Source of the DNA: Aquificaceae bacterium
GTDB lineage: Bacteria; Aquificota; Aquificia; Aquificales; Aquificaceae
Assembly (NCBI GenBank): GCA_027079305.1
Contig: JALWVU010000073.1
Coordinates: 124,001 to 188,000, forward strand
Reading direction: 5' to 3'
Length of the DNA stretch: 64,000 nt
The translations under genes and the position numbers were made by a program. The notes under the pieces were generated by a model. It made no database searches. It was not told the DNA's origin and worked only from the letters and a program-made list of their open reading frames with translations. Of the stretch, positions 1 to 64,000 are shown piece by piece. The number at the start of each line of letters is the position of its first letter. The first letter of the stretch is position 1.

Positions 1-226
1 TCAATCTTGCTAGTTACTAATGCGCCGGGTGGAATTCGAAACCCTGAGAGCAAACTTTGACTTGCTCCGAATTCATACATCTGCTCTTAATCCGCTGAGG
101 GAAAGGATATCCCCATGGAGTCATATTTAGGAAATCCGCGAACCTGAAGCTATCTACCCTTTACAGACCTTTGAACACTTCTATGTCTTTCCGGTGGTGT
201 ATATTAAATAAGACTATAAAGAAAAC
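1..226. other. Unassigned intergenic or truncated region
   Basis: No gene could be recognised here. A short minus-strand frame is open from about 166 to 17, but it has no ribosome binding site and resembles no family I know. AT-rich patches near 200-220 could hold the promoter of the DsbC-like gene. TATATT at 200-205 and TATAAA at 215-220 are both possible -10 boxes, and neither has a well-spaced -35. The left part may belong to a feature that begins outside the window. Confidence 0.4.
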
Positions 227-237
227 GGAGGTAAGGG

Positions 238-978
238 ATGAGGAAATCTCTTCTCGTTCTCACAGCGGTTGGTGCGCTTATTTACTCTTGCGGGACCGCC
301 CAGAGCGGTTCCTGTCCGGGAGAGGGAGAGGTAAAGCAGAGCCTCAGCAAGCTCATAAACAGGGATTTTGAGGTAGAGAAGGTAAAGCCTATGGAATCTG
401 CTAAAGGAATCTGTGAAGTGGTGGTAAAGGTTGGTCTAAGGCCCGTCGTCCTTTACACAGACTCACAGGCAAAAGTTGTAATAGCGGGGAATGCCTTTAA
501 GGTGGACACGAGGGAAAACCTCACCCAGAAAACTATGAGCGAATACATGACCGTCTCGAAAGAGATCCTTCAGAAGTTGGAAGGGCTTGTAAACATGACC
601 TACGGTAAAGGGGACAAATACATATACTACATCACCGACCCAGATTGTCCCTTCTGCAGGAGATTCTCTCCTATACTGAAAGACTGGGCGGACAAGAACA
701 AGGTCCAGATAAAGGTAATTCTGTATCCCCTCCCCATACATCCCCAAGCAAAGCCCAAGGCTATAGCTATGGTTTGCGACAAAAAGGGATACGATTCTAT
801 CCACAAAAACGTGAACACCAAGAATCAGTGTGAGGAGGGCAAGAAGGCCATCGAGAACAACCTGAAGTTTCTCCAAGAGATAGGTGTTTCCGGAACTCCC
901 ACGGTTATAGGAATGAACGGTAAATACATAGTGGGGCTCCCCCGCTCCCCTGAAGAGCTGAATTCCCTCGTTCAGTGA
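238..978 (+). CDS. dsbC: DsbC-like thiol:disulfide interchange lipoprotein
   Basis: This is a probable periplasmic disulfide isomerase or reductase of 246 residues. The N-terminus is a lipoprotein-like signal with a candidate lipidated Cys18 (LIYSC). Residues about 40-95 fit the DsbC/DsbG dimerisation domain. The thioredoxin-fold part carries the active site CPFC at 137-140, followed by RRF, and a cis-proline loop GTPTVI near the C-terminus. GGAGGT at 227-232 sits 5 bases before the ATG. The gene ends exactly where the convergent der gene ends, with no gap. It may act on the cytochromes encoded further on, but that is inference. DsbC or DsbG cannot be told apart here. Confidence 0.85.
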   Translation: MRKSLLVLTAVGALIYSCGTAQSGSCPGEGEVKQSLSKLINRDFEVEKVKPMESAKGICEVVVKVGLRPVVLYTDSQAKVVIAGNAFKVDTRENLTQKTMSEYMTVSKEILQKLEGLVNMTYGKGDKYIYYITDPDCPFCRRFSPILKDWADKNKVQIKVILYPLPIHPQAKPKAIAMVCDKKGYDSIHKNVNTKNQCEEGKKAIENNLKFLQEIGVSGTPTVIGMNGKYIVGLPRSPEELNSLVQ

Positions 979-2277
979 TCAGTCCCTTCCTCTTAGGATC
1001 AGCTTAAGAGGGGAGTGCCTTATTTTAAGGTGCTCCCTGAGGCGCTTTATAAAGAATCTCTTGTAGCTTTCCTTCCATCCTTCGGGATCGTTGGTTATTA
1101 CCACGATCGTTGGAGGCTTTATATCCTCTTGAAAGGCGTAGTATACCTTTATCTCTTTGCCCTTATAGGGGGGAGGAGGTTTTTCCCTTATTATCCTCTC
1201 TACAGCCCTGTTCACGAAGGAGGTTTTATGTTTCTTTGTATAGTCTTCGTATACGAGCAGTGTTTTCTCAAGAAGATCTTCCACACCCTTTCCTTCGGTC
1301 GCGACAGTAAAAGCGATCGGGGCAAAGTCGAGGAAAAAAAGATCTTTGCGGATGAGCTCTTCTACCTCTTCTTCAGAAAGGGGGCAGAGGTCCATCTTGT
1401 TCGCCACTATCACACATCCTTTAAATCTCCTCTCTATTAGGCCTCCGAGCCTCTTGTCCTGCCTCGTCACACCTTCGCTCGCATCGACTATTAAGCAGAC
1501 CACATCGGAGATATCTATAGCTTTGAGCGTCCTCCCTACGGAGAAAAACTCCACGCCGTATTCAACTCTGGAAGGCCTTCTCACGCCTGCGGTGTCTATA
1601 AGAACAAAATTCTTATCCTTCCACTTGAAGGGCACCTCAACCGTATCCCTCGTCGTCCCCGCAACGGGGGAAACTATCACTCTCTCTTCCCTCAAAAGAG
1701 CGTTCAGTAGAGAGGACTTACCCACGTTGGGCCTTCCCACGAAAGCGATCCGCACACCCTCATAATTCAGGTCTACCTTTTCCTCTTTTAACCTCTTCAC
1801 GATCTCGTCGAGTAACTCCCCCACACCTCTGCCGTGGACCGCGGAAATCGGGAATAGATTTTCAAAACCGAGGGAGTAAAACTCGAGAACATTTTTCTCG
1901 TCCTTCTCCGTATCCACCTTGTTCACAACGAGGAGGACCTTCTCCTTTTCTGGATACAGAAGCTTTGCTATCTCCTCGTCTAAAGGAGTTATACCGTCCC
2001 TGGCGCTGACAACAAAGAGAACAACGTCCGCACCTTTAACTTCCCTCTCTATAGCCTCGCGAACTTTCCTCAAGATTTCATCCTGAGTCTCCGGGACAAG
2101 TCCCCCCGTATCCACCACTACGAACTCTTTACCACCCCAGGAGGCAATACCTTCTATATAGTCCCTCGTAACACCGGGAACGTCTTCTACTATTGCCTTT
2201 CTTTTCCCTATAAATCTGTTGAAGAGGGTGGACTTGCCCACGTTGGGGCGTCCGATTATGAGGACCCTGTTTTTCAT
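979..2277 (-). CDS. der: GTPase Der (EngA), ribosome biogenesis
   Basis: Der is a tandem-GTPase factor for 50S ribosome maturation. The 432 residues contain two G domains, each starting with a P-loop GRPNVGKS (near residues 9 and 180) and followed by DTGG or DTAG and NKxD motifs. The C-terminal KH-like domain follows. The length is typical of the family. The ATG has no Shine-Dalgarno. TAACAT lies exactly 9 bases upstream, just beyond the stop of the PilZ gene, so the gene may have its own leaderless transcript besides readthrough from that gene. Confidence 0.97.
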   Translation of the reverse strand: MKNRVLIIGRPNVGKSTLFNRFIGKRKAIVEDVPGVTRDYIEGIASWGGKEFVVVDTGGLVPETQDEILRKVREAIEREVKGADVVLFVVSARDGITPLDEEIAKLLYPEKEKVLLVVNKVDTEKDEKNVLEFYSLGFENLFPISAVHGRGVGELLDEIVKRLKEEKVDLNYEGVRIAFVGRPNVGKSSLLNALLREERVIVSPVAGTTRDTVEVPFKWKDKNFVLIDTAGVRRPSRVEYGVEFFSVGRTLKAIDISDVVCLIVDASEGVTRQDKRLGGLIERRFKGCVIVANKMDLCPLSEEEVEELIRKDLFFLDFAPIAFTVATEGKGVEDLLEKTLLVYEDYTKKHKTSFVNRAVERIIREKPPPPYKGKEIKVYYAFQEDIKPPTIVVITNDPEGWKESYKRFFIKRLREHLKIRHSPLKLILRGRD

Positions 2278-2286
2278 GAGTTATCT

Positions 2287-2292
2287 ATGTTA
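2287..2292 (-). promoter_or_regulatory. Possible -10 hexamer for leaderless der mRNA
   Basis: Read on the minus strand, TAACAT ends 9 bases before the der ATG and no ribosome binding site lies between. It is a weak match to TATAAT. The spacing equals that at eight other starts in the window. Confidence 0.3.
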
Positions 2293-2295
2293 TCA

Positions 2296-3354
2296 CTACT
2301 CTATCTCCCCTACCTTATAGGTCTTTATAAGCTTCCTCTGCTCTTCCAAGATGAACCTGTCTATGACCTTTTCCTCCTGTCTCGATATCTTCAGGAACTT
2401 TATACCCATACAGACCTGCGACTGCATGGATCTGACGTTGACGATCTGACCCACCATATTCTCGAACTTGTAGTCCCCTATGCTGAAGTTCATTATCACG
2501 TATTTACCCTCCCTCGGTTTTACCATCGTTTCGGTGCATATTCTGACACCCTTCGTGCTTATATCCTCTATCCTCCCCGTTATGAAGTCCGCCCCCAGCA
2601 TTGCCTCTTCGGTTATATCGTCCACCACCGCGAACTCCACCGGGACATTTACCTTCCAGCGCAGGCTCTCCCTGAGCTGAACCCTGTGTAGGTTCTCGGT
2701 GTGCTCAAGGACCAGAACAAGCCTGTCTCCCTCGGTATATTTATCCCTTACTACACTTTCGAAACTGTATCTGCCCTCATTCTCCCTGACAAAGTGAAAC
2801 TTAACACTCTCGCCCACTCTAACAGGCCTCGGGAGTGCCCCGAGAACTACTATGTGAAGCTCCGTTTCCGTTTTGTCCCAGACCGCCGCGTCCACATAAA
2901 CTCCGTCCACCACCAGCTTTCCCGTCTGGTAAAGGTCTATATCCCTCGTGCTCGTAAGCGGGATAAACCAGGGTATTGTGTCGAACCTGAGCTTGGCCCT
3001 TATCGAGGGTATCAGCCTCACACCGGCTATGTTCTCATGAACTATCCTTGATACTATCCTCTCAAAGAGAGGCTTGTTGTCGTATATCATCTGTGGGTCG
3101 TAGGGGAACTTCCTGGCGTAATTCCATAGAAGCTTTATCTCTTCATCAGTAAGTCCCAAGGATCTTCCCCTCGCGTAGAAGGCCCTCTCGATCTCCTTTA
3201 GTCGAGACAGCTTACCCCAGAGGTAAGGAACAGAGATTACAAGGAGGGTAATCCCGAGGACCACGAAAAATATGATTATCTCCTTTGCGGAGGGGCCTCT
3301 GAACATATAGCGGGAGGCTTCGACCAGAGTATCCCATGCGGATTGGGCTTCCAT
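2296..3354 (-). CDS. Membrane-anchored PilZ-domain protein (c-di-GMP receptor)
   Basis: This 352-residue protein has one membrane helix at about residues 25-45, a middle region like the N-terminal module of YcgR-type flagellar brakes, and a PilZ domain in the last third. Both PilZ ligand motifs are present: RESLR (RxxxR) and DISTKG ([D/N]xSxxG), so c-di-GMP binding is likely. It may tune motility or surface behaviour from the inner membrane. No GGDEF or EAL enzyme is in the window. It starts at ATG 3354 with no close Shine-Dalgarno; TATTAA lies 9 bases upstream. Confidence 0.85.
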   Translation of the reverse strand: MEAQSAWDTLVEASRYMFRGPSAKEIIIFFVVLGITLLVISVPYLWGKLSRLKEIERAFYARGRSLGLTDEEIKLLWNYARKFPYDPQMIYDNKPLFERIVSRIVHENIAGVRLIPSIRAKLRFDTIPWFIPLTSTRDIDLYQTGKLVVDGVYVDAAVWDKTETELHIVVLGALPRPVRVGESVKFHFVRENEGRYSFESVVRDKYTEGDRLVLVLEHTENLHRVQLRESLRWKVNVPVEFAVVDDITEEAMLGADFITGRIEDISTKGVRICTETMVKPREGKYVIMNFSIGDYKFENMVGQIVNVRSMQSQVCMGIKFLKISRQEEKVIDRFILEEQRKLIKTYKVGEIE

Positions 3355-3363
3355 AACTATATA

Positions 3364-3369
3364 TTAATA
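3364..3369 (-). promoter_or_regulatory. Possible -10 hexamer for the PilZ gene
   Basis: TATTAA on the minus strand lies 9 bases before the ATG in an AT-rich patch between the thioredoxin gene and the PilZ gene. A purine run GGAGGG is present but 17 bases from the start, too far for a normal ribosome binding site. Confidence 0.35.
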
Positions 3370-3407
3370 TCCCTCCCTTCCTAGTAAAGTTTTAGTTGTT
3401 TGAGGAT

Positions 3408-3734
3408 TTAGACGTGGCTCATGACCATCTGCTTGAGGGCGTCCTTAGGTTGAACGCCTATCCTGGTATCCACGACCTCTCCGTTCTTGAAGAGGATGAC
3501 GGTAGGTATGGCCCTTATGCCATACTGCATGGCTATGTTGGGATTTTCGTCCGTGTTGAGCTTACCCACCTTTATCTTGCCTTCAAACTCTTCAGCCAGC
3601 TCCTCGATTATGGGAGCTATTATCCTGCAGGGTCCGCACCAGGGCGCCCAGAAGTCTACAAGAACAGGTTTATCCGAGTTAACGACCTCTTCGTTCCAGT
3701 TGCTTTCAGTAAGGGTAAGGACCTTTCCAGCCAT
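3408..3734 (-). CDS. trxA: Thioredoxin
   Basis: This is a cytosolic dithiol reductant of 108 residues, the standard length. The active site WCGPC places the redox cysteines at 33 and 36, and the cis-proline loop is AIPTVI. A clear AAGGAGG precedes the ATG. It lies 2 bases downstream of the ArsR-type regulator on the same strand, so the two are probably cotranscribed. No thioredoxin reductase gene is in the window. Confidence 0.97.
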
Positions 3735-3736
3735 TA

Positions 3737-4027
3737 CTACTCCTCCTTGATGAGCATGTCGTAGAGCTTCAGGATCCTCTCATCCTTAATATAGTAGCAT
3801 ATGATAGACCCTTCCCTTTTCCAGCCAACTATTCCCCTGCTTCTGAGGATCGAGAGGTGCTGGGACACGCTCGGCTGGGACATGTTGAGAAGCTCCCCCA
3901 AGTTCTTAACACACTGTTTCCCCTCGATCAGGATGGAAATTATCTTCAGCCTGACCGGATGGGAAAGGGCTTTGAAGAACTCCGCCAACTCCTCCAGCTT
4001 CTCTTCCTTTAGAAGTGTTGTATCCAT
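3737..4027 (-). CDS. ArsR/SmtB-family winged-helix repressor
   Basis: A 96-residue helix-turn-helix protein in which the ArsR signature [14 protein letters not shown] is followed by the recognition helix region [20 protein letters not shown] 4027 was chosen because the protein then starts like other family members. A GTG at 4057 would add ten residues. A CVKN motif near the recognition helix, where some members bind metal through CxC, has only one cysteine, so metal sensing is uncertain and redox or sulfide sensing is possible. It is followed by trxA. Confidence 0.9.
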
Positions 4028-4074
4028 CCTCTCGCCCTCGCTGAGAAATTTTAACACAATTAGAATATAAGCAA

Positions 4075-5961
4075 TTAGTGAATTTTTCTCAACAATCCGT
4101 AACCCTCTTCCAACTCCTCCCGTCTAACTCCCTCCTTAGAGAACCTGTGTCTCTGGTAGAGTCTGACTATGAACTTCACAATCCCGTAGTAATCCTTTCC
4201 TTCCGTCTGTTTGAGTATGTCCTCGGGTAGCATCTCTCTGAAACTCCTGCCTTCAAGCCTCTCCAGCCTCCTCAGCAATGCTCTGTAGAGGTTGACCGGA
4301 CTCTTTTTCAGTCTCAGGATGTAAAATCGGACGGAGAGTATGAGGACTGAAGAAACAAGCAGGATAATCAGCATTTTCTTTACCAAACCTTTCAGATCCT
4401 GAAGGCTGATAGATCTGACACCTTTTACAATTTCCCTGAACAGACCCGCCTGCTTCTGGGCGGAGAAGTCCACCACATTTTCATACCAGAAGGAGATGAT
4501 AGCATCCCTTATGAGATCGAGCTTGGATATGCGTCTGACCGCGGGCGTAATGTAAGGAGGCGTGGCGTCCACCCTGACCCATTTCCCGTTTATATATGCC
4601 TCCACCCAGACGTGAGCCATGGAGTTGGTGATTATGTAGTAGTTCCCATACCGGTTCTTCAAGGCTCCTTTGAAGCCTCCGACCACCCTGCTCGGGATAC
4701 CCATCAACCTCAGAAGTAGAGCTGTAGCGGAGGCGAAATACTCGCAGTTCCCCTTCTTGCTCCTGAAGAGAAAGTGCTCTAAAGGATCACCTTCGTAGGA
4801 CTCCAGCTTCAGGGTATAAGAAAAGCCTTTTCCGAAGAAGTCCACCACGCTCTTTAACTTTTCTTCCGGTGTCTTTTTTCCTTCAGATAGCCTTCTGGAG
4901 AGTTCCGCAATTGACTCCGGGATGTCCTCCGGAACTACGAGGTATACAGGATCCGCAGGATCATCAGGAGGCAAAGCGGTTGAGATGAAGGTGTATCTGA
5001 CTGGTCTCGATATCGGCTCTTCGCTCTCGTAAAAACCTCCTTTGAGCCTGATAATCTTTCCTTTGAAACCTTCCAGCTTCACGGGCCTGACAGGATAATC
5101 AAGCACGGGAACGAAGGTGTCGAAGGTAGGCTCCAGGATAACCGTGTATGTGTAGAGACTATCGTATACTCTCTCCTCCTTCTCCAAGAATTCCAAGGTC
5201 TTTATCCACCTCCTTCCCAGAAGGGTATCGAAGACGGAAACTCTCCAGTAGGGATTCGCAGGGATCTTCCCGTAAACCCTCATCACAACCGTGTTGTCTT
5301 CCTGGATCTCCCCCACCTTCCCTATCTCCACCTCGTCCGATATACCGCTCACAAGGCCTCCCTCTTTTTTGGTGAATATGTCTATGAGGGGCGTGTGGGT
5401 CCTGGGAAGTATGAGGAAGAAGGGGACGCTAAGGATGGCCACGATTAGAGGAAATACCAGAGAGAAGAGAAGATACCTCCTCACGAATTCACCGCTCAGG
5501 GGAACATTCCTGAGGTTTGCCTGCAGGTTTATGAAGGTGAAAGCAACGCTCCCTAAGAAGAGCTCGTAAAGGAAGAAGGCGAGAAAGCTTATATCAAAGC
5601 GGAAGGTAGTCGTTATGGCCACGCCGAACAGGCTCAGAAGGAGCATCTGGTATAGATCCCGGGGTTTCTTCTCCTCGAGGGACTTTATCACGAGCAGGAA
5701 AAGGAGCATGTCCGCAAAGGGCTGGATAAGGTTTTCCAGGCTGAGCTGTGAGAGGGCCAGAAGGGAAAAGAGTATGCCCCCCGTGTTGAGGAGCCATCTG
5801 GGGAGGTATGAACGGAACCTGAAGTCGTTGATAAAGCCGAGGAAAAACATGAAAAGGAAGGGTAGAAAGAACACATCGCTCGCTATATCCTTTAAGGAGA
5901 GAAAGGCTCCTAGGCTGACCAGGTAGGTTAGTGTTAAGCTGATCTTTTCAGGAGTGAGCAT
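4075..5961 (-). CDS. TgpA-like membrane transglutaminase-domain protein
   Basis: This 628-residue protein begins with five or six hydrophobic helices (DUF3488-like, residues about 10-195). A large extracytoplasmic part holds a transglutaminase core with Cys in KKGNCEYF, His in MAHVWVEAY and Asp in VRVDATPP. One further membrane helix and a short cytosolic tail (DUF4129-like) follow. Bacterial relatives are mostly uncharacterised; TgpA of Pseudomonas is essential. Its ATG, preceded by GAAGAGGT, lies 28 bases inside the 3' end of the HD gene, suggesting translational coupling. No partner MoxR ATPase or DUF58 gene, often found next to this family, is present. Confidence 0.85.
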   Translation of the reverse strand: MLTPEKISLTLTYLVSLGAFLSLKDIASDVFFLPFLFMFFLGFINDFRFRSYLPRWLLNTGGILFSLLALSQLSLENLIQPFADMLLFLLVIKSLEEKKPRDLYQMLLLSLFGVAITTTFRFDISFLAFFLYELFLGSVAFTFINLQANLRNVPLSGEFVRRYLLFSLVFPLIVAILSVPFFLILPRTHTPLIDIFTKKEGGLVSGISDEVEIGKVGEIQEDNTVVMRVYGKIPANPYWRVSVFDTLLGRRWIKTLEFLEKEERVYDSLYTYTVILEPTFDTFVPVLDYPVRPVKLEGFKGKIIRLKGGFYESEEPISRPVRYTFISTALPPDDPADPVYLVVPEDIPESIAELSRRLSEGKKTPEEKLKSVVDFFGKGFSYTLKLESYEGDPLEHFLFRSKKGNCEYFASATALLLRLMGIPSRVVGGFKGALKNRYGNYYIITNSMAHVWVEAYINGKWVRVDATPPYITPAVRRISKLDLIRDAIISFWYENVVDFSAQKQAGLFREIVKGVRSISLQDLKGLVKKMLIILLVSSVLILSVRFYILRLKKSPVNLYRALLRRLERLEGRSFREMLPEDILKQTEGKDYYGIVKFIVRLYQRHRFSKEGVRREELEEGYGLLRKIH

Positions 5962-7082
5962 ACCTCTTCCCTTACGGAAGGTTCCGCATAGATCCTGTAA
6001 AACTCTATAGGCCTGAGTCCCGCCACCACGTCGGAGACCTCCTCTATGCTTTTGAGGGAGTCTCCCTCCAGAACGAAGATCCTGTCGTCGTAAGGTTCCT
6101 TGTATACCGAATCAAAGCGGAGTAGCTCTTCCGGAAACCTATCCAGAATAAAGCCCCTCACCCCCTCGAACTCATCTCTGTCCTTTGTAGAGAAGACTTC
6201 CTTGAAGTGCTTCCTCCCGAATATCCTCTCCACATCCCTCCTCAAACTATCGTCGAAGAAGGCTTTTGAGATTACAACCGTATCGTCCATCTTAAGAAAG
6301 CTATTTATATCCTCGAAATGCTCCCTCCGAAATATCTTGCTCATAAGCTCTACCAGGTGTATGTTCAGTATCCTGACGACCTTGTGAAAGTATACCTGAA
6401 GATACATGAAGTATCTCCCTATCAGGAAGTTCTCAAGGGCTCTCAAACCGCTCGAGTGAACCGCGAGGAGCTTCCCCTCCGAGTCATGAAAGACCTCCAC
6501 GGTGCTGAGCAGTCTCTCGTGATCGAAAAGGCCGTAGGAAACTCCGCAGAAGAAGGCGTCCCTCCTGAGGTAATCCATCCTGTCCGCTCCGAACTGGCCC
6601 GTTATTAACTCTGTCAGAAGTGTCTCCTCACCGCTTTCTGGCTCCCCGAGGGTAAGGCGCACGAGAAGTTCCACCTCCTCGTGACTGAATTCAAATACCT
6701 TCCTAAGGATGTCGTATATCTCTGTTTCGAAGATTATCCTCTTCGTGAGATCTTCGTGAGTTTTCTCTTCAGGAAGAAGAACCTCTGTGGTGTGGGAGAA
6801 GGGAGGGTGCCCAAGATCGTGAAGAAGTCCCGCGAGCCTGATTATGCTACGAAATCTGGTGTCTCCCTCATCTCCGAGCTTGCTGTAAAGCCTGTCCGCC
6901 AGATGCAGGACACCCAGAGCGTGCTCGAATCTGGAATGCTGGGCGGAGGGGAAGACGAGATAGGTCAGTCCCAGCTGTTTTACGTGTCTGAGCCTCTGGA
7001 AAATAAGGGAATCTATAAGACAGAGTTCTCTGTGATCCGCCCTTATAAAGCCGTATATGGGATCGGAGAACTCTTTGAACAC
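5934..7082 (-). CDS. HD-domain phosphohydrolase (dGTPase/SAMHD1-like)
   Basis: A probable nucleotide or phosphate-ester hydrolase of about 382 residues. It begins with the family signature DPIYGFI and FQRLRHVKQLG, followed by RFEHALGV (metal-binding His), HDLGHPPFSH (the HD pair) and a later conserved Asp region (FGADRMDYL). Known relatives hydrolyse dNTPs, but the substrate is not known here. GTG 7082, one base after the stop of the upstream 68-aa gene, gives the usual N-terminus. A TTG at 7112 would add ten residues and overlap that gene. It is coupled downstream to the transglutaminase gene. Confidence 0.85.
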   Translation of the reverse strand: MFKEFSDPIYGFIRADHRELCLIDSLIFQRLRHVKQLGLTYLVFPSAQHSRFEHALGVLHLADRLYSKLGDEGDTRFRSIIRLAGLLHDLGHPPFSHTTEVLLPEEKTHEDLTKRIIFETEIYDILRKVFEFSHEEVELLVRLTLGEPESGEETLLTELITGQFGADRMDYLRRDAFFCGVSYGLFDHERLLSTVEVFHDSEGKLLAVHSSGLRALENFLIGRYFMYLQVYFHKVVRILNIHLVELMSKIFRREHFEDINSFLKMDDTVVISKAFFDDSLRRDVERIFGRKHFKEVFSTKDRDEFEGVRGFILDRFPEELLRFDSVYKEPYDDRIFVLEGDSLKSIEEVSDVVAGLRPIEFYRIYAEPSVREEVCSLLKRSA

Positions 7083-7083
7083 C

Positions 7084-7290
7084 TCAGTTGTGCTGTAGCC
7101 CCTCCTTCTCAAGCTCCTTTATCTGCTTCATAGCCTGATCGAACTTGTATAGGGAAGAGGCTACGTCCTTGAGATGTCTCGCTGCGGTCAGATAAGCTTC
7201 CTTCAGACGGGGATCTGACGCTCTCTCTGCCTTCTCCAGGAGGTTCCTGTGAAAGAGGAGAAGACCGTTCCTGAGTTCATTAAAGTCCAT
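7084..7290 (-). CDS. Small unknown helical protein (68 aa)
   Basis: I do not recognise this protein. It is almost wholly helical with charged heptad-like spacing (ending KQIKELEKEGLQHN), so a coiled coil or adaptor is likely. The start is well supported: GGAGGAAAGAG precedes the ATG. The 5' part overlaps the 3' end of the preceding gene by 88 bases in another frame, and its stop lies next to the GTG of the HD gene. Its place in the operon suggests it may work with the HD enzyme. Confidence 0.6.
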   Translation of the reverse strand: MDFNELRNGLLLFHRNLLEKAERASDPRLKEAYLTAARHLKDVASSLYKFDQAMKQIKELEKEGLQHN

Positions 7291-8114
7291 CTCTTTCCTC
7301 CGATTTCCCTGATCTTACCTACGAGCTTAGATATTAGACGCCTTACTATGCCCCTTCCATGATTTGAAGCAATAGTAAAGTTTATTTTGATTATGAAGTA
7401 CTTCTTGCCTCTGGAAACGTCTCTGAGGAGGGCCTCCACGTCCTTCCTAAGCCTATCCACGTTTATTCCGTAGTAAGGGTTTTTGAAACCGGAAAGCAAG
7501 GACAGAGCCTTTTCGAGAAGATCCGTATCGAACTCCCTTCTCTCGTTTATCTTGATGTAGAACTCGGAAAGATCCCTGATAACTTCGAAGAAGACCTTCT
7601 CCTCGGGAAACCTGAGGGATTGAAGCCTTACGAAGTGAACCACCTCGTTGTATAGCTCCTCGTTGAAGATGACCGCGGACAGATACACAGCCTCCGCAGG
7701 CGTGTTGCGCTTGGAGTAGCTGGAAATCTTACTGAGAACAGTCCAGTATTTAAGGAACCTTGCGTAAACCTCGTAAAATACCTCCCTGAACTCGGGAAGG
7801 AAGGAAACCTTTATACCTTCGGAAGCCTGAAGCCCGAGTATATCCTTCCCCCACAGGACCTCACCCTTAGGGGTTATAAACTGGAAGAGGTCAAGCTCCA
7901 GAAGTATGTCCTGCCACTTACCCCTGAAGGTGTGAAAGGTCTTGTTGGCACAGGAAAGGAGCTTTGGGAGGTCCACATCGAAGGAGCCTTCCTTCCGAAC
8001 CAGCTGACAGTAGCATATTGGATACAGAAGCACCTCTTTCTTGCGGGGGTCATCTATTATCTCCAGGAATATGCTCTCGAGCCTCCCTATCTCCTGCCAT
8101 GTGTCTTTGAGCAT
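7203..8114 (-). CDS. Unknown protein (303 aa), first gene of the minus-strand run
   Basis: No family was recognised. The protein is soluble, mostly helical and rich in aromatic and charged residues. It has no signal peptide or clear catalytic motif; four cysteines lie in the first 60 residues (CYC, C). It starts at ATG 8114 without a Shine-Dalgarno; TAAATT lies 6 bases upstream. The last 29 codons overlap the 68-aa gene. The final ~38 residues (from GGKRWTLMNSG) read unlike the rest, which may mean a late frameshift or simply a long overlap. Confidence 0.6.
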   Translation of the reverse strand: MLKDTWQEIGRLESIFLEIIDDPRKKEVLLYPICYCQLVRKEGSFDVDLPKLLSCANKTFHTFRGKWQDILLELDLFQFITPKGEVLWGKDILGLQASEGIKVSFLPEFREVFYEVYARFLKYWTVLSKISSYSKRNTPAEAVYLSAVIFNEELYNEVVHFVRLQSLRFPEEKVFFEVIRDLSEFYIKINERREFDTDLLEKALSLLSGFKNPYYGINVDRLRKDVEALLRDVSRGKKYFIIKINFTIASNHGRGIVRRLISKLVGKIREIGGKRWTLMNSGTVFSSFTGTSWRRQRERQIPV

Positions 8115-8143
8115 AGGAATAATTTAAACTGGCGCCTTTTCCC

Positions 8144-8173
8144 TTGCAACAAGTAGACCTTATTCCGTATATA
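8144..8173 (+). promoter_or_regulatory. Promoter of the first Uma2 gene, predicting a leaderless mRNA
   Basis: TTGCAA (8144-8149) and TATATA (8168-8173) are 18 bases apart, a good sigma-70-type arrangement. Transcription would begin at about 8180, and the ATG is at 8182, leaving no room for a ribosome binding site. Confidence 0.55.
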
Positions 8174-8181
8174 TTTACTTG

Positions 8182-8733
8182 ATGAAGGTAAAACTCCTTC
8201 CCCACTACACCGTTGAAGACTGGGAGAGATGGGAGGGTAGGTGGGAACTGATAGAGGGAATTCCCTACGCCATGTCTCCGATGCCCACACCGAAGCATCA
8301 GCTCATATCGACCAACATAGCGCGACTCCTTGCCCAGGAACTTGAGGAGTGCGAAAAGTGCATCTCCCTCATATCGATAGACTGGGTGATCTCCGAGGAC
8401 ACAGTTCTGGAGCCGGATAACCTTATAGTGTGTTCGGACGATCTTGAGAAAGACCTTTTATCTAAAAAAAGACTTGAGTTCCCTCCCGTAGTCGTCTTCG
8501 AAATCCTATCTCCCTCCACACGAGAGAAGGACAGGATAACCAAGTTCCAGATCTATGAGGAGCAGGGTGTCAAATACTACGTTATGGTGGATCCGGAGAG
8601 TGAGGAGGTGGAGGTATATCAGCTCAAAGATGGTAAGTATAAACTTGCTGGAAGGTTTCACAGGAGCGGAGAGTTCACCTTTGACCTGGGAACCTGCAGA
8701 GCTAAATTAAATTTCTCAAAGATCTGGAGGTGA
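8182..8733 (+). CDS. Uma2-family (DUF820) PD-(D/E)XK nuclease-like protein
   Basis: This 183-residue protein of the Uma2 family has a restriction-endonuclease-like fold but no settled biological role. The core is visible: an Asp in EPDNLIV, then [17 protein letters not shown] with the acidic residue and the downstream Lys, then the hallmark [17 protein letters not shown] 8182 was preferred to the TTG just before it. It is more diverged from the two downstream Uma2 copies than they are from each other. thiG follows after 4 bases, so the two are probably cotranscribed. Confidence 0.85.
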
Positions 8734-8737
8734 AGGA

Positions 8738-9541
8738 ATGGTAGACTACGAGAAACTCCTGGAGAACGATCCCTTCGAGATAGCAGGAAGGCGCTTCAGA
8801 TCAAGGCTTATAATAGGCTCCGGAAAGTTCAAGAGCTTTCAGGAAAACAAGGAAGTCCTCGAAGCCTCCGGAGCGGAAATAATAACGGTCGCTGTCAGGC
8901 GGGTGAACATAACCGATCCCACCAAGGAGAACCTACTGGACTACATCGATCCGAAGAAGTATCTGATACTCCCCAACACAGCGGGATGCTATACCGCGGA
9001 GGAAGCCATAAAGACCGCCATGCTCGCAAGGGAGGCGACGGGAATAAACTGGATAAAGCTCGAGGTGATAGGAGACCAAAAGACACTCCTGCCCGACATG
9101 GAACAGACCTACGAGGCGGCGAAGGTTCTTGTCAAAGAAGGTTTTATAGTCCTTCCTTACATATTTGACGATCCCGTCTACGCGAAGAAGTTCGAAGACA
9201 TAGGATGCGCGGCGGTCATGCCACTCGCAGCTCCGATAGGTTCAGGACTTGGTCTCCAGAACCCATATAACATAATGTTCATCAAGGAGGCGGTCTCCGT
9301 CCCGGTTATAGTGGACGCGGGGATAGGTAGCGCCGCGGACATACCTCCTGTCATGGAGCTGGGTGTAGACGCTATATTGACCAACACAGCCTTAGCGGAA
9401 GCCAAGGATCCCATAAAGATGGCGGTAGCCATGAAGCATGCGACCATAGCGGGAAGGCTCTCCTACCTCGCGGGAAGGATGCCCAAGAGGACCTACGCGG
9501 TTCCATCTTCGCCCCTCAGAGGAGTGCCCTTCAAGGGGTAG
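8738..9541 (+). CDS. thiG: Thiazole synthase ThiG
   Basis: ThiG makes the thiazole phosphate of thiamine from 1-deoxyxylulose 5-phosphate, dehydroglycine and ThiS thiocarboxylate. The 267-residue TIM barrel has the expected GSGKF near the N-terminus, a Schiff-base lysine in WIKLEVIGD (K107), the phosphate loops [10 protein letters not shown] and LTNTA, and a typical C-terminus. GGAGGTGAAGGA precedes the ATG. Usual partners (thiS, thiF, thiH or thiO) are absent. It sits between Uma2 genes instead, with no thiamine riboswitch visible. Confidence 0.97.
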
Positions 9542-9546
9542 AAGGT

Positions 9547-10089
9547 ATGGATCTGGCCCTTAGATACCTTCCCCGCTATACAGTTAAGGATTACGAGAAA
9601 TGGGAAGGTGACTGGGAGCTTATAGAGGGAGTTCCTTACGCCCTCGCTTCCCCTTCATTTGAGCACCAGAGGATAGTAGGCAGGATCTTTCGCTTTCTGG
9701 ACGAACAGCTTGAGGAGAAGTGTCCGGAGTGTAAGGTGGGGATAGACACGGACTACGTGATAGACGAACACACCGTGGTCAGACCCGACGTTTTTGTAGT
9801 CTGTGGTGAGGTAAAGGGAAAAATTCTCAATACTCCCAGAGTGATCTTCGAAGTCGTATCGGAAGGCACCGCGGAAAAAGATGAAAGACTGAAATTCGAA
9901 CTCTATGAAAGAGAAGGCGTGGAGTTCTACGTGATCGTTTTCCCTTCCCTTAGAAAGGCAAAGGCATACCGGCTCTTAAACGGGAAGTATGTAAAGCTTA
10001 TGGATATTATTACAAACAACCTTGAAATAGATTTGAAAGACTGTTTAATATCGGTCGATTTCAGAAGAATATGGGAGGGTGAAATATGA
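9547..10089 (+). CDS. Uma2-family nuclease-like protein, tandem copy A
   Basis: A 180-residue Uma2/DUF820 protein. It has the N-terminal YTVKDYEKWEGDWELIEG motif, a CPEC pair at mid-protein, VVRPDVFVV, FEVVSEGTAEKDERLKFELYEREGV and a C-terminal FRRIWE, all shared with copy B. The PD-(D/E)XK core appears intact. It starts 5 bases after thiG with AGAAGG as a weak ribosome binding site, and its stop overlaps the ATG of copy B (ATGA). The central third is almost identical to copy B at the DNA level although the flanks have diverged. Confidence 0.85.
   Translation: MDLALRYLPRYTVKDYEKWEGDWELIEGVPYALASPSFEHQRIVGRIFRFLDEQLEEKCPECKVGIDTDYVIDEHTVVRPDVFVVCGEVKGKILNTPRVIFEVVSEGTAEKDERLKFELYEREGVEFYVIVFPSLRKAKAYRLLNGKYVKLMDIITNNLEIDLKDCLISVDFRRIWEGEI
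9694..9937 (+). repeat. Direct repeat unit 1, within Uma2 copy A
   Basis: Pairs with 10233-10476 at a constant offset of 539 bases. The first 161 bases (9694-9854) are identical in the two copies. The remaining 83 bases differ at four positions (9855, 9858, 9906, 9921). Immediately outside, many third-codon positions differ. Confidence 0.9.
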
Positions 10090-10619
10090 ACATAGCTTTT
10101 AAGCATCCCCCCAACTACACCGTTAAGGATTACGAAAACTGGGAAGGTGACTGGGAACTGATAGAGGGCGTTCCCTACGCTCTGGCTTCACCTTCTTTCG
10201 AACATCAAAGAATAGTCTTGCGCATAGCAAGGTTTCTGGACGAACAGCTTGAGGAGAAGTGTCCGGAGTGTAAGGTGGGGATAGACACGGACTACGTGAT
10301 AGACGAACACACCGTGGTCAGACCCGACGTTTTTGTAGTCTGTGGTGAGGTAAAGGGAAAAATTCTCAATACTCCCAGAGTGATCTTCGAAGTTGTTTCG
10401 GAAGGCACCGCGGAAAAAGATGAAAGACTGAAATTCGAACTCTACGAAAGAGAAGGCGTAGAGTTCTACGTGATCGTACTTCCCTCCTTGAAAAAAGCCA
10501 AAGCTTACAAACTTACGGAAGGCAGGTATGTGAAGCTCAAGGACGTTATAAAGGACATACTGGAGCTTAACGTAGATGGTTGCAGTGTGTCTTTGGATTT
10601 CAGCAAGATATGGGAGTAA
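10086..10619 (+). CDS. Uma2-family nuclease-like protein, tandem copy B
   Basis: A 177-residue Uma2/DUF820 protein, the last of three in this block. It shares the central segment with copy A, from the LDEQLEEKCPECKVG region to the GVEFYVIV region, nearly base for base. The N-terminus (HPPNYTVKDYENWEGDW) and the C-terminus (VSLDFSKIWE) are similar but diverged. It is translationally coupled to copy A through a 4-base ATGA overlap. The cysteine pair CPEC is kept in both copies and absent as such in the first Uma2 gene, which has ECEKC at that place. Confidence 0.85.
   Translation: MNIAFKHPPNYTVKDYENWEGDWELIEGVPYALASPSFEHQRIVLRIARFLDEQLEEKCPECKVGIDTDYVIDEHTVVRPDVFVVCGEVKGKILNTPRVIFEVVSEGTAEKDERLKFELYEREGVEFYVIVLPSLKKAKAYKLTEGRYVKLKDVIKDILELNVDGCSVSLDFSKIWE
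10233..10476 (+). repeat. Direct repeat unit 2, within Uma2 copy B
   Basis: Partner of 9694-9937. It consists of 161 identical bases followed by 83 bases with four substitutions. The sharp boundaries suggest recent gene conversion rather than simple duplication age. Confidence 0.9.
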
Positions 10620-10631
10620 GTTCTTGCATCT

Positions 10632-11084
10632 TCAGTCCACGGTCTCCCAGTTTTCCAACATTTCATAATATTCCTTCGATAAGCAATCCTTGCCTTTGAG
10701 CAGGTGACCCAGGTAGCCTCTGGCAGGCTTCAAACCCTCTTCAACTTTGTCCGGTCTCGCAACGTAAGTGATAGCCTCTACCTCTTCCCCATTTCTGAGC
10801 TTAACCTTAACCTTTATCCTGTCGTAATGGTTCGGGTAGCCTTCATATCTATCAAGTTGTTCAATATCTTCATCCTTTATGGTGTATAGAACACCTTCGA
10901 CTACGCTGTTCTCGTCTCTTTCTATGTTAGCATAACCTTCCTGCGGATGCGTAGGCCTGGAAGGTTTTTTATTAAACATCAATCTCCAGCCTTCCAGAAC
11001 TGCACACTTACGATCTAAAAAGTTTACTCCTCTTTTCCTCATACGCTCAGGATTCATATTGGAGCCGTAAGCAAAATACTTCAT
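10632..11084 (-). CDS. Gamma-glutamylcyclotransferase-like (AIG2/GGCT) protein
   Basis: A 150-residue protein that opens with the GGCT signature YFAYGSNMNPERM, the substrate-binding loop. It then has the VEGVLYTI strand, an ID/EQLDRYEGYPNHYDR segment carrying the expected acidic residue, and a C-terminal hydrophobic strand and helix. Relatives cleave gamma-glutamyl-amino acids or amines to 5-oxoproline. ATG 11084 lies 7 bases after GGAGG and is preferred to the ATG at 11090, which is only 1 base from it. It lies downstream of rny and converges on Uma2 copy B. Confidence 0.82.
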   Translation of the reverse strand: MKYFAYGSNMNPERMRKRGVNFLDRKCAVLEGWRLMFNKKPSRPTHPQEGYANIERDENSVVEGVLYTIKDEDIEQLDRYEGYPNHYDRIKVKVKLRNGEEVEAITYVARPDKVEEGLKPARGYLGHLLKGKDCLSKEYYEMLENWETVD

Positions 11085-11096
11085 GGGCATACCTCC

Positions 11097-12758
11097 TCAC
11101 TTTGCATACTCCACGTGCCTCAGCTCCCTTATGACCACCACCTTTATCTGACCCGGATACTCCATCTCCTCCTCTATCTTCTTGGCTATCTCCTTCGAGA
11201 GCATAAAGGCCTGCTCGTCCGAGATCTCTTCGGGATTTACTATAACCCTGACCTCCCTTCCCGCCTGGACCGCGTAGGCGTTGGCAACACCCTCAAAGGA
11301 TTTGACTATCTCCTCCAGCTTCTCGAGCCTTTTGAGGTAGGCCTCGAGGGTTTCCCTCCTTGCTCCGGGTCTCGCTGCGGAGAGAGCGTCCGCGGCACAG
11401 ACGAGGGCTACCTCAGGATACCTAACTGGTTCCTCCTCGTGGTGGGCCTTTATGGCGTTTATTACCGCATCAGGCTCTCCATACTTCTTACAGAGCTCCA
11501 CACCTATATCCGTGTGGGAACCTCCCAGCTCGTGGGAAACCGCCTTACCTATATCGTGCAGGAGTCCCGCCCTCCTTGCGAGTTTTGCATCCAGACCCAG
11601 CTCCTCAGCCATGAGTCCCGCAAGATGAGCTACCTCCTTGGAATGGAGGAGGACGTTCTGGGAGTAGCTGGTTCTGAAGTATAGCTTACCTATGTAGTAG
11701 TAAAGGCCCGGGTTTATGTCGTGGAGACCCAGCTCGAACACGGTCTCTTCCCCCATCTTCCTTATCTTCTCGTCCATCTCCTTCTTCACCTCGTCCACTA
11801 TCTCCTCTATCCTTGCAGGATGTATCCTCCCGTCCTCTATCAGTCTCTCGAGAGCTTCCTTGGCTATTTCCCTCCTAAGAGGATCGAAGGAAGATATGGT
11901 AACTACGTCCGGTGTGTCGTCTATTATCAGATCCACTCCGGTTAGAAGCTCGAAGGTCCTTATGTTCCTACCTTCCCTTCCTATTATCCTTCCCTTGAAC
12001 TCGTTGCTGGGGAGTTCTACAGCGGTAGTGGTGTAGTTTATCGCTATCTGGGGAGATATCCTCTGAACCGCTGTAGTTATTATCCTCTTGGCCTCAAGCT
12101 CCGCCTTCTCCCTGGCCTCCTCTTCTATCTTCTTCATCAGCTTGACCGCCTCAAGCCTTGCCTCTTCCTCCACCTTTTTAAGGAGTTCCTCCCTTGCCTC
12201 CTCTACTGTCAAAGAGGCTATCCTCTGGAGTTCAAGCATCTCCTGTTCTTTGAGCTTCTTTATCTCCTCCTGCTCTTTGGCGAGCTTCTCCTCAAGCTCG
12301 AGGATCTCCTTCCTCCTGGCTTCCACCTGCCTCTCGAACTCCCTGACCTCCTTCTCCCTTCTGTAGATCTCCTCCTCCCTCCTCTCCACGATCTCCCACT
12401 TTCTCTCCAATTGCCTCTCTTTGGAGTGGAGGCCTTCCTCGAGTTCCTTTATCTCTTTCTTTCTCTCCTCCGCCTCCTTCCTTATTCTCTCAGCCTCTTC
12501 TTTGGCCTGAGATATTATCCTCTGAGCCTTCTCGTCCGCCTCCTTCAGGAGCCTCTCCGCCTTCTCCTGTGCCTCCCTAACCAGTTTTAGAGCCTCCTCT
12601 TCCGCTCTGCGGATCTCCTTCTCAACGTCCACCTGAGGTGTGGGCTGAGGTGCGGGAGCGGTTTCGGTTTCCTTCTTTCCTCTCAAGAGGAAAAAGGCTA
12701 ACAGGCTGATTACCAAAGCTCCAAAACCGATTCCTATAAGCACCATGGTAGTATCCAT
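11097..12758 (-). CDS. rny: Ribonuclease Y
   Basis: A membrane-bound endoribonuclease that starts mRNA decay. The 553 residues hold an N-terminal membrane helix (about 4-25), a long charged coiled coil (about 40-210), a KH domain with GREGRNIR, and an HD domain with HSKEVAHLAG and LLHDIGKAV. GGAGG stands before the ATG. The order 5-formyl-THF cyclo-ligase then rny, with 1 base between them, suggests cotranscription. rnr is also in the window. Confidence 0.97.
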   Translation of the reverse strand: MDTTMVLIGIGFGALVISLLAFFLLRGKKETETAPAPQPTPQVDVEKEIRRAEEEALKLVREAQEKAERLLKEADEKAQRIISQAKEEAERIRKEAEERKKEIKELEEGLHSKERQLERKWEIVERREEEIYRREKEVREFERQVEARRKEILELEEKLAKEQEEIKKLKEQEMLELQRIASLTVEEAREELLKKVEEEARLEAVKLMKKIEEEAREKAELEAKRIITTAVQRISPQIAINYTTTAVELPSNEFKGRIIGREGRNIRTFELLTGVDLIIDDTPDVVTISSFDPLRREIAKEALERLIEDGRIHPARIEEIVDEVKKEMDEKIRKMGEETVFELGLHDINPGLYYYIGKLYFRTSYSQNVLLHSKEVAHLAGLMAEELGLDAKLARRAGLLHDIGKAVSHELGGSHTDIGVELCKKYGEPDAVINAIKAHHEEEPVRYPEVALVCAADALSAARPGARRETLEAYLKRLEKLEEIVKSFEGVANAYAVQAGREVRVIVNPEEISDEQAFMLSKEIAKKIEEEMEYPGQIKVVVIRELRHVEYAK

Positions 12759-12759
12759 C

Positions 12760-13317
12760 TCACAACCTCCTTATCATTTCTTTTTCCGTAGCTATAAGGT
12801 CGACCGGCTCGTCCCACTCTTCCCTTGGGACATAGTCAAGCACCTGAAAGGAGTAAGCCACCCCGACCTTTGGAGCGCTTACTTTCCTCAGAAGCTTATC
12901 GTAGTATCCTTTGCCGAACCCTATCCTGTAGCCTTCCCTATCGAAGGCCACACCCGGGACCGCCACAAAGTTGATCTCTTCCGGATCCACAACCTCACCC
13001 GACACGGGTTCGGGTATGCGATATTTGCCGGGCCTTAGAGCTGATATGTCTTCAACGCGGACAGGCTCAAGCTCACCGCCCGCCACCCTCGGAAGAAACA
13101 GCTCAGCCCCTTTCTTCAGAACCTCTTCAAAAAGAGGAGATATGTCCGGTTCACCCCTTACGGGGTAGAAGAGAAGGACCTTCTCCGCCCTTTCAAATTC
13201 CGGAAGGGAAAGGATATTCTGGACGATTAGCTCACTGCATCTCCGCCTTTCTATAGGATCTAAAGCTTCCCTCGCCTTCAGGAGTTCCTTTCTTAACCCT
13301 TCCTTGCTCGCCAGCAA
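12760..13317 (-). CDS. fau: 5-formyltetrahydrofolate cyclo-ligase (MTHFS)
   Basis: This enzyme converts 5-formyl-THF to 5,10-methenyl-THF with ATP. Motifs are KEGLRKELLKAREAL at the N-terminus, LFYPVRGEPD, and the C-terminal nucleotide-binding loop FGKGYYDKLL. TTG 13317 is preferred because it lies 8 bases after GGAGG. A GTG at 13326 touches that GGAGG and would be badly spaced. The GGAGG is the 3' arm of a perfect 7-bp hairpin (13326-13343), so initiation may be restrained. The gene follows a candidate 6S RNA, the arrangement known for ssrS and ygfA in proteobacteria. Confidence 0.9.
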   Translation of the reverse strand: MLASKEGLRKELLKAREALDPIERRRCSELIVQNILSLPEFERAEKVLLFYPVRGEPDISPLFEEVLKKGAELFLPRVAGGELEPVRVEDISALRPGKYRIPEPVSGEVVDPEEINFVAVPGVAFDREGYRIGFGKGYYDKLLRKVSAPKVGVAYSFQVLDYVPREEWDEPVDLIATEKEMIRRL

Positions 13318-13325
13318 TACTTCCA

Positions 13326-13343
13326 CCTCCTGTTGCCAGGAGG
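13326..13343 (-). promoter_or_regulatory. Hairpin sequestering the cyclo-ligase ribosome binding site
   Basis: On the minus strand CCTCCTG-GCAA-CAGGAGG forms a 7-bp stem with a GCAA (GNRA-type) loop. The 3' arm contains the GGAGG used by the cyclo-ligase gene. No U-tract follows, so it is not a classical terminator. It could instead mark the 3' end of the upstream RNA or block translation. Confidence 0.6.
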
Positions 13344-13349
13344 GGAAGG

Positions 13350-13521
13350 CAAGATTGTTGGGACCCGCCCTGTCGTGGCCACCTGGGACTTTTGTGGGCC
13401 TCGAACTTCCAGGTGGGTACCCTCTCGGAGAGTCCTTCGGGACGTCTCCGAAGCCGGGTTCCCTTTAGCCCACGTGTAGGCCCCAATTTTTATCCCGGGA
13501 CCACGCACAGGGCAGGAGACT
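13350..13521 (-). ncRNA. ssrS: Candidate 6S RNA
   Basis: This region between pheT and the cyclo-ligase gene is non-coding and folds as a rod. The closing stem pairs 13514-13501 with 13378-13367 (GCCCTGT and CGTGG with CCACG and ACAGGGC, one bulge). Inside are an 8-bp stem (CCACCTGG with CCAGGTGG) and an apical helix (GGGAACCC with GGGTACCC, one mismatch) capped by GC-rich hairpins. 6S RNA inhibits RNA polymerase and is typically encoded just upstream of the cyclo-ligase gene in proteobacteria; a 6S homologue has been reported from Aquifex. Exact ends are uncertain. The call rests on position and shape, not on an alignment. Confidence 0.6.
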
Positions 13522-15840
13522 TTATCTCATCTCCACGCCCAGCCTTTCTCTCAACCTCCCGATCAGTTCATCGATCAGGGAACCCACTTCCTCACTGGAA
13601 AGGCTTCCTTCCTTACTTCTCAGCACCAACCTAACACCAACGCTCTTCTTGCCTTCCCCTACCTTTTCACCTGCGTAAAGGTCAAAAACCATAACCTCTT
13701 CCACCTTATCACCAAGCTGAGATTTAATCTCATTTAATAATTTACTCACCGACATACTTTTGTCCACAAGTATGGCCAAGTCTCTGATAACCGGGGGGAA
13801 TTTGGACAAGGCCTTGTAGTGAGGCAACCTTTCTTTCAGGAGAGGCCCGACTCTGATCTCACACAGAACAGGATCCGTTTTCAGCTCGAGCCTGGCCACT
13901 ATATCGGGATGGAGCTTTCCCACAAAGCCGATCTCCTCTCCTTCCACAGAGACCCTCGCCTGAACGTGCGGATGCAGGAACGGCAGATCTGAACTGTCAA
14001 GATAGATCTTCTTTCTGAAGATACGCCCGAGACCCTGAATTATCTCGGTAAGATCGTAGGGTCCCCACTCCTTCTCCGGAAAGCTCCTGACCTTACCCTT
14101 TAGCAGTATCCCCAGCCTCTCCTCCTCGCCATCGTCCGGGAACACCCTGCCGAGTTCAAAGATGGCAATATCGTAGTTGTAGTGGTGCTCGTTAAAGAGG
14201 GCGGTCCTCAGCAGGGAGGGGATGAGGGAACTTCTCATGAACCTCTGGGTCTGGAGTAGGGGATTCACTATTTCTACCTTTGGTCTCTCGAGGCCCAGAA
14301 GCTCGTAAAGTTCAAGATCTTCATAGGATATGTTGATAACCTCACTCAACCCCCTGGATCTTAAGAACTTCTTTATCTCCAGAAGTTTATCCTCCCAGAG
14401 GGAGCCTCTGGAGGGAAGGTTTATGGTCTCGGGGGCGTAGCTTTCGTATCCTTTAACCCTCATTATCTCCTCTATGATATCTACGTCCCTGGAGATATCG
14501 AAGCTTCTGTGGGAGGGAACGAGAACTTCTATCCCGCATCTCTTTATCTCATGGGGGATCTCGAGGGCACTCAATATCCTGCTGGCCTCCTCGTTCCTGT
14601 AGCTCTCACCCGCGTATCTTATGAACTTCCCCATGGGAAGGAAGATCTTCTTGGGTTCGTATTTCTTCGGATACACGTCCTTTACTGCCCTTACCTCCCC
14701 GCCGGCAACTTCCCTTATCATGCTGACCGCCATATCCTGCGCCCTGTCAACCCTCTCTATGTCCACGTTCCTCTCAAACCTGTAGCTGCTTTCGGTCTGT
14801 ATTCCGAGCTTCTTGGAGCTTTTTCTGATCCTCCTGGGATCGAAGTAGGCGGACTCGAGGAGTATCCTCCCCGTCTCAAAAGTCACCGCGCTCTCGAGCC
14901 CTCCCATCACGCCTGCTATAGCGACCGGCCCCCTTTCGTCCGCTATAACGAGAACCTCCCCGTCCAAGATCCTCTCCTCCCCGTCGAGGGCAACGATCCT
15001 CTCTCCTGCTTTGGCTCTCCTCACTCTTATACCACCCTCGAGCCTGTCGAGATCAAAGGCGTGGAGGGGCTGGCCCTCCTGGAGGAGGATGTAGTTGGTC
15101 ACGTCTACCACGTTGTTTATAGCCTTAATCCCGCACTGCCAGAGCCTTCTCCTGATTCGGAGGGGAGAGTCCTTCACCTTCACTCCTTCCAATATCACCC
15201 CCCTGTATCTGTGGCAGTCCCCGTCCTCTATCTCTATGGTCAGCTCTCCCGTGTCCGTAAGAGGCTCCGCTTCTACCTTCTTTTTGGGCAGTCCGAGGAT
15301 GGCGCTCAGGTCCCTGGCAAGGCCTCTCACGCTGAGGACATCCCCCCTGTTGGGTGTTATATCGAGCTCGAGGATTTTCTCCCCGAAACCGAGGATATGC
15401 CCTCCGTCCGTTCCCGGCCTGAAGCCCTCCTCTATCTTGAGAACGCCCTCGCTCTTCTCCTCGAGGCCGAGATCCTGGGCGGAAAGGAGCATCCCCTCCG
15501 AGACTACTCCCTCGAACTCCCTCCTCGTTATGCATCTGTCTCCCACCTTGGAGTTGGGTAAAGCAACAAGAACGCCGTCCCCCTCCTTCAGACTCCTGTC
15601 CGCTGTCACGATATGGACCTTCGTATTCTCTCCAACCTGAACGAGAACCACATACAGATCTCTCCTTTTAGTGTGCTCTTTTACCTCAAGAACTTTCCCA
15701 AATACCACTCCGTCCAGCTCCGTTCCGAAGGTGTCCACGGTGGCCTCGACGCTCTGGAGGGAGAGTCTCTCCGCTATCTCTTCCGCGGACACGCCCTCTA
15801 TTTCCAAAAACTCTTCCAGCCAGGAGAGGGGAACTCGCAT
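13522..15840 (-). CDS. pheT: Phenylalanyl-tRNA synthetase beta subunit
   Basis: The beta chain of the alpha2-beta2 PheRS, 772 residues. Domains in order are an N-terminal strand, a tRNA-binding EMAP-like domain (about 40-150, GVVFGKVLEV and ISEGML-type motif SEGMLLSA), B3/B4 editing, B5, a catalytic-like core and a C-terminal anticodon-binding FDX-ACB domain (from HYKALSKFPPVIRDLAI). pheS is not adjacent. ATG 15840 has no Shine-Dalgarno; TAAAAT lies 9 bases upstream, predicting a leaderless transcript that diverges from the redox cassette. Confidence 0.97.
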   Translation of the reverse strand: MRVPLSWLEEFLEIEGVSAEEIAERLSLQSVEATVDTFGTELDGVVFGKVLEVKEHTKRRDLYVVLVQVGENTKVHIVTADRSLKEGDGVLVALPNSKVGDRCITRREFEGVVSEGMLLSAQDLGLEEKSEGVLKIEEGFRPGTDGGHILGFGEKILELDITPNRGDVLSVRGLARDLSAILGLPKKKVEAEPLTDTGELTIEIEDGDCHRYRGVILEGVKVKDSPLRIRRRLWQCGIKAINNVVDVTNYILLQEGQPLHAFDLDRLEGGIRVRRAKAGERIVALDGEERILDGEVLVIADERGPVAIAGVMGGLESAVTFETGRILLESAYFDPRRIRKSSKKLGIQTESSYRFERNVDIERVDRAQDMAVSMIREVAGGEVRAVKDVYPKKYEPKKIFLPMGKFIRYAGESYRNEEASRILSALEIPHEIKRCGIEVLVPSHRSFDISRDVDIIEEIMRVKGYESYAPETINLPSRGSLWEDKLLEIKKFLRSRGLSEVINISYEDLELYELLGLERPKVEIVNPLLQTQRFMRSSLIPSLLRTALFNEHHYNYDIAIFELGRVFPDDGEEERLGILLKGKVRSFPEKEWGPYDLTEIIQGLGRIFRKKIYLDSSDLPFLHPHVQARVSVEGEEIGFVGKLHPDIVARLELKTDPVLCEIRVGPLLKERLPHYKALSKFPPVIRDLAILVDKSMSVSKLLNEIKSQLGDKVEEVMVFDLYAGEKVGEGKKSVGVRLVLRSKEGSLSSEEVGSLIDELIGRLRERLGVEMR

Positions 15841-15849
15841 AGCTTTGTT

Positions 15850-15855
15850 ATTTTA
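15850..15855 (-). promoter_or_regulatory. Possible -10 hexamer for leaderless pheT mRNA
   Basis: TAAAAT on the minus strand, 9 bases before the pheT ATG, with no purine-rich ribosome binding site between. The -35 region (TTATTT about 18 bases upstream) is weak. Confidence 0.4.
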
Positions 15856-15879
15856 TCACCGGAGACTTGCTGAAAATAA

Positions 15880-15900
15880 TTATCAACTAAGAATTGATAA
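15880..15900. promoter_or_regulatory. Palindromic operator candidate upstream of the redox cassette
   Basis: A perfect inverted repeat, TTATCAA and TTGATAA, with a 7-base spacer. The match extends to 8 of 9 bases per arm (AATTATCAA and TTGATAAAT). The right arm contains the -35 hexamer of the cassette promoter, so a bound regulator would block it. AT-rich arms resemble Fur/PerR-type sites only loosely. Confidence 0.6.
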
Positions 15901-15923
15901 ATCGCAGTTATAGGGGCTATAAA
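15894..15923 (+). promoter_or_regulatory. Promoter of the cupredoxin-peroxidase cassette
   Basis: TTGATA (15894-15899) and TATAAA (15918-15923) are separated by 18 bases. Transcription would begin near 15930 and leave a leader of about 64 bases that contains a Fur-like sequence and a strong ribosome binding site (AGGAGGG at 15981-15987). Confidence 0.6.
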
Positions 15924-15934
15924 GAGTTTTTATT

Positions 15935-15953
15935 GCGAATGATTATTACTTGA
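15935..15953 (+). promoter_or_regulatory. Fur-box-like sequence
   Basis: GCGAATGATTATTACTTGA agrees at 15 of 19 positions with the palindromic Fur-type sequence GCAAATGATTATCATTTGC (compared by eye). It lies just downstream of the predicted transcription start, where a repressor could block elongation. Iron or peroxide control would suit a heme peroxidase gene. Confidence 0.45.
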
Positions 15954-15993
15954 CTGAATTTACATACAGGAACAGATCGCAGGAGGGAGAAGG

Positions 15994-16746
15994 ATGAAGA
16001 AACTGGCGCTCGGTCTGGTAGTTCTCTTGGTAGTGGTGCAGGAGGCTAAATCTACAGAGGTTCAGGGAAAGCACTACAACTACAGGTATGTGAAGTTCTT
16101 CCCTTCCGCACAGACGGTAGCCAAGGCCTCAGGCAGAGGGGTGATAGAGGGAAAGGTGGTCTACGTGGGAAAGAGGAAGCTAAAAAACAGGAGGAAGCTT
16201 ATAACCAAGGACAAGGAGGTATGCGGGAGGGGATACAAGATAGACAAAGTGTATGTCATTTCCAAAGACGGAGGTGTTAAGAACGCTGTGGTCTTTGTGG
16301 AGGGTGTGGGCGGAAAGGCGAAGGAGGTTAAGAGGGTAGTCCAGGAGAGGTGCGAGTTTCATCCGAGAGTGCTGGCCATGAGCGCGGGATCTGTTTTGGA
16401 AGTTGTGAACAGGGATCCCGTTAAGCACGAGGCGAACGGAGTTCAGGACTTCGAAACCATATTCCAGCTGTCCCAGCATAAGAAGGGGATGGTAGACAGG
16501 GTGGAGCTGAAAAAGCCCGGAGTGGTGGAGATAACCTGCAACATACACGGCTGGATGAAGGCCTGGGCTGTGGTAGTAAACGGACCTTACTACGCGGTTA
16601 CTGACGAGAAGGGAGCCTTCAGGATAGGCGGTCTGCCTCCCGGGAAATACAGGCTCAGGATGTGGCACGAGGGCTTTGGAGAAAAGACTATGACTGTGGA
16701 GGTGAGGGAGGGAAAGCCCGCCAGCGTGGTCATCGAGGTCAGATAG
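15994..16746 (+). CDS. Secreted cupredoxin-like protein with carboxypeptidase-regulatory-like domain
   Basis: A 250-residue exported protein with a signal peptide (about 1-20). Its cupredoxin-like domain keeps a full type-1 copper set: His145 (DPVKHEANG) and Cys182, His185, Met188 in CNIHGWM. A C-terminal CarboxypepD_reg/CnaB-like beta-sandwich (YYAVTDEKGAFRIGGLPPGKYRLRMWHEGFG) follows. Cys77 and Cys120 may form a disulfide. Relatives are often labelled methylamine utilization or carboxypeptidase regulatory-like. It is first in a cassette with a di-heme peroxidase, so it may pass electrons to or from it; that role is inferred. Confidence 0.85.
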   Translation: MKKLALGLVVLLVVVQEAKSTEVQGKHYNYRYVKFFPSAQTVAKASGRGVIEGKVVYVGKRKLKNRRKLITKDKEVCGRGYKIDKVYVISKDGGVKNAVVFVEGVGGKAKEVKRVVQERCEFHPRVLAMSAGSVLEVVNRDPVKHEANGVQDFETIFQLSQHKKGMVDRVELKKPGVVEITCNIHGWMKAWAVVVNGPYYAVTDEKGAFRIGGLPPGKYRLRMWHEGFGEKTMTVEVREGKPASVVIEVR

Positions 16747-16759
16747 AGGAGGGAATGCT

Positions 16760-17872
16760 ATGAGGAGAACGATCTTCCTGGGTTCCCTTTTGGCCCTGTT
16801 CGTGATGAGCGCGGACTCTGCCAAGAGACCCTCCATAGCTCCCCTTCCGGACAGACCTCCAGAACCTAAGGACAACCCAACAACTCCGGTGAAGGTGGAG
16901 CTCGGTAAGCTCCTTTATTTCGATCCGAGACTCTCGGGAGACGGGAGCACCTCCTGCGCCACCTGTCACGATCCCAACCACGGGTGGGCCAAGAGGAGGT
17001 TCATGTCCCCCGCCTACCCGGAGAACAAGCACTTCAGGCACTCTCCGACGGTCCTGAACGTGGCCTACAACACCATAATGTTCTGGGACGGAAGGACCAA
17101 GACCCTCGAGGAGCAGGCCAAGAAGCCCATAGCCTCTCCCTTCGAGATGAACATGAACTACGACCTCCTCGTGGAGAGGCTGAAGAAGATTCCCAAATAC
17201 AGGAAGCTCTTCAGAAAGGCCTTCCCAGAGGACAAGAATCCCATCAACATAGACAACATCGCCAAGGCGATAGCGGCCTTTGAGAGGACCATAGTCTGCA
17301 ACGACTCCCCCTTCGACCTCTACATGAAGGGAGATAAAAGTGCCATGGACGAGATGCAGATAAAGGGTATGAAGCTCTTTGTGGGCAAGGCTGGATGCGT
17401 CCAGTGCCACAACGGACCCAACTTCACCGACGAGAAGTTCCACGTAACGGGAGTTCCCAAGAACAGTGTGGAGGACGACGCCCTCGTGAGGGTGACGAGG
17501 AACTTCGTTATCAGGAGCAACGGCTTCAAGGACCCGGACAGGTTCGACAGGGATCTGGGGCGTTACTTTATAACCAAGAAAGAAGAAGACAAGGGTGCCT
17601 TCAAGACACCCACACTCAGGAACGTGGCTCTTACACCGCCCTACATGCACAACGGGGTTTTCAAGACGCTCAGGGAGGTGGTGGAGTTCTACAACAAGGG
17701 AGGTGGTGATGTTCCCAACAAGGACCCGAGGCTTAAACCTCTGAATCTGACCGAGGAGGAGAAGGAGGCCCTCGTGGCCTTCTTAGAGGCCCTCACCTGC
17801 AAGACGGTTCCTCAGGTGGAGGAGCCTGAGCTTCCGCCCTTTGAGGGAGAAATCGTGAAGGGAGGTGGTTGA
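16760..17872 (+). CDS. Di-heme cytochrome c peroxidase (CcpA/MauG family)
   Basis: A periplasmic di-heme protein of 370 residues with a signal peptide. Heme sites are CATCH (66-70) and CVQCH (213-217). A Met in TPPYMHNG matches the distal ligand of the high-potential heme in cytochrome c peroxidases, favouring a peroxidase over MauG. Peroxide reduction using electrons from a small carrier is expected, and the preceding cupredoxin or the following cytochrome c could be that carrier. A ribosome binding site GAGGAGGG precedes the ATG. The stop is 1 base before the ATG of the next gene. Confidence 0.93.
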   Translation: MRRTIFLGSLLALFVMSADSAKRPSIAPLPDRPPEPKDNPTTPVKVELGKLLYFDPRLSGDGSTSCATCHDPNHGWAKRRFMSPAYPENKHFRHSPTVLNVAYNTIMFWDGRTKTLEEQAKKPIASPFEMNMNYDLLVERLKKIPKYRKLFRKAFPEDKNPINIDNIAKAIAAFERTIVCNDSPFDLYMKGDKSAMDEMQIKGMKLFVGKAGCVQCHNGPNFTDEKFHVTGVPKNSVEDDALVRVTRNFVIRSNGFKDPDRFDRDLGRYFITKKEEDKGAFKTPTLRNVALTPPYMHNGVFKTLREVVEFYNKGGGDVPNKDPRLKPLNLTEEEKEALVAFLEALTCKTVPQVEEPELPPFEGEIVKGGG

Positions 17873-17873
17873 G

Positions 17874-18893
17874 ATGAAGATGGACAGGAGAAAGCTGATC
17901 AAAGTCTCCGCCAAAGCGGGGATGGCCGCCTTTACAGCCTCGGCACTGTCGCCCTTCCTGGGGATGGTGAACGTTGCAGAGGCGGTGTCCTCCAAAAGGA
18001 ACAGGATAACACCCTTCAGGTTCGTCGTTGTGGGGGACGCTCACCTCTACGAGATGCCCAACCACAGGTTCGACAAGACCTTCTCGAGAGCCATCGAGGA
18101 CATAATCAAAATGAGGCCCAAGCCCGACTTTGTTCTCTTCATAGGGGATCTCGCCCAGTTCGGAAAGGTGAAGGAGCTGGAGAAGGGAAAGAGGTTCCTC
18201 GACAGGCTCAAGAGGGCCGGGATCGATTACTTCATAATCCCCGGCGAGCACGACTGGTATCTGGACATGGGCAAAACCTGGAAGAAGATGTTCGGAAAAC
18301 CCTTCTGGAGCTTCGACCATAAGGGAGTCCACTTCATAGGCATGAACTCCATCCTCGTTGAGGACTACTGGACCGCCAGGAACATGTCCCCCTGGGAGAG
18401 GATGCTCGCCATAGCGGAGCTCGAGTGCCACATATGCGGCCTCTGGGGTGTGGGAGAGGAACAGCTCGAGTGGCTCGAAAGGGACGTGAAGAACCTCAGA
18501 CCCGACACGCCCATAGTGATCTTCACCCACTCACCCCTCTGGAACTACTATCCCAGGTGGAACTTCCAGACCAAGGACGCTCCGCAGATAAGGCAGATCC
18601 TCTCCAAGTTCGAGAAGGTTATAGCCATACACGGACACGTCCACCAGGTGGTATACAACGAGACGGGGAACATGGTCCACATAGGGAACCTGGCAACCGC
18701 GTGGCCCTGGCCATACCCGCCCGTAGAACTCCCCTACCCCAAGATCAGGATGCTGAGGGTGGATCCCGGGGACATATACGACGGCGTGGGATTCGCGAGC
18801 ACATACATAGACGAAACCTTCCTCGGAAAGATGAAGTATCACACCTGGGCCGAGCTCATACCCGATGAGCTGAAAGACGGTGTGCCACTCTAA
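17874..18893 (+). CDS. Tat-exported metallophosphoesterase
   Basis: A calcineurin-like phosphoesterase of 339 residues with a twin-arginine signal (MDRRKLIKVSA, then a hydrophobic stretch to about residue 35 ending AEA). The metal motifs occur in order: GDAH, GDLAQFG, GEHDW, THSP and GHVHQ. GEHD in place of the usual GNHD is a mild deviation. GGAGG precedes ATG 17874; an ATG six bases later is possible. Its substrate is unknown. Tat export implies folding with its metal ions before export. It stands between the peroxidase and cytochrome genes in one transcript. Confidence 0.9.
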   Translation: MKMDRRKLIKVSAKAGMAAFTASALSPFLGMVNVAEAVSSKRNRITPFRFVVVGDAHLYEMPNHRFDKTFSRAIEDIIKMRPKPDFVLFIGDLAQFGKVKELEKGKRFLDRLKRAGIDYFIIPGEHDWYLDMGKTWKKMFGKPFWSFDHKGVHFIGMNSILVEDYWTARNMSPWERMLAIAELECHICGLWGVGEEQLEWLERDVKNLRPDTPIVIFTHSPLWNYYPRWNFQTKDAPQIRQILSKFEKVIAIHGHVHQVVYNETGNMVHIGNLATAWPWPYPPVELPYPKIRMLRVDPGDIYDGVGFASTYIDETFLGKMKYHTWAELIPDELKDGVPL

Positions 18894-18911
18894 TTAAGGA
18901 GGTGAGGTGCC

Positions 18912-19385
18912 ATGAGGTTTGTGAAGGCTGGAGTGCTTCTCGGAGCCGGAGTTCTGGCGGGGCTGTTGGTCAGCTTCTTCATCAACGTGGCGGAGGCGAG
19001 GAAGCCCTTCGCAAAAGAAGATCTCGAGCTCATGAACGAGGAGCTTATGGCTCTGGTAAAGAAGGGAGACGAGCTCTGGCACAGTCCCAAGCTTGGCAAG
19101 AACGGACTCACCTGCGCCAACTGCCACCCCGACGCTGCCAACACCAACCCCCACACCTTCCCCAAATTCCAGGACAACGTGGGAAAGGTGGCGACGCTGA
19201 GGGAGATGATAAACTGGTGCATAAAGAGACCTCTCGAGGGCAGGGAGCTACCGGAGGACAGCGAGGAGATGAAGGCCCTGGAAGCTTACGCCATATACAT
19301 GTACAGGGGTTTCCCTCTCAGGCCGGGAGACAACACGAGGGAGTATCCTCCCGTGAAGGTGGAGTCGGGACCGGGGTATCCCTGA
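18912..19385 (+). CDS. Mono-heme cytochrome c (TsdA/SoxX-like)
   Basis: A 157-residue protein with an N-terminal signal or anchor (about 5-30) and a single heme site CANCH. The later part, REMINWCIKRPLEGRELPEDSEEMKAL given in two pieces (REMINWCIKRPLEG, ELPEDSEEMKAL), is typical of the N-terminal domain of thiosulfate-dehydrogenase-like cytochromes and of SoxX. The Cys in INWC could act as a ligand or form a disulfide. AGGAGGTG precedes the ATG. As the last gene of the cassette it is a candidate electron carrier for the di-heme peroxidase. Confidence 0.88.
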   Translation: MRFVKAGVLLGAGVLAGLLVSFFINVAEARKPFAKEDLELMNEELMALVKKGDELWHSPKLGKNGLTCANCHPDAANTNPHTFPKFQDNVGKVATLREMINWCIKRPLEGRELPEDSEEMKALEAYAIYMYRGFPLRPGDNTREYPPVKVESGPGYP

Positions 19386-19386
19386 T

Positions 19387-20301
19387 TCAGATTATCCTTA
19401 TGCCGAGGGTGCTCCTGACCCACTCTCCCACGGTGTAGCCCACGCCTATGTAGAGAAGCACGACCCCCAGGACCAGCCGGAGCCTCCCCTCCCCCAGAAA
19501 CTTTGAGAAGTGTGGGCCTAAAAAAGAACCCAAAACCACGCCGAGCACCTCAACACCCAGAAAAGCAGGATCCACGGGTGCGCCCATCTTCAGGTAGTTG
19601 CCCGCGCTGACTATCATCGTAACGAGTATGGACAGGGCGCTCGTCCCGGGGACCAGAAACATGGGAATTCCCATGACAGACACCATGAAGGGAACCAGAA
19701 GGAAACCACCGCCCACACCGAGGGCGGAGGAGACTATGGCCACCAGAAAACCTGCCAGGAGAGGCGTAAGAGGGCTGAAAGAGTATTCCCTACCGTGGAA
19801 CTCAAGGACAACCTTTGAAAGAGAGATCCTTTTAGTCTTCAGATCCGAAGCACCTCTCTCCCTTATGCCGGCCTCTATCTCCTTTATCTTCTCCTTGCCC
19901 TTTTTGTGGAAGAGATCGTAGAAGATCTTGAAGGCCACCAGCAAGGTAAAGATACCGAACAGAGGCTTGTAGCTCTTGAGATCCTGCAAAAATCTGTAAG
20001 ACAGCGTGGAGCCTATATAGGCACCGAGGACGCTCCCTATCCCCAGGAGAACCCCGAGAACGAACACCACCCTCCTCTGCCTCCAGTAGGAAGGAACGGA
20101 GACCAAAGTGGATGAGAGTATCAGGATCTGATTCATCAGCTTTATGCTGTTGGCCTGCGGGATGCCGAAGATCGATATGTGCCCCACTCCCGCCAGTATT
20201 CCCCCCGCCGCGCCTACCGTGGAGAAGACGAGACCGGCGAAGAAGCTCCACGCAAGGAGAAGGAGCGGATTTACGTCCAGGCCAAACACTTCGGAGTGCA
20301 T
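19387..20301 (-). CDS. TauE/SafE-family membrane transporter
   Basis: An integral membrane protein of 304 residues with about eight helices and a charged cytoplasmic loop near residues 125-160. Glycine-rich repeats GAAGGI and GVGGGFLLVP, one in each half, are the family signature. Members export sulfite, sulfoacetate or other sulfur anions, which suits a sulfur-oxidising Aquificales, but the substrate here is unknown. It converges on the cytochrome c gene 1 base away. Its ATG has no Shine-Dalgarno and lies 7 bases after TATACT. Confidence 0.9.
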   Translation of the reverse strand: MHSEVFGLDVNPLLLLAWSFFAGLVFSTVGAAGGILAGVGHISIFGIPQANSIKLMNQILILSSTLVSVPSYWRQRRVVFVLGVLLGIGSVLGAYIGSTLSYRFLQDLKSYKPLFGIFTLLVAFKIFYDLFHKKGKEKIKEIEAGIRERGASDLKTKRISLSKVVLEFHGREYSFSPLTPLLAGFLVAIVSSALGVGGGFLLVPFMVSVMGIPMFLVPGTSALSILVTMIVSAGNYLKMGAPVDPAFLGVEVLGVVLGSFLGPHFSKFLGEGRLRLVLGVVLLYIGVGYTVGEWVRSTLGIRII

Positions 20302-20318
20302 GGCTTAAAGTATACATT
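20302..20318. promoter_or_regulatory. 17-bp divergent start region with shared -10 core
   Basis: Only 17 bases separate the TauE/SafE ATG (minus) from the Nudix ATG (plus). Minus-strand TATACT (20314-20309) ends 7 bases before its ATG. Plus-strand TATACA (20311-20316) overlaps it but ends 2 bases before the Nudix ATG. TTAAAG (20305-20310) is another -10 choice. There is no space for two ribosome binding sites. Confidence 0.5.
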
Positions 20319-20729
20319 ATGGAGCTGAAAACACCCTACCTGGCCACCGACGTGATAATCAGGCTCTGGAAGGGAGATCACTTCAAAGGCATAGTTCTGA
20401 TAGAGAGGAAGAACCCTCCCGTGGGTCTCGCCCTTCCCGGAGGCTTTGTGGAGGTGGGAGAGAGCGTGGAGGAGGCAGCGGTGAGGGAGATGAGGGAGGA
20501 AACGGGTCTCGAGGTAAGGCTCTCAGGACTTCTCGGCGTTTACTCGGATCCTAACAGGGATCCCAGATTCCATGTTGTCTCTGTGGTCTTCGTGGGGGAC
20601 GCGGAGGGAGAGCCAAAAGCGGGATCGGATGCAAAGCGGGTCAGAGTTTTCAGGCTTGAGGAGATACCTTTGGATCAGCTCGTCTTCGATCACAGAAGGA
20701 TCATTCTTGACTTTCTTCGGCGAGAGTGA
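20319..20729 (+). CDS. Nudix hydrolase (ADP-ribose pyrophosphatase-like)
   Basis: A 136-residue Nudix enzyme with the complete catalytic box from GGFVEVGES to REMREETGL (pattern GX5EX7REUXEEXGU). ADP-ribose or another nucleoside diphosphate derivative is a likely substrate, though family members vary. ATG 20319 gives the usual family N-terminus; the reading frame is open further upstream inside the divergent gene, but that part is not protein-like. No Shine-Dalgarno is visible. The last 29 bases overlap the 3' end of rnr tail to tail. Confidence 0.9.
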   Translation: MELKTPYLATDVIIRLWKGDHFKGIVLIERKNPPVGLALPGGFVEVGESVEEAAVREMREETGLEVRLSGLLGVYSDPNRDPRFHVVSVVFVGDAEGEPKAGSDAKRVRVFRLEEIPLDQLVFDHRRIILDFLRRE

Positions 20730-22818
20730 GGTCTATCTTTCCCCTCTCCTCGTCCACTGCGAGGACCTTAACCCTGACAGTATCTCCGAGCCTGTAGACC
20801 TTCCCGGTCCTCACACCCACAAATCTGTGGGCAGGCTCGTCGAAGACATAGTCGTCGTCCGTCAGTGTATTTATCCGAACAAGCCCCTCTACCAGAGTCT
20901 CTTTCAGTTCCACGAAGAAGCCGAACTGGACCACTCCCGTTATGATTCCTTCAAAGACCTCCCCGAGCCTGGAGCGCATGTAGCGGGCCTTAAGAATGTC
21001 TATGGCCTCCCACTCCACCTCGTCCGCAAGCCTCTCCTGCAAGGACAGGTGCTCCCCCGCCTCCTCCAGCTTCTCCACAACCGCATCGTAGTCTATATCC
21101 TCTCCTCTGAGGGCACTTTTGAGGAGCCTGTGGACTATTATGTCGGGATACCTTCTTATCGGGGAGGTGAAGTGGGCGTAGTGTTCGGAGGCAAGGCCGA
21201 AGTGCCCGAGGTTGTGGGGGCTGTATCTGGCTCTGCTCATCGATCTGAGGGTCAGGAACCTTATGAGCTGTTCCTCGGGCTTGCCTTCGAAGTCCTCTAT
21301 TATCTTCTGAAAGAACTTCGAGTTAAGTTCCTTGGGTTTCCTTGCCTGATAGCCGAGTCCGTTGAGAATTTCAAGGAGGTTTTCCACCCTCTCCTCATCC
21401 GGAGGTTCGTGGATCCTGTAGAGGCAGGGATATCCCGCGTTCTCTAAGTGGAGGGCAACGGTTTCGTTGGCAGAGATCATGAACTGCTCTATTATCCTGT
21501 GGGCTATGTGCCTCTCGTAGGGAACCACCGCGGTAGGCTCCCCGAACTCGTCCACTATCACTTCTGCCTCGGGGAGGTCGAAGTCTATGCTTCCCTTCTC
21601 CCACCTGCGCCTGCTCAGGATCCTGTAGAGGTCCTCCATGGTTCTGAGAGGTTCCACCAGATCGGGGAACTTTTCCTCGAGGGCGGGATCTCCCACTATT
21701 ATCGATAGGGCTTCGTTGTAGGTGAGCCTGGCCTTGCTCCTTATCACACTCTCGTAGATGTCGTAAAAGAGGAGCTCCCCCCTATCGTCGAAGACCATCT
21801 CGCAGGTAAAGGCCAACCTGTCCTCGTCGGGCCTCAGACTGCAGAGGTTTGCGGAAAGCTTTTCGGGGAGCATGTGGATGGCCCTGTCCGGTAGGTAGAA
21901 GGTAAAGCCCCTTTTGTAGGCTTCCTCATCCAGAGCGGTTCCGGGCCTAACGTAGTAAGAGACGTCCGCTATGTGAACGAAGAGCCTGTAGTTTCCTTCG
22001 GGAGTTCGTTCTATCGCTACCGCATCGTCAAAGTCCCGGGCCTTTTCCGGATCTATGGTGAAGCAGACCTGATCTCTCAAATCCCTCCTCCTCCTTATCT
22101 CCTCCTCGGGAATGCCTTCAGGGATATTCTCCACCTCCTCCATAACCTTTGGAGGATATTCCGTGGGAAGATCGTATTTCCTTATGAGTATGTCTAATGC
22201 AAGGAACCTCTCCTCAGGATGGCCCAACACCTCCTTCACTTTCGCCCTGGGAGACGAGTCCTTCCCTGGGAAGCTGGTTATCTTTGCGAGGACCACGGTC
22301 CCCTCCTTAAGCTGGGAGCAGGTCTTTTTGGAGAGTTCGAATATAAGGTGGGTGTTCTTGTCGAGCGGTTCGAGAATACACCTCTTTTTATCCTTCCTGA
22401 CTTTGCCGAGAACCTCCTGCTTTGCACGTTTGAGGATCTTCTCTATCCTCACCTCCTTCTTTCCCCTGAACTCGACTATACGCGCCCTGACAAGATCCCC
22501 TGCAAGAACCTTCTGGAGTTCAAAGGGAGGGATGTAAACGTCCTTCTCCCTTCCCTCCACCTCGAGGAAACCAAAGCCAGCAGGGTATGGAATCACCTTA
22601 CCGACCACAACCTCCTCGCTCTCCACCGAGAATTTTCCCCGCACTACCTTCACCTTGCCTTCCTTCTTCAGCCTCCTGAGGAGCTTTTTCAGAGTTTTCC
22701 TGCCCTTTTTGTCCACCTTCAGCTGGCCCGCTATCTGGAGGAAGGTAAGGGGTCTTTTGCTTCTTTTGAGGAGATCGAGAACTTCCTTGTCCTTTATGCT
22801 CTTTTCCTTGTCGCCCAT
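20701..22818 (-). CDS. rnr: Ribonuclease R
   Basis: A processive 3'-5' exoribonuclease of 705 residues. It has an N-terminal winged helix (about 10-70), cold-shock domains, an RNB catalytic domain with the acidic cluster TIDPEKARDFDDAVAIE, and a C-terminal S1 domain (GEVFEGIITGVVQFGFFVEL). The C-terminal lysine-rich tail seen in E. coli is short. ATG 22818 has no ribosome binding site, but TATAAT lies exactly 9 bases upstream. With RNase Y also encoded here, two main arms of mRNA turnover are in this window. Confidence 0.97.
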   Translation of the reverse strand: MGDKEKSIKDKEVLDLLKRSKRPLTFLQIAGQLKVDKKGRKTLKKLLRRLKKEGKVKVVRGKFSVESEEVVVGKVIPYPAGFGFLEVEGREKDVYIPPFELQKVLAGDLVRARIVEFRGKKEVRIEKILKRAKQEVLGKVRKDKKRCILEPLDKNTHLIFELSKKTCSQLKEGTVVLAKITSFPGKDSSPRAKVKEVLGHPEERFLALDILIRKYDLPTEYPPKVMEEVENIPEGIPEEEIRRRRDLRDQVCFTIDPEKARDFDDAVAIERTPEGNYRLFVHIADVSYYVRPGTALDEEAYKRGFTFYLPDRAIHMLPEKLSANLCSLRPDEDRLAFTCEMVFDDRGELLFYDIYESVIRSKARLTYNEALSIIVGDPALEEKFPDLVEPLRTMEDLYRILSRRRWEKGSIDFDLPEAEVIVDEFGEPTAVVPYERHIAHRIIEQFMISANETVALHLENAGYPCLYRIHEPPDEERVENLLEILNGLGYQARKPKELNSKFFQKIIEDFEGKPEEQLIRFLTLRSMSRARYSPHNLGHFGLASEHYAHFTSPIRRYPDIIVHRLLKSALRGEDIDYDAVVEKLEEAGEHLSLQERLADEVEWEAIDILKARYMRSRLGEVFEGIITGVVQFGFFVELKETLVEGLVRINTLTDDDYVFDEPAHRFVGVRTGKVYRLGDTVRVKVLAVDEERGKIDLTLAEESQE

Positions 22819-22827
22819 CCGCTTTAA

Positions 22828-22854
22828 ATTATAGGTGATATTCCGATTTATTAA
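22828..22854. promoter_or_regulatory. Divergent promoter region rnr / motA
   Basis: Minus-strand TATAAT (22833-22828) is 9 bases before the rnr ATG, and plus-strand TATTAA (22849-22854) is 9 bases before the motA ATG. Neither start has a good Shine-Dalgarno (GTGAG for motA is weak). Only 45 bases separate the two start codons. Confidence 0.45.
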
Positions 22855-22863
22855 CTCAGTGAG

Positions 22864-23628
22864 ATGGATCCGGGAGCTTTAATAGGCATAGGTGGTGCTT
22901 TCCTTCTAATAATTATTGCGATAGTTATGGGCGGTAGTCCGGGCGCATTTATAAACATACCGTCCATACTCATAGTCGTGGGGGGTGGGATGGCAGCTAC
23001 CCTCGGTGGCTTTCCCCTGAAAGATTTTATAAGGGGTGTCAGCTCCATAAAGGATGCCTTCCTGTGGAAACCTCCCGATCCCTTAGAGACGGTTGAGTTT
23101 CTATCCGAGATAGCCACCAAGGTAAGGAGGGAAGGAATACTCGCTCTGGAATCGGAGATAGAGCTCTACTACGAGAGAGATCCCCTCCTGGGAGACATGG
23201 TAAGGATGCTCGTAGACGGCCTTGAACTCGAGGAAATAAAGGTTAGCGCGGAGGGAGCCATAGCCCAGCTCGAGGACAAGCTGGGGACCAACGTGGCGGT
23301 CTGGGAGAGGCTCGGGGACCTCTTCCCCGCCTTCGGTATGATAGGAACTCTCATAGGGCTTATACAGATGCTCAAGAACCTCAACGACCCTTCAGCCCTC
23401 GGTCCCGGTATGGCGGTCGCACTTATAACAACCCTATACGGGGCGATACTCGCCAACGCCTTCGCCATACCGATAGCTACGAAGCTCAAAAAGGTCCGGG
23501 ACACTGAGGTTCTCTACAAAACCATATACCTCATGGCCATAGAAGGTATTCAGAAGGGTGTGAACCCTAACATACTCAGACAGGAGCTTTCCATAATGCT
23601 CGGTCTCGAAGTGGCCGAGGAGGCCTGA
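22864..23628 (+). CDS. motA: Flagellar stator protein MotA
   Basis: A proton- or sodium-channel stator subunit of 254 residues. There are four membrane helices (about 5-25, 30-50, and two at 150-200), a charged cytoplasmic loop between helices 2 and 3 for torque generation, and the family signature FPAFGMIGTLIGL. GGGMAATLGGFP matches PomA/MotA relatives. It heads a motA-motB-motB operon with short spacers. Flagellar structural genes are not in the window; CheB, CheR and PilZ genes are. Confidence 0.95.
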   Translation: MDPGALIGIGGAFLLIIIAIVMGGSPGAFINIPSILIVVGGGMAATLGGFPLKDFIRGVSSIKDAFLWKPPDPLETVEFLSEIATKVRREGILALESEIELYYERDPLLGDMVRMLVDGLELEEIKVSAEGAIAQLEDKLGTNVAVWERLGDLFPAFGMIGTLIGLIQMLKNLNDPSALGPGMAVALITTLYGAILANAFAIPIATKLKKVRDTEVLYKTIYLMAIEGIQKGVNPNILRQELSIMLGLEVAEEA

Positions 23629-23665
23629 GGTGAGCTATGGCTTTAAAGAAGAAGGAAGAGTGTCC
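23626..23665 (+). repeat. 40-bp exact direct repeat, copy 1 (motA stop to motB1 start)
   Basis: Runs from the motA stop codon through the ribosome binding site and first codons of motB1. It is identical to 24339-24378. Confidence 0.9.
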
Positions 23666-24341
23666 TAAACCGCCGGCCTGGCTTACCTCCTTCGGAGACC
23701 TGATGTCCCTGCTCCTGACCTTCTTTATCCTGCTCTACTCGATGAGCATCATCTCCCTCGAGAAGTTCTACCAGGTTCTGAAGGGTCTCATAGAGGCCTT
23801 CGGGGGCAAGCAGGTTATTTTCTCCGAAAGCGGAGCAATGAAGGCATCACGTATCCCCATAAACATGGAGAACATGCACTACCGGGTGAAGAAGTTCGCG
23901 GAGCTGAAGAAGGAGATAACCAAGATAAAGGAAGAACTCATAAGCATGGGCATTCAGGCGGACTATCTGGTTACCGGGACGTGTATGAAGCTGAGAGTCA
24001 GCACGGACAGGCTTTTCCCCCTCGGATCCGAGGAACCGTATCCAAAGGCAAAACAGCTCTTCCTGAATGTATGCGAGAGACTCAAGCCCTACTCACTTCC
24101 CATAACCTTTGAGGGCTACACGGACGACCTTCCCATATCTACCCCGAGGTTCCCTTCCAACTGGGAGCTGTCCGCAGCGAGGGCTCTGAGCGTCCTTAAA
24201 CTCTTTGTCAGCTGTGGATACCCTCCCGAGATACTCTCCGCGGTGGGCTACGGAGAGTTCCACCCTATAGCCCCGAACGATTCTCCCCAGAACAGGGAGA
24301 AGAACAGGAGGATAGAGCTGTGCATAAAGTTGAACCCATGA
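23637..24341 (+). CDS. motB: Flagellar stator protein MotB (copy 1)
   Basis: A stator subunit of 234 residues: short basic N-terminus, one membrane helix with the essential ion-binding Asp in [15 protein letters not shown], a linker plug, and an OmpA-like peptidoglycan-binding domain with GYTDD, NWELSAARA and NREKNRRIEL. All key residues of the anchor domain are kept. The first codons and leader are identical to those of the next gene. Aquifex is known to carry two motB genes. Confidence 0.95.
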   Translation: MALKKKEECPKPPAWLTSFGDLMSLLLTFFILLYSMSIISLEKFYQVLKGLIEAFGGKQVIFSESGAMKASRIPINMENMHYRVKKFAELKKEITKIKEELISMGIQADYLVTGTCMKLRVSTDRLFPLGSEEPYPKAKQLFLNVCERLKPYSLPITFEGYTDDLPISTPRFPSNWELSAARALSVLKLFVSCGYPPEILSAVGYGEFHPIAPNDSPQNREKNRRIELCIKLNP

Positions 24342-24378
24342 GGTGAGCTATGGCTTTAAAGAAGAAGGAAGAGTGTCC
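24339..24378 (+). repeat. 40-bp exact direct repeat, copy 2 (motB1 stop to motB2 start)
   Basis: Identical to 23626-23665, starting at the stop codon of the upstream gene in both cases. The sequence diverges after it. Confidence 0.9.
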
Positions 24379-25024
24379 CAAACCACCCGCGTGGCTTACT
24401 TCTTTCAGCGATCTGATGTCCCTGCTCCTTACTTTCTTCATTCTTATATACGCCATGAGCAGTCTTGACGTGGCACAGTTGGAGAAATTCATCTCCTACT
24501 TCCAACCCGAGAGGCAGATGTTCATCAAGAAAACCTCCATACTCCCCCCGATAAACCCGCCTCCGAAGGAGGTTGCCCTGAAGATAAAGAGAAGAATACA
24601 GAAGGTCCTACCGCCGTGGGCATTCCAGATAGTTATAACCGCGGACTTTGTAAAGCTGAGACTCTTCGACAAGATCTTCTTCGAGGACGGAAGTTACACG
24701 CTGACCCCGAAGGCTCAGGAGACACTTAAGGAGCTTGCGGATGTTCTTAAAAAACTCCCCGAGGACGCCTTTGTCAGAGTGGAGGGGCACGTCAGCAGTC
24801 TGGTAGAGGTAAGGGATCCCTACGTGAGGGACAAATGGGAGCTCTCCCTCAGACGGGCAACGGAGGTGGTCAGATTCCTTCAGGCCCAGGGTGTAGATCC
24901 GAGGAGGATGTCCGCCGCAGGGTTCGGAGACATGAAACCCCTATACACCTGGAGACAACCTATCCTTATGGAAAGGAACAACCGGGTGGAGATATACATA
25001 ACGCTGAGCAAGAGGAAGGAATGA
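24350..25024 (+). CDS. motB: Flagellar stator protein MotB (copy 2)
   Basis: A second MotB, 224 residues, with the same N-terminus and the ion-binding Asp ([15 protein letters not shown]). Its OmpA-like domain has diverged: GYTDD of copy 1 is GHVSS here, while KWELSLRRA and ERNNRVEIY are kept. Loss of the acidic residue suggests altered anchoring or different regulation. It could form alternative or mixed stators with MotA. It is translated from the same repeated leader as copy 1. Confidence 0.93.
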
Positions 25025-25040
25025 AGGTAAAATAAGCCCT

Positions 25041-25769
25041 ATGAGGCTCGGTGTAAACATAGATCACGTGGCTACGGTCCGTCAGGCGAGGAGGACCTTC
25101 GAGCCGAGCCCCGTTTTTGCAGCGCTCATAGCCCAGCAGGCAGGAGCGGATCAGATAACCCTGCACCTGAGGGAGGACAGGAGACACATCCAGGATAGGG
25201 ACCTCGAACTTATAAAGGAGCTGGTGATAGTCCCGGTGAACTTAGAGATGGCTCCAACTGTGGAGATGAAGGAGATAGCCCTGAGGGTAAAGCCCGATAG
25301 GATAACCCTCGTTCCAGAGAGGAGGGAAGAGATAACCACAGAGGGAGGCCTCGATGTGGCTGGAATGAAAGACTTCCTGAGGGACTATGTAAGAGAATTT
25401 AAAGAAAACAGCATAGAGGTCTCCCTCTTCATAGATCCTGAGATAAAGCAGGTGGAGGCGAGCGCGGATATCGGTGCGGACGCGGTAGAGCTTCACACGG
25501 GGACGTATGCGAACCTTTGGAACGATCACAGGTTCCATGAGGCGGAAAAGGAGCTGAAGAGGCTCGAAGAGGCGGGCAGGCTCGCAAAAGACCTGGGGCT
25601 GAGAGTTTACGCCGGCCACGGCCTCACCTATCAGAACGTTAAAGGCGTACTCAGGCTTAAAGAAATAATAGAGGAGCTGAATATAGGCCACTCTATAATC
25701 GCCAATTCGGTCCTGTTTGGTCTCGAGCGGGCGGTTAGGGAGATGATATCTATAATCAAGGGAGGGTAG
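25041..25769 (+). CDS. pdxJ: Pyridoxine 5'-phosphate synthase
   Basis: The final step of the DXP-dependent vitamin B6 route, joining 1-amino-acetone 3-phosphate and deoxyxylulose phosphate. The 242-residue TIM barrel begins [17 protein letters not shown] and has [12 protein letters not shown] and the C-terminal [15 protein letters not shown] phosphate site. No Shine-Dalgarno is close. TAAAAT lies 7 bases before the ATG, so an own promoter is possible at the end of the mot operon. galU follows after 2 bases. Confidence 0.97.
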
Positions 25770-25771
25770 AC

Positions 25772-26665
25772 ATGGAAACTATAAGGAAGGCTGTTCTTCC
25801 CGTTGCGGGATGGGGAACCAGGTTCCTGCCGGCCACAAAGGCCATGCCCAAGGAGATGTTTCCCATAATAGACAAGCCCGTAATCCAGTTCATAGTGGAG
25901 GAGCTTTTGGAGGCTGGAATAGAAAACGTTATCTTCGTAACGGGAAGACACAAAAGGCCCATAGAGCACCACTTCGACATCAACACAGACCTAGAAAGAC
26001 ACTTGGAGGAGGCGGGTAAGGAGGAGATCCTCAAGAATATAAGGGAGATCAGCCACATGGCCAATCCCATATACGTGCGCCAGAAAGAACAGCTCGGCTT
26101 GGGCCATGCGGTCCTAACAGCGGAGCCCGTGGTGGGATACGAACCTTTCCTTGTCTCCTTGGGAGACATAATTCTGGAAAATGGAAGCGGAGCTTTAAAA
26201 GATATGATCGACATATACAACAGGTTCGGAAAGAGTGTAATAGCTCTCTTCGAAGTGGCTCCCGAAGAGGTGAGCAAATACGGTATAGCCAAGGTGAAGG
26301 AGATCGAGGATGGTGTTTACATAATCGAGGACCTCGTGGAGAAACCCTTACCCGAGGAAGCACCCTCCAACCTCGCCATAGTGGGCAGGTATATATTCAC
26401 ACCCAAGATATTCGACAAGCTGAAGGAGACCAAACCCGGGAAGGGAGGAGAGATTCAGCTTACGGACGCCATGAGACTGCTGTTGGAGGAAGAGGCCATC
26501 TACGCATACAAGTTCTCAGGTAAGGTATACGATACCGGAAATCCCCTGGACTACCTAAAGACCGTCTTTGAATTCGCGCTCAAAAGAGAGGATATAGCGG
26601 AGGAACTTACCCAGTTCATACAGGAAGCGCTCAGTAAACGAACCCAATCGATAGATATACCTTGA
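25772..26665 (+). CDS. galU: UTP-glucose-1-phosphate uridylyltransferase
   Basis: Makes UDP-glucose for envelope polysaccharide or glycogen precursors. The 297 residues carry the nucleotidyltransferase signature GWGTRFLPATKAMPKEMFP near the N-terminus, GLGHAV, and VEKP. The ribosome binding site GGGAGG precedes the ATG, and pdxJ is 2 bases upstream. The 3' end overlaps the convergent bamA-like gene by 35 bases. Confidence 0.97.
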   Translation: METIRKAVLPVAGWGTRFLPATKAMPKEMFPIIDKPVIQFIVEELLEAGIENVIFVTGRHKRPIEHHFDINTDLERHLEEAGKEEILKNIREISHMANPIYVRQKEQLGLGHAVLTAEPVVGYEPFLVSLGDIILENGSGALKDMIDIYNRFGKSVIALFEVAPEEVSKYGIAKVKEIEDGVYIIEDLVEKPLPEEAPSNLAIVGRYIFTPKIFDKLKETKPGKGGEIQLTDAMRLLLEEEAIYAYKFSGKVYDTGNPLDYLKTVFEFALKREDIAEELTQFIQEALSKRTQSIDIP

Positions 26666-29261
26666 TCTTAGAAGTTGGTTTTCCTATCTTACTGAGGGGC
26701 TTGGCCAGATCAAGCCTTATAAAACCCGCAGGGGTCCTCGCACCTACAGCTACACCCGCGTCGTATTTGAGATCTTTAAAGGTCTCAGAAAACCTCTCTC
26801 CGACATTTCCCGCCTCAGCGTAGGTTCCGACCCAGATAGGCTCCCGGACCGTGAAAAGGATTTCAGCCCTGCCAAAGGCGTAGGTTCTACCACCGTTAGG
26901 GGCACCTATGGATTCGTAATCGTAGCCCCTCATATCCCTTAGACCTCCCAAGAAAAACCGGTCGAAGATTGGAGCATTTTTCCCAGCCCATCCGAAGGCG
27001 AGCTTTCCGTCCAGCGCAAGACCCTTAACGATCTCCCTGAGTAAAAAGTTGTTAACCTCTACCGTGTAGTAGTCCCTGTCCCCTTGAGCCTTGGTCAATC
27101 TTATGCTGTTATGGGTTATGTTGCTCGGATTTACAGGATCGTCTCTCCTCTCACGAACCAGATATAGTCCTGCTCTGAACAAATCATACGTTCCCGCTCC
27201 GGCACCGGTCACCTCGTTCCTGGTTTTCGATAGAAAGAGCGTTATGCTCACCCACCTGAAAGGTCTGTATCCCGGTGATACAGAGTATCCAGTGCTCTCC
27301 AGATCGAAGCTTCCGCGGAACTCCAACCTCCTGAAGAGAGCTATGTCCGCAAAATACTTCCTCGAGAAGAGGAACTTGTCCGAAAGGCCCAGCTCGTAGG
27401 TTTGATACTTCTGGCTCTTAGAGGCCAAAACCCTTGCCATTATTCCTACTCCGAAGAGGTTTTTTAATTTCACTCCTCCTTCGAGCTTCAGCTTCTCCTC
27501 GGTGTTGTAGCCGACAGCAAGTTCCAGAACACCCCTCTTGTCCTCCCTTACTTCAACGAGTCTGTGAACCACCTTCTTTTCCCTGTCCACGAGGTTCTCC
27601 AGGCTCACGCCGGTGAAGTTCTCACTCTGAATCAGGTTCCAGAGGCTCTCCTCCTCCGCCTCACTGGAAAAATACTTCTGCTTTACAACCGTGTAGTAGA
27701 TCTCCCTGTAGCGTGTCTTGTCGTTCCCGTATACGAGCAACCTCCCGTATCTGTATCTTTTGCCTTTATGGACTCTGTAGTTGTAGGAGAAGAACATATT
27801 ATCTTCCTCCTCCTCCACCTTTACCTCTACCGAGAAGTCCCCGTCCAGATAGCCTCTGTTGTCGAGGTGCTTCCTTATCTCCCTGTGAAGACTCTCGAGC
27901 AGTTTTTCATCGAGGATCTTCGGAAGAAGGGCGTCGTATTTCTTGAAGATGCTCTCAAGCTCCTTGTCATCACCTGTATACTTTATCTCTTTGAGGACCA
28001 ACCTTTTGCCCGGGTAGAACTCCACGAGCAGGTAAACCCTCTTCCTCTCCCTGTCCAGATCCTTTAAGATACGGATCTCAGCGGTAAGGTAGCCTCGTTT
28101 TCTGACCTCCTTAAGAAAAGAGGTTTTGGCTTCCTCTATGAGCTCTCTATCGTAGAACTCGGGCAGTTTAAGACCTTTAAAACCTACAGGAACAACTCTG
28201 TATCTTTCCCCTTCATCTATGATGAACTTTATCCTTCCCTTGTTAAAAGAATAGTCCACCCGAACGTCGAAGAAGCCTTTGCTCCTGTAGAAATCCTCTA
28301 TCTTTTCGCGCGTGCCTTCGAGAAAAAATATATCGACACCAGGAGTGTTCCTGTCTACAAGTTCGAGAAGTTCCTCCCTCTTAAAGCTCTTATTTCCTTC
28401 GAACTCTATTCTGAACTTTGGCCCCTCGTTTACCAGATAGACTGGTATTGCGAGGCTTCCCTTCCCGAATAGGGCTTTGGTTACCGCTACAGGATGGGAT
28501 ATTAGATTGGATATTCCCCTGAAGACGGAGGCCAAACCGTCTAAGAATCTTCTGCGAACACCTTCCGCTCCCGGGAAGAGAACGTACACGAAGGGCCCTT
28601 TTGCCTTCACCTTTTTAGTTTCCTCATAGTAGACAAGGCTCTCCAGAAAACCCCTCCTTCTGTAAAAGTCCTGAACTCTATAGCTTCCCTTCTTAGCTTT
28701 GTCCTCGTTGTAGACCTCACCGAGCCTGAGACCTGCTTCCGTCAGAAGTCTGATATTACCGTAGTGTTTGGCACCCTTGAATATAGCTCCTCCGAGGAGG
28801 TAAGGATCTCCCTCCTTTACCTTTACCTCCAAACTGGCGAAACCCTTGTCGTCCACGCTTAGCTTTACCTTCACTTCAGCGTCGAGAAAGCCTCTGCTTT
28901 TGTAGAAGATCTTCAAAGTCCTCTCCGCCTCCCTCGGGTCGAAGTCTACGAGGGGCTCACCCTCCCTCGCGAGGATAAGGTTCTTTATCTCCTCGTCCCT
29001 CGCGAACCAGTTACCTTTTATCTTCACCTTTCTCAGGATCGGATACCTGTATACGTATACGATGGTGTCCTTGCCCACACTCATTATTTTTATGTCTCTC
29101 ACATCCTTGAGCTTCTGGAGTGCCCAGAGTATCAAAAATAGGTTCTCCTCGGAGGCAACCTTATGAAAGTTGTTGTTCCTGAGAGGGTAGTTCGACTCTA
29201 TGAGAACCTTAGAGAAGCTTAGGGAGATAAGGAGGAGAAGGACGAGGGGGAAGTATCTCAT
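26631..29261 (-). CDS. bamA: BamA/Omp85 outer-membrane protein assembly factor
   Basis: An outer-membrane insertase of 876 residues. It has a signal peptide (about 1-18), several POTRA domains over the N-terminal half, and a C-terminal 16-strand barrel ending in an aromatic residue (SIGFVY). The loop-6 motif appears as LRDMRGYD. It is longer than E. coli BamA, chiefly in the POTRA part, so a TamA-like role cannot be excluded. ATG 29261 lacks a ribosome binding site; TATACT lies 10 bases upstream and overlaps the -10 of the divergent purB. No omp chaperone gene (skp) follows. Confidence 0.88.
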   Translation of the reverse strand: MRYFPLVLLLLISLSFSKVLIESNYPLRNNNFHKVASEENLFLILWALQKLKDVRDIKIMSVGKDTIVYVYRYPILRKVKIKGNWFARDEEIKNLILAREGEPLVDFDPREAERTLKIFYKSRGFLDAEVKVKLSVDDKGFASLEVKVKEGDPYLLGGAIFKGAKHYGNIRLLTEAGLRLGEVYNEDKAKKGSYRVQDFYRRRGFLESLVYYEETKKVKAKGPFVYVLFPGAEGVRRRFLDGLASVFRGISNLISHPVAVTKALFGKGSLAIPVYLVNEGPKFRIEFEGNKSFKREELLELVDRNTPGVDIFFLEGTREKIEDFYRSKGFFDVRVDYSFNKGRIKFIIDEGERYRVVPVGFKGLKLPEFYDRELIEEAKTSFLKEVRKRGYLTAEIRILKDLDRERKRVYLLVEFYPGKRLVLKEIKYTGDDKELESIFKKYDALLPKILDEKLLESLHREIRKHLDNRGYLDGDFSVEVKVEEEEDNMFFSYNYRVHKGKRYRYGRLLVYGNDKTRYREIYYTVVKQKYFSSEAEEESLWNLIQSENFTGVSLENLVDREKKVVHRLVEVREDKRGVLELAVGYNTEEKLKLEGGVKLKNLFGVGIMARVLASKSQKYQTYELGLSDKFLFSRKYFADIALFRRLEFRGSFDLESTGYSVSPGYRPFRWVSITLFLSKTRNEVTGAGAGTYDLFRAGLYLVRERRDDPVNPSNITHNSIRLTKAQGDRDYYTVEVNNFLLREIVKGLALDGKLAFGWAGKNAPIFDRFFLGGLRDMRGYDYESIGAPNGGRTYAFGRAEILFTVREPIWVGTYAEAGNVGERFSETFKDLKYDAGVAVGARTPAGFIRLDLAKPLSKIGKPTSKIKVYLSIGFVY

Positions 29262-29271
29262 TTAAGTTATG

Positions 29272-29279
29272 AGTATAAT
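29272..29279. promoter_or_regulatory. Overlapping divergent -10 boxes for bamA and purB
   Basis: The 8-bp core AGTATAAT contains TATAAT on the plus strand (29274-29279), 9 bases before the purB ATG, and TATACT on the minus strand (29277-29272), 10 bases before the bamA ATG. The start codons are 27 bases apart and neither has a ribosome binding site. -35 elements are poor on both sides. Confidence 0.55.
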
Positions 29280-29288
29280 GTAAAAGCC

Positions 29289-30590
29289 ATGATAGAAAGG
29301 TATACGAGAGAAGAGATAGGAAGGGTATGGTCTGAAAAGAACAAGTTTCAGAAGTGGCTCGAGGTAGAGATAGCGGTATGCAGGGCGTGGGCTAAGCTGG
29401 GAAAGATACCTCCTGAGTCGCTCAGAAGGATAGAGGAGAAGACGCGTATAGACGACGAGACCTTAAACAGGATAAAAGAATACGAAAGGAGATATAAGCA
29501 CGACGTCCTTGCCTTCGTATCCGCCGTATCAGAGCAGGTGGGAGAGGACGGACGATACATACACCTGGGCCTGACCTCCTCCGATGTTATAGATACCGCC
29601 CTCGCACTTCTTATGAGGGATGCCCTGAAGATACTGATAAAGGACGTGAACGAAGTGATGGAGGAGTTGAAACGTCTCGCCTTCGAGCATAAGGATACCC
29701 TCATGATAGGTAGGACCCACGGTGTCCATGCGGAGCCTATAACGTTGGGAATAAAGTTCGCTGTATGGTATGACGAGATGAAGAGAAACAGGGAGAGACT
29801 CGAGAGGGCCTTGGACAGAGTCTCCTACGGAAAGATTTCGGGAGCGGTCGGCACCTATTCGAACGTCCCCCCTGAGGTGGAAAGGATAGCTCTCGAGGAG
29901 CTTGGATTGAAGATAGAACCTGCTTCAACCCAGATAGTCCACAGAGACAGACACGCGGAGTTCATGGGAGCTATGGCACTGACCGCCTCCTCCCTCGATA
30001 AATTCGCCACGGAGATAAGGCACCTGCAGAGGACCGAGGTCCTCGAGCTTCAGGAGCCCTTCACAGAGGGCCAGAGAGGATCTTCCGCCATGCCCCACAA
30101 AAAGAATCCGATACACTCCGAGAGGATATGTGGCCTTGCAAGAGTCATAAGGTCCAACCTTATCCCTGCCCTTGAGAACATAGTCCTCTGGCACGAGAGG
30201 GATATATCACACTCCTCCGTAGAGAGGGTTATACTGCCCGACTCCTCAATAGCTCTGGACTACATACTGAACCTCTTTCTGGAAATTCTAAAGGGCCTCG
30301 TTGTCAATAAGGATAGGATGCTCGAGAACATGGAGCTTTCGAAGGGCCTTTACTTCTCGAGCAAGGTTCTGGTAGCACTGACCGAGAAGGGAATGCTCAG
30401 GGACGAGGCCTACGATCTCGTTCAGGAGGCAGCAATGGAGAGCTGGAACTCGGATCTCAGCTTCAAAGAGGCCCTTCTAAAGAGGGAAAAGGTAAGGGAG
30501 CTCCTCTCCCAAGAGGAGATAGAAAGGATATTCGACCCCTGGGAGTTCGTGAAGCACAGAGATTACATCTTTGAAAAGGTATTCAGTTAA
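29289..30590 (+). CDS. purB: Adenylosuccinate lyase
   Basis: Acts twice in purine synthesis, releasing fumarate from SAICAR and from adenylosuccinate. The 433 residues belong to the fumarase/aspartase superfamily, with TSSDVIDTA, GRTHGVHAEP (catalytic His) and the signature loop SSAMPHKKNP. The mRNA start is predicted within about 3 bases of the ATG. The stop overlaps the end of the convergent two-receiver gene by 4 bases. Confidence 0.97.
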   Translation: MIERYTREEIGRVWSEKNKFQKWLEVEIAVCRAWAKLGKIPPESLRRIEEKTRIDDETLNRIKEYERRYKHDVLAFVSAVSEQVGEDGRYIHLGLTSSDVIDTALALLMRDALKILIKDVNEVMEELKRLAFEHKDTLMIGRTHGVHAEPITLGIKFAVWYDEMKRNRERLERALDRVSYGKISGAVGTYSNVPPEVERIALEELGLKIEPASTQIVHRDRHAEFMGAMALTASSLDKFATEIRHLQRTEVLELQEPFTEGQRGSSAMPHKKNPIHSERICGLARVIRSNLIPALENIVLWHERDISHSSVERVILPDSSIALDYILNLFLEILKGLVVNKDRMLENMELSKGLYFSSKVLVALTEKGMLRDEAYDLVQEAAMESWNSDLSFKEALLKREKVRELLSQEEIERIFDPWEFVKHRDYIFEKVFS

Positions 30591-32104
30591 GAAATAAGCT
30601 GTTCGAGCTTTTCCTTAAGGGCCTGGTAGGTAGCCTGCCTTACAAGATTCTTTATGTCGAGCTCTTCGAAAGCTTTGTCCACCTCCTGCTTGACAACCTC
30701 CGAGATCATATTTCTTATGTCTCCCATGCTCTCACCTATAGCCTTTAAAACAGCCTCCTTCATCCTATCTTCAGAAAGAGCCCTCGATATGGCATCTTCT
30801 ATGACTTTCTCAAAGTTTATCTGGCTTATATCTACCTGGGGAGCGACCGTAGCAGGTTCCACCTCTTCCCCAACTTCTTCTGTTTCCTCCACACTCTCTT
30901 CCGCAAGTTTCCTTTCCTCTATGATCTTCTCGAGGGCTTCGAGAGCGGGTATCTCCTCCTCTTCCTCTTCCTTGGGTGCTACCTCTTCAACCTGGACGTC
31001 CTCCACCTGAGGTATCTCCTGAACTATATCCTCTACGCTTTCCTCTTGCACCGCTGGCTCTTCAACAGGCTCTACCTCTATCTCCTCGGGAACCTGGGGT
31101 ATCTCCCCCACGATCTCCTCAACCTTCTGCTCCTCAGGTTCTTCCTCTTCAACCCCAACAGGTTGTTCCGTGGGATGTTCCTGTGTAGAGACCTGAGGTG
31201 CAGGAGCCTTCTCCAGCGCTTCCCTGACTATTTCCTTGAGCCTCTCCGGGTCCGTATCCCTGGATACAGCGACCTTGTTCTCAAGGGGTATGTTGTCTAC
31301 GTTTATGGGAAAGAGATCATCTACGAGGATCACGAAGGGTTTGGAGGCTATCTCCCTGTCTCCCGCCATCTCTATAAGACCCTTCTCCGCTATAACTCCC
31401 GATATTGCGTCGAATACTATCAGCCTCGCTTCCCTTGCGTGATCCATAGCCTGCTTCACAGTCTTTACGCTGACCACATCGTACTGCTGACCGAAGGCCG
31501 CCTTAAGAGAGTCTATGAGGGCCTGATCGAAGGAGACTATAAGAAGCTTTCCACCCTCCTGAACCTCCCCCGCAGGAGACACGGGTTCTTCCACAACCTC
31601 TTCCGGCTGAGAGGCCTCCTCCTGAGCAGGGGGTTGCTCTTCCTGAACCTCCGCCACTTCCTCTACGGGAGATTCGGTAAGAGCGGTAGGCTCTATCTCG
31701 AACTCCTCGGGAGCTTCTGGAGGAGCCTCTTCCTGGGGTTGCGGAGCTTCCACCTGTTCCGGTTTGAACTCCACAAGCTTTTGGACTACTTCCTTAGGCT
31801 CGGTGTCCCTCGGAACGAGGAGCTTCTGGGGGGGCACTATGTTGTTCTCGTCTACGGGGAAAAGCTCATCGTAGAGTATCAGGTATCTGGCGTTGCTGAA
31901 CTTCTTTGTATAGAGAGCGTTTATGTCTTCTTCGGAGATGGCTCCGGAGATAGCGTCGTAGATCACTCCCTCCACGTCCGAGGGTATCATCTTTATGGCT
32001 TCCTCGCTGTTCTTGGCGGTATAGACCTCGTGGCCCTGATCCTCGAGCGCCTTCTGAAGGCTCTCGGTAAGCGTCTTGTCAAAGGAAACTATCAGCACCT
32101 TCAT
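30587..32104 (-). CDS. Protein with two receiver-like domains, acidic linkers and a helical C-terminus
   Basis: I know no named family with this layout. Residues 1-112 and 186-300 are related receiver-like (CheY-fold) domains. Each keeps one acidic residue on the first strand (LIVSFD) and an Asp followed by AISG after strand 3 (D50 and D232), but the usual beta-5 Lys is replaced (PRDT and SRDT). Between and after them lie proline- and glutamate-rich linkers (about 115-185 and 300-430). A charged helical domain (430-505) ends the protein. ATG 32104 follows GAGGTGTGGGGAC; an upstream GTG is less likely. It may be a scaffold or polarity factor; function unknown. It is coupled to the membrane protein upstream. 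Confidence 0.75.
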   Translation of the reverse strand: MKVLIVSFDKTLTESLQKALEDQGHEVYTAKNSEEAIKMIPSDVEGVIYDAISGAISEEDINALYTKKFSNARYLILYDELFPVDENNIVPPQKLLVPRDTEPKEVVQKLVEFKPEQVEAPQPQEEAPPEAPEEFEIEPTALTESPVEEVAEVQEEQPPAQEEASQPEEVVEEPVSPAGEVQEGGKLLIVSFDQALIDSLKAAFGQQYDVVSVKTVKQAMDHAREARLIVFDAISGVIAEKGLIEMAGDREIASKPFVILVDDLFPINVDNIPLENKVAVSRDTDPERLKEIVREALEKAPAPQVSTQEHPTEQPVGVEEEEPEEQKVEEIVGEIPQVPEEIEVEPVEEPAVQEESVEDIVQEIPQVEDVQVEEVAPKEEEEEEIPALEALEKIIEERKLAEESVEETEEVGEEVEPATVAPQVDISQINFEKVIEDAISRALSEDRMKEAVLKAIGESMGDIRNMISEVVKQEVDKAFEELDIKNLVRQATYQALKEKLEQLIS

Positions 32105-32115
32105 GTCCCCACACC

Positions 32116-32706
32116 TCACTTCTTACTTGATTTATTGCCCAATATGCTATCTACAACCTTCTTCATCTCATCAACGCTCTCCTCGGGTATAACCTTAAAG
32201 GTCGCCAAAGTTAGCCTGAGGGCCTTCAGCTTGTTTATAAGCTCCTCGGTTATACCACCTCCCTGGGCAAGCTCAAACTCCTTTACGGTGAAGTAGAAGA
32301 TGCTGAGGTATAGGAGAACGCTCGCTACTATCAAACCGGTGTAGAGCTGGTTCTGGCCTACGAAGTTGAGGTAGTCCATAACATCCACCTTTTTAACGTA
32401 GGCGTATACCTTATCGTTGCCTATTCTGACCGGAACGAGGTCGTATTTATCCCTGTCCACACCGGAAACCGCGTTCGCACTCAGGAGCTTCTCACCCGCC
32501 TTCTTTACATACACCAAGATCGTATCTTCCGGGAAGGGTAGCTTTACTTTCTCTTTACCTTCCTTCGCCATAACGAAGAAGGTGCTTATGTTGGTGACTA
32601 TCCTTCTGTCCCTCTCCTTGAGGTAGGCTGTGAAGGTTATGTAGAGGGACGCCACTACGAAGAGGAGCAGGAAGAGCCAGAGGAAGAATACGAATGTTCT
32701 TCTCAT
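32116..32706 (-). CDS. Membrane protein with small periplasmic domain, unknown
   Basis: A 196-residue protein with membrane helices at about 5-28 and 122-142, a periplasmic domain of about 90 residues between them, and a charged helical cytosolic tail ending in lysines. The topology resembles small sensors, but no HAMP, kinase or cyclase domain is present and I do not recognise the family. It lies between pmbA (1 base upstream) and the two-receiver protein, suggesting that it recruits the latter to the membrane; that is inference. Confidence 0.7.
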   Translation of the reverse strand: MRRTFVFFLWLFLLLFVVASLYITFTAYLKERDRRIVTNISTFFVMAKEGKEKVKLPFPEDTILVYVKKAGEKLLSANAVSGVDRDKYDLVPVRIGNDKVYAYVKKVDVMDYLNFVGQNQLYTGLIVASVLLYLSIFYFTVKEFELAQGGGITEELINKLKALRLTLATFKVIPEESVDEMKKVVDSILGNKSSKK

Positions 32707-32707
32707 A

Positions 32708-34039
32708 TCAGTTTCCCCCCACCGTTATGTCCTTCACGAGCACAGAGGGGGACCCTACATTTCCGTAAAACTTAAGATCCCCACCCACCGCAACTATTTT
32801 ATTCCAAAGATCGAGGACGTTGCCAGCCACGGTAACGCCCCTGACCGCATGCAGGGGCTTCCCGTCCCTATACAGAACACCCGAAGCTCCGAGGGAGAAC
32901 TCCCCGGAGACAGGATCTACCGTGTGAAGCCCCATAAGATCGAGGACGAGGAAAACCTCCCTTTCTGAAGATAGAAGGTCCTCCAGGCTACCTTTCCCCG
33001 CCTCCAAGTAAAGATTGGTTATACCGGAATGGGGCTGGCTCTTGTAGCTTCCCCTCTGGGAGTTGCCGGTAGGCTCCTCCCCGGAAAGGGTGGCGGTGTA
33101 GAGGCTGTGGAGGAAACCCTTGAATACTCCCCTCTCGAGGATCACGTTTCTACTTCTAACGACTCCCTCCGCATCGTAGGGAGCGGTTTCGAACCCACCT
33201 TCAAGAACACCGTCGTCCACGATAGTGAGAAGCTCACTACCGACCGACTCGCCCACCTTATCCTTGAGAAGTGTCTTTCCTTTCACCAGAGAGTCGCCAA
33301 GGAACATACTCGCAAAGGCCTCAAGGAGCATGGCAAAGCTCTCTCTGAAGAACACAACGGTCATAACCTTGGTCTGGACTGGTTCAGGGTTCAGGAGAGA
33401 GGTGCTCTTAAAGACCGCGTCCTTCACCATGTCCTCAAGATCAAGGTTCCTCAACCTCCTCGATCCCCTGAATTCCCAGGATATGGAAGAGTCGTTCCCA
33501 TCCTGCGCCAGGGTGGATATAAAGGAGGTGTAGTAAGTTCCCTCGTATCCAAAGCGCACTCCGTAGGAGTTTGCAAGCTCCACCTCTACCAGACCCTCCG
33601 TTAGGCTCGCCTTCCTGACACCCTTCACCCTCCCGTCTATTTCCTTGGCTTTTCTCTCCAACCCAAGAGCCATGACTACCTTTTCCTCTAAGGGAACCTC
33701 CAAACCTTCTTTATCGAATACGGACTCAACCTCGGAAATTTTAAGCTCCTTATTGAACACATTTCCCCTGTCGGGGACCTGGAGCTGGCACATCTCCATA
33801 GCCTTCTCCACCACGTCCTTCACACTCTCCTCCCGCAGGTCCGAGGTGTAGGCAAAGCCGATTTTCCCGTCCCTGAGAACTCTTACGCCCACGCCCGACT
33901 CCTCGGATGTGGAGAGATTCTCTATCTCCTCCTGTGAAACCTCTATCTTGAGCTTTTTTATCCTCTGGCGGAAGACTTCGTATTCGAAACCGCCCTTCAG
34001 ATACTTCTTTACCAAGCTCTCCAAGTCCTTCATCGCCAA
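32708..34039 (-). CDS. pmbA: PmbA/TldE-family protein (TldD partner)
   Basis: PmbA (TldE) forms a protease with TldD that matures modified peptides. The 443 residues match the family, with GVGVRVLRDGKIGFAYTSDL near the N-terminus and GSYKSQPHSGITNLYLEAG near the C-terminus. The HExxxH zinc motif of TldD is absent, so this is the TldE/PmbA type. TTG 34039 is 8 bases after GGAGG; the ATG six bases later is 14 away. The frame stays open upstream through dnaC but that part is antigenic noise, not family sequence. tldD is not in the window. Confidence 0.88.
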   Translation of the reverse strand: MAMKDLESLVKKYLKGGFEYEVFRQRIKKLKIEVSQEEIENLSTSEESGVGVRVLRDGKIGFAYTSDLREESVKDVVEKAMEMCQLQVPDRGNVFNKELKISEVESVFDKEGLEVPLEEKVVMALGLERKAKEIDGRVKGVRKASLTEGLVEVELANSYGVRFGYEGTYYTSFISTLAQDGNDSSISWEFRGSRRLRNLDLEDMVKDAVFKSTSLLNPEPVQTKVMTVVFFRESFAMLLEAFASMFLGDSLVKGKTLLKDKVGESVGSELLTIVDDGVLEGGFETAPYDAEGVVRSRNVILERGVFKGFLHSLYTATLSGEEPTGNSQRGSYKSQPHSGITNLYLEAGKGSLEDLLSSEREVFLVLDLMGLHTVDPVSGEFSLGASGVLYRDGKPLHAVRGVTVAGNVLDLWNKIVAVGGDLKFYGNVGSPSVLVKDITVGGN

Positions 34040-34041
34040 AA

Positions 34042-34752
34042 TTATAACCTCCTTCTGTCCCTGCCTTTGATGTACAGAACCTTCGTCATCTGAAAGATCC
34101 TCGATACCGTCCCGGGACCGAGCCTTTCCACCATAAGCGATCTCGGAAGTTCTATATCGGGTGCTGTCTTCCTTATCTTCTTTTCCTCCTTCTCGTCCCC
34201 AGTCAGGGAGAAGTTGGTGGTTATTATAGTGCTCCTGAGGTTGTTGTATCTGTGAGAGATTATGTAGGAGATTATCTCCCTCTGCCACTCGGACAGCCTC
34301 TCACTACCGAGATCGTCCAGAACTATGAGCGGATAGCTGAGAATCCTTTTTATGGCTTTGGAGGTCTTGCCCTCGTTTATTAGAGCTTTTAGCTTGTAGA
34401 TGAGGTCCTTAGTATCGAAGAACCTGCCCTTTATCCCTTTATCCCTGTATATCTTCTTGAGTATGCCTACCGCCAGGTGAGTTTTCCCAACACCGGGTGT
34501 TCCTACAAAGGTAAGCCCCTTTCCCTCAGAAGGATCAAAGGAGGAAGCGAAAACGAAGGCTTCCTTGTAGGCGTTCTCCTCGGAAGGGTTTTCATACTGA
34601 TAGTTATCGAGCTCCGCCTCCCAGAACCTCCTGGGGATACCGAGAATCTTGTTTATATTCTCCTGTTCGAACCTGCACTCACACAGGTCTACCGATCCTC
34701 CCCCCCTCGGGACGAACCCCGTTCCACCGCACCTCGGACAAGCCCCTTCCAT
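34042..34752 (-). CDS. dnaC: DnaC-like AAA+ helicase loader
   Basis: A 236-residue ATPase with a zinc-finger-like N-terminus (CPRCGGTG ... CEC), a Walker A GTPGVGKTH, Walker B VLDDLG and a sensor region TTNFS. It is likely to load the replicative helicase; the IstB-type transposition helper is the alternative, but no transposase is nearby and the cysteine-rich start favours DnaC. Its ATG overlaps the pgsA stop (TAATG), so it is coupled to that gene. Confidence 0.88.
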   Translation of the reverse strand: MEGACPRCGGTGFVPRGGGSVDLCECRFEQENINKILGIPRRFWEAELDNYQYENPSEENAYKEAFVFASSFDPSEGKGLTFVGTPGVGKTHLAVGILKKIYRDKGIKGRFFDTKDLIYKLKALINEGKTSKAIKRILSYPLIVLDDLGSERLSEWQREIISYIISHRYNNLRSTIITTNFSLTGDEKEEKKIRKTAPDIELPRSLMVERLGPGTVSRIFQMTKVLYIKGRDRRRL

Positions 34753-35261
34753 TAGGGATAATTTAGTCCCGAAAGCTCCCTGAGATAAGTCTTAAGGTAG
34801 TCGTAAGCGGACACGTAGGCAACCAGAACGGAAAGCCAGAGAACGTGCACACCGTAGGGATACTCCACGAGAAGGAGGATAACCGCCAAGAACTCAAGTG
34901 AGGTCTTGAACTTGCCGAGGGCTGAGGCTTCCAGCACAACTCCCTGACCAGCAAGCATACTCCTAACAAAGGTGATGCTGAGCTCTCTAAGGAGCAGGAG
35001 AATAACCGGCAAAGATCCTACCCTGCCTATTTCCACGAGAGCTATAAGGGTGGAAAGGACGAGAACCTTGTCCGCGAGGGGATCGAGGAACTTTCCCAGG
35101 TTGGTGGTCTCCCCGTTCATGCGAGCCAGCCTGCCGTCCACCAGATCGGTAAGGGCACCCGTCAGGAAGATAATCAGGGCCAGGCTAAGCTGACCGTTCA
35201 CTACCGCCAGAACGGTAGGAAGTGCAAGAAGGATCCTGGAAAGTGTTAGAAGGTTTGCCAT
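34752..35261 (-). CDS. pgsA: CDP-diacylglycerol-glycerol-3-phosphate phosphatidyltransferase
   Basis: Makes phosphatidylglycerol phosphate in the inner membrane. The 169 residues hold about five or six helices and the CDP-alcohol transferase motif DGRLARMNGETTNLGKFLDP plus LAD, fitting DGxxAR-x8-GxxxDxxxD. A second family member lies at 40076-40633. ATG 35261 lacks a Shine-Dalgarno; TATAAT is 9 bases upstream. Confidence 0.92.
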   Translation of the reverse strand: MANLLTLSRILLALPTVLAVVNGQLSLALIIFLTGALTDLVDGRLARMNGETTNLGKFLDPLADKVLVLSTLIALVEIGRVGSLPVILLLLRELSITFVRSMLAGQGVVLEASALGKFKTSLEFLAVILLLVEYPYGVHVLWLSVLVAYVSAYDYLKTYLRELSGLNYP

Positions 35262-35266
35262 CCGTT

Positions 35267-35276
35267 TAAAATTATA
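35267..35276. promoter_or_regulatory. Overlapping divergent -10 boxes, pgsA / AtpR-like gene
   Basis: Plus-strand TAAAAT (35267-35272) ends 9 bases before GTG 35282, and minus-strand TATAAT (35276-35271) ends 9 bases before the pgsA ATG. They share two base pairs. Only 20 bases separate the two start codons. Confidence 0.5.
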
Positions 35277-35281
35277 AAGCG

Positions 35282-35539
35282 GTGGATCTCTTTATTTCCC
35301 TGCTCGTGGGCTTTCTTTCCGGACTGTTATACAACGAACATATATACAGGCAATCTCTCAGATTTCCCAAGAGCAGACCTTATCTATCCTTTCTGATCAG
35401 ATTCTCCTTCCTCGGGGTCGTGGCCTTCTCCGTAGCCCTCCTGTGGGAGGCGGAAGGTCTCTTATCCTTCCTGGCGGGGAACCTTTTAGGGAGATTCCTT
35501 CATACTCTTTTGAGGGCTTTCGTGATTGTAAGATATTAG
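35282..35539 (+). CDS. Small three-helix membrane protein, AtpR-like
   Basis: An 85-residue protein with three hydrophobic helices. The second opens with an arginine (LSFLIRFSFLGV) and the third carries GNLLGRFLHTLLR. This pattern of membrane arginines is that of AtpR (F1F0 ATPase subunit 2 of N-ATPase operons), but no ATPase genes are nearby, so the resemblance may be only structural. The start is GTG with no ribosome binding site, matching a leaderless mRNA. The next gene starts 1 base after its stop. Confidence 0.55.
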   Translation: MDLFISLLVGFLSGLLYNEHIYRQSLRFPKSRPYLSFLIRFSFLGVVAFSVALLWEAEGLLSFLAGNLLGRFLHTLLRAFVIVRY

Positions 35540-35540
35540 A

Positions 35541-35915
35541 ATGGAGGCCCTTCAGAATGTAATCCTTCTCCTCAGCGAACCCCTCGTTCAGTTCTTCATC
35601 TGGGTGGCGGTGCTGTTTGTAATAGCAAATATATTTGTGGACAGGAGGCTCTCCTTCTGGATAGCCTCCGTGGGAGCCACCTACTTCTGGATAAAGACCC
35701 AGGACCCCAGAGTGGCCCTTAAAGCCTGGCTCGTGGTTCTGGGCGTTTTCTTGATAATACTCGCTGTTAAGAACGTCTTTAACCTGAACATAATTCTTCT
35801 CCTCAAGGGCAAAAAGAGATGTCCCATGTGCTGTGAGGAGGCCTACAGGAAGGCCAAGGTCTGTCCCCACTGCCACTACAAGTTCGCGTCCGAAACAGAC
35901 GAGTGCGAGACCTGA
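35541..35915 (+). CDS. Membrane protein with C-terminal zinc ribbon
   Basis: A 124-residue protein with three hydrophobic segments (about 18-33, 38-50 and 60-90) and a C-terminal zinc ribbon CPMCCEEAYRKAKVCPHC (two CxxC knuckles). No enzyme motif is visible. The ribbon type is common in small membrane proteins of unknown function. It starts 1 base after the AtpR-like gene, so the two are coupled and may form a complex. Two genes later come tRNAs. Confidence 0.65.
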   Translation: MEALQNVILLLSEPLVQFFIWVAVLFVIANIFVDRRLSFWIASVGATYFWIKTQDPRVALKAWLVVLGVFLIILAVKNVFNLNIILLLKGKKRCPMCCEEAYRKAKVCPHCHYKFASETDECET

Positions 35916-35965
35916 CTTGCCCCGGCGGTAGAGTTTTCGTAGATTAATAGGCGGAGAGGTGGGAG

Positions 35966-36124
35966 ATGTCCATGAAAAATCTGATGGAAAGGATGAGAGA
36001 GGAGGCTCTCAGGAGGCTTGAGGAAGAAAGGAGCAGGAGGAGAGAGTGCCTACGCATAAGAGTGCTTCTCCCGAAACTGAGGGAGAAGAGGATCGAGCTT
36101 GAAAGGAAGGGGCGGTTGGTGTAA
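35966..36124 (+). CDS. Small basic helical protein (52 aa)
   Basis: A short open frame from ATG 35966 to TAA 36122-36124, preceded by GGAGAGGTGGGAG. The product is rich in Arg and Glu and wholly helical (RMREEALRRLEEERSRRREC). I do not recognise it. A possible promoter (TTGCCC, 17 bases, TAGATT) precedes it and could also drive the two tRNA genes downstream, so part of its role may be as a leader. Confidence 0.5.
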   Translation: MSMKNLMERMREEALRRLEEERSRRRECLRIRVLLPKLREKRIELERKGRLV

Positions 36125-36143
36125 AATTTATAATTCCCTGGTA

Positions 36144-36219
36144 GGGGCCGTAGCTCAGCTGGGAGAGCGCCGATATGGCATGTCGGAGGTCACGGGTTCA
36201 AGTCCCGTCGGCTCCACCA
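36144..36219 (+). tRNA. tRNA-Ala (GGC)
   Basis: A complete cloverleaf. Acceptor stem GGGGCCG pairs with CGGCTCC (one G-T pair). The anticodon loop ATGGCAT gives GGC, flanked by a 5-bp stem, and the T arm is ACGGG-TTCAAGT-CCCGT. The 3' CCA is encoded (36217-36219). Confidence 0.97.
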
Positions 36220-36232
36220 GGGGCTGAAGCGA

Positions 36233-36305
36233 GAGCCGGTAGCTCAGTCGGTAGAGCAACGGCCTTTTAAGCCGTGGGTCCCGGGTTCGATCCCCGGCCG
36301 GCTCA
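36233..36305 (+). tRNA. tRNA-Lys (TTT)
   Basis: Acceptor GAGCCGG pairs with CCGGCTC, and the T arm is CCGGG-TTCGATC-CCCGG. The anticodon loop CTTTTAA gives TTT. CCA is not encoded (TTT follows the discriminator A). Only 10 bases separate it from the ATG of the next gene. Confidence 0.97.
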
Positions 36306-36315
36306 TTTTACCCCC

Positions 36316-36888
36316 ATGAAGAACGACAACGTCTTTATAGCCCTCCTCCATTACCCAGCCATGGACAGGGAGGGGAAGATAATAGTTACCTCCTTCACCA
36401 CTATGGACCTGCATGACATAGCTCGCCCCGCCAGAGCTTACGAGATAAACAGGTTCTACATCGTCCAGCCCATAGACGCCCAGAGACTCGTGATAAAAAG
36501 ACAGATAGATTACTGGCTCTCGGAGGAGGGCAGAAAGGCGAACCCTACCAGGTTCGAGATAGTTCAGCTGGTCCGCTTAAAATATACTCTCGATGAGGTC
36601 GTGGAAGAGCTTGAGAAGGAAAGGGGAAGGAGACCGGTGCTCGTGGGAACCGACGCGAGGAAGTATCCAAACACCGTGGGATACGATGAGCTAAAGAGGG
36701 AGATAGAAAAGAGAGACAGAGATTACCTCATAGTCTTCGGAACCGGATACGGTATACCCCCGGACATGATGAGAACCTTCGACTATATACTCGAGCCTGT
36801 ATACGGTGCGGGGGATTGGAACCACCTCTCGGTCAGAAACGCGGTAGCCATAATACTGGACAGGCTTTTCAGCAGGAACAGGTGCTGA
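36316..36888 (+). CDS. SPOUT-type RNA methyltransferase (TrmD-like, Aquificae/clostridial family)
   Basis: A 190-residue protein of the small SAM-dependent RNA methylase family related to TrmD. Motifs are FIALLHYP at the start, ARPARAYEINRFYIVQP, and a C-terminal knotted part with IVFGTGYGIPPDM and YGAGDWNHLSVRNAVAI that forms the SAM pocket. The target is unknown. ATG 36316 gives the usual start; it lies 10 bases after tRNA-Lys with no ribosome binding site, so its mRNA 5' end may be made by tRNA 3' processing. mraY follows after 3 bases. Confidence 0.85.
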   Translation: MKNDNVFIALLHYPAMDREGKIIVTSFTTMDLHDIARPARAYEINRFYIVQPIDAQRLVIKRQIDYWLSEEGRKANPTRFEIVQLVRLKYTLDEVVEELEKERGRRPVLVGTDARKYPNTVGYDELKREIEKRDRDYLIVFGTGYGIPPDMMRTFDYILEPVYGAGDWNHLSVRNAVAIILDRLFSRNRC

Positions 36889-36891
36889 GGC

Positions 36892-37971
36892 ATGGTATAC
36901 CACCTTGCCCTGATCTTAAAGGATTACTTCTTCCTCTTCAACGTTTTCAAATACATAACCTTCAGGTCCTTCACAGCCATACTGATAGCCTTCTTTATAA
37001 CGCTGATACTATCACCCACCTTTATGGAGAGAATTTCCCGGATACAGAGATTTCTGGGAGGATACGTAAGGGAATACACGCCAGAGCATCATGAGAACAA
37101 GAAGTATACACCCACGATGGGTGGAGTGGTCATAATAACTGTGATTCTCCTCTCCACCCTATTACTCATGAGGGTGGACATCAAGTATACTTGGGTCCTT
37201 ATCTTCGCCACCCTCTCCTTCGCTCTCATAGGGCTGATCGACGACTGGATAAAGCTCAAGGATAAGAAGGGGCTTTCCATAAAGGCCAAGCTCTTTCTCC
37301 AGATATTGTTCGCCCTTATGATCTCATACTTGATCTTCTACTGGGTAGGCCTCGAGACAAAACTCTACTTCCCCTTCTTCAAGGAGCTTACCATCGATTT
37401 GGGATGGCTGTATGTTCCATTTGCCACCTTCATAATCGTGGGAACCGCCAACGCGGTGAACCTGACCGACGGTCTGGACGGCCTCGCCATAGGTCCTTCC
37501 ATGACCACCGCCACCGCCTTCGGCGTGATAGCCTACGCGGTGGGACACTCCAAGATATCGGATTATCTGGGCATACCTTACGTCCCCTACGCAGGGGAGA
37601 TAACGGTCTTCTGCTTTGCCATAGTAGGGGCAGGTCTCGGGTTCCTCTGGTTTAACGCTTTTCCAGCACAGATGTTTATGGGAGACGTGGGTGCCCTCGG
37701 CCTGGGAGCAGCCCTTGGAACCGTATCTATATTGACCAAGTCCGAGTTTCTCCTTGCTGTCGCGGGAGGTGTCTTTGTATTCGAGACCATAACGGTTATA
37801 CTTCAGATAATCTACTTCAGAATAACCAAAGGGAAGAGACTATTCAAAAGGGCACCCTTCCACCACCATTTAGAGCTTTCCGGACTCCCAGAACCGAAGA
37901 TCGTGGTCCGTATGTGGATAATTTCCGTCCTGCTGGCTATAATCTCGGTAGCTATGCTCAAGCTCAGGTAA
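36892..37971 (+). CDS. mraY: Phospho-N-acetylmuramoyl-pentapeptide transferase
   Basis: Makes lipid I in peptidoglycan synthesis. The 359 residues form ten membrane helices with the catalytic acidic motifs LIDDWIKL (DD), [10 protein letters not shown] and [10 protein letters not shown], and the nucleoside-binding end FHHHLELSG. The rest of the mur/dcw cluster is absent; murF lies at 60287. AGGTGCTGAGGC before the ATG serves as a weak ribosome binding site. The last 8 bases overlap the convergent DUF2227 gene. Confidence 0.97.
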
Positions 37972-38452
37972 ACCTCTTTACAAAGCTCGAGATCCCGTCA
38001 AGAATTATGTGAACTATATCCGCACAAATAACGCCCGCCACAAAGTAAAGGCTATTCTCACTTCTGAAAAGGTCGTTGAGGAACTCGAAGGGGTTAAAGC
38101 TGGCAAGAAACATAGCAAACCCCCTGTCGAGGGTAGAGACTACACCTATAAGAACGAAGTATAGGAAAAGGACCACTCCCACTATGTAGGCGAGTCTGAG
38201 GAGACTGCCCACGACGGGAACGTGAGACAGCCCCCTGTGTTTTGAAAGGCTCTGGTAAGGTGCCCAGAGACATCTTAGGAAGCTCCATCTCTTGGTGGGT
38301 CTTGAGTTTGGGAGGTCTATGTCCGGCGACAGGAGGAAGGTTCCCACAAGGTATCCGAGGCCGAAGGGAAGGTAAAACTCCTTGGGAAGGAAGTAGAAAA
38401 AGGCGGGCAGAGCGGTGAGGTTCACAAGGTCGTGGGTTCTACCGAGCGCCAT
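37964..38452 (-). CDS. DUF2227-family putative metal-binding membrane protein
   Basis: A 162-residue protein with four membrane helices. It begins GRTHDLVNL and has [15 protein letters not shown] and [11 protein letters not shown], the His/Asp pattern that led to the metal-binding label of the family, similar to YdjM-type hydrolases. Function unknown. It is the last gene of the minus-strand run led by yebC and overlaps recJ by 14 bases. Confidence 0.8.
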
Positions 38453-40079
38453 TCCTGTCCTCAGCGTCTATCAGGTTGAACCCGTCATCACCGATAGAGT
38501 AGACCACCCTGACGGCACTCCCAGACCTGAGCCTATCGAACACCCTTCTGTCCCAGCAGGTCATGTTCACCCTATCGAACCTTATCTTAGCCCTGCCATA
38601 GCGCACACTTATCTCCTTTACCCTCAGCTTCTCCGATAGGAAGGTAGGCATGGGGTTCCTCTCACCGTAAGGCTCCAGTTTTTTGATCGCCTCCAAGTGT
38701 TCCCTTTTCACAGAAAGGGGCGAAAGCTCCATATCTACGTAAAGGGAGGGGAGCTCCCTGGGAACATGGCTGAAGATCTCTTCCGCCCTCTCGCTGAAGC
38801 TCTCTAAGAGGGAGCTTTCCAAGGTAAGGCCAGCCGCCTGGGGGTGCCCGCCCCACTTTATGAACATGTGGGAGAGCTTGCTCAGGCCCCTGTAAACGTC
38901 TATGCCCTCCACAGACCTGACGGATCCCACCGAATGGTTCTCTCCCTTGGAGAAGACCGCAACAGGCCTACCGAGTTCACTGGAGAGCCTCCCGGCCACT
39001 ATACCCAAAACGCCCACATGCCAGCCCTTGTCCCAGAGGGATATAAAGTTCTCACTTCTGAGCGTGAGGGCCTTCCTGTAAGCCTCCTTATAAACCCTGT
39101 CCGTTATTACTCTTCTCTTGATATTCAGGGACTCTATCTTCTTGGCGAGTTGCAGGGCGGTTTTCTCATCTTTCTCCAACAGGAGCTTGAGGGCAAGCTT
39201 AGGATCCCCGATCCTCCCCGGAGCGTTTATCCTGGGTGCTATCGAGTAGGCTATGTCTTTGGAAGTTATGGACCCCTCTACACCCGCGGTTCTGAGAAGT
39301 GCTTTTATCCCTGCCCTATCTATACTACCCGCGAGGATGCTCTCGAGGACCGATATACCTTTTGAGACGAGTATCCTGTTGGTTCCGTTCATCGGCATAA
39401 CGTCTCCAACCGTTCCCAGAGCCACGAGGGACAGAAGCTCCCTCACATCCTTTTCAAGGCCCAGCTCCCTGCTAAGGACCGCTCCTATGTAAAAGCAGAC
39501 CGCGGAGGAAGATATCTCCTTCAGCTCCCCCGCATCCTCCGAAAGCTTAGGGTTTATCAGTATCGCCTTCTCCGGAGTCTCCTCCGGAACGTTGTGGTGG
39601 TCTATCACTATAACATCTATCCCGGAACTGTCTATCTCACGGACCGCGGAGGTCCCGTTGTCAACGGTTATGAGCAGATCACCGTACTTGGAAAAGATGG
39701 AGATAAGCTCTCCATTTAGGCCGTATCCGGTAGATCTGCTTGGCAGGACGGGGACGACCTTTGCTCCCGCCTCCTTCAGAATTTCGTAGAGTATAGCGGT
39801 CCCGGTTATGCCGTCCACATCGTAATCCCCAAAGAGTATTATCCTTTCCCCTTTCCTGATAGCTCTCAGAATTCTGTCTATACCTTCCTCCACGTTCGGC
39901 AAAAGCGTGTATGGAAGAAGGTGCTTCAATCTCAGATCGAAGAGTCTGTCGTGTTCTTTTTCTAATCCTCTGTTGGCTATCAGCTGGGCGAGGAACTCCC
40001 CGTATAGGGATACTATTTCAGGGGAAGGTTTTATGTTTTCAGATAGCAGGATCCACTCTTTGCCCGTCAAGCCTCTCAT
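38439..40079 (-). CDS. recJ: Single-stranded-DNA-specific exonuclease RecJ
   Basis: A 5'-3' ssDNA exonuclease for recombination and mismatch repair, 546 residues. DHH-family metal motifs include FGDYDVDGITGTAIL, TVDNG, VIDHHNVPEE and, in the DHHA1 half, WGGHPQAAGLT. An OB-like C-terminal domain follows. It overlaps the pgsA-like gene by 4 bases (ATGA), and mutL and recA lie upstream in the same run. Confidence 0.96.
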   Translation of the reverse strand: MRGLTGKEWILLSENIKPSPEIVSLYGEFLAQLIANRGLEKEHDRLFDLRLKHLLPYTLLPNVEEGIDRILRAIRKGERIILFGDYDVDGITGTAILYEILKEAGAKVVPVLPSRSTGYGLNGELISIFSKYGDLLITVDNGTSAVREIDSSGIDVIVIDHHNVPEETPEKAILINPKLSEDAGELKEISSSAVCFYIGAVLSRELGLEKDVRELLSLVALGTVGDVMPMNGTNRILVSKGISVLESILAGSIDRAGIKALLRTAGVEGSITSKDIAYSIAPRINAPGRIGDPKLALKLLLEKDEKTALQLAKKIESLNIKRRVITDRVYKEAYRKALTLRSENFISLWDKGWHVGVLGIVAGRLSSELGRPVAVFSKGENHSVGSVRSVEGIDVYRGLSKLSHMFIKWGGHPQAAGLTLESSLLESFSERAEEIFSHVPRELPSLYVDMELSPLSVKREHLEAIKKLEPYGERNPMPTFLSEKLRVKEISVRYGRAKIRFDRVNMTCWDRRVFDRLRSGSAVRVVYSIGDDGFNLIDAEDRNGAR

Positions 40080-40633
40080 CTTTTCTCAATTATAAGTTTA
40101 CTCCTGAGGAAGCTTACTCCCCTCAGGGCGTAGTCTGTCCACGATATAAGAACCAGTGTTAAAGAGAGTATCTCCAAACCTTTGAGAACAACGTTTAGAG
40201 TCTGCACTGGATAGAGATTAAAGGAAAAGGCCAGGATCACGGTTAGGGAGACGAAGAAGGTTGTGAGTTTCCCCGAGGGAGAAGGCTCGGGGATGAAGCC
40301 GAACCTTTTAAGAACCACTGAGCCTGCTATCAGGAAAAGATCCCTTGCGAACAGCAGGATCAGCAGGAAAGGCTCTACCCTCACAGGGGTGAAGAAGGTT
40401 ACCGAGACAAGGCCGGATAGCAGGAGCACCTTGTCCGCAAGTGGATCGAGGAGCTTTCCGAGGAAGGTCTGAGCACCGAACCTGCGGGCTATGAATCCGT
40501 CCACCGCATCACTAAGAGCAAGCAAAAAGAATAATAGGGAGGCAAACTCGTGCCTTTCCCGGTATGAGAGGAACAGAACAAGCGGAGATAAAAGCAGTCT
40601 GCAAGCGGATATGAGGTTAGGAACTCTTTTCAT
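40076..40633 (-). CDS. CDP-alcohol phosphatidyltransferase (second PgsA-like)
   Basis: A 185-residue membrane protein with the transferase motif DAVDGFIARRFG then FLGKLLDPLADKV. It is the second copy of this family in the window. Which of the two makes phosphatidylglycerol phosphate, and whether the other makes another phospholipid such as cardiolipin, cannot be decided from sequence. It overlaps cmk by 17 bases and recJ by 4. Confidence 0.87.
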   Translation of the reverse strand: MKRVPNLISACRLLLSPLVLFLSYRERHEFASLLFFLLALSDAVDGFIARRFGAQTFLGKLLDPLADKVLLLSGLVSVTFFTPVRVEPFLLILLFARDLFLIAGSVVLKRFGFIPEPSPSGKLTTFFVSLTVILAFSFNLYPVQTLNVVLKGLEILSLTLVLISWTDYALRGVSFLRSKLIIEKR

Positions 40634-41294
40634 TCTGAATCTTCAGAACGATGCCCAGTGCAGTTTTTAGACTTTCCTCGGGCTCCATGTCTGTTGTATC
40701 TATAACCACCGCATCCTCCGCAGGTCTGAAAGGATACTTTTCCCTCTCCATGTCCCTTCTGTCTCTATCGAGTATCTTCTTCAACACCTCTTCCAGGCTA
40801 ACCTCCATGCCCTTTTCTCTCAGCTGTTTCCATCTTCTCCTTGCTCTCTCTTCAGGTGAAGCTGTTATGAAGAGCTTAATTTCCGCGTCCGGAAATATGT
40901 GGGTCCCCGCATCTCTGCCCTCTATAACAGCCTGTCCTTCTCCTACCAGCTTCCTGAAAAGATCGTTTATGAACTCCCTGAACTGGGGTATCGTTCCCAC
41001 AATAGATGCAGCCCTGCCCACCTCCTCACTCCTGAGCAGATCCTCCTTCACCTCTTTGCCGTCTATCAACACCCTCGTCCTTCCCACCTCCGGGACTATC
41101 TCGAGCCTGCGGAGGAGAGGCTCTACAGCGCTCCAGCTGACCTTCTGGAGGTCTTCTTCGCTAATCAAGAGCAGATAACCGATCGCCCTGTAGGCAAGGC
41201 CAGTTTCGAGGTAGGGTATGCGGAGCCTTTCGGATATACCCTTAGCGATGTAGCTCTTTCCGCTTCCCGCTGGGCCGTCAACGGTTATCTTCAT
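40617..41294 (-). CDS. cmk: Cytidylate kinase
   Basis: Phosphorylates CMP and dCMP. The 225 residues start with the P-loop GPAGSGKSYIAKGIS and contain GRDAGTHIFPDAEIKLFITAS and a basic lid RDRRDMERE. GRDAGT stands where many family members have GRDIGT. TAAAAT lies 10 bases before the ATG across the pilT stop, with no Shine-Dalgarno, so an internal promoter is possible. Confidence 0.95.
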   Translation of the reverse strand: MKITVDGPAGSGKSYIAKGISERLRIPYLETGLAYRAIGYLLLISEEDLQKVSWSAVEPLLRRLEIVPEVGRTRVLIDGKEVKEDLLRSEEVGRAASIVGTIPQFREFINDLFRKLVGEGQAVIEGRDAGTHIFPDAEIKLFITASPEERARRRWKQLREKGMEVSLEEVLKKILDRDRRDMEREKYPFRPAEDAVVIDTTDMEPEESLKTALGIVLKIQNEKSS

Positions 41295-41307
41295 GGGGGA
41301 TAAGATT

Positions 41308-42402
41308 TTAATAGGTTACACCGCCGGAGGATATTCCTTTGAGTTTGAGTTCGAGATCGGAAGGTTTAGACGCATAAAGAAGTGCTGTATGGAAGTCTAT
41401 CAATCCTTTCCTGTAAAGTTCTTCCAAGTGCTGGTCAAAGGTCTGGGTTCCGTAGGCGGCCTTACCTTTGGCTATAAGCTCGGGTATCTCGTCCAGCCTG
41501 TCCGGATCGAGCAGGGCCTCCTTGATGGCTCCCGTGTTTATCATGATCTCGACCGCAGGTATGGATCCTTTCTTGTCCGCTCTGGGAAGGAGCCTCTGGG
41601 AGAAAACCGCCACAAGGGTGCTCGCGAGCATCTGTCTGATCTGGTCCCTGACCTCGAGCTTGAACATACTGATCAACCTGTTCACCGTCTCCTTGGCGTC
41701 GAGGGTGTGCAGGGTGGAGAGGACGAGGTGTCCCGTCTCCGCTGCCTGAAGGGCTATCTCGGCGGTCTCGGTGTCCCTTATCTCACCGACCATTATGACG
41801 TCAGGGTCCTCCCTGAGAGCCGCCCTCAAACCCCTCGCGAAGCTCTTTGTATCAAGCCCCACCTCCCTCTGAACTATGTAGCAGTTCCTGTCCCTGAGCA
41901 GATACTCTATGGGATCCTCTATGGTCACTATTATCTTCCTTTGGGTCTTGTTCATCTCCTCTATGATGGAAGCGAGGGTGGTGGACTTCCCTGAACCGGT
42001 CGGACCTGTAACGAGGACAAGTCCCTTACTGCTGTCCAGAACGGTTTTCAGAATAACCTCCGGAAGGTTCAGACTTTTGAAAGGCGGAATCTCGAAAGGT
42101 ATGACCCTGAAAGCCATTCCGGAGGTTCCTCTCTGCTTGTATACGTTCACCCTGAACCTGGACACCTTCGGCAGAGAGTAGGAAAGGTCTATCTCACCGA
42201 ACTGCTCGAACTCCTTTTTCTTTGCCTCGCTCTTGCCTACAACCTCTTGGAAAAATAAGGAGAAGTGTTCCTCGTCTATTATGGGAAACTCATCGTCCAC
42301 ATGGAGCTTCTTGTGTATTCTGTAAACTGGCTTGGAGCCTACCTTAAGGTGGATGTCCGAGGCCTCTAAATCAATCGCCTTCTTCAGTATCAGCTGCAAC
42401 AA
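41308..42402 (-). CDS. pilT: Type IV pilus retraction ATPase PilT
   Basis: A hexameric ATPase that retracts type IV pili. The 364 residues begin SDIHLKVG-type ([16 protein letters not shown]), with Walker [10 protein letters not shown], Walker [13 protein letters not shown] and the His box LSTLHT. The start is TTG (42402), with GAGG 9 bases upstream; no ATG or GTG fits. The start lies 32 bases inside recA. Other pil genes are not in the window. Confidence 0.95.
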
Positions 42403-43408
42403 GGCCCGCTACCTCCCTCACTTTTTTCTCTATCTCTTCGGCCACCTCAGGATTCTCTTTAAGATACCTCTTGACCTGCTCCTTGCCCTGACCTATCCTC
42501 TGCTCCCCGTAGCTATACCAGGAACCGCTCTTGGTCAGGACGCCCTTGTCCACCGCAACATCTATCAGATCGCAGAGCTTGCATATACCCTCTCCGTAGA
42601 TCATGTCGAACTCCGCCTCCTGGAAAGGAGGAGCCAGCTTGTTCTTTACAACCCTCACCTTTACCCTGTAGCCTATCTTGTCGTTGCCATCTTTTATATC
42701 TCCCATTCTGCGAACTTCGAGTCTCATGTCCGAGAAAAACTTGAGAGCACGCCCTCCGGGCGTAGTTTCAGGATTTCCGAACATTACCCCTATCTTCTCC
42801 CTTACCTGGTTGATGAATATTAGGGCAGTGTTACCCTTGTGAACTATACCCTTGAGTTTTCTGAGAGCCTGGGACATCAAACGGGCCTGCTTACCCACCT
42901 GGGCCTCTCCCATTTCGCCCTCAAGCTCATCACGGGGGACGAGGGCCGCAACAGAGTCCACAACTATAACGTCTACAGCCCCGCTGTTTATCAGACTTTC
43001 CGCTATCTCCAGGGCCTGCTCTCCGTAGTCGGGTTGAGAGATGTAAAGGTTTTCCACGTCCACACCCAGCTTCCTTGCATACTTCGGATCGAGGGCGTGT
43101 TCCGCGTCTATGAAGACCGCAACTCCTCCCCTCTTCTGGGCCTCCGCTATAACGTGGAGTGCCAGCGTTGTCTTTCCTGAAGACTCAACGCCAAAGATCT
43201 CCACTATCCTTCCCCTGGGTATTCCACCTATACCAGTCGCTATGTCCAAGGCGAGGGAGCCTGTGGGAATAACTTCAACCTTTACCTTCTCCGCAGCGTG
43301 AAGGGGCATTATGGCACCCTTGCCAAACCTCTTCTCGATGTTGGCTATCGAGGCCTCAAGGGCCTTCTTCTTCTCACTGAGGATCTTGTTCGCAGTTTCC
43401 TGAGCCAT
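42371..43408 (-). CDS. recA: Recombinase RecA
   Basis: Catalyses strand exchange and LexA cleavage. The 345 residues have Walker [10 protein letters not shown] at 73-81, the loop [13 protein letters not shown] and the C-terminal acidic tail EEGD. GGAGG overlaps the gatC stop and lies before the ATG. No LexA operator is seen upstream because the gene follows gatC after 5 bases. Confidence 0.98.
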
Positions 43409-43413
43409 CTAAA

Positions 43414-43698
43414 TCAAACCTCCACTATTCTCGGCACCACGAAGAAACCATTTTCCCTCTCAGGAGCGTTCTTCAGGGCCTCTTCCTGAGACAAGCCCTC
43501 CTTAGGCTCGTCCTCCCTCATTGGTGTGCCTTCAGCTTTTTGAATATAAGGTTCAACGTCAGCAGTGTCGAGTTCCTCGAGCTGTTTCACAAAATCGAGT
43601 ATGTCCCCGAGCTGTTTGCTGAAGATCTCCACTTCTTTCTCCGTCAGCTTCAACCTCGCAAGGTGTGCGACCCTTTTAACCCACTCTCTGTCTACCAT
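43414..43698 (-). CDS. gatC: Aspartyl/glutamyl-tRNA amidotransferase subunit C
   Basis: A 94-residue chaperone-like subunit of the GatCAB complex that makes Gln-tRNA and Asn-tRNA. It begins VKRVAHLARLKLTEKE and ends with the normal VPRIVEV. gatA and gatB are not in the window. It lies between mutL and recA, both close on the same strand. Confidence 0.95.
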   Translation of the reverse strand: MVDREWVKRVAHLARLKLTEKEVEIFSKQLGDILDFVKQLEELDTADVEPYIQKAEGTPMREDEPKEGLSQEEALKNAPERENGFFVVPRIVEV

Positions 43699-43745
43699 AG
43701 GGTATTAATATACACTCTCACCCCCCGGGCATGCACCGCATAGCT

Positions 43746-45035
43746 TCAGAAACTCCTTCCAAGTTTCTCGTATATGTCTTTGAGGTGAATCCTGTAGTAT
43801 ATGGGCCTTCCGTGTGGGCAGACGTGGGGGTTTTTCAGCTTTTTCCATGTCTCTATCAGCTCTTCCATCTCCTTTTCACTCAGTCTCTTTCCGGACTTGA
43901 TGGCGGATCTACAGGCTATCTCGTCCGCCCCCTTTCCCTCTCCGAGACTCTCGTAGTTTGCCCTTTCGGAGATAAGGTGCTGATCGAAGAAGTATAGATA
44001 GTCCCCCCTCTGAGCAAGGATTATGGTGTTGTCGAGCTGTCCTATAACCCTAAACTCGGTTTCGTATCGGGGAATTTCCTGATCCAGATGAAGTATAACA
44101 TCCTCTTCTCTACTGAGAAGAGCATCTCTGATCAGAGAAAGCGTCTTCCTCTCCTTTACGAACTTTACCTCCCTCTTTTTGGGATGAACGTTGAAGTCCA
44201 CCATAAAGGGAGGCATATCCACAAATATTACGCCGAGAGTCTTGTATCCGAGAATTTTTCTAAGGAACTCCTTGAATGTCCTCGTGCTTACCGGTCTTGA
44301 ATTTACGAAAAGATGAAGCTCTCCCCTAGAAACGTTCCTCTTAACGTAGGCTCTTACCTTGAGAAATCCTGCTTCCCGATATATCCTCTCAAAACCTCTC
44401 CCGAACAACCTCTCTATCCTATCCAGTTCATCGGAAGGCTTCAGATTGAGAACTTCCCGAGCATTTGAGAAGAATACAAGCTCCACACTCGGCCTCACGA
44501 GAGCGTATTCCTTCAAAAGGTCCGCGATCCTCCTTCTTTCGGTATCTTCCCTCTTGAGAAACTTCCTCCTAACGGGCAGGTTGAAGAAGAGGTCTCTTAC
44601 CTCCACCTCGGTTCCGATGGGCATGCCTACCTTCCTTCTGGACACTATCTCACCTCCCTCCACCTCTATCTCGTATCCCTCCCTCTCCTGGAAGAACCTG
44701 GATCTTATCCTCATCCTGCTCACGCTCGCTATGGAATGGAGCGCCTCTCCCCTGAAGCCGTAGCTGGAGAGATTTAAAAGATCTTTCTCGCTCTCTATCT
44801 TACTGGTCGCTCCCTCCTGGACAACCTTCTCGAGGTCCTCCGGATGTATACCCGTTCCGTTATCTCTAACGAGTATGAGTCTCTTGCCACCCTTGGAGAT
44901 CTCCACCTCTACACTGGTGGCCTTGGCGTCTAAGGAGTTCTCCACGAGCTCCTTTACCACGTCCGCAGGGGACTCGATCACCTCCCCCGCAGCTATCCTG
45001 CTCCTGACCTCCGGGGGCAAGATCTTGACGAACAT
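43746..45035 (-). CDS. mutL: DNA mismatch repair protein MutL (short form)
   Basis: A GHKL ATPase of 429 residues, much shorter than E. coli MutL. The N-terminal half has LVENSLDAKA, DNGTGI and YGFRGEAL. The compact C-terminal domain keeps the nicking endonuclease motif DQHLISERANYE (from about 351; DQHx2Ex4E type) and CPHGRP (about 406), so it should cut DNA itself, as expected where MutH is absent. The linker between the halves is very short. gatC, recA, pilT and recJ follow downstream on the same strand. Confidence 0.95.
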   Translation of the reverse strand: MFVKILPPEVRSRIAAGEVIESPADVVKELVENSLDAKATSVEVEISKGGKRLILVRDNGTGIHPEDLEKVVQEGATSKIESEKDLLNLSSYGFRGEALHSIASVSRMRIRSRFFQEREGYEIEVEGGEIVSRRKVGMPIGTEVEVRDLFFNLPVRRKFLKREDTERRRIADLLKEYALVRPSVELVFFSNAREVLNLKPSDELDRIERLFGRGFERIYREAGFLKVRAYVKRNVSRGELHLFVNSRPVSTRTFKEFLRKILGYKTLGVIFVDMPPFMVDFNVHPKKREVKFVKERKTLSLIRDALLSREEDVILHLDQEIPRYETEFRVIGQLDNTIILAQRGDYLYFFDQHLISERANYESLGEGKGADEIACRSAIKSGKRLSEKEMEELIETWKKLKNPHVCPHGRPIYYRIHLKDIYEKLGRSF

Positions 45036-45040
45036 ATCAG

Positions 45041-45895
45041 TTAATTTAGAAGAAAATCAGCCACCATACCCGCCCCCGTTGCAAAGAGAAACCAGGAGAG
45101 CGAGTAAAAGAGGACGAGTTTTTTAGGCAGGAAGCTGAGAAGGGCGGTTATGGTGGGAAGGCATATCCCCGAGGAGGCAAGCATGAAGGTAAGGGCCTGC
45201 CCTGGACTGAAGCCAAGATCGTGCAGGGACCTGGCGATAGGGACTTCCTCTCCCGAGCAGACGTATACGGGAACGGAAAGGAGGCTTATGAGAGGGTAGG
45301 AGAGGATTGAGCTGGAAAACCTCAGAACAAGATCCTGAGGTAGCAGGACCTTCAGCAGTGAGGCTATGGCGAGTCCGAGGAGAACATACTTTCCCGTAGA
45401 CAGAGCAAGAGCTCTCAGGTTTTTCAAGAACTCGGCCAATCTGTCCTTTTTCTCAGCGGAAGCTCCCTGAAGCAGGGGAAGACCTGCCCTCTTACTGAAA
45501 AGAAGAAGCGCAACGTAGGAGATCAGAAGTGCAAACAGAAAGGAGAGCATGAACCTCAGGAGGGTTATATCGAGGCCGAACATCCCAAAAGTCAGGAAGA
45601 GCGTCACGGGCGATAGGACCGGGGCTGTGATCAGGAAGGCGAGGACGGGAGCGTAGCTTCTGGAGAAGCTGTCCATGCTCCTTGCGAGAGGTATCATGGA
45701 GCAGGAACAGACGGGGATCGTCGCTCCGAGTGTGGCGGTAGCGAGGGGGGCGTAAGGTTTGCTGAGCAGATCTCTTCTCAGGAGCTTAGATCCGAGGAAG
45801 CCCTGAAGGAAGGCACCCACAAAGGAAGCGAGCAGAAAGTAGGGCAGAACATCGAGGGTATAACCGATGAAGGTATTTAAAAAGTCCGAGATCAT
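45041..45895 (-). CDS. Permease of the YraQ/DUF318 (ArsP-like) family
   Basis: A 284-residue membrane protein with eight or more helices and the family motif GATIPVCSCSMIPLARSM, whose cysteines (CSC) may bind a soft metal or metalloid. A second Cys patch SVPVYVCSGEEVPIARSL repeats the pattern in the second half. Relatives export organoarsenicals, but most are uncharacterised. The gene overlaps yebC by 4 bases. Confidence 0.85.
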   Translation of the reverse strand: MISDFLNTFIGYTLDVLPYFLLASFVGAFLQGFLGSKLLRRDLLSKPYAPLATATLGATIPVCSCSMIPLARSMDSFSRSYAPVLAFLITAPVLSPVTLFLTFGMFGLDITLLRFMLSFLFALLISYVALLLFSKRAGLPLLQGASAEKKDRLAEFLKNLRALALSTGKYVLLGLAIASLLKVLLPQDLVLRFSSSILSYPLISLLSVPVYVCSGEEVPIARSLHDLGFSPGQALTFMLASSGICLPTITALLSFLPKKLVLFYSLSWFLFATGAGMVADFLLN

Positions 45896-46647
45896 CCGGT
45901 CTCTACTTTCTGAAGGATCTCTTCGGGGATCTCGAAGTTGGCTATAACTTGCTGAACATCCTCCAGATCATCGAGGGCATCTATGAGCTTGAGAACCTTT
46001 CTGGCGGTTTCGGGGTCGTCTACCGCTACGGTCGAGACAGGGATCCAGGTTATCTGAGCCTTTTCCACGGGAACTCCGAGCTTTTCAAGGTTTTCCTTAA
46101 CGTCGTAAAGCTCATCGGGAGAGGTGTAGATCTGGTGTATCTCCTCACCCGTCTGGACGTCCTCCGCTCCCGCCTCTACAGCCTTCTCAAAGATCTCCTC
46201 TTCAGAGATCCCCTTTGCAGGAACCTCTATGTATCCCTTCCTCTCGAAGAGGTAAGATACACACCCGGAAGAGCCGAGGTTTCCCCCGTGCTTTGAGAAG
46301 GTGTGCTTTATCTCCGCAGAGGTTCTGTTCCTGTTGTCCGTAGTGGCGAGAACCATTACAGCCACTCCTCCGGGAGCGTAGCCCTCGTAGATAACCTCCT
46401 CGTAGGTCTCACCTTCGAGCTCACCGGATCCTTTCTTTATAGCTCTCTCGATGGTTTCCAGAGGCATATTCGCCCGCTTGGCCTGTTCTATCGCGGTCCT
46501 GAGCCTCGGATTGAACTCGGGATTGGGGCCCCCGAGCCTCGTGGCCACGGTAATCTCCCTTATCAGTTTGCTGAAGAGCTTCCCTCTCTGAGCGTCTATC
46601 TTGGCTTTCTTGTGCTTTATCTGTGCCCAGTGGCTGTGTCCCGCCAT
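45892..46647 (-). CDS. yebC: YebC/PmpR-family protein
   Basis: A 251-residue protein of the YebC family. It begins MAGHSHWAQIKHKKAK and has GGNLGSSGCVSYLF in the middle. Members bind DNA and regulate transcription, and recent work links some to ribosome stalling. E. coli ruvC is often adjacent to yebC, but no ruv gene is here; mutL-recA-recJ follow instead. GGAGG precedes the ATG. Confidence 0.95.
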   Translation of the reverse strand: MAGHSHWAQIKHKKAKIDAQRGKLFSKLIREITVATRLGGPNPEFNPRLRTAIEQAKRANMPLETIERAIKKGSGELEGETYEEVIYEGYAPGGVAVMVLATTDNRNRTSAEIKHTFSKHGGNLGSSGCVSYLFERKGYIEVPAKGISEEEIFEKAVEAGAEDVQTGEEIHQIYTSPDELYDVKENLEKLGVPVEKAQITWIPVSTVAVDDPETARKVLKLIDALDDLEDVQQVIANFEIPEEILQKVETG

Positions 46648-46689
46648 GCTTCGAACCTCCGAATTTAATAATTTAAGACAGGGAGGCTG

Positions 46690-47805
46690 TCAGTTGTATA
46701 CCTTAACAACCCTGTAAAAGGTGTCCCTCTCGACGGGGATCTTCCCTGCCTTCTTTATAAGTTTTACGAGTCTGTCCACCGAATGTCCGTAGGCGGATTT
46801 GGTTCCCGCAGCGTGAACGATCTTCTCCTCCTCGATTGTCCCGTCGAGGTCGTCCGCACCGAAGTTGAGGGCTATCTGGGCTACCTTCTCGCCGAGTGTG
46901 ACCCAGTAGGCCTTTATATGGTCAAAGTTGTCCAGGAATATCCTCGATATGGCTATGGTCTTGAGGTCGTCCACGGAAGAGGTCCTCCTACCGCCCAGAC
47001 GAGTTCCCTCGGGCCAGTAGGCGAGGGGTATGAACACCTGGAAGCCTCCGGTCTCGTCCTGGATCTCCCGTATTTTGGAAAGGTGCTCTATCCTCTCCTC
47101 GAGGGTCTCAACGTGTCCGTAGAGCATGGTGACGTTAGTGGGTATCCCGAGCCTGTGGGCGGTTTTGTGAACCTCCAGATACTCCTGTGCGTTGGCCTTG
47201 TTGGGAGCTATTATCTTCCTCGCCCTTTCAGAGAATATCTCCGCGCCACCTCCGGGCAGAGCCTCGAGGCCAGCCTCCTTAAGTTCGGTGAGAACCTCCT
47301 CGTAGCTCTTCTTGGATATCTTGGCCATGTGGTGGATCTCTATGGCGGTCCACGCTTTTACGACTACTTCGGGGAAGTTCTTCTTTATCTCCCTAACTAT
47401 CTCAAGGTATTTATCGTATCCCCAGTGGGAGGGAATACCGCCCACTATGTGAACCTCCCTGCCTCCTTCCCTGTAGGTCTCTTCCACCTTTCTGAGTATC
47501 TCCTCCATGGACATCTCGTAGGCTCTCGGATCGGACTTCCTAACACCGAAGGCGCAGAAATCACACTGGTAGACGCACACGTTGGTTGGGTTTATCTGCC
47601 TGTTTACTATGAAGTAAGCGTTCATTCCATTTTTCTTTCTGTTCACATACTCCGCAAGATGCCCTATAGCTGTAAGCTCGTTGCTTTCGAAAAGATATAA
47701 GGCTTCCTCTTCGCTTATCCTCTTATCCTCGAGAACCTTCTCCGCTATCTGGGAAAGCCTTCTGTCCCCGATAGTTCTGAGAACGTCATCTATAGCAAGT
47801 TCCAT
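46690..47805 (-). CDS. mqnE: Aminofutalosine synthase MqnE (radical SAM)
   Basis: A radical-SAM enzyme of the futalosine route to menaquinone-type quinones, 371 residues. The cluster motif is CVYQCDFC (CxxxCxxC) after RQINPTNV, and VGGIPSHWGYDKY and WTAIEIHHMAK are typical of MqnE rather than MqnC. GGAGGAGG precedes the ATG. A UbiA-type prenyltransferase at 54964 could serve the same pathway. Other mqn genes are not in the window. Confidence 0.9.
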   Translation of the reverse strand: MELAIDDVLRTIGDRRLSQIAEKVLEDKRISEEEALYLFESNELTAIGHLAEYVNRKKNGMNAYFIVNRQINPTNVCVYQCDFCAFGVRKSDPRAYEMSMEEILRKVEETYREGGREVHIVGGIPSHWGYDKYLEIVREIKKNFPEVVVKAWTAIEIHHMAKISKKSYEEVLTELKEAGLEALPGGGAEIFSERARKIIAPNKANAQEYLEVHKTAHRLGIPTNVTMLYGHVETLEERIEHLSKIREIQDETGGFQVFIPLAYWPEGTRLGGRRTSSVDDLKTIAISRIFLDNFDHIKAYWVTLGEKVAQIALNFGADDLDGTIEEEKIVHAAGTKSAYGHSVDRLVKLIKKAGKIPVERDTFYRVVKVYN

Positions 47806-47850
47806 TTTGCCTCCTCCGGAAGGGATTAAATCATAATATAAACCGCCCTA

Positions 47851-48702
47851 CTATTCTACGTTGGCCGCCTGCTGTTTTATCCTGTCGATCTCCGCCTTTA
47901 TCTCCACCACATACTCAGACAGGTCAGGTATCTTGTTCCCGAGGGTGGTTACCTCCCTGTGCATCTCCTGAGCGAGAAACTCGAGCTTCTTTCCCACATC
48001 ACCTTCGCTATCAAGGAGCTTTCTGAATCGGGAAAGATGCGTTTTTAAGCGCGTCACTTCCTCCTCCACATCCATCTTCTCCAGGAGAAACATTATCTCG
48101 TTCAGGACCGTTGGATGTTCCTCCGGCAGGTCGAGGCGTTTTGCCCTATCCAGGACTTTCTCCTTTACCTTATCGATGATAGCGTCCTTCTCTTTCTCTA
48201 TTTGGGAAAGAAGACTCTCTATCCTTTTAGCCCTCCCCAGCAGGTCCGATCTGAGCGCCTCTCCCTCTCTCCTCCTGCTCTCCAGAAGCTCCTCAAGAGC
48301 CCTCCTAACCGCGGTAAGGATTGTTCCTTCAAGCTCCTCGTCTACTTCAACCGTCATCTTCTCAGAATACTTCCAGCTGAGTTCGAAGATAACATCGTCG
48401 CTGACAGAGAGACCAACACCTTCCCTTGAAAGTTTCAAGAGCATGTTCACATTCCCCGCGAGCTTTTCTGTGTCTACGGGGGGAATTACCCTCTTTGACT
48501 CTACGTCAACGACCACATGGAGGGTTCCTCTCCTGAGTTTACCCTTTATAGCTTCCTTTACCTTTGGTTCCACAGGCATGAGAAAGGTAGGTGCCCGGAG
48601 GGATATATCGAGGCCCTTACCGTTCAGAGATCGGATCATCACACCTACCTTCCAGTTATCGCTCTCCGCATCCCCCCTGCCGAAGCCCGTCATGCTGAAC
48701 AT
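47851..48702 (-). CDS. yicC: YicC-family endoribonuclease-like protein
   Basis: A 283-residue protein starting MFSMTGFGRG, the family hallmark. It contains RSLNGKGLDISLR and a C-terminal DUF1732 part ending IKAEIDRIKQQAANVE. E. coli YicC acts as an RNase on small RNAs. ATG 48702 was chosen; the frame stays open upstream through a tRNA gene but that is not coding. There is no ribosome binding site; TAAAAT lies 7 bases before the ATG. Confidence 0.92.
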   Translation of the reverse strand: MFSMTGFGRGDAESDNWKVGVMIRSLNGKGLDISLRAPTFLMPVEPKVKEAIKGKLRRGTLHVVVDVESKRVIPPVDTEKLAGNVNMLLKLSREGVGLSVSDDVIFELSWKYSEKMTVEVDEELEGTILTAVRRALEELLESRRREGEALRSDLLGRAKRIESLLSQIEKEKDAIIDKVKEKVLDRAKRLDLPEEHPTVLNEIMFLLEKMDVEEEVTRLKTHLSRFRKLLDSEGDVGKKLEFLAQEMHREVTTLGNKIPDLSEYVVEIKAEIDRIKQQAANVE

Positions 48703-48705
48703 GCC

Positions 48706-48715
48706 TATAATTTTA
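48706..48715. promoter_or_regulatory. Overlapping divergent -10 boxes, yicC / tRNA-Ser
   Basis: Plus-strand TATAAT (48706-48711) ends 10 bases before the first base of tRNA-Ser. Minus-strand TAAAAT (48715-48710) ends 7 bases before the yicC ATG. They share two base pairs, so the promoters probably compete. Confidence 0.5.
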
Positions 48716-48721
48716 AGGTCA

Positions 48722-48812
48722 GGCGGGGTGGCGGAGCGGACGAACGCGGGGGATTCGAAATCCCTTGCAGGGTGATTTAGCCCTGCCGTGGGTTCAAATC
48801 CCACCCCCGCCG
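48722..48812 (+). tRNA. tRNA-Ser (CGA)
   Basis: A class II tRNA with a long variable arm. Acceptor GGCGGGG pairs with CCCCGCC, and the T arm is GTGGG-TTCAAAT-CCCAC. The anticodon loop TTCGAAA gives CGA. The variable arm stem is GCAGGG with CCCTGC. CCA is not encoded. A CoA-binding-protein gene follows 40 bases later. Confidence 0.97.
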
Positions 48813-48852
48813 TGATAAGATCTTTACATACTCCCGCTTTCAGGAGGTGGCT

Positions 48853-49263
48853 ATGGAGGTTCAGCACAAGGACGAGGCTCTGGAGGCCCTAAAGAGCGCC
48901 AGGGTGGTGGCGGTCATAGGCATATCCCCCAATCCTGAGAGGCCCTCCTACTACACGACCGAGAAGGTTCTTAAAAAGGGAAAGCACAGTGTCTATCTGG
49001 TGAATCCCAAGTATGCGGGGCAGAAGATATTCGATATAGAGGTGCTCCCCTCCCTGAAGGACATCCCCGAGCCCGTGGACATAGTTAACGTCTACAGGAA
49101 TCCCGCTCACATAGAACCTATAGTCCAGGAGGCGATAGAGATAGGTGCCAAGGTGGTCTGGCTCCAGCCCGGAGCCGAAAACTACGAGGTTATAGAGAAA
49201 TACAAGGACAGGATAAAGTTCGTATACGAGGCCTGCATAGGCGTGGAGGCGGGATACCTCTAA
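48853..49263 (+). CDS. CoA-binding (YccU-like) protein
   Basis: A 136-residue Rossmann-fold protein of the CoA_binding_2 family, with VAVIGISPNPERPSYYTTEKVL and a C-terminal VWLQPGAENYEV and YEACIGVEAGYL. Its role is not established in any organism I can recall; CoA or nucleotide binding is likely. ATG 48853 follows AGGAGG at a good distance. The gene ends 4 bases inside the end of convergent cheB. Confidence 0.85.
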   Translation: MEVQHKDEALEALKSARVVAVIGISPNPERPSYYTTEKVLKKGKHSVYLVNPKYAGQKIFDIEVLPSLKDIPEPVDIVNVYRNPAHIEPIVQEAIEIGAKVVWLQPGAENYEVIEKYKDRIKFVYEACIGVEAGYL

Positions 49264-50294
49264 CGCCTTACCTTCTGAACGAGCCTCATCAGCAGGCCCG
49301 GAAGCTCTTCCTTTCTGACCACGTAGTCCACACAGCCCGTTTTTATGGCGTTCTCGGGCATGGCCCAGAGGATCGCGCTTTTGGGATCCTCAGCTACGGT
49401 GATCCCTCCCGCCTTTTTTACCTCCACTATCCCCTTCGAGCCGTCGTTCCCCATGCCCGTCATGATCACACCTACGGTGTTCCTGCCGAAGACTCTCGCG
49501 GCTGAGGAAAGGAGCAGGTCAGCGGAGGGCTTGTATATGTAGCTCTCGTCCTGGATGTAGTTCACGAAAGCGTTGGCGGGCGTTCCCCTCACAACCATGT
49601 GAATCCTTCCCCTCGAGATGTAGACGTGTCCCTTCTCTATAACCTCTCCCTCCTTGGCCTCCTTGACCTTGAGCTGGCAGAGGGAGTCTAAGTGCCTTGC
49701 GAAGGTCTCGGTGAAGGTGTCGGGCATGTGTATGGCTATGAGGATGGGGGAAGGGAAGTCCGCGGGTATCTTGGGAAGGACCGCGCTCAGGGTCTGGGGC
49801 CCTCCCGTGGAGATACCTATGGCCACTACGGGCGTCAGGCTGAACTCAGCCTCCACCTCCCTGCGTATAAGCTCTGGGGGGGCTTCCTCCACGGTCTTGG
49901 TCTTGGCCTCGTAGGCGGATCTTATCTTGCCGAGGATCTCCTCCTTGAAGTTGAAGAGCTCCTGGTAGTCGGTGGGCTTGGTTATGAAGTCGAAGGCCCC
50001 TCTGTTCAGGGCCTCTATGGTCTCCCTCGCTCCCTCCTTTGTGAGGGCGCTTATCATTATCACCTTGCACTCGGGACAGACCTTCCTTATCTCCGCAAGG
50101 GCGGTGAGGCCGTCCATGACGGGCATGTTGATGTCGAGGGTGATCACGTCGGGCCTCAGGGTCTTCACGAGCTCGACAGCCTCCTTACCGTTGGAGGCTT
50201 CCCCCACCACCTCGATGTCCTTTTCCGAGGAGAGGAGCTTCTTGAGAGCCAGCCTCACGAAGGGCGAGTCGTCGACGATGAGAACCCTTATCAT
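49260..50294 (-). CDS. cheB: Chemotaxis response regulator methylesterase CheB
   Basis: Demethylates or deamidates chemoreceptors. The 344 residues have a receiver domain (1-120, VLIVDDSPF, acceptor Asp in VITLDINMPVMDG, TKP loop) and a C-terminal esterase with Ser in GISTGGPQTL, His in IHMPDTFTETFA and Asp in MTGMGNDGSKG. ATG 50294 is 8 bases after AGGAGG; the frame open upstream lies in cheR and is not coding. cheR ends 2 bases before it. Confidence 0.95.
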   Translation of the reverse strand: MIRVLIVDDSPFVRLALKKLLSSEKDIEVVGEASNGKEAVELVKTLRPDVITLDINMPVMDGLTALAEIRKVCPECKVIMISALTKEGARETIEALNRGAFDFITKPTDYQELFNFKEEILGKIRSAYEAKTKTVEEAPPELIRREVEAEFSLTPVVAIGISTGGPQTLSAVLPKIPADFPSPILIAIHMPDTFTETFARHLDSLCQLKVKEAKEGEVIEKGHVYISRGRIHMVVRGTPANAFVNYIQDESYIYKPSADLLLSSAARVFGRNTVGVIMTGMGNDGSKGIVEVKKAGGITVAEDPKSAILWAMPENAIKTGCVDYVVRKEELPGLLMRLVQKVRR

Positions 50295-50296
50295 CC

Positions 50297-51091
50297 TCAA
50301 GTCCTCCTGTAGAAGAAGAACCTGTCCTCCTTGAAGGGCTCGAAGAGGTGGTAGAACTCCTTGCCGAGGATCTCCGTGGAGGAGAGAACCAGGATACCTC
50401 CTTTCCTGAGGGAACTGCGCAGGTTCGAGAGGGCTATCTCCTTGGATTTTGTGTCGAAGTAGATGAGGACGTTCCTGCACAGAACCACGTCGAACCTTCC
50501 CTTCAGGGACGCAAAGCTCTCTGGCTCTATCAGGTTCACCGATCTGAACTCCACCATCCTCTTTATGTCCTTCCTGATCTCCAGAAGGCCGTTCTCGACC
50601 GCAACGAACTCCCTGTATTCTTCTGGTATGTCCTTTATCTCGGAAGCTTTGTATACTCCCCTCCTCGCCTTCTCGAGGACCTCCTCGTTCACGTCCATCC
50701 CGACAACCTTCCCTGATATGTTCCTTCTCTTCATCATCATCGCCAGGGTGTAAGGCTCCTGTCCCGTGGAGCATCCCACGCTTCCCATGTCCAGAAAGCT
50801 CCTTCCCTTCAGGACCACGTCGAAGAGAACCTCCAGCTGTTCCCTCTCCCTGAAGAACCTGGTCTCGGGAACGGTCATCAGGTTTATGAGCTGTTTCCTC
50901 CTCTCGGGAGTCCGCATGAAGAAGGAGATTATCTCCTCTGGAGAGCTTGACTCGAGGCCCGTCTCCTTCAGGAGCCTTTCGAGCTTGTATTCGAGTATCT
51001 TCATCCTCTCATCTGGGTAGTAGTTCCCCGTGAGCTCGTAGATGAGTTTTCTTAAGAGCTCTATCAGCCTGCTTCGCTCTTCCGTCTTCAC
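50297..51091 (-). CDS. cheR: Chemotaxis methyltransferase CheR
   Basis: Methylates chemoreceptor glutamates using SAM. The 264 residues hold the N-terminal helical domain with TRFFRE, the SAM site SVGCSTGQEPYTLAM and the C-terminal NVLIYFD motif. The start is GTG 51091 with AAGG about 10 bases upstream. cheB follows at once. No chemoreceptor, cheA or cheW gene is in the window, so the pair is separated from its partners. Confidence 0.95.
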   Translation of the reverse strand: MKTEERSRLIELLRKLIYELTGNYYPDERMKILEYKLERLLKETGLESSSPEEIISFFMRTPERRKQLINLMTVPETRFFREREQLEVLFDVVLKGRSFLDMGSVGCSTGQEPYTLAMMMKRRNISGKVVGMDVNEEVLEKARRGVYKASEIKDIPEEYREFVAVENGLLEIRKDIKRMVEFRSVNLIEPESFASLKGRFDVVLCRNVLIYFDTKSKEIALSNLRSSLRKGGILVLSSTEILGKEFYHLFEPFKEDRFFFYRRT

Positions 51092-51147
51092 TCCGCTACC
51101 TTGCGCTTTTATTTTAAACTATTTACATTAGAGACTCGGAGCTTAAG

Positions 51148-54101
<2,954 letters not shown>

Positions 54102-54105
<4 letters not shown>

Positions 54106-54953
54106 GCACCGCCATCCTCCTCATATCCTGTCCCGATAGAAAAGGAATAGTAAAGGAGATAGCCAGCTTCATAGCGGACAACAATGGAAATATAATCCAC
54201 TTCGACCAGCACATAGACCCTCAGAAGGGGATATTCTTCGCAAGGGTCGAGTGGGACATAAAGGACTTCCGAGTTCCAAGGGAAAGGATAGAGGAGGCCT
54301 TCAGACCCACCGCGGAGCGCTTCTCGATGAGCTACTCCCTCTACTTCGGAGACTACAGGCAGAGGGTTGCCATCTTCGTCTCCAGGCAGGACCACTGCTT
54401 CTACGATCTGATGCAGAGGTTCAGGAGCGGAGAGCTCAAAGGGGAGGTGAAGCTCGTTATAAGCAACCACCCCGATCTCAAACCTATAGCGGACTTCTTC
54501 GGAGTTCCCTACTACCACATACTCAAGACGAAGGAGAACAAGAGGGAAGCTGAGGAGAAGGAGCTGACCCTCCTGGAAGAGCACGGGATAGACACTATAA
54601 TCCTTGCCAGATACATGCAGATACTCTCCAAAGACTTTGTGGACAGGTTCAGGAACAAGATAATAAACATCCACCACTCCTTCCTCCCCGCCTTCCCGGG
54701 AGCCAAGCCCTACCACAGGGCCTACGAGAGGGGCGTGAAGATAATAGGGGCCACGAGCCACTACGTGACCGAGATCCTCGACGAGGGGCCCATAATAGAG
54801 CAGGACATAATAAGGGTCTCCCACAGGGACTCCCTCGAGGACTTCATAAGAAAGGGAAAGGATATAGAGAGGATAGTCCTTGCGAGGGCGGTCAAGTGGC
54901 ATTTAGAATACAAGGTCCTCGTCTACGACAACAGGACGGTGGTCTTCGACTGA
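54102..54953 (+). CDS. purU: Formyltetrahydrofolate deformylase
   Basis: Hydrolyses 10-formyl-THF to formate and THF. The 283 residues comprise an N-terminal ACT-like domain (CPDRKGIVKEIASFI) and a formyltransferase-fold C-terminal domain with ILARYMQIL, INIHHSFLPAFPGAKPY and the catalytic Asp region ITEILDEGPII (here VTEILDEGPII). With cyclo-ligase and fmt also in the window, several folate one-carbon enzymes are represented. Its ATG overlaps the secA stop (ATGA). Confidence 0.95.
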
Positions 54954-54963
54954 GGGTGCAGGG

Positions 54964-55815
54964 ATGGAAAAGATAAGGCGCTACGCGGAGCTTGTGAAGT
55001 TCGAGCACACTATATTCGCCCTCCCCTTCGCCCTCGCGAGCGTCCTGCTCCTTGCTAAGGACTTCCCCTCCTTCTGGAAGCTCCTTTGGATCCTGATAGC
55101 CCTCGTGAGCGCCAGGACCCTCGGGATGGCCCTAAACAGACTGATAGACGAGCCCTTCGACAGGCTGAACCCGAGGACAAAAAGCTGGCCCTTAGCCTCG
55201 GGCGCCTTATCCAGAGAGGATGTCAAGAGGCTGATAATCCTCTCGGGAGGGCTCTTCGTGATCAGCACCCTCTTCATAAACTTCCTTGCCTTCCTGCTGT
55301 CTCCCGTGGTTATCTTCCTGCTCTGGATCTACCCCTACTCCAAGAGGTTCACCTACTTTCCCCATCTCTTTTTAGGCCTCGTATACCTCCTGATACCTGT
55401 AGCTGTGGATGTAGCTCTTAACGCATCCGTTTCCCTGAACGCGGTAATTCTCGGAGTAGCCATGGCCTCATGGGTTGCTGGCTTCGACATCCTATACTCC
55501 CTACAGGATTACGAGTTCGATAAGGAGCACAACCTGAGGTCCATACCGGTAAGGTTCGGAATAGAGAAAGCCCTTAAGTTTGCAAGAGGCTTCCACACAA
55601 TCACCTTCTTTTCACTTCTCATTCTGGGCTTCAGGCATCCAGACCTTGGCTTTATCTACTTCCTCGGTCTTCTGCTTCTGAGCGCCTTTCTCGTCTACGA
55701 GCACAGGCTCATAAGGCCCGACGATCTTTCTAAAATAAACAAGGCCTTCTTTACGGTGAACGGATACATAAGCATTCTATTCTTCTTTACGGTTCTCCTG
55801 GATTACCTGTTATAG
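54964..55815 (+). CDS. UbiA-family prenyltransferase (menaquinone route, MqnP-like)
   Basis: A membrane prenyltransferase of 283 residues with eight or nine helices and both Asp-rich motifs: NRLIDEPFDRLNPRTKSW (first) and YSLQDYEFDKEHNL (second). It resembles 4-hydroxybenzoate transferases. In an organism with MqnE it more likely prenylates dihydroxynaphthoic acid in the futalosine pathway; that is inference. A weak ribosome binding site GGGTGCAGGG precedes the ATG. Its end overlaps the next, convergent gene by 6 bases. Confidence 0.88.
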   Translation: MEKIRRYAELVKFEHTIFALPFALASVLLLAKDFPSFWKLLWILIALVSARTLGMALNRLIDEPFDRLNPRTKSWPLASGALSREDVKRLIILSGGLFVISTLFINFLAFLLSPVVIFLLWIYPYSKRFTYFPHLFLGLVYLLIPVAVDVALNASVSLNAVILGVAMASWVAGFDILYSLQDYEFDKEHNLRSIPVRFGIEKALKFARGFHTITFFSLLILGFRHPDLGFIYFLGLLLLSAFLVYEHRLIRPDDLSKINKAFFTVNGYISILFFFTVLLDYLL

Positions 55816-56691
55816 GTCGAAGAGCTTCTCTATGTCCGAAATCCTCCTTCTATACTCCTCGTGGGATATCTCCCCCTTCATTAGCATATCGGTCAGTATC
55901 TGGATCTCCTTTTCGATCTCCTTGAGTCTCTTGATCTTCTCCTCACCCCTGCCCGCGAGGATATTGTAAAGGAAGAACTCCTCTATCTCGAAGTGCTTGA
56001 GATGCTTCTTTATGGAGGGTATATCACCTTCCAGGATGAACTTCTTTATCTTCTCGAGCAGTTCAAACATCTCCTGGATCTCTCTTCTACGCTCCGCCTT
56101 AAGGAAAACCTGCCCCGTGTCGAGGATCTTGCCCACTATCATGTAGCTTTCCTCTGGAAGTCTGTAGAGCTCGAGGCTGATCTTAATCCCCTCCAGCTCA
56201 AAGATGTCGTGCAGGATCTTCTCTTCGCCCAAGGGCCTCTTCTCCAGCTTCTCCCTTTCCACATACTCCTTAAAGGACATCCCCCCGAAGACCGCTATTA
56301 TCTCCTTGCTGTATTCGTTGGCCAGGTTCCCCACGTTTATGGAAACGTAGCTGAGAAGATCCTTGTTTACGAAGTCGAACTTTATCTTGGTTCCAAGGGC
56401 TATGTCCACGAGGCCCTTCTCCAGTTCTATGTAAAAGCTACACATCTTTAGGGAAGAGTTCTCCATTAGGAGAAACCTCATCAGATCTTTATCGGGCTTA
56501 ACTCTCAACACCACCGGAGAGTAAACGTTCAGGAAGATCTCCTCTCCCTCCACGAATACCTCCACGTTTATTACCGTGGATCCCCAGGGGACCAGAAACT
56601 CGTTGTTTTCTTTGTAGACTCTGATGGATCCAAAGATTTGGCTGAGGTATCTGTCTACGAGGAGGACAAAGCGCCCGAGTTTGTCTTCCAT
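55810..56691 (-). CDS. YbjN-like protein with C-terminal SHOCT-like segment
   Basis: A 293-residue soluble protein. Residues 1-135 have a strand-rich fold like YbjN and type III chaperones (FLVPWGSTVINVEVFVEGEEIFLNVYSPVV). Residues about 210-265 are charged helix. The last 28 residues (LTDMLMKGEISHEEYRRRI) match the SHOCT motif, a short oligomerisation helix pair. No catalytic residues are seen. The assignment is by pattern only. TAAAAT lies 6 bases before the ATG, overlapping the end of fmt, with no Shine-Dalgarno. Confidence 0.65.
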   Translation of the reverse strand: MEDKLGRFVLLVDRYLSQIFGSIRVYKENNEFLVPWGSTVINVEVFVEGEEIFLNVYSPVVLRVKPDKDLMRFLLMENSSLKMCSFYIELEKGLVDIALGTKIKFDFVNKDLLSYVSINVGNLANEYSKEIIAVFGGMSFKEYVEREKLEKRPLGEEKILHDIFELEGIKISLELYRLPEESYMIVGKILDTGQVFLKAERRREIQEMFELLEKIKKFILEGDIPSIKKHLKHFEIEEFFLYNILAGRGEEKIKRLKEIEKEIQILTDMLMKGEISHEEYRRRISDIEKLFDL

Positions 56692-56695
56692 GCTG

Positions 56696-57598
56696 TTATT
56701 TTAACAGCTCGCCCTTACTTACAGAGTAGCCTCTGAGAAACTCCTCCCTGCTCACCTTTCTGCCCTTGGGTGTGGTCAATTCAAGGATTTCCACCGAACC
56801 TTCCCCGCAGGCGACCTCAAACCTTTCTGGGTCTATCACCTCTCCGGGTTCGCCGGATCCGTTGCTGACTCTTACCTTGAGTATCTTCAGCCTTTCACCC
56901 CTGAAGAAGGTGTAGGTGTTCGGGTAAAGTCCCCTAACCCTGTCCCTAACGCTCCGGGCAGGCGCCTTCCAGCAGATTCTCAGCTCCTCTTTCTGAATGG
57001 GAGGGGCGTAGGTGGCCTCCTCTTCATTTTGGGGAATCGGTGTGATCTTTCCCTCGAACCACATAGAGAGGGTCTTTACCAGCAGGTCAGCACCTTTTCT
57101 GGAGAGCTTTTCTGAGAGAGTTTCCAGATTGTCCTCCTCCTCTACGGGGATCTCCTCCTGCGATAGTATGTCCCCCGCGTCCATCCTCTCGTTCACGAGC
57201 ATGACCGTGTTTCCAGTCGTCTCCTCGCCCGCCATAAGGGCCCTTTGGATGGGAGCTGCGCCCCTGTATTTAGGTAGGAGGGAAGCGTGCAGGTTTATCA
57301 CCCTGTAGGGCGGGACCTCGAGTATCTCCCTCGGGAGGATCTTTCCGTAGGCGACAACCACTATGCAGTCGGGCTTTAAAGCTCTTATCCTCTCCACAAA
57401 GTCCCTTATCCTCTCTGGCTGATGGACGGGAAGGCCAAGTTCCTGGGCAAGGATCTTTACGGGAGGGGGCCTCAGCTTCTTTCCCCTTCCCCCGGGTCTG
57501 TCGGGCTGGGTGATAACTCCTACGATCTCAAAGCTCTCGGAGAGCTTCTCCAAACTCGGGACCGCAAACTGGGGAGTCCCCATAAAGAGGATCCTCAT
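56696..57598 (-). CDS. fmt: Methionyl-tRNA formyltransferase
   Basis: Formylates initiator Met-tRNA with 10-formyl-THF. The 300 residues begin [19 protein letters not shown] and have the catalytic [17 protein letters not shown] and an N-terminal RPGGRGKK loop. The C-terminal OB-like tRNA-binding domain is present. It shares one base with panC upstream. def, its usual partner, is not in the window. Confidence 0.97.
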
Positions 57599-58446
57599 CA
57601 GGAAACCTTCCAGTTATCTATAAGTCTCGTGTTTCCCACCCAGACAGCTACAAGTATCCTATCCCCCTTCTCTACCTCCTCCTTATGATTGAGCTCGCTG
57701 TCCGTTATCTCTATGTAGTCTATCTTCTTAACGTGGGGGTGTGAGAGTATGAATCTTTCCATCACCTTCTTTATAACCTCGCTCCTTTTCTCCCCTTTGT
57801 TTATCATATCCTGAGCCAGTAGAAAGGATCTGTATATGGAAAGGGCGGATTCCCTTTCTTCCTTGGAGAGGTATACGTTCCTCGAGCTGTAGGCGAGGCC
57901 GTCCGGTTCCCTAACTATCGGAACTGGGACTATCTCCACGGGCAGGAGCAGATCCTTTACCATCCTCTCCACCAGCTTGAGCTGTTGGTAGTCCTTCTCG
58001 CCGAAGTATACCCTGTCCGGCTGGACAGCGTTGAGAAGTTTAAGAACTATGGTGGCAACACCCTTGAAGTGGCCAGGCCTGAATTTTCCTTCCAGTATGT
58101 CGCTGATACCCTTTACGTATACCTCAGTTCTGAACCCTCCCGGATACATCTCCTCATCCGTTGGAGCGAAAACCGCGTCCACTCCAAGCTCTTCACACAC
58201 CGCCATGTCCCTGTCAAGGTCCCTCGGATACCTTTCGTAGTCCTCACCGGGCCCGAACTGAGTGGGATTTACGTAGATGCTCACTACGGTCACATCGTTC
58301 TGCATCTTAGAGTTCTTTATGAGTGCCTTGTGCCCCTCGTGCAGGTAACCCATCGTAGGGACGAAGCCCACACTGTCCCTCTTCTCACACCTGAGTCCGT
58401 GAAGAAAATTTCTGAGATCCTTAACTTTCCTAAAGAGGAGCGGCAC
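57598..58446 (-). CDS. panC: Pantothenate synthetase
   Basis: Joins pantoate and beta-alanine in coenzyme A synthesis. The 282 residues have [15 protein letters not shown] (HxGH), [30 protein letters not shown] and SSRNVYLS (KMSKS-like). The start is GTG 58446, with GGAGGTGTTCGA upstream giving a normal ribosome binding site. Other pan genes are not nearby. Confidence 0.97.
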
Positions 58447-58475
58447 TCGAACACCTCCGGAACAAAGGAGGAAAG

Positions 58476-58481
58476 TATTAT
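58476..58481 (+). promoter_or_regulatory. -10-like hexamer 9 bases before recO
   Basis: TATTAT followed by AAAGGATCG and the ATG. AAAGGA may act as a ribosome binding site or may be coincidental; the spacing equals that of leaderless candidates elsewhere in the window. Confidence 0.35.
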
Positions 58482-58490
58482 AAAGGATCG

Positions 58491-59138
58491 ATGGGCCTCA
58501 AAACCAGGATACTCGTTCTTAAGAGGATAAGAGCCGGGGATCAGGATCTGCTCGCAAAGGTTTACGGACAGGAGGGATTGATAGATCTTCTCGTCAGGGA
58601 TGGATTTCTTACCACAAACAGGTTCTTCGGTATTTTTGAACCTTTTAATCTCGTGGAGGTGGACCTAAGACAGAGAGGCGGTATAGCTGTTCCCGAAGAT
58701 GTTCTTAAGGTGGAGAGGTTCTCCTATCTGTGCAGGGACTACCGGAGATACAGGTGGATGTGCTGGGTGTCTCTGTTCGCACTCAAATACATAAGGTTCT
58801 ACGACGAGAGATTGTTCTCGCTAACTCTGCGGGCCCTTCTCGCGGATCCGAGGGGAAGAGAAGGTCTATTCAGAATAAGGTTTAAGCTTGAGTTCCTTTC
58901 CCTGTCGGGCTTTGAGCCCAAGTTCATGAAGGAAGCTATTCCGAAGGGCAACGTCAGGATAAAGCTTTCGGATGGTAGTGTGGGTGAGGAGGGTGATGTG
59001 GAGATGAAGAGCACCTCTTTAAAAGAGCTTCTCAGGATAAAGAACCTGAAAAGCCTTAGGGGATTTAGAGCAAAGAAGGAGCATCTGGAAGAGATGGAGA
59101 AGCTTTTGGACCTCCTGATCGAGTATCACACCAAGTAA
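58491..59138 (+). CDS. recO: DNA repair protein RecO
   Basis: A 215-residue protein with the RecO pattern: N-terminal OB-fold (TRILVLKRIRAGDQDLLAKVYGQEGLIDLLVRDG split by turns; NRFFGIFEPFNLVEVDL) and a helical C-terminal domain. The zinc-binding cysteines found in some RecO proteins are absent. RecO helps load RecA on SSB-coated DNA. recA and recJ lie 15-20 kb away. The 3' end overlaps the convergent lipid-kinase-like gene by 13 bases. Confidence 0.82.
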   Translation: MGLKTRILVLKRIRAGDQDLLAKVYGQEGLIDLLVRDGFLTTNRFFGIFEPFNLVEVDLRQRGGIAVPEDVLKVERFSYLCRDYRRYRWMCWVSLFALKYIRFYDERLFSLTLRALLADPRGREGLFRIRFKLEFLSLSGFEPKFMKEAIPKGNVRIKLSDGSVGEEGDVEMKSTSLKELLRIKNLKSLRGFRAKKEHLEEMEKLLDLLIEYHTK

Positions 59139-59749
59139 ACGAGTAAGCTGGCGAATATAGGAATAAGCAGGTTGTCGTCGAGCTTTGTGTCCACAGCCTC
59201 CAGAAGGGCACACAGGGCAGAAACCATAAGGGCGGTCCTGAGGTCCGTTATAAAACTCAAAACGAGGAAGCTTCCGAGGAAGAAGGCCAAGGACCCCTCC
59301 CAGCTCTTGGAGGTGTTGAAGAATATCTCACTCTTTCCAAAAAGCTTACCTATCAGGGTGGATAGGCTGTCCCCGACGCTGAGGACTAAAACTCCGAACA
59401 GGGAGAGCTTTCCAAAGAGCAGGAAGGACACAAATATGCCCAGGTTGGCGTAGAGAGCCTGAATGCCCGGCTTTTCCAGGTTCTTCTCCCTCTCCAGGTT
59501 GTCTATCAGCAAGCGAAAAAGCCCGTAAATAGGTTCTATCCTGAATACCACCGCAAGGTTAAGGGATATGACAAGGAGGAAAGATAGCAGAGTTAGAAGA
59601 TGGGGGAAAAACAGTATGGGAACGAGCCAGAGGGATATCAAGACCAGGTGGAAGAGCTGTCTCCTTACCTCTAAGGAAATCTCCTCAGCCTCTGAGGATC
59701 TCCCTGATTCTCGAGTATACGTAGAACCTGACTTTGACGGTGTCCGCAT
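59126..59749 (-). CDS. CTP-dependent lipid kinase-like membrane protein (DGK1/SEC59/VTE5 family)
   Basis: A 207-residue membrane protein with about six helices. RRQLFHLVLISLW starts the conserved part, and VGDSLSTLIGKLFG and TSKSWEGSLAFFLGS are the cytidylyltransferase/dolichol-kinase signature, ending with EAVDTKLDDNLLIP. Relatives phosphorylate dolichol, phytol or diacylglycerol with CTP. The only start codon before the conserved part is ATG 59749, which lies 65 bases inside the PilZ gene and has no ribosome binding site. Translation by coupling is likely. Confidence 0.85.
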   Translation of the reverse strand: MRTPSKSGSTYTRESGRSSEAEEISLEVRRQLFHLVLISLWLVPILFFPHLLTLLSFLLVISLNLAVVFRIEPIYGLFRLLIDNLEREKNLEKPGIQALYANLGIFVSFLLFGKLSLFGVLVLSVGDSLSTLIGKLFGKSEIFFNTSKSWEGSLAFFLGSFLVLSFITDLRTALMVSALCALLEAVDTKLDDNLLIPIFASLLVYLV

Positions 59750-60290
59750 CGTCTATGAAGAGTTCAAAGCCCAGCTTTATCCTCCCTTCTGAGAGTTCCT
59801 GTATGTTTACCATCCGGGCGGTTCCCCCCACCTCCTCCGCCTCAACCGGAAAGTCTATGTGAACCTCCACGTCCCTGCCTATGTATTTGTCCACCTCCGA
59901 AGGGTTCTTGACTATTATGGAAAAGCCTCCCTCCGATATGTCCTCCACCTCGTGTTCAACTTCTTGCCCGTCCTCCTTTATGTATAACCTCACCGGATGA
60001 ACGTGGGAGGGTTTTACCCTCGCGCTCTTTCTGTCTCCCACCGGTTTCTCGGGGCTCAGGGATGGAAGCGTTACTATTATCTCCCCCTCGTTCTTGCCCA
60101 CCACCTTTACGGGAAGGGCGAAAGTGGAATACCTTATGTGAACCTTCTTGCCTATTATGGCGAACCTGCTCAGGAGCGGTGTGGTGGAAAGTATTACCTT
60201 ATCTCCTTCTACCCTCCTTATCTCCACCTTGGTGGTGAAGAAGAAGGTGTCTTCGAATATAAAGATCTCCGCTGTCCTATCCTGATTCAT
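59685..60290 (-). CDS. PilZ-domain protein (c-di-GMP receptor), soluble
   Basis: A 201-residue protein with a YcgR-N-like N-terminal half and a C-terminal PilZ domain. The ligand motifs are present: RKSAR (RxxxR) and DISEGG ([D/N]xSxxG). It lacks membrane helices, in contrast to the PilZ protein at 2296. It overlaps murF by 4 bases (ATGA) and the lipid-kinase-like gene by 65, tying a second-messenger receptor to cell-envelope genes. Confidence 0.88.
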   Translation of the reverse strand: MNQDRTAEIFIFEDTFFFTTKVEIRRVEGDKVILSTTPLLSRFAIIGKKVHIRYSTFALPVKVVGKNEGEIIVTLPSLSPEKPVGDRKSARVKPSHVHPVRLYIKEDGQEVEHEVEDISEGGFSIIVKNPSEVDKYIGRDVEVHIDFPVEAEEVGGTARMVNIQELSEGRIKLGFELFIDDADTVKVRFYVYSRIREILRG

Positions 60291-61618
60291 ACCTTGAAGG
60301 CTCCCCTTACCTCCTCTATAAGGGTTTCCATCCTCATCCCCCTCGAACCTTTCAAAAGAATTATATTTTTATCCTTCAGCCATTTCAACATTTCTTCAAA
60401 AACAGCTTTCTTATCCTTTGAATAAGCTCCCTTACCTCCTCTTCTAACAAGCTCCCGGTAAGAATGATAGGTTTCCTTCCCGTAGAAGATGGCAAAGTCT
60501 ATGCCCATAGCTTTTATAAAGGCACCTACCTGGGCGTGGAGCCTCGAACTTTCCTCCCCGAGCTCAAGCATGTCCCCGAGAACTATGATCCTCTTTGAAG
60601 AAGTTTTGAGCTGGGCGAGAGTCCTGATGGCGTTCCTTACGGAGGGAGGATTGGCGTTGTAGGTGTCGTCTATGAGGTAAAAGTCTTCGAACTTGAGGAC
60701 GTTCATCCTCCCTTCGGGAGGTCTGAAGCTCTTCAAACTGCCTCCGAACTCCCTCCAGTCCATCCCGAGGGCTCTGAGGACTCCGAAGGCGGCGAGGGTG
60801 TTCTCCACCGCACCTAGACTCAGGACTGGCAGGAGGAGTTTCTCTCCTTTGAGGGTAAAGGCGGTCCCTTCAGGAGTAAGCTCCACTCTATCGGGTTTCA
60901 GCTCCCCTTCACCGAAGTAGATCACCCTATCGGGCGGAAGGCGGTAGTAGTCCCTCGCATAGTAAGGAAGGACCGCCCAGTCCTCTTCGGAGAAGCCGTG
61001 GAATATCTCCCCGTTCCCCTCTATGACGTCCTTCAGGGTTCCGAAGGTCTCAAGGTGCTCCTCTCCGAGGGCGGTTATGACCCTGATCGAGGGGCGGGCG
61101 AGTCTGGTAAGCTTTAGAACCTCCCCTTTCCTGCTCGCCCCCAGCTCCAGGACCGCAAACTCGGCCTCCAGATCGAGGTTCGAGAGGACCAGAGGTAGGC
61201 CTATCTGGGAGTTGAGGTTCCCCTCGCTCTTGAAGGTGCGGGCAACGGAGGAGAGGAAGTGGTGTATCAGATCCTTTGTGGTGGTCTTTCCCACAGAACC
61301 AGCTACGCCCACGACCTTGCCCCCGAAAGAGCTCCTTTTGTGCTCGGCTACCTTCCTGAGGGCCTCGAGGGAGTAGGGAACCTTCACAAGGAACTTCCCT
61401 GGAAGGGGCTTCAGATCCCTCTCAGAAATGGCTCCGACAGCTCCCTTCTTAAAGGCGTCCCGTATAAAATCGTGGCCGTCATGCCTCTCCCCCTTCAGGG
61501 CCACGAAGACCTCCCCTTTCCCGATCCTTCTGCTGTCTATGGAAAAGCGCTCCGCTGAAAGGTTAGGATCCCCTAAGAGGACTCCTCCCGTTATCTTTGC
61601 AAGATCTTTTGCCCTCAT
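60287..61618 (-). CDS. murF: UDP-MurNAc-tripeptide-D-Ala-D-Ala ligase
   Basis: Adds D-Ala-D-Ala to the peptidoglycan precursor, 443 residues. Motifs are IDSRRIGKGEVFVAL, P-loop VAGSVGKTTTKDL, LELGASRKGE and DDTYNANPPSV. ATG 61618 shares its ATGA with the surE stop; the frame open upstream lies in surE and is not coding. It is coupled at both ends. Confidence 0.96.
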   Translation of the reverse strand: MRAKDLAKITGGVLLGDPNLSAERFSIDSRRIGKGEVFVALKGERHDGHDFIRDAFKKGAVGAISERDLKPLPGKFLVKVPYSLEALRKVAEHKRSSFGGKVVGVAGSVGKTTTKDLIHHFLSSVARTFKSEGNLNSQIGLPLVLSNLDLEAEFAVLELGASRKGEVLKLTRLARPSIRVITALGEEHLETFGTLKDVIEGNGEIFHGFSEEDWAVLPYYARDYYRLPPDRVIYFGEGELKPDRVELTPEGTAFTLKGEKLLLPVLSLGAVENTLAAFGVLRALGMDWREFGGSLKSFRPPEGRMNVLKFEDFYLIDDTYNANPPSVRNAIRTLAQLKTSSKRIIVLGDMLELGEESSRLHAQVGAFIKAMGIDFAIFYGKETYHSYRELVRRGGKGAYSKDKKAVFEEMLKWLKDKNIILLKGSRGMRMETLIEEVRGAFKV

Positions 61619-62364
61619 TCCTCGATGAATCTTATATCCTCCATAGCCCTGTAGTTGGTCAGGTCCAGCTGGAGGGGAGTTACCGATATATAGCCGTTGA
61701 GGACCGCCCAGTAGTCTGTCCTCTCCTCGGGGCTCCACCCGAACTCCTCCGCCGCTATCCAGTAAAGAGTTTCCCCGTATGGGGCGAGATACTTGAAGAC
61801 CTTCTCCTTGTAGTCCCTCTTTCCCTGCCTGGTTATCTTTACTCCCCTTATCTCATCCGCTCTGAGGTTTGGAACGTTCACGTTAAGGTAGGTGTCCTCG
61901 GGCATGCCGCCTTCCAAGACTTTCTCCACTATCCTCCTGCAGGACTTGGCTATCTCCGAGAACATTATGTCCCCCCTGCCGAAGGCGGAGAAGGCAACGG
62001 AAGGTATCCCCAGTATTCTCCCCTCCATGGCTCCCGAGACCGTTCCCGAGTAGGTTATGTCCTCTCCCAGGTTCGGGCCCTCGTTTATCCCTGCGCAGAC
62101 CAGATCGGGCTTTTTGCCCTCGAGTATCACGTAGTATCCCAGGTGTATGCAGTCCGCGGGAGTCCCGTCCACAACGGTGTAGAAGTCCTCCTCCACCTTC
62201 CTGAGCCTGAGGGGCATGGTGAAGGTAAGGGAGTGACCCACACCGCTCAGGTTCCTGTCGGGGGCAACCACTACAACTCTTCCGAGGGGCTTCAGAGCCT
62301 CCCTCAGAGCCCTTATGCCTTCGGAGAAGTAGCCGTCGTCGTTGGTGAGGAGTATGGTGGGCAT
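61615..62364 (-). CDS. surE: 5'/3'-nucleotidase SurE
   Basis: A metal-dependent nucleotidase of 249 residues. It opens ILLTNDDGYFSEGI with the metal Asp pair, then VVVAPDRNLSGVG, GTPADCIHLG and SGINEGPNLGEDITYSGTVSGAMEG (AGINEGPN here). It lies between a TPR-like membrane protein gene (2 bases upstream) and murF (4-base overlap). Confidence 0.97.
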   Translation of the reverse strand: MPTILLTNDDGYFSEGIRALREALKPLGRVVVVAPDRNLSGVGHSLTFTMPLRLRKVEEDFYTVVDGTPADCIHLGYYVILEGKKPDLVCAGINEGPNLGEDITYSGTVSGAMEGRILGIPSVAFSAFGRGDIMFSEIAKSCRRIVEKVLEGGMPEDTYLNVNVPNLRADEIRGVKITRQGKRDYKEKVFKYLAPYGETLYWIAAEEFGWSPEERTDYWAVLNGYISVTPLQLDLTNYRAMEDIRFIEE

Positions 62365-62366
62365 AT

Positions 62367-62879
62367 CTAATCCGTCAAGAGGAATCCGTAGGCCACACGC
62401 CCGAAGTAGGTTCCCCCGAACTCTTTGGTAAGCTCTCTGTATATCTCCTTTGCGGACTTTCTGTCTCCACTCTTCTCAAGGGAAAAGGCCTTGAGGAGCA
62501 GGGCGGAAGGATAGTTGAATTTATCTTTACCGACCTTCTCGAGGATCTTGAGGGCTTCCTCGGTCCTTCCTTCAGAGTAAAGCTCGTAAGCTTTTCTCTC
62601 CTCCAGTAGGGATCTGACCTGCTCCTCCTTCGTATGGGAAAGGGCCTTCTCCACATCCGAGCCCGAGATCAGGAGGAAGTAGGCGTATATAGGTGTTCCC
62701 TTAACCTTTTTCTCTACCTCATTCCTTTTAATCTCTCCCAGCTCATAGCGGTATACGAGCGTGGTGAGCTCCTCCATCTTCTCTCTCTGATGCTTTCTCC
62801 AGTAGCTAAAACCTCCCACCAGAGAGGCTATAAAAAGTACCAGCAGGATGCCCGCGAGGATCTCCCTGCTCAGTATCAT
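62367..62879 (-). CDS. Membrane-anchored TPR-like protein
   Basis: A 170-residue protein with an N-terminal membrane helix (about 5-25) and helical repeats. EALKILEKVGKDKFNYPSAL and LKAFSLEKSGDRKSAKEIY fit tetratricopeptide units, and the layout resembles YfgM, a periplasmic chaperone-associated protein. A mainly periplasmic location is inferred from the short basic N-terminus. It overlaps frr by 4 bases. Confidence 0.75.
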   Translation of the reverse strand: MILSREILAGILLVLFIASLVGGFSYWRKHQREKMEELTTLVYRYELGEIKRNEVEKKVKGTPIYAYFLLISGSDVEKALSHTKEEQVRSLLEERKAYELYSEGRTEEALKILEKVGKDKFNYPSALLLKAFSLEKSGDRKSAKEIYRELTKEFGGTYFGRVAYGFLLTD

Positions 62880-63430
62880 ACGGTCATTATCTCCTCTTCC
62901 TTGGCTTCGAGAATCTGGTTTATCTCCTCTATGTGCCTGTCCGTGATCTTCTGAAGCCTTTCAAGGGCCCTCTTCTTCTCGTCCTCCGAGATACCTTCGA
63001 GCTCCTCTATCATCTCCTTCGCGTCCCTCCTGAGGTTCCTTACCGCCACCCTCGCCTCCTCAGCCAGCTTGTGGAGCATGCGGGCTATCTCTTTCCTCCT
63101 CTCTTCGGTGAGGGGAGGCAGGTTTATCCTTATGAGGTTCCCCTGAGTGTTCGGATTCAGATTCAGCTCTTCCCTTATGACCTTCTCTATGGCAGGGATG
63201 GCGTTCGCGTCCCAGACCTGGATCGTTATCTGGCTCGGCTCGGGAACGGATATGGTTCCGAGCTGTTTCAGGGGGACTTTGGAGCCGTAGTAGTCGACCT
63301 TGAGCTCCTCCACGAGGGCTGTGGAGGCCCTTCCCGTTCTTATTCCCGCTATCTCGCTCTTGAAGTGCTGGACGCTCTTTTTCATGTCCTTCTCGGTCTC
63401 TTTAAGGATGTCCTCTATCTCCTGCACCAT
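62876..63430 (-). CDS. frr: Ribosome recycling factor
   Basis: Splits post-termination ribosomes with EF-G. The 184 residues start with ILKETEKDMKKSVQHFKSEIAGIRTGRAST in pieces (KSEIAGIRTGRAS), with LNPNTQGNLIRINLPPLTEERR and a C-terminal helix. ATG 63430 has no Shine-Dalgarno; TATAAT at 63447-63442 is 11 bases upstream. Usual neighbours rpsB, tsf and pyrH are absent. Confidence 0.97.
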   Translation of the reverse strand: MVQEIEDILKETEKDMKKSVQHFKSEIAGIRTGRASTALVEELKVDYYGSKVPLKQLGTISVPEPSQITIQVWDANAIPAIEKVIREELNLNPNTQGNLIRINLPPLTEERRKEIARMLHKLAEEARVAVRNLRRDAKEMIEELEGISEDEKKRALERLQKITDRHIEEINQILEAKEEEIMTV

Positions 63431-63441
63431 GGTTTTACATT

Positions 63442-63447
63442 ATTATA
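63442..63447 (-). promoter_or_regulatory. -10 box of frr
   Basis: Perfect TATAAT on the minus strand, 11 bases before the frr ATG, predicting a leader of about 5 bases. No good -35 lies 17 bases further upstream. Confidence 0.45.
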
Positions 63448-63518
63448 TGACAGAAGACATCAAAAAGCCCCCCGCCCGCTGGTAGAATGGCTACAAAACC
63501 AGCAGGAGGAGGTGAATC

Positions 63519-64000
63519 ATGGCACAGACGGTAACTCTGAAGGGCAATACAGTGAGCCTGGTGGGACCGGATCTGAACGTGGGAGATGAGGCTCCCGAGG
63601 CGGTCGTGGTCACCAAGGACTTAGAGGAGAAGAGGATAGGAGGAGCCAAGGGAAAGGTCCAGCTCATCATAACTGTTCCCTCCCTCGACACTCCTGTATG
63701 TGAGACCGAAACCAAGAAGTTCAACGAGCTGGTCCAAGATCTGGGGGACAAGGTGGACGTTACCGTGGTCTCCATGGACCTTCCCTTCGCGGAGAAGAGG
63801 TTCTGCGAGAGCTTCAGCATAGGCAACGTTACGGTTGCCTCCGACTTCAGATACAGGGACATGGAGAAATACGGCGTCCTTATAGCGGAGGGAGCTCTGA
63901 AGGGCATACTCGCCAGGGCTGTGTTCATAGTGGACCCCGAAGGCAAGATAGCCTACAAACAGCTCGTTCCCGAGATAACACAGGAGCCCAACTACGACGA
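63519..64000 (+). CDS. tpx: Thiol peroxidase Tpx (truncated by window end)
   Basis: A peroxiredoxin of the atypical 2-Cys Tpx type. The first 160 residues are visible, with peroxidatic Cys61 in TPVCETE and resolving Cys96 in KRFCESF. A strong AGGAGGAGGTG lies before ATG 63519. Thioredoxin, encoded at 3408, is the usual reductant. The end of the gene is outside the window. With the di-heme peroxidase it forms a second peroxide defence. Confidence 0.95.
   Translation, partial: MAQTVTLKGNTVSLVGPDLNVGDEAPEAVVVTKDLEEKRIGGAKGKVQLIITVPSLDTPVCETETKKFNELVQDLGDKVDVTVVSMDLPFAEKRFCESFSIGNVTVASDFRYRDMEKYGVLIAEGALKGILARAVFIVDPEGKIAYKQLVPEITQEPNYD

Follow-up and report, generated by a model that had tools for sequence, protein, structure and literature searches.

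A near-identical core in two old tandem Uma2 genes of an Aquificaceae bacterium points to partial gene conversion

Two tandem genes for putative nucleases of the Uma2 family, A and B, lie side by side in the genome of an Aquificaceae bacterium, and very probably they are old paralogs whose central ~245 bp has been overwritten by interlocus gene conversion. Both fall within the window, the whole 64,000-nucleotide stretch of DNA that was analysed, whose coordinates are used here. Compared in a register of +539 (A to B), the two genes are identical over 161 bases in their middle and differ at four sites (9855, 9858, 9906, and 9921), all silent, over the 84 bases that follow; the coding DNA on either side has diverged, as the original prediction held, with DNA identity of 71% over codons 1-49 and 59% over codons 132-177. 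The genes and the parts of the tract are as follows:

9547-10089, + strand: Uma2 gene A, open reading frame of 180 aa; PF05685 match, E 1e-22, 80.9 bits; Foldseek match to 6okh, TM 0.85
10086-10619, + strand: Uma2 gene B, open reading frame of 177 aa; PF05685 match, E 6.5e-22, 78.3 bits
9694-9854, + strand: identical block, copy 1, 161 bases
10233-10393, + strand: identical block, copy 2, 161 bases
9855-9938, + strand: 3' part of the tract, copy 1, 84 bases with the four silent differences
10394-10477, + strand: 3' part of the tract, copy 2, 84 bases
9577-9678, + strand: codons 11-44, in the 5' flank of A; differs from B by 17 silent changes and 1 missense change; silent sites saturated
9940-10077, + strand: codons 132-177 of A, the 3' flank; protein 54% identical to that of B
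9787-9789, + strand: codon of D81 (PD motif), invariant in a 29-sequence alignment, within the tract
9850-9852, + strand: codon of E102, invariant in the same alignment, within the tract
9892-9894, + strand: codon of K116, invariant in the same alignment, within the tract

Both proteins score above the curated cut-off of PF05685 (Uma2), which is 27 bits, and the structure predicted for A (mean pLDDT 90.5) matches the solved Uma2/DUF820 structures 6okh, 9y1l, 3ot2, and 1wdj in Foldseek. Family score, fold, and the invariant D81/E102/K116 thus liken A and B to Uma2/DUF820/COG4636; with a predicted PD-(D/E)XK-type fold and an acidic/lysine motif, they are putative nucleases. The invariant residues of the alignment include P80 as well as D81, E102, and K116, all within the tract common to A and B, and by analogy with PD-(D/E)XK enzymes we take these four to be the putative active site. 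A and B would therefore now carry one and the same predicted active site. The source genome holds 17 Uma2 family matches. A, B, and a third Uma2 gene nearby, UmaC, are matched by the PADLOC PDC-S03 models (best E for A, 2.1e-25), PDC standing for phage defence candidate; an NCBIfam curated-name search of the three returned no match.

The tract is sharply bounded. At its 5' edge, position 9693 and the preceding codons differ and 161 bases then pass without any difference, bearing out the abrupt boundary at 9694/10233 and the exact 161-base block that had been described. The further stretch given as 83 bases with four differing sites does have four sites; its length is 84, and copy 2 ends one base further on, at 10477. 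The first difference 3' of the tract, at 9939, sits right at the edge and is again silent; it is the fifth silent difference in codons 50-131, which contain no missense difference (dS 0.10, dN 0), whereas dS is saturated in both flanks. Identity at silent codons follows the same outline, at 42% in codons 1-49, 98% in codons 50-103, 86% in codons 104-131, and 33% in codons 132-177. Among the 142 codons at which A and B encode the same (degenerate) amino acid, 100 are identical, 53 of them consecutively; a run of 53 was reached in none of 100,000 shuffles, the largest shuffled run being 39. The four differences are themselves clustered: none falls outside the final 84 of the 245 bases (P = 0.013 under a uniform distribution).

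How old are the ends? Codons 11-44, with 17 silent differences to a single missense one, mark the 5' flank as old but constrained at the protein level; the 3' flank, with about 27 silent and 29 missense differences in codons 132-177, is old and less constrained. The expectation that the ends were left free to diverge thus fails for most of the 5' end; codons 2-10, codons 45-49, and the C-terminal part are the only places where the two proteins differ markedly. Codons 45-49 (9679-9693 in A, 10218-10232 in B), adjoining the 5' edge of the tract, show two missense changes and three recoded codons in a row. The thiG-like gene directly upstream of A provides a yardstick: between the source genome and its four closest congeners among those read, it has a silent identity of 55-58%, and in two more the value falls to 50% and 45%. 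Since these values exceed those of the A-B flanks, the split of A and B is at least about as old as the split of those species, and homogenisation of the core came much later. Silent-site identity confined to the centre, between saturated flanks, gives good support to the recent homogenisation that had been proposed.

Could the core instead have been held constant by selection on its nucleotide sequence, through protein constraint, RNA structure, or an overlapping signal? The presence of invariant D81, E102, and K116 within it speaks for such a reading, to which we give next to no chance. When A or B is compared with 15 relatives or paralogs over codons 50-103, silent identity is 23-62% and does not exceed that of the flanks; sliding windows give the same low values in the block. 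The pattern that was to count against conversion, with each copy keeping its own version of the block across species, was looked for and is not there. Codons 11-44 are equally conserved at the protein level and yet saturated at silent sites, and the RNA folding z-score of the tract, 0.16, is ordinary. Silent divergence between species and the ordinary folding score together rule out selection on protein or RNA structure. The tract shows two marks of interlocus gene conversion: identity with abrupt edges between otherwise diverged paralogs, and the extension of that identity to silent positions at which other species differ.

Nor does the core appear to have come from elsewhere. Near-identical tract DNA is found in none of the 64 family genomes apart from A and B; no third near-identical copy was found in the source genome, whose own paralogs match only in short 5' pieces. 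Tract DNA has a match of any kind in 8 of the 64 genomes, the source genome included, and the best non-self matches reach 76% identity over the full length and 79% over a contig-edge piece. With no near-identical DNA in these genomes and no plasmid match, import of the core was rejected as an explanation, though an unsampled donor may exist.

A different history would produce the same mosaic end state: a recent tandem duplication, after which recombination with diverged Uma2 genes gave one copy new 5' and 3' ends (or gave each copy a single new end), the core being an untouched remnant. Sources would be plentiful, given the 17 matches in the genome, and segment trees, in which A and B coincide in the core, do not make their ends sister-like: with 46-49 columns per flank and weak support, the placement of the 5' segments is not resolved, and the 3' segment of A goes with a G015 fragment and that of B loosely with G010. 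Nevertheless, this history needs one duplication and two replacements where conversion needs one or two events, and no end donor was found in the genome: the nearest 5' pieces of its own have 73-80% DNA identity, and three of its paralogs, compared over their C-terminal parts, have 24-43% protein identity. We consider it unlikely, if less so than an assembly artefact in which two merely similar blocks were collapsed into one consensus and written twice. The latter has a very small chance of being right: the assembly consists of 75 contigs, and short reads cope poorly with an exact repeat of 161 bases, but four separate differences were kept within 245 bases and A and B lie well inside a contig of 213,587 bases. 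Merging would, moreover, require copies far more alike than the 59-71% identical flanks, so that conversion would be implied anyway.

Under gene conversion, the preferred explanation, A and B would be long-diverged tandem paralogs, direct repeats 539 bp apart, and non-reciprocal homologous recombination would have copied the central ~245 bp from one gene to the other, inside the source lineage and presumably by the ordinary recombination machinery. Judging by the four differences, all in the last 84 bases, conversion probably took at least two steps: an older tract would include the 84-base 3' part with its four silent changes, and a younger one would cover the 161 unchanged bases. As to which gene was the donor, protein identities of the two flanks to G020 and G002 point in opposite directions, A being nearer at the 5' end (88 and 87%, vs 73 and 78% for B) and B at the 3' end (59 and 57%, vs 48 and 52% for A). 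Codons 1-10, codons 45-49, and some 46 residues at the C-terminus still set the two genes apart.

Two genes lie upstream of A and B:

8738-9541, + strand: thiG-like gene, open reading frame directly upstream of A, with matches at E<=1e-60 in 61 of the 64 family genomes
8179-8733, + strand: UmaC, third Uma2 gene, open reading frame with a Uma2 match, upstream of the thiG-like gene and outside the tract

The name thiG, for 8738-9541, is tentative and was given from the sequence itself. A starts 5 bases past the stop of the thiG-like gene and overlaps B by 4 nt (ATGA, 10086-10089); this spacing makes it likely that A and B are co-translated in one operon with the thiG-like gene. UmaC, with about 41-43% protein identity to A and B, stands directly upstream of thiG in the source genome and in 7 of the 13 same-genus genomes for which the surroundings of thiG were retrieved, a stable Uma2-thiG association. 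Three further same-genus genomes have no thiG match and are outside the 13. Downstream of thiG, a Uma2 gene occurs in none of the 13 (the downstream sequence being 342 bases in G016 and 795 in G020), which argues that the placement of A and B is lineage-specific; the next gene after thiG, in 8 of 11 of these genomes, is an open reading frame that, judging by its first residues, is FAD-dependent-oxidoreductase-like.

Are A and B an isolated accident? In the family, Uma2 genes commonly form compact arrays of two to five members, most of which overlap or abut (L071-L077 and L132-L147, from G035, G036, G045, G046, G037, G024, G025, G027, G028, and G054). The 123 distinct Uma2 genes from the fetched family loci gave 2,359 candidate pairs with at least 25 three-residue words in common, 661 of which passed the filters (minima of 110 aligned codons, 55% identity in protein, and 60 silent codons, and silent identity of at most 0.985); each was then searched for a stretch in which silent identity is raised, with 200 shuffles per pair for comparison. 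Silent identity is clustered at p<=0.05 in 23 of 35 adjacent pairs and 48 of 582 between-genome pairs, p-values being uncorrected, pairs within an array non-independent, 11 of the 35 from one genome, and the adjacent pairs taken from loci picked because the match list had neighbours, not as a random sample. Non-adjacent pairs of one genome lie in between, at 11 of 44 (8 of 26 for pairs in the same array and 3 of 18 for the others); the labels of the genomes were given by hand, and that of L058 (to G063) is a guess that touches the non-adjacent classes only. The excess persists when silent identity is matched, with 4/11 adjacent vs 18/372 between-genome pairs at 0.45-0.60, 12/14 vs 11/51 at 0.60-0.75, and 7/9 vs 10/26 at 0.75-0.99; the single adjacent pair below 0.45 is not significant. 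Local variation in silent constraint also yields scan hits, as in 8% of the between-genome pairs. The A/B pair has the top score of the 35 (29.9; the next is 28.4), and at least one clustered-identity pair is present in 19 of 25 arrays. These counts suggest that neighbouring Uma2 genes of the family undergo recurrent conversion, A and B being one case among several, although tandem genes of any kind may usually fare in this way, the survey having covered the Uma2 family.

In other tandem pairs the raised-identity segments lie at the 5' end, in the middle, or at the 3' end; a shared core with free ends is thus not a general rule, and the proposal that the ends decide specificity gets no help from these positions. 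A bolder view would make the tandem Uma2 genes of the family a mosaic-generating system, in which repeated short conversions keep the active core and reassort the ends, diversifying a defence-related nuclease repertoire like other clustered variable immune genes; we regard this as improbable. A broken Uma2 gene in the source genome (L083:1139-1429, G000:C25), in two fragments of 96 and 66 open codons in different frames, suggests that family members also decay there.

Concerted evolution and gene conversion of bacterial paralogs are well known, from nuoL in Aquificales to tuf in groups that include Aquificae (PMC6053082). Like those paralogs, A and B appear homogenised by recombination at silent and missense sites, in the same phylum. 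That account deals with 26 genes, most of them for subunits of stable complexes, and with long spans of time, whereas A and B are a two-gene tandem of putative nucleases with a partial tract of 245 bp; the word nuclease does not occur in the main text of that account. The Uma2 family is reported as expanded in Thermus and hot-spring cyanobacteria (PMC1274311, PMC9403480); the available text of these papers describes expansion and not conversion tracts such as that of A and B. For a Uma2 gene that lies in the PFOR gene cluster of Aquifex aeolicus, proteomics found little or no product (PMC10052474). In function, the closest comparison is with Rpn (YhgA-like) proteins, PD-(D/E)XK nucleases that form tandem arrays, have variable C-termini, and act in toxin-antitoxin phage defence (PMC10327210); DUF820 and YhgA-like families have been linked through neighbourhood and fusion (PMC1913061). 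A hallmark of Rpn is an internally translated antitoxin that begins at a conserved internal start (PMC10327210). Across 17 aligned genes, the seven codons viewed (126-131 and 152) include no such conserved start: GTG at codon 129 is confined to A, B, and one paralog of the source genome, and ATG at codon 152 to A. An account of conversion among Uma2 genes was not found in the openly accessible literature searched. The process is already known; its recurrence in tandem Uma2 genes is the new part here.

The A/B pair is a clear case, found in nature, of partial conversion between bacterial tandem genes, with both edges visible. With clusters in roughly two of every three adjacent Uma2 pairs read in the family, single-gene trees of this much-expanded, uncharacterised family would mix histories; and, if the mosaics are selected, they would provide a handle on the role of Uma2 arrays.
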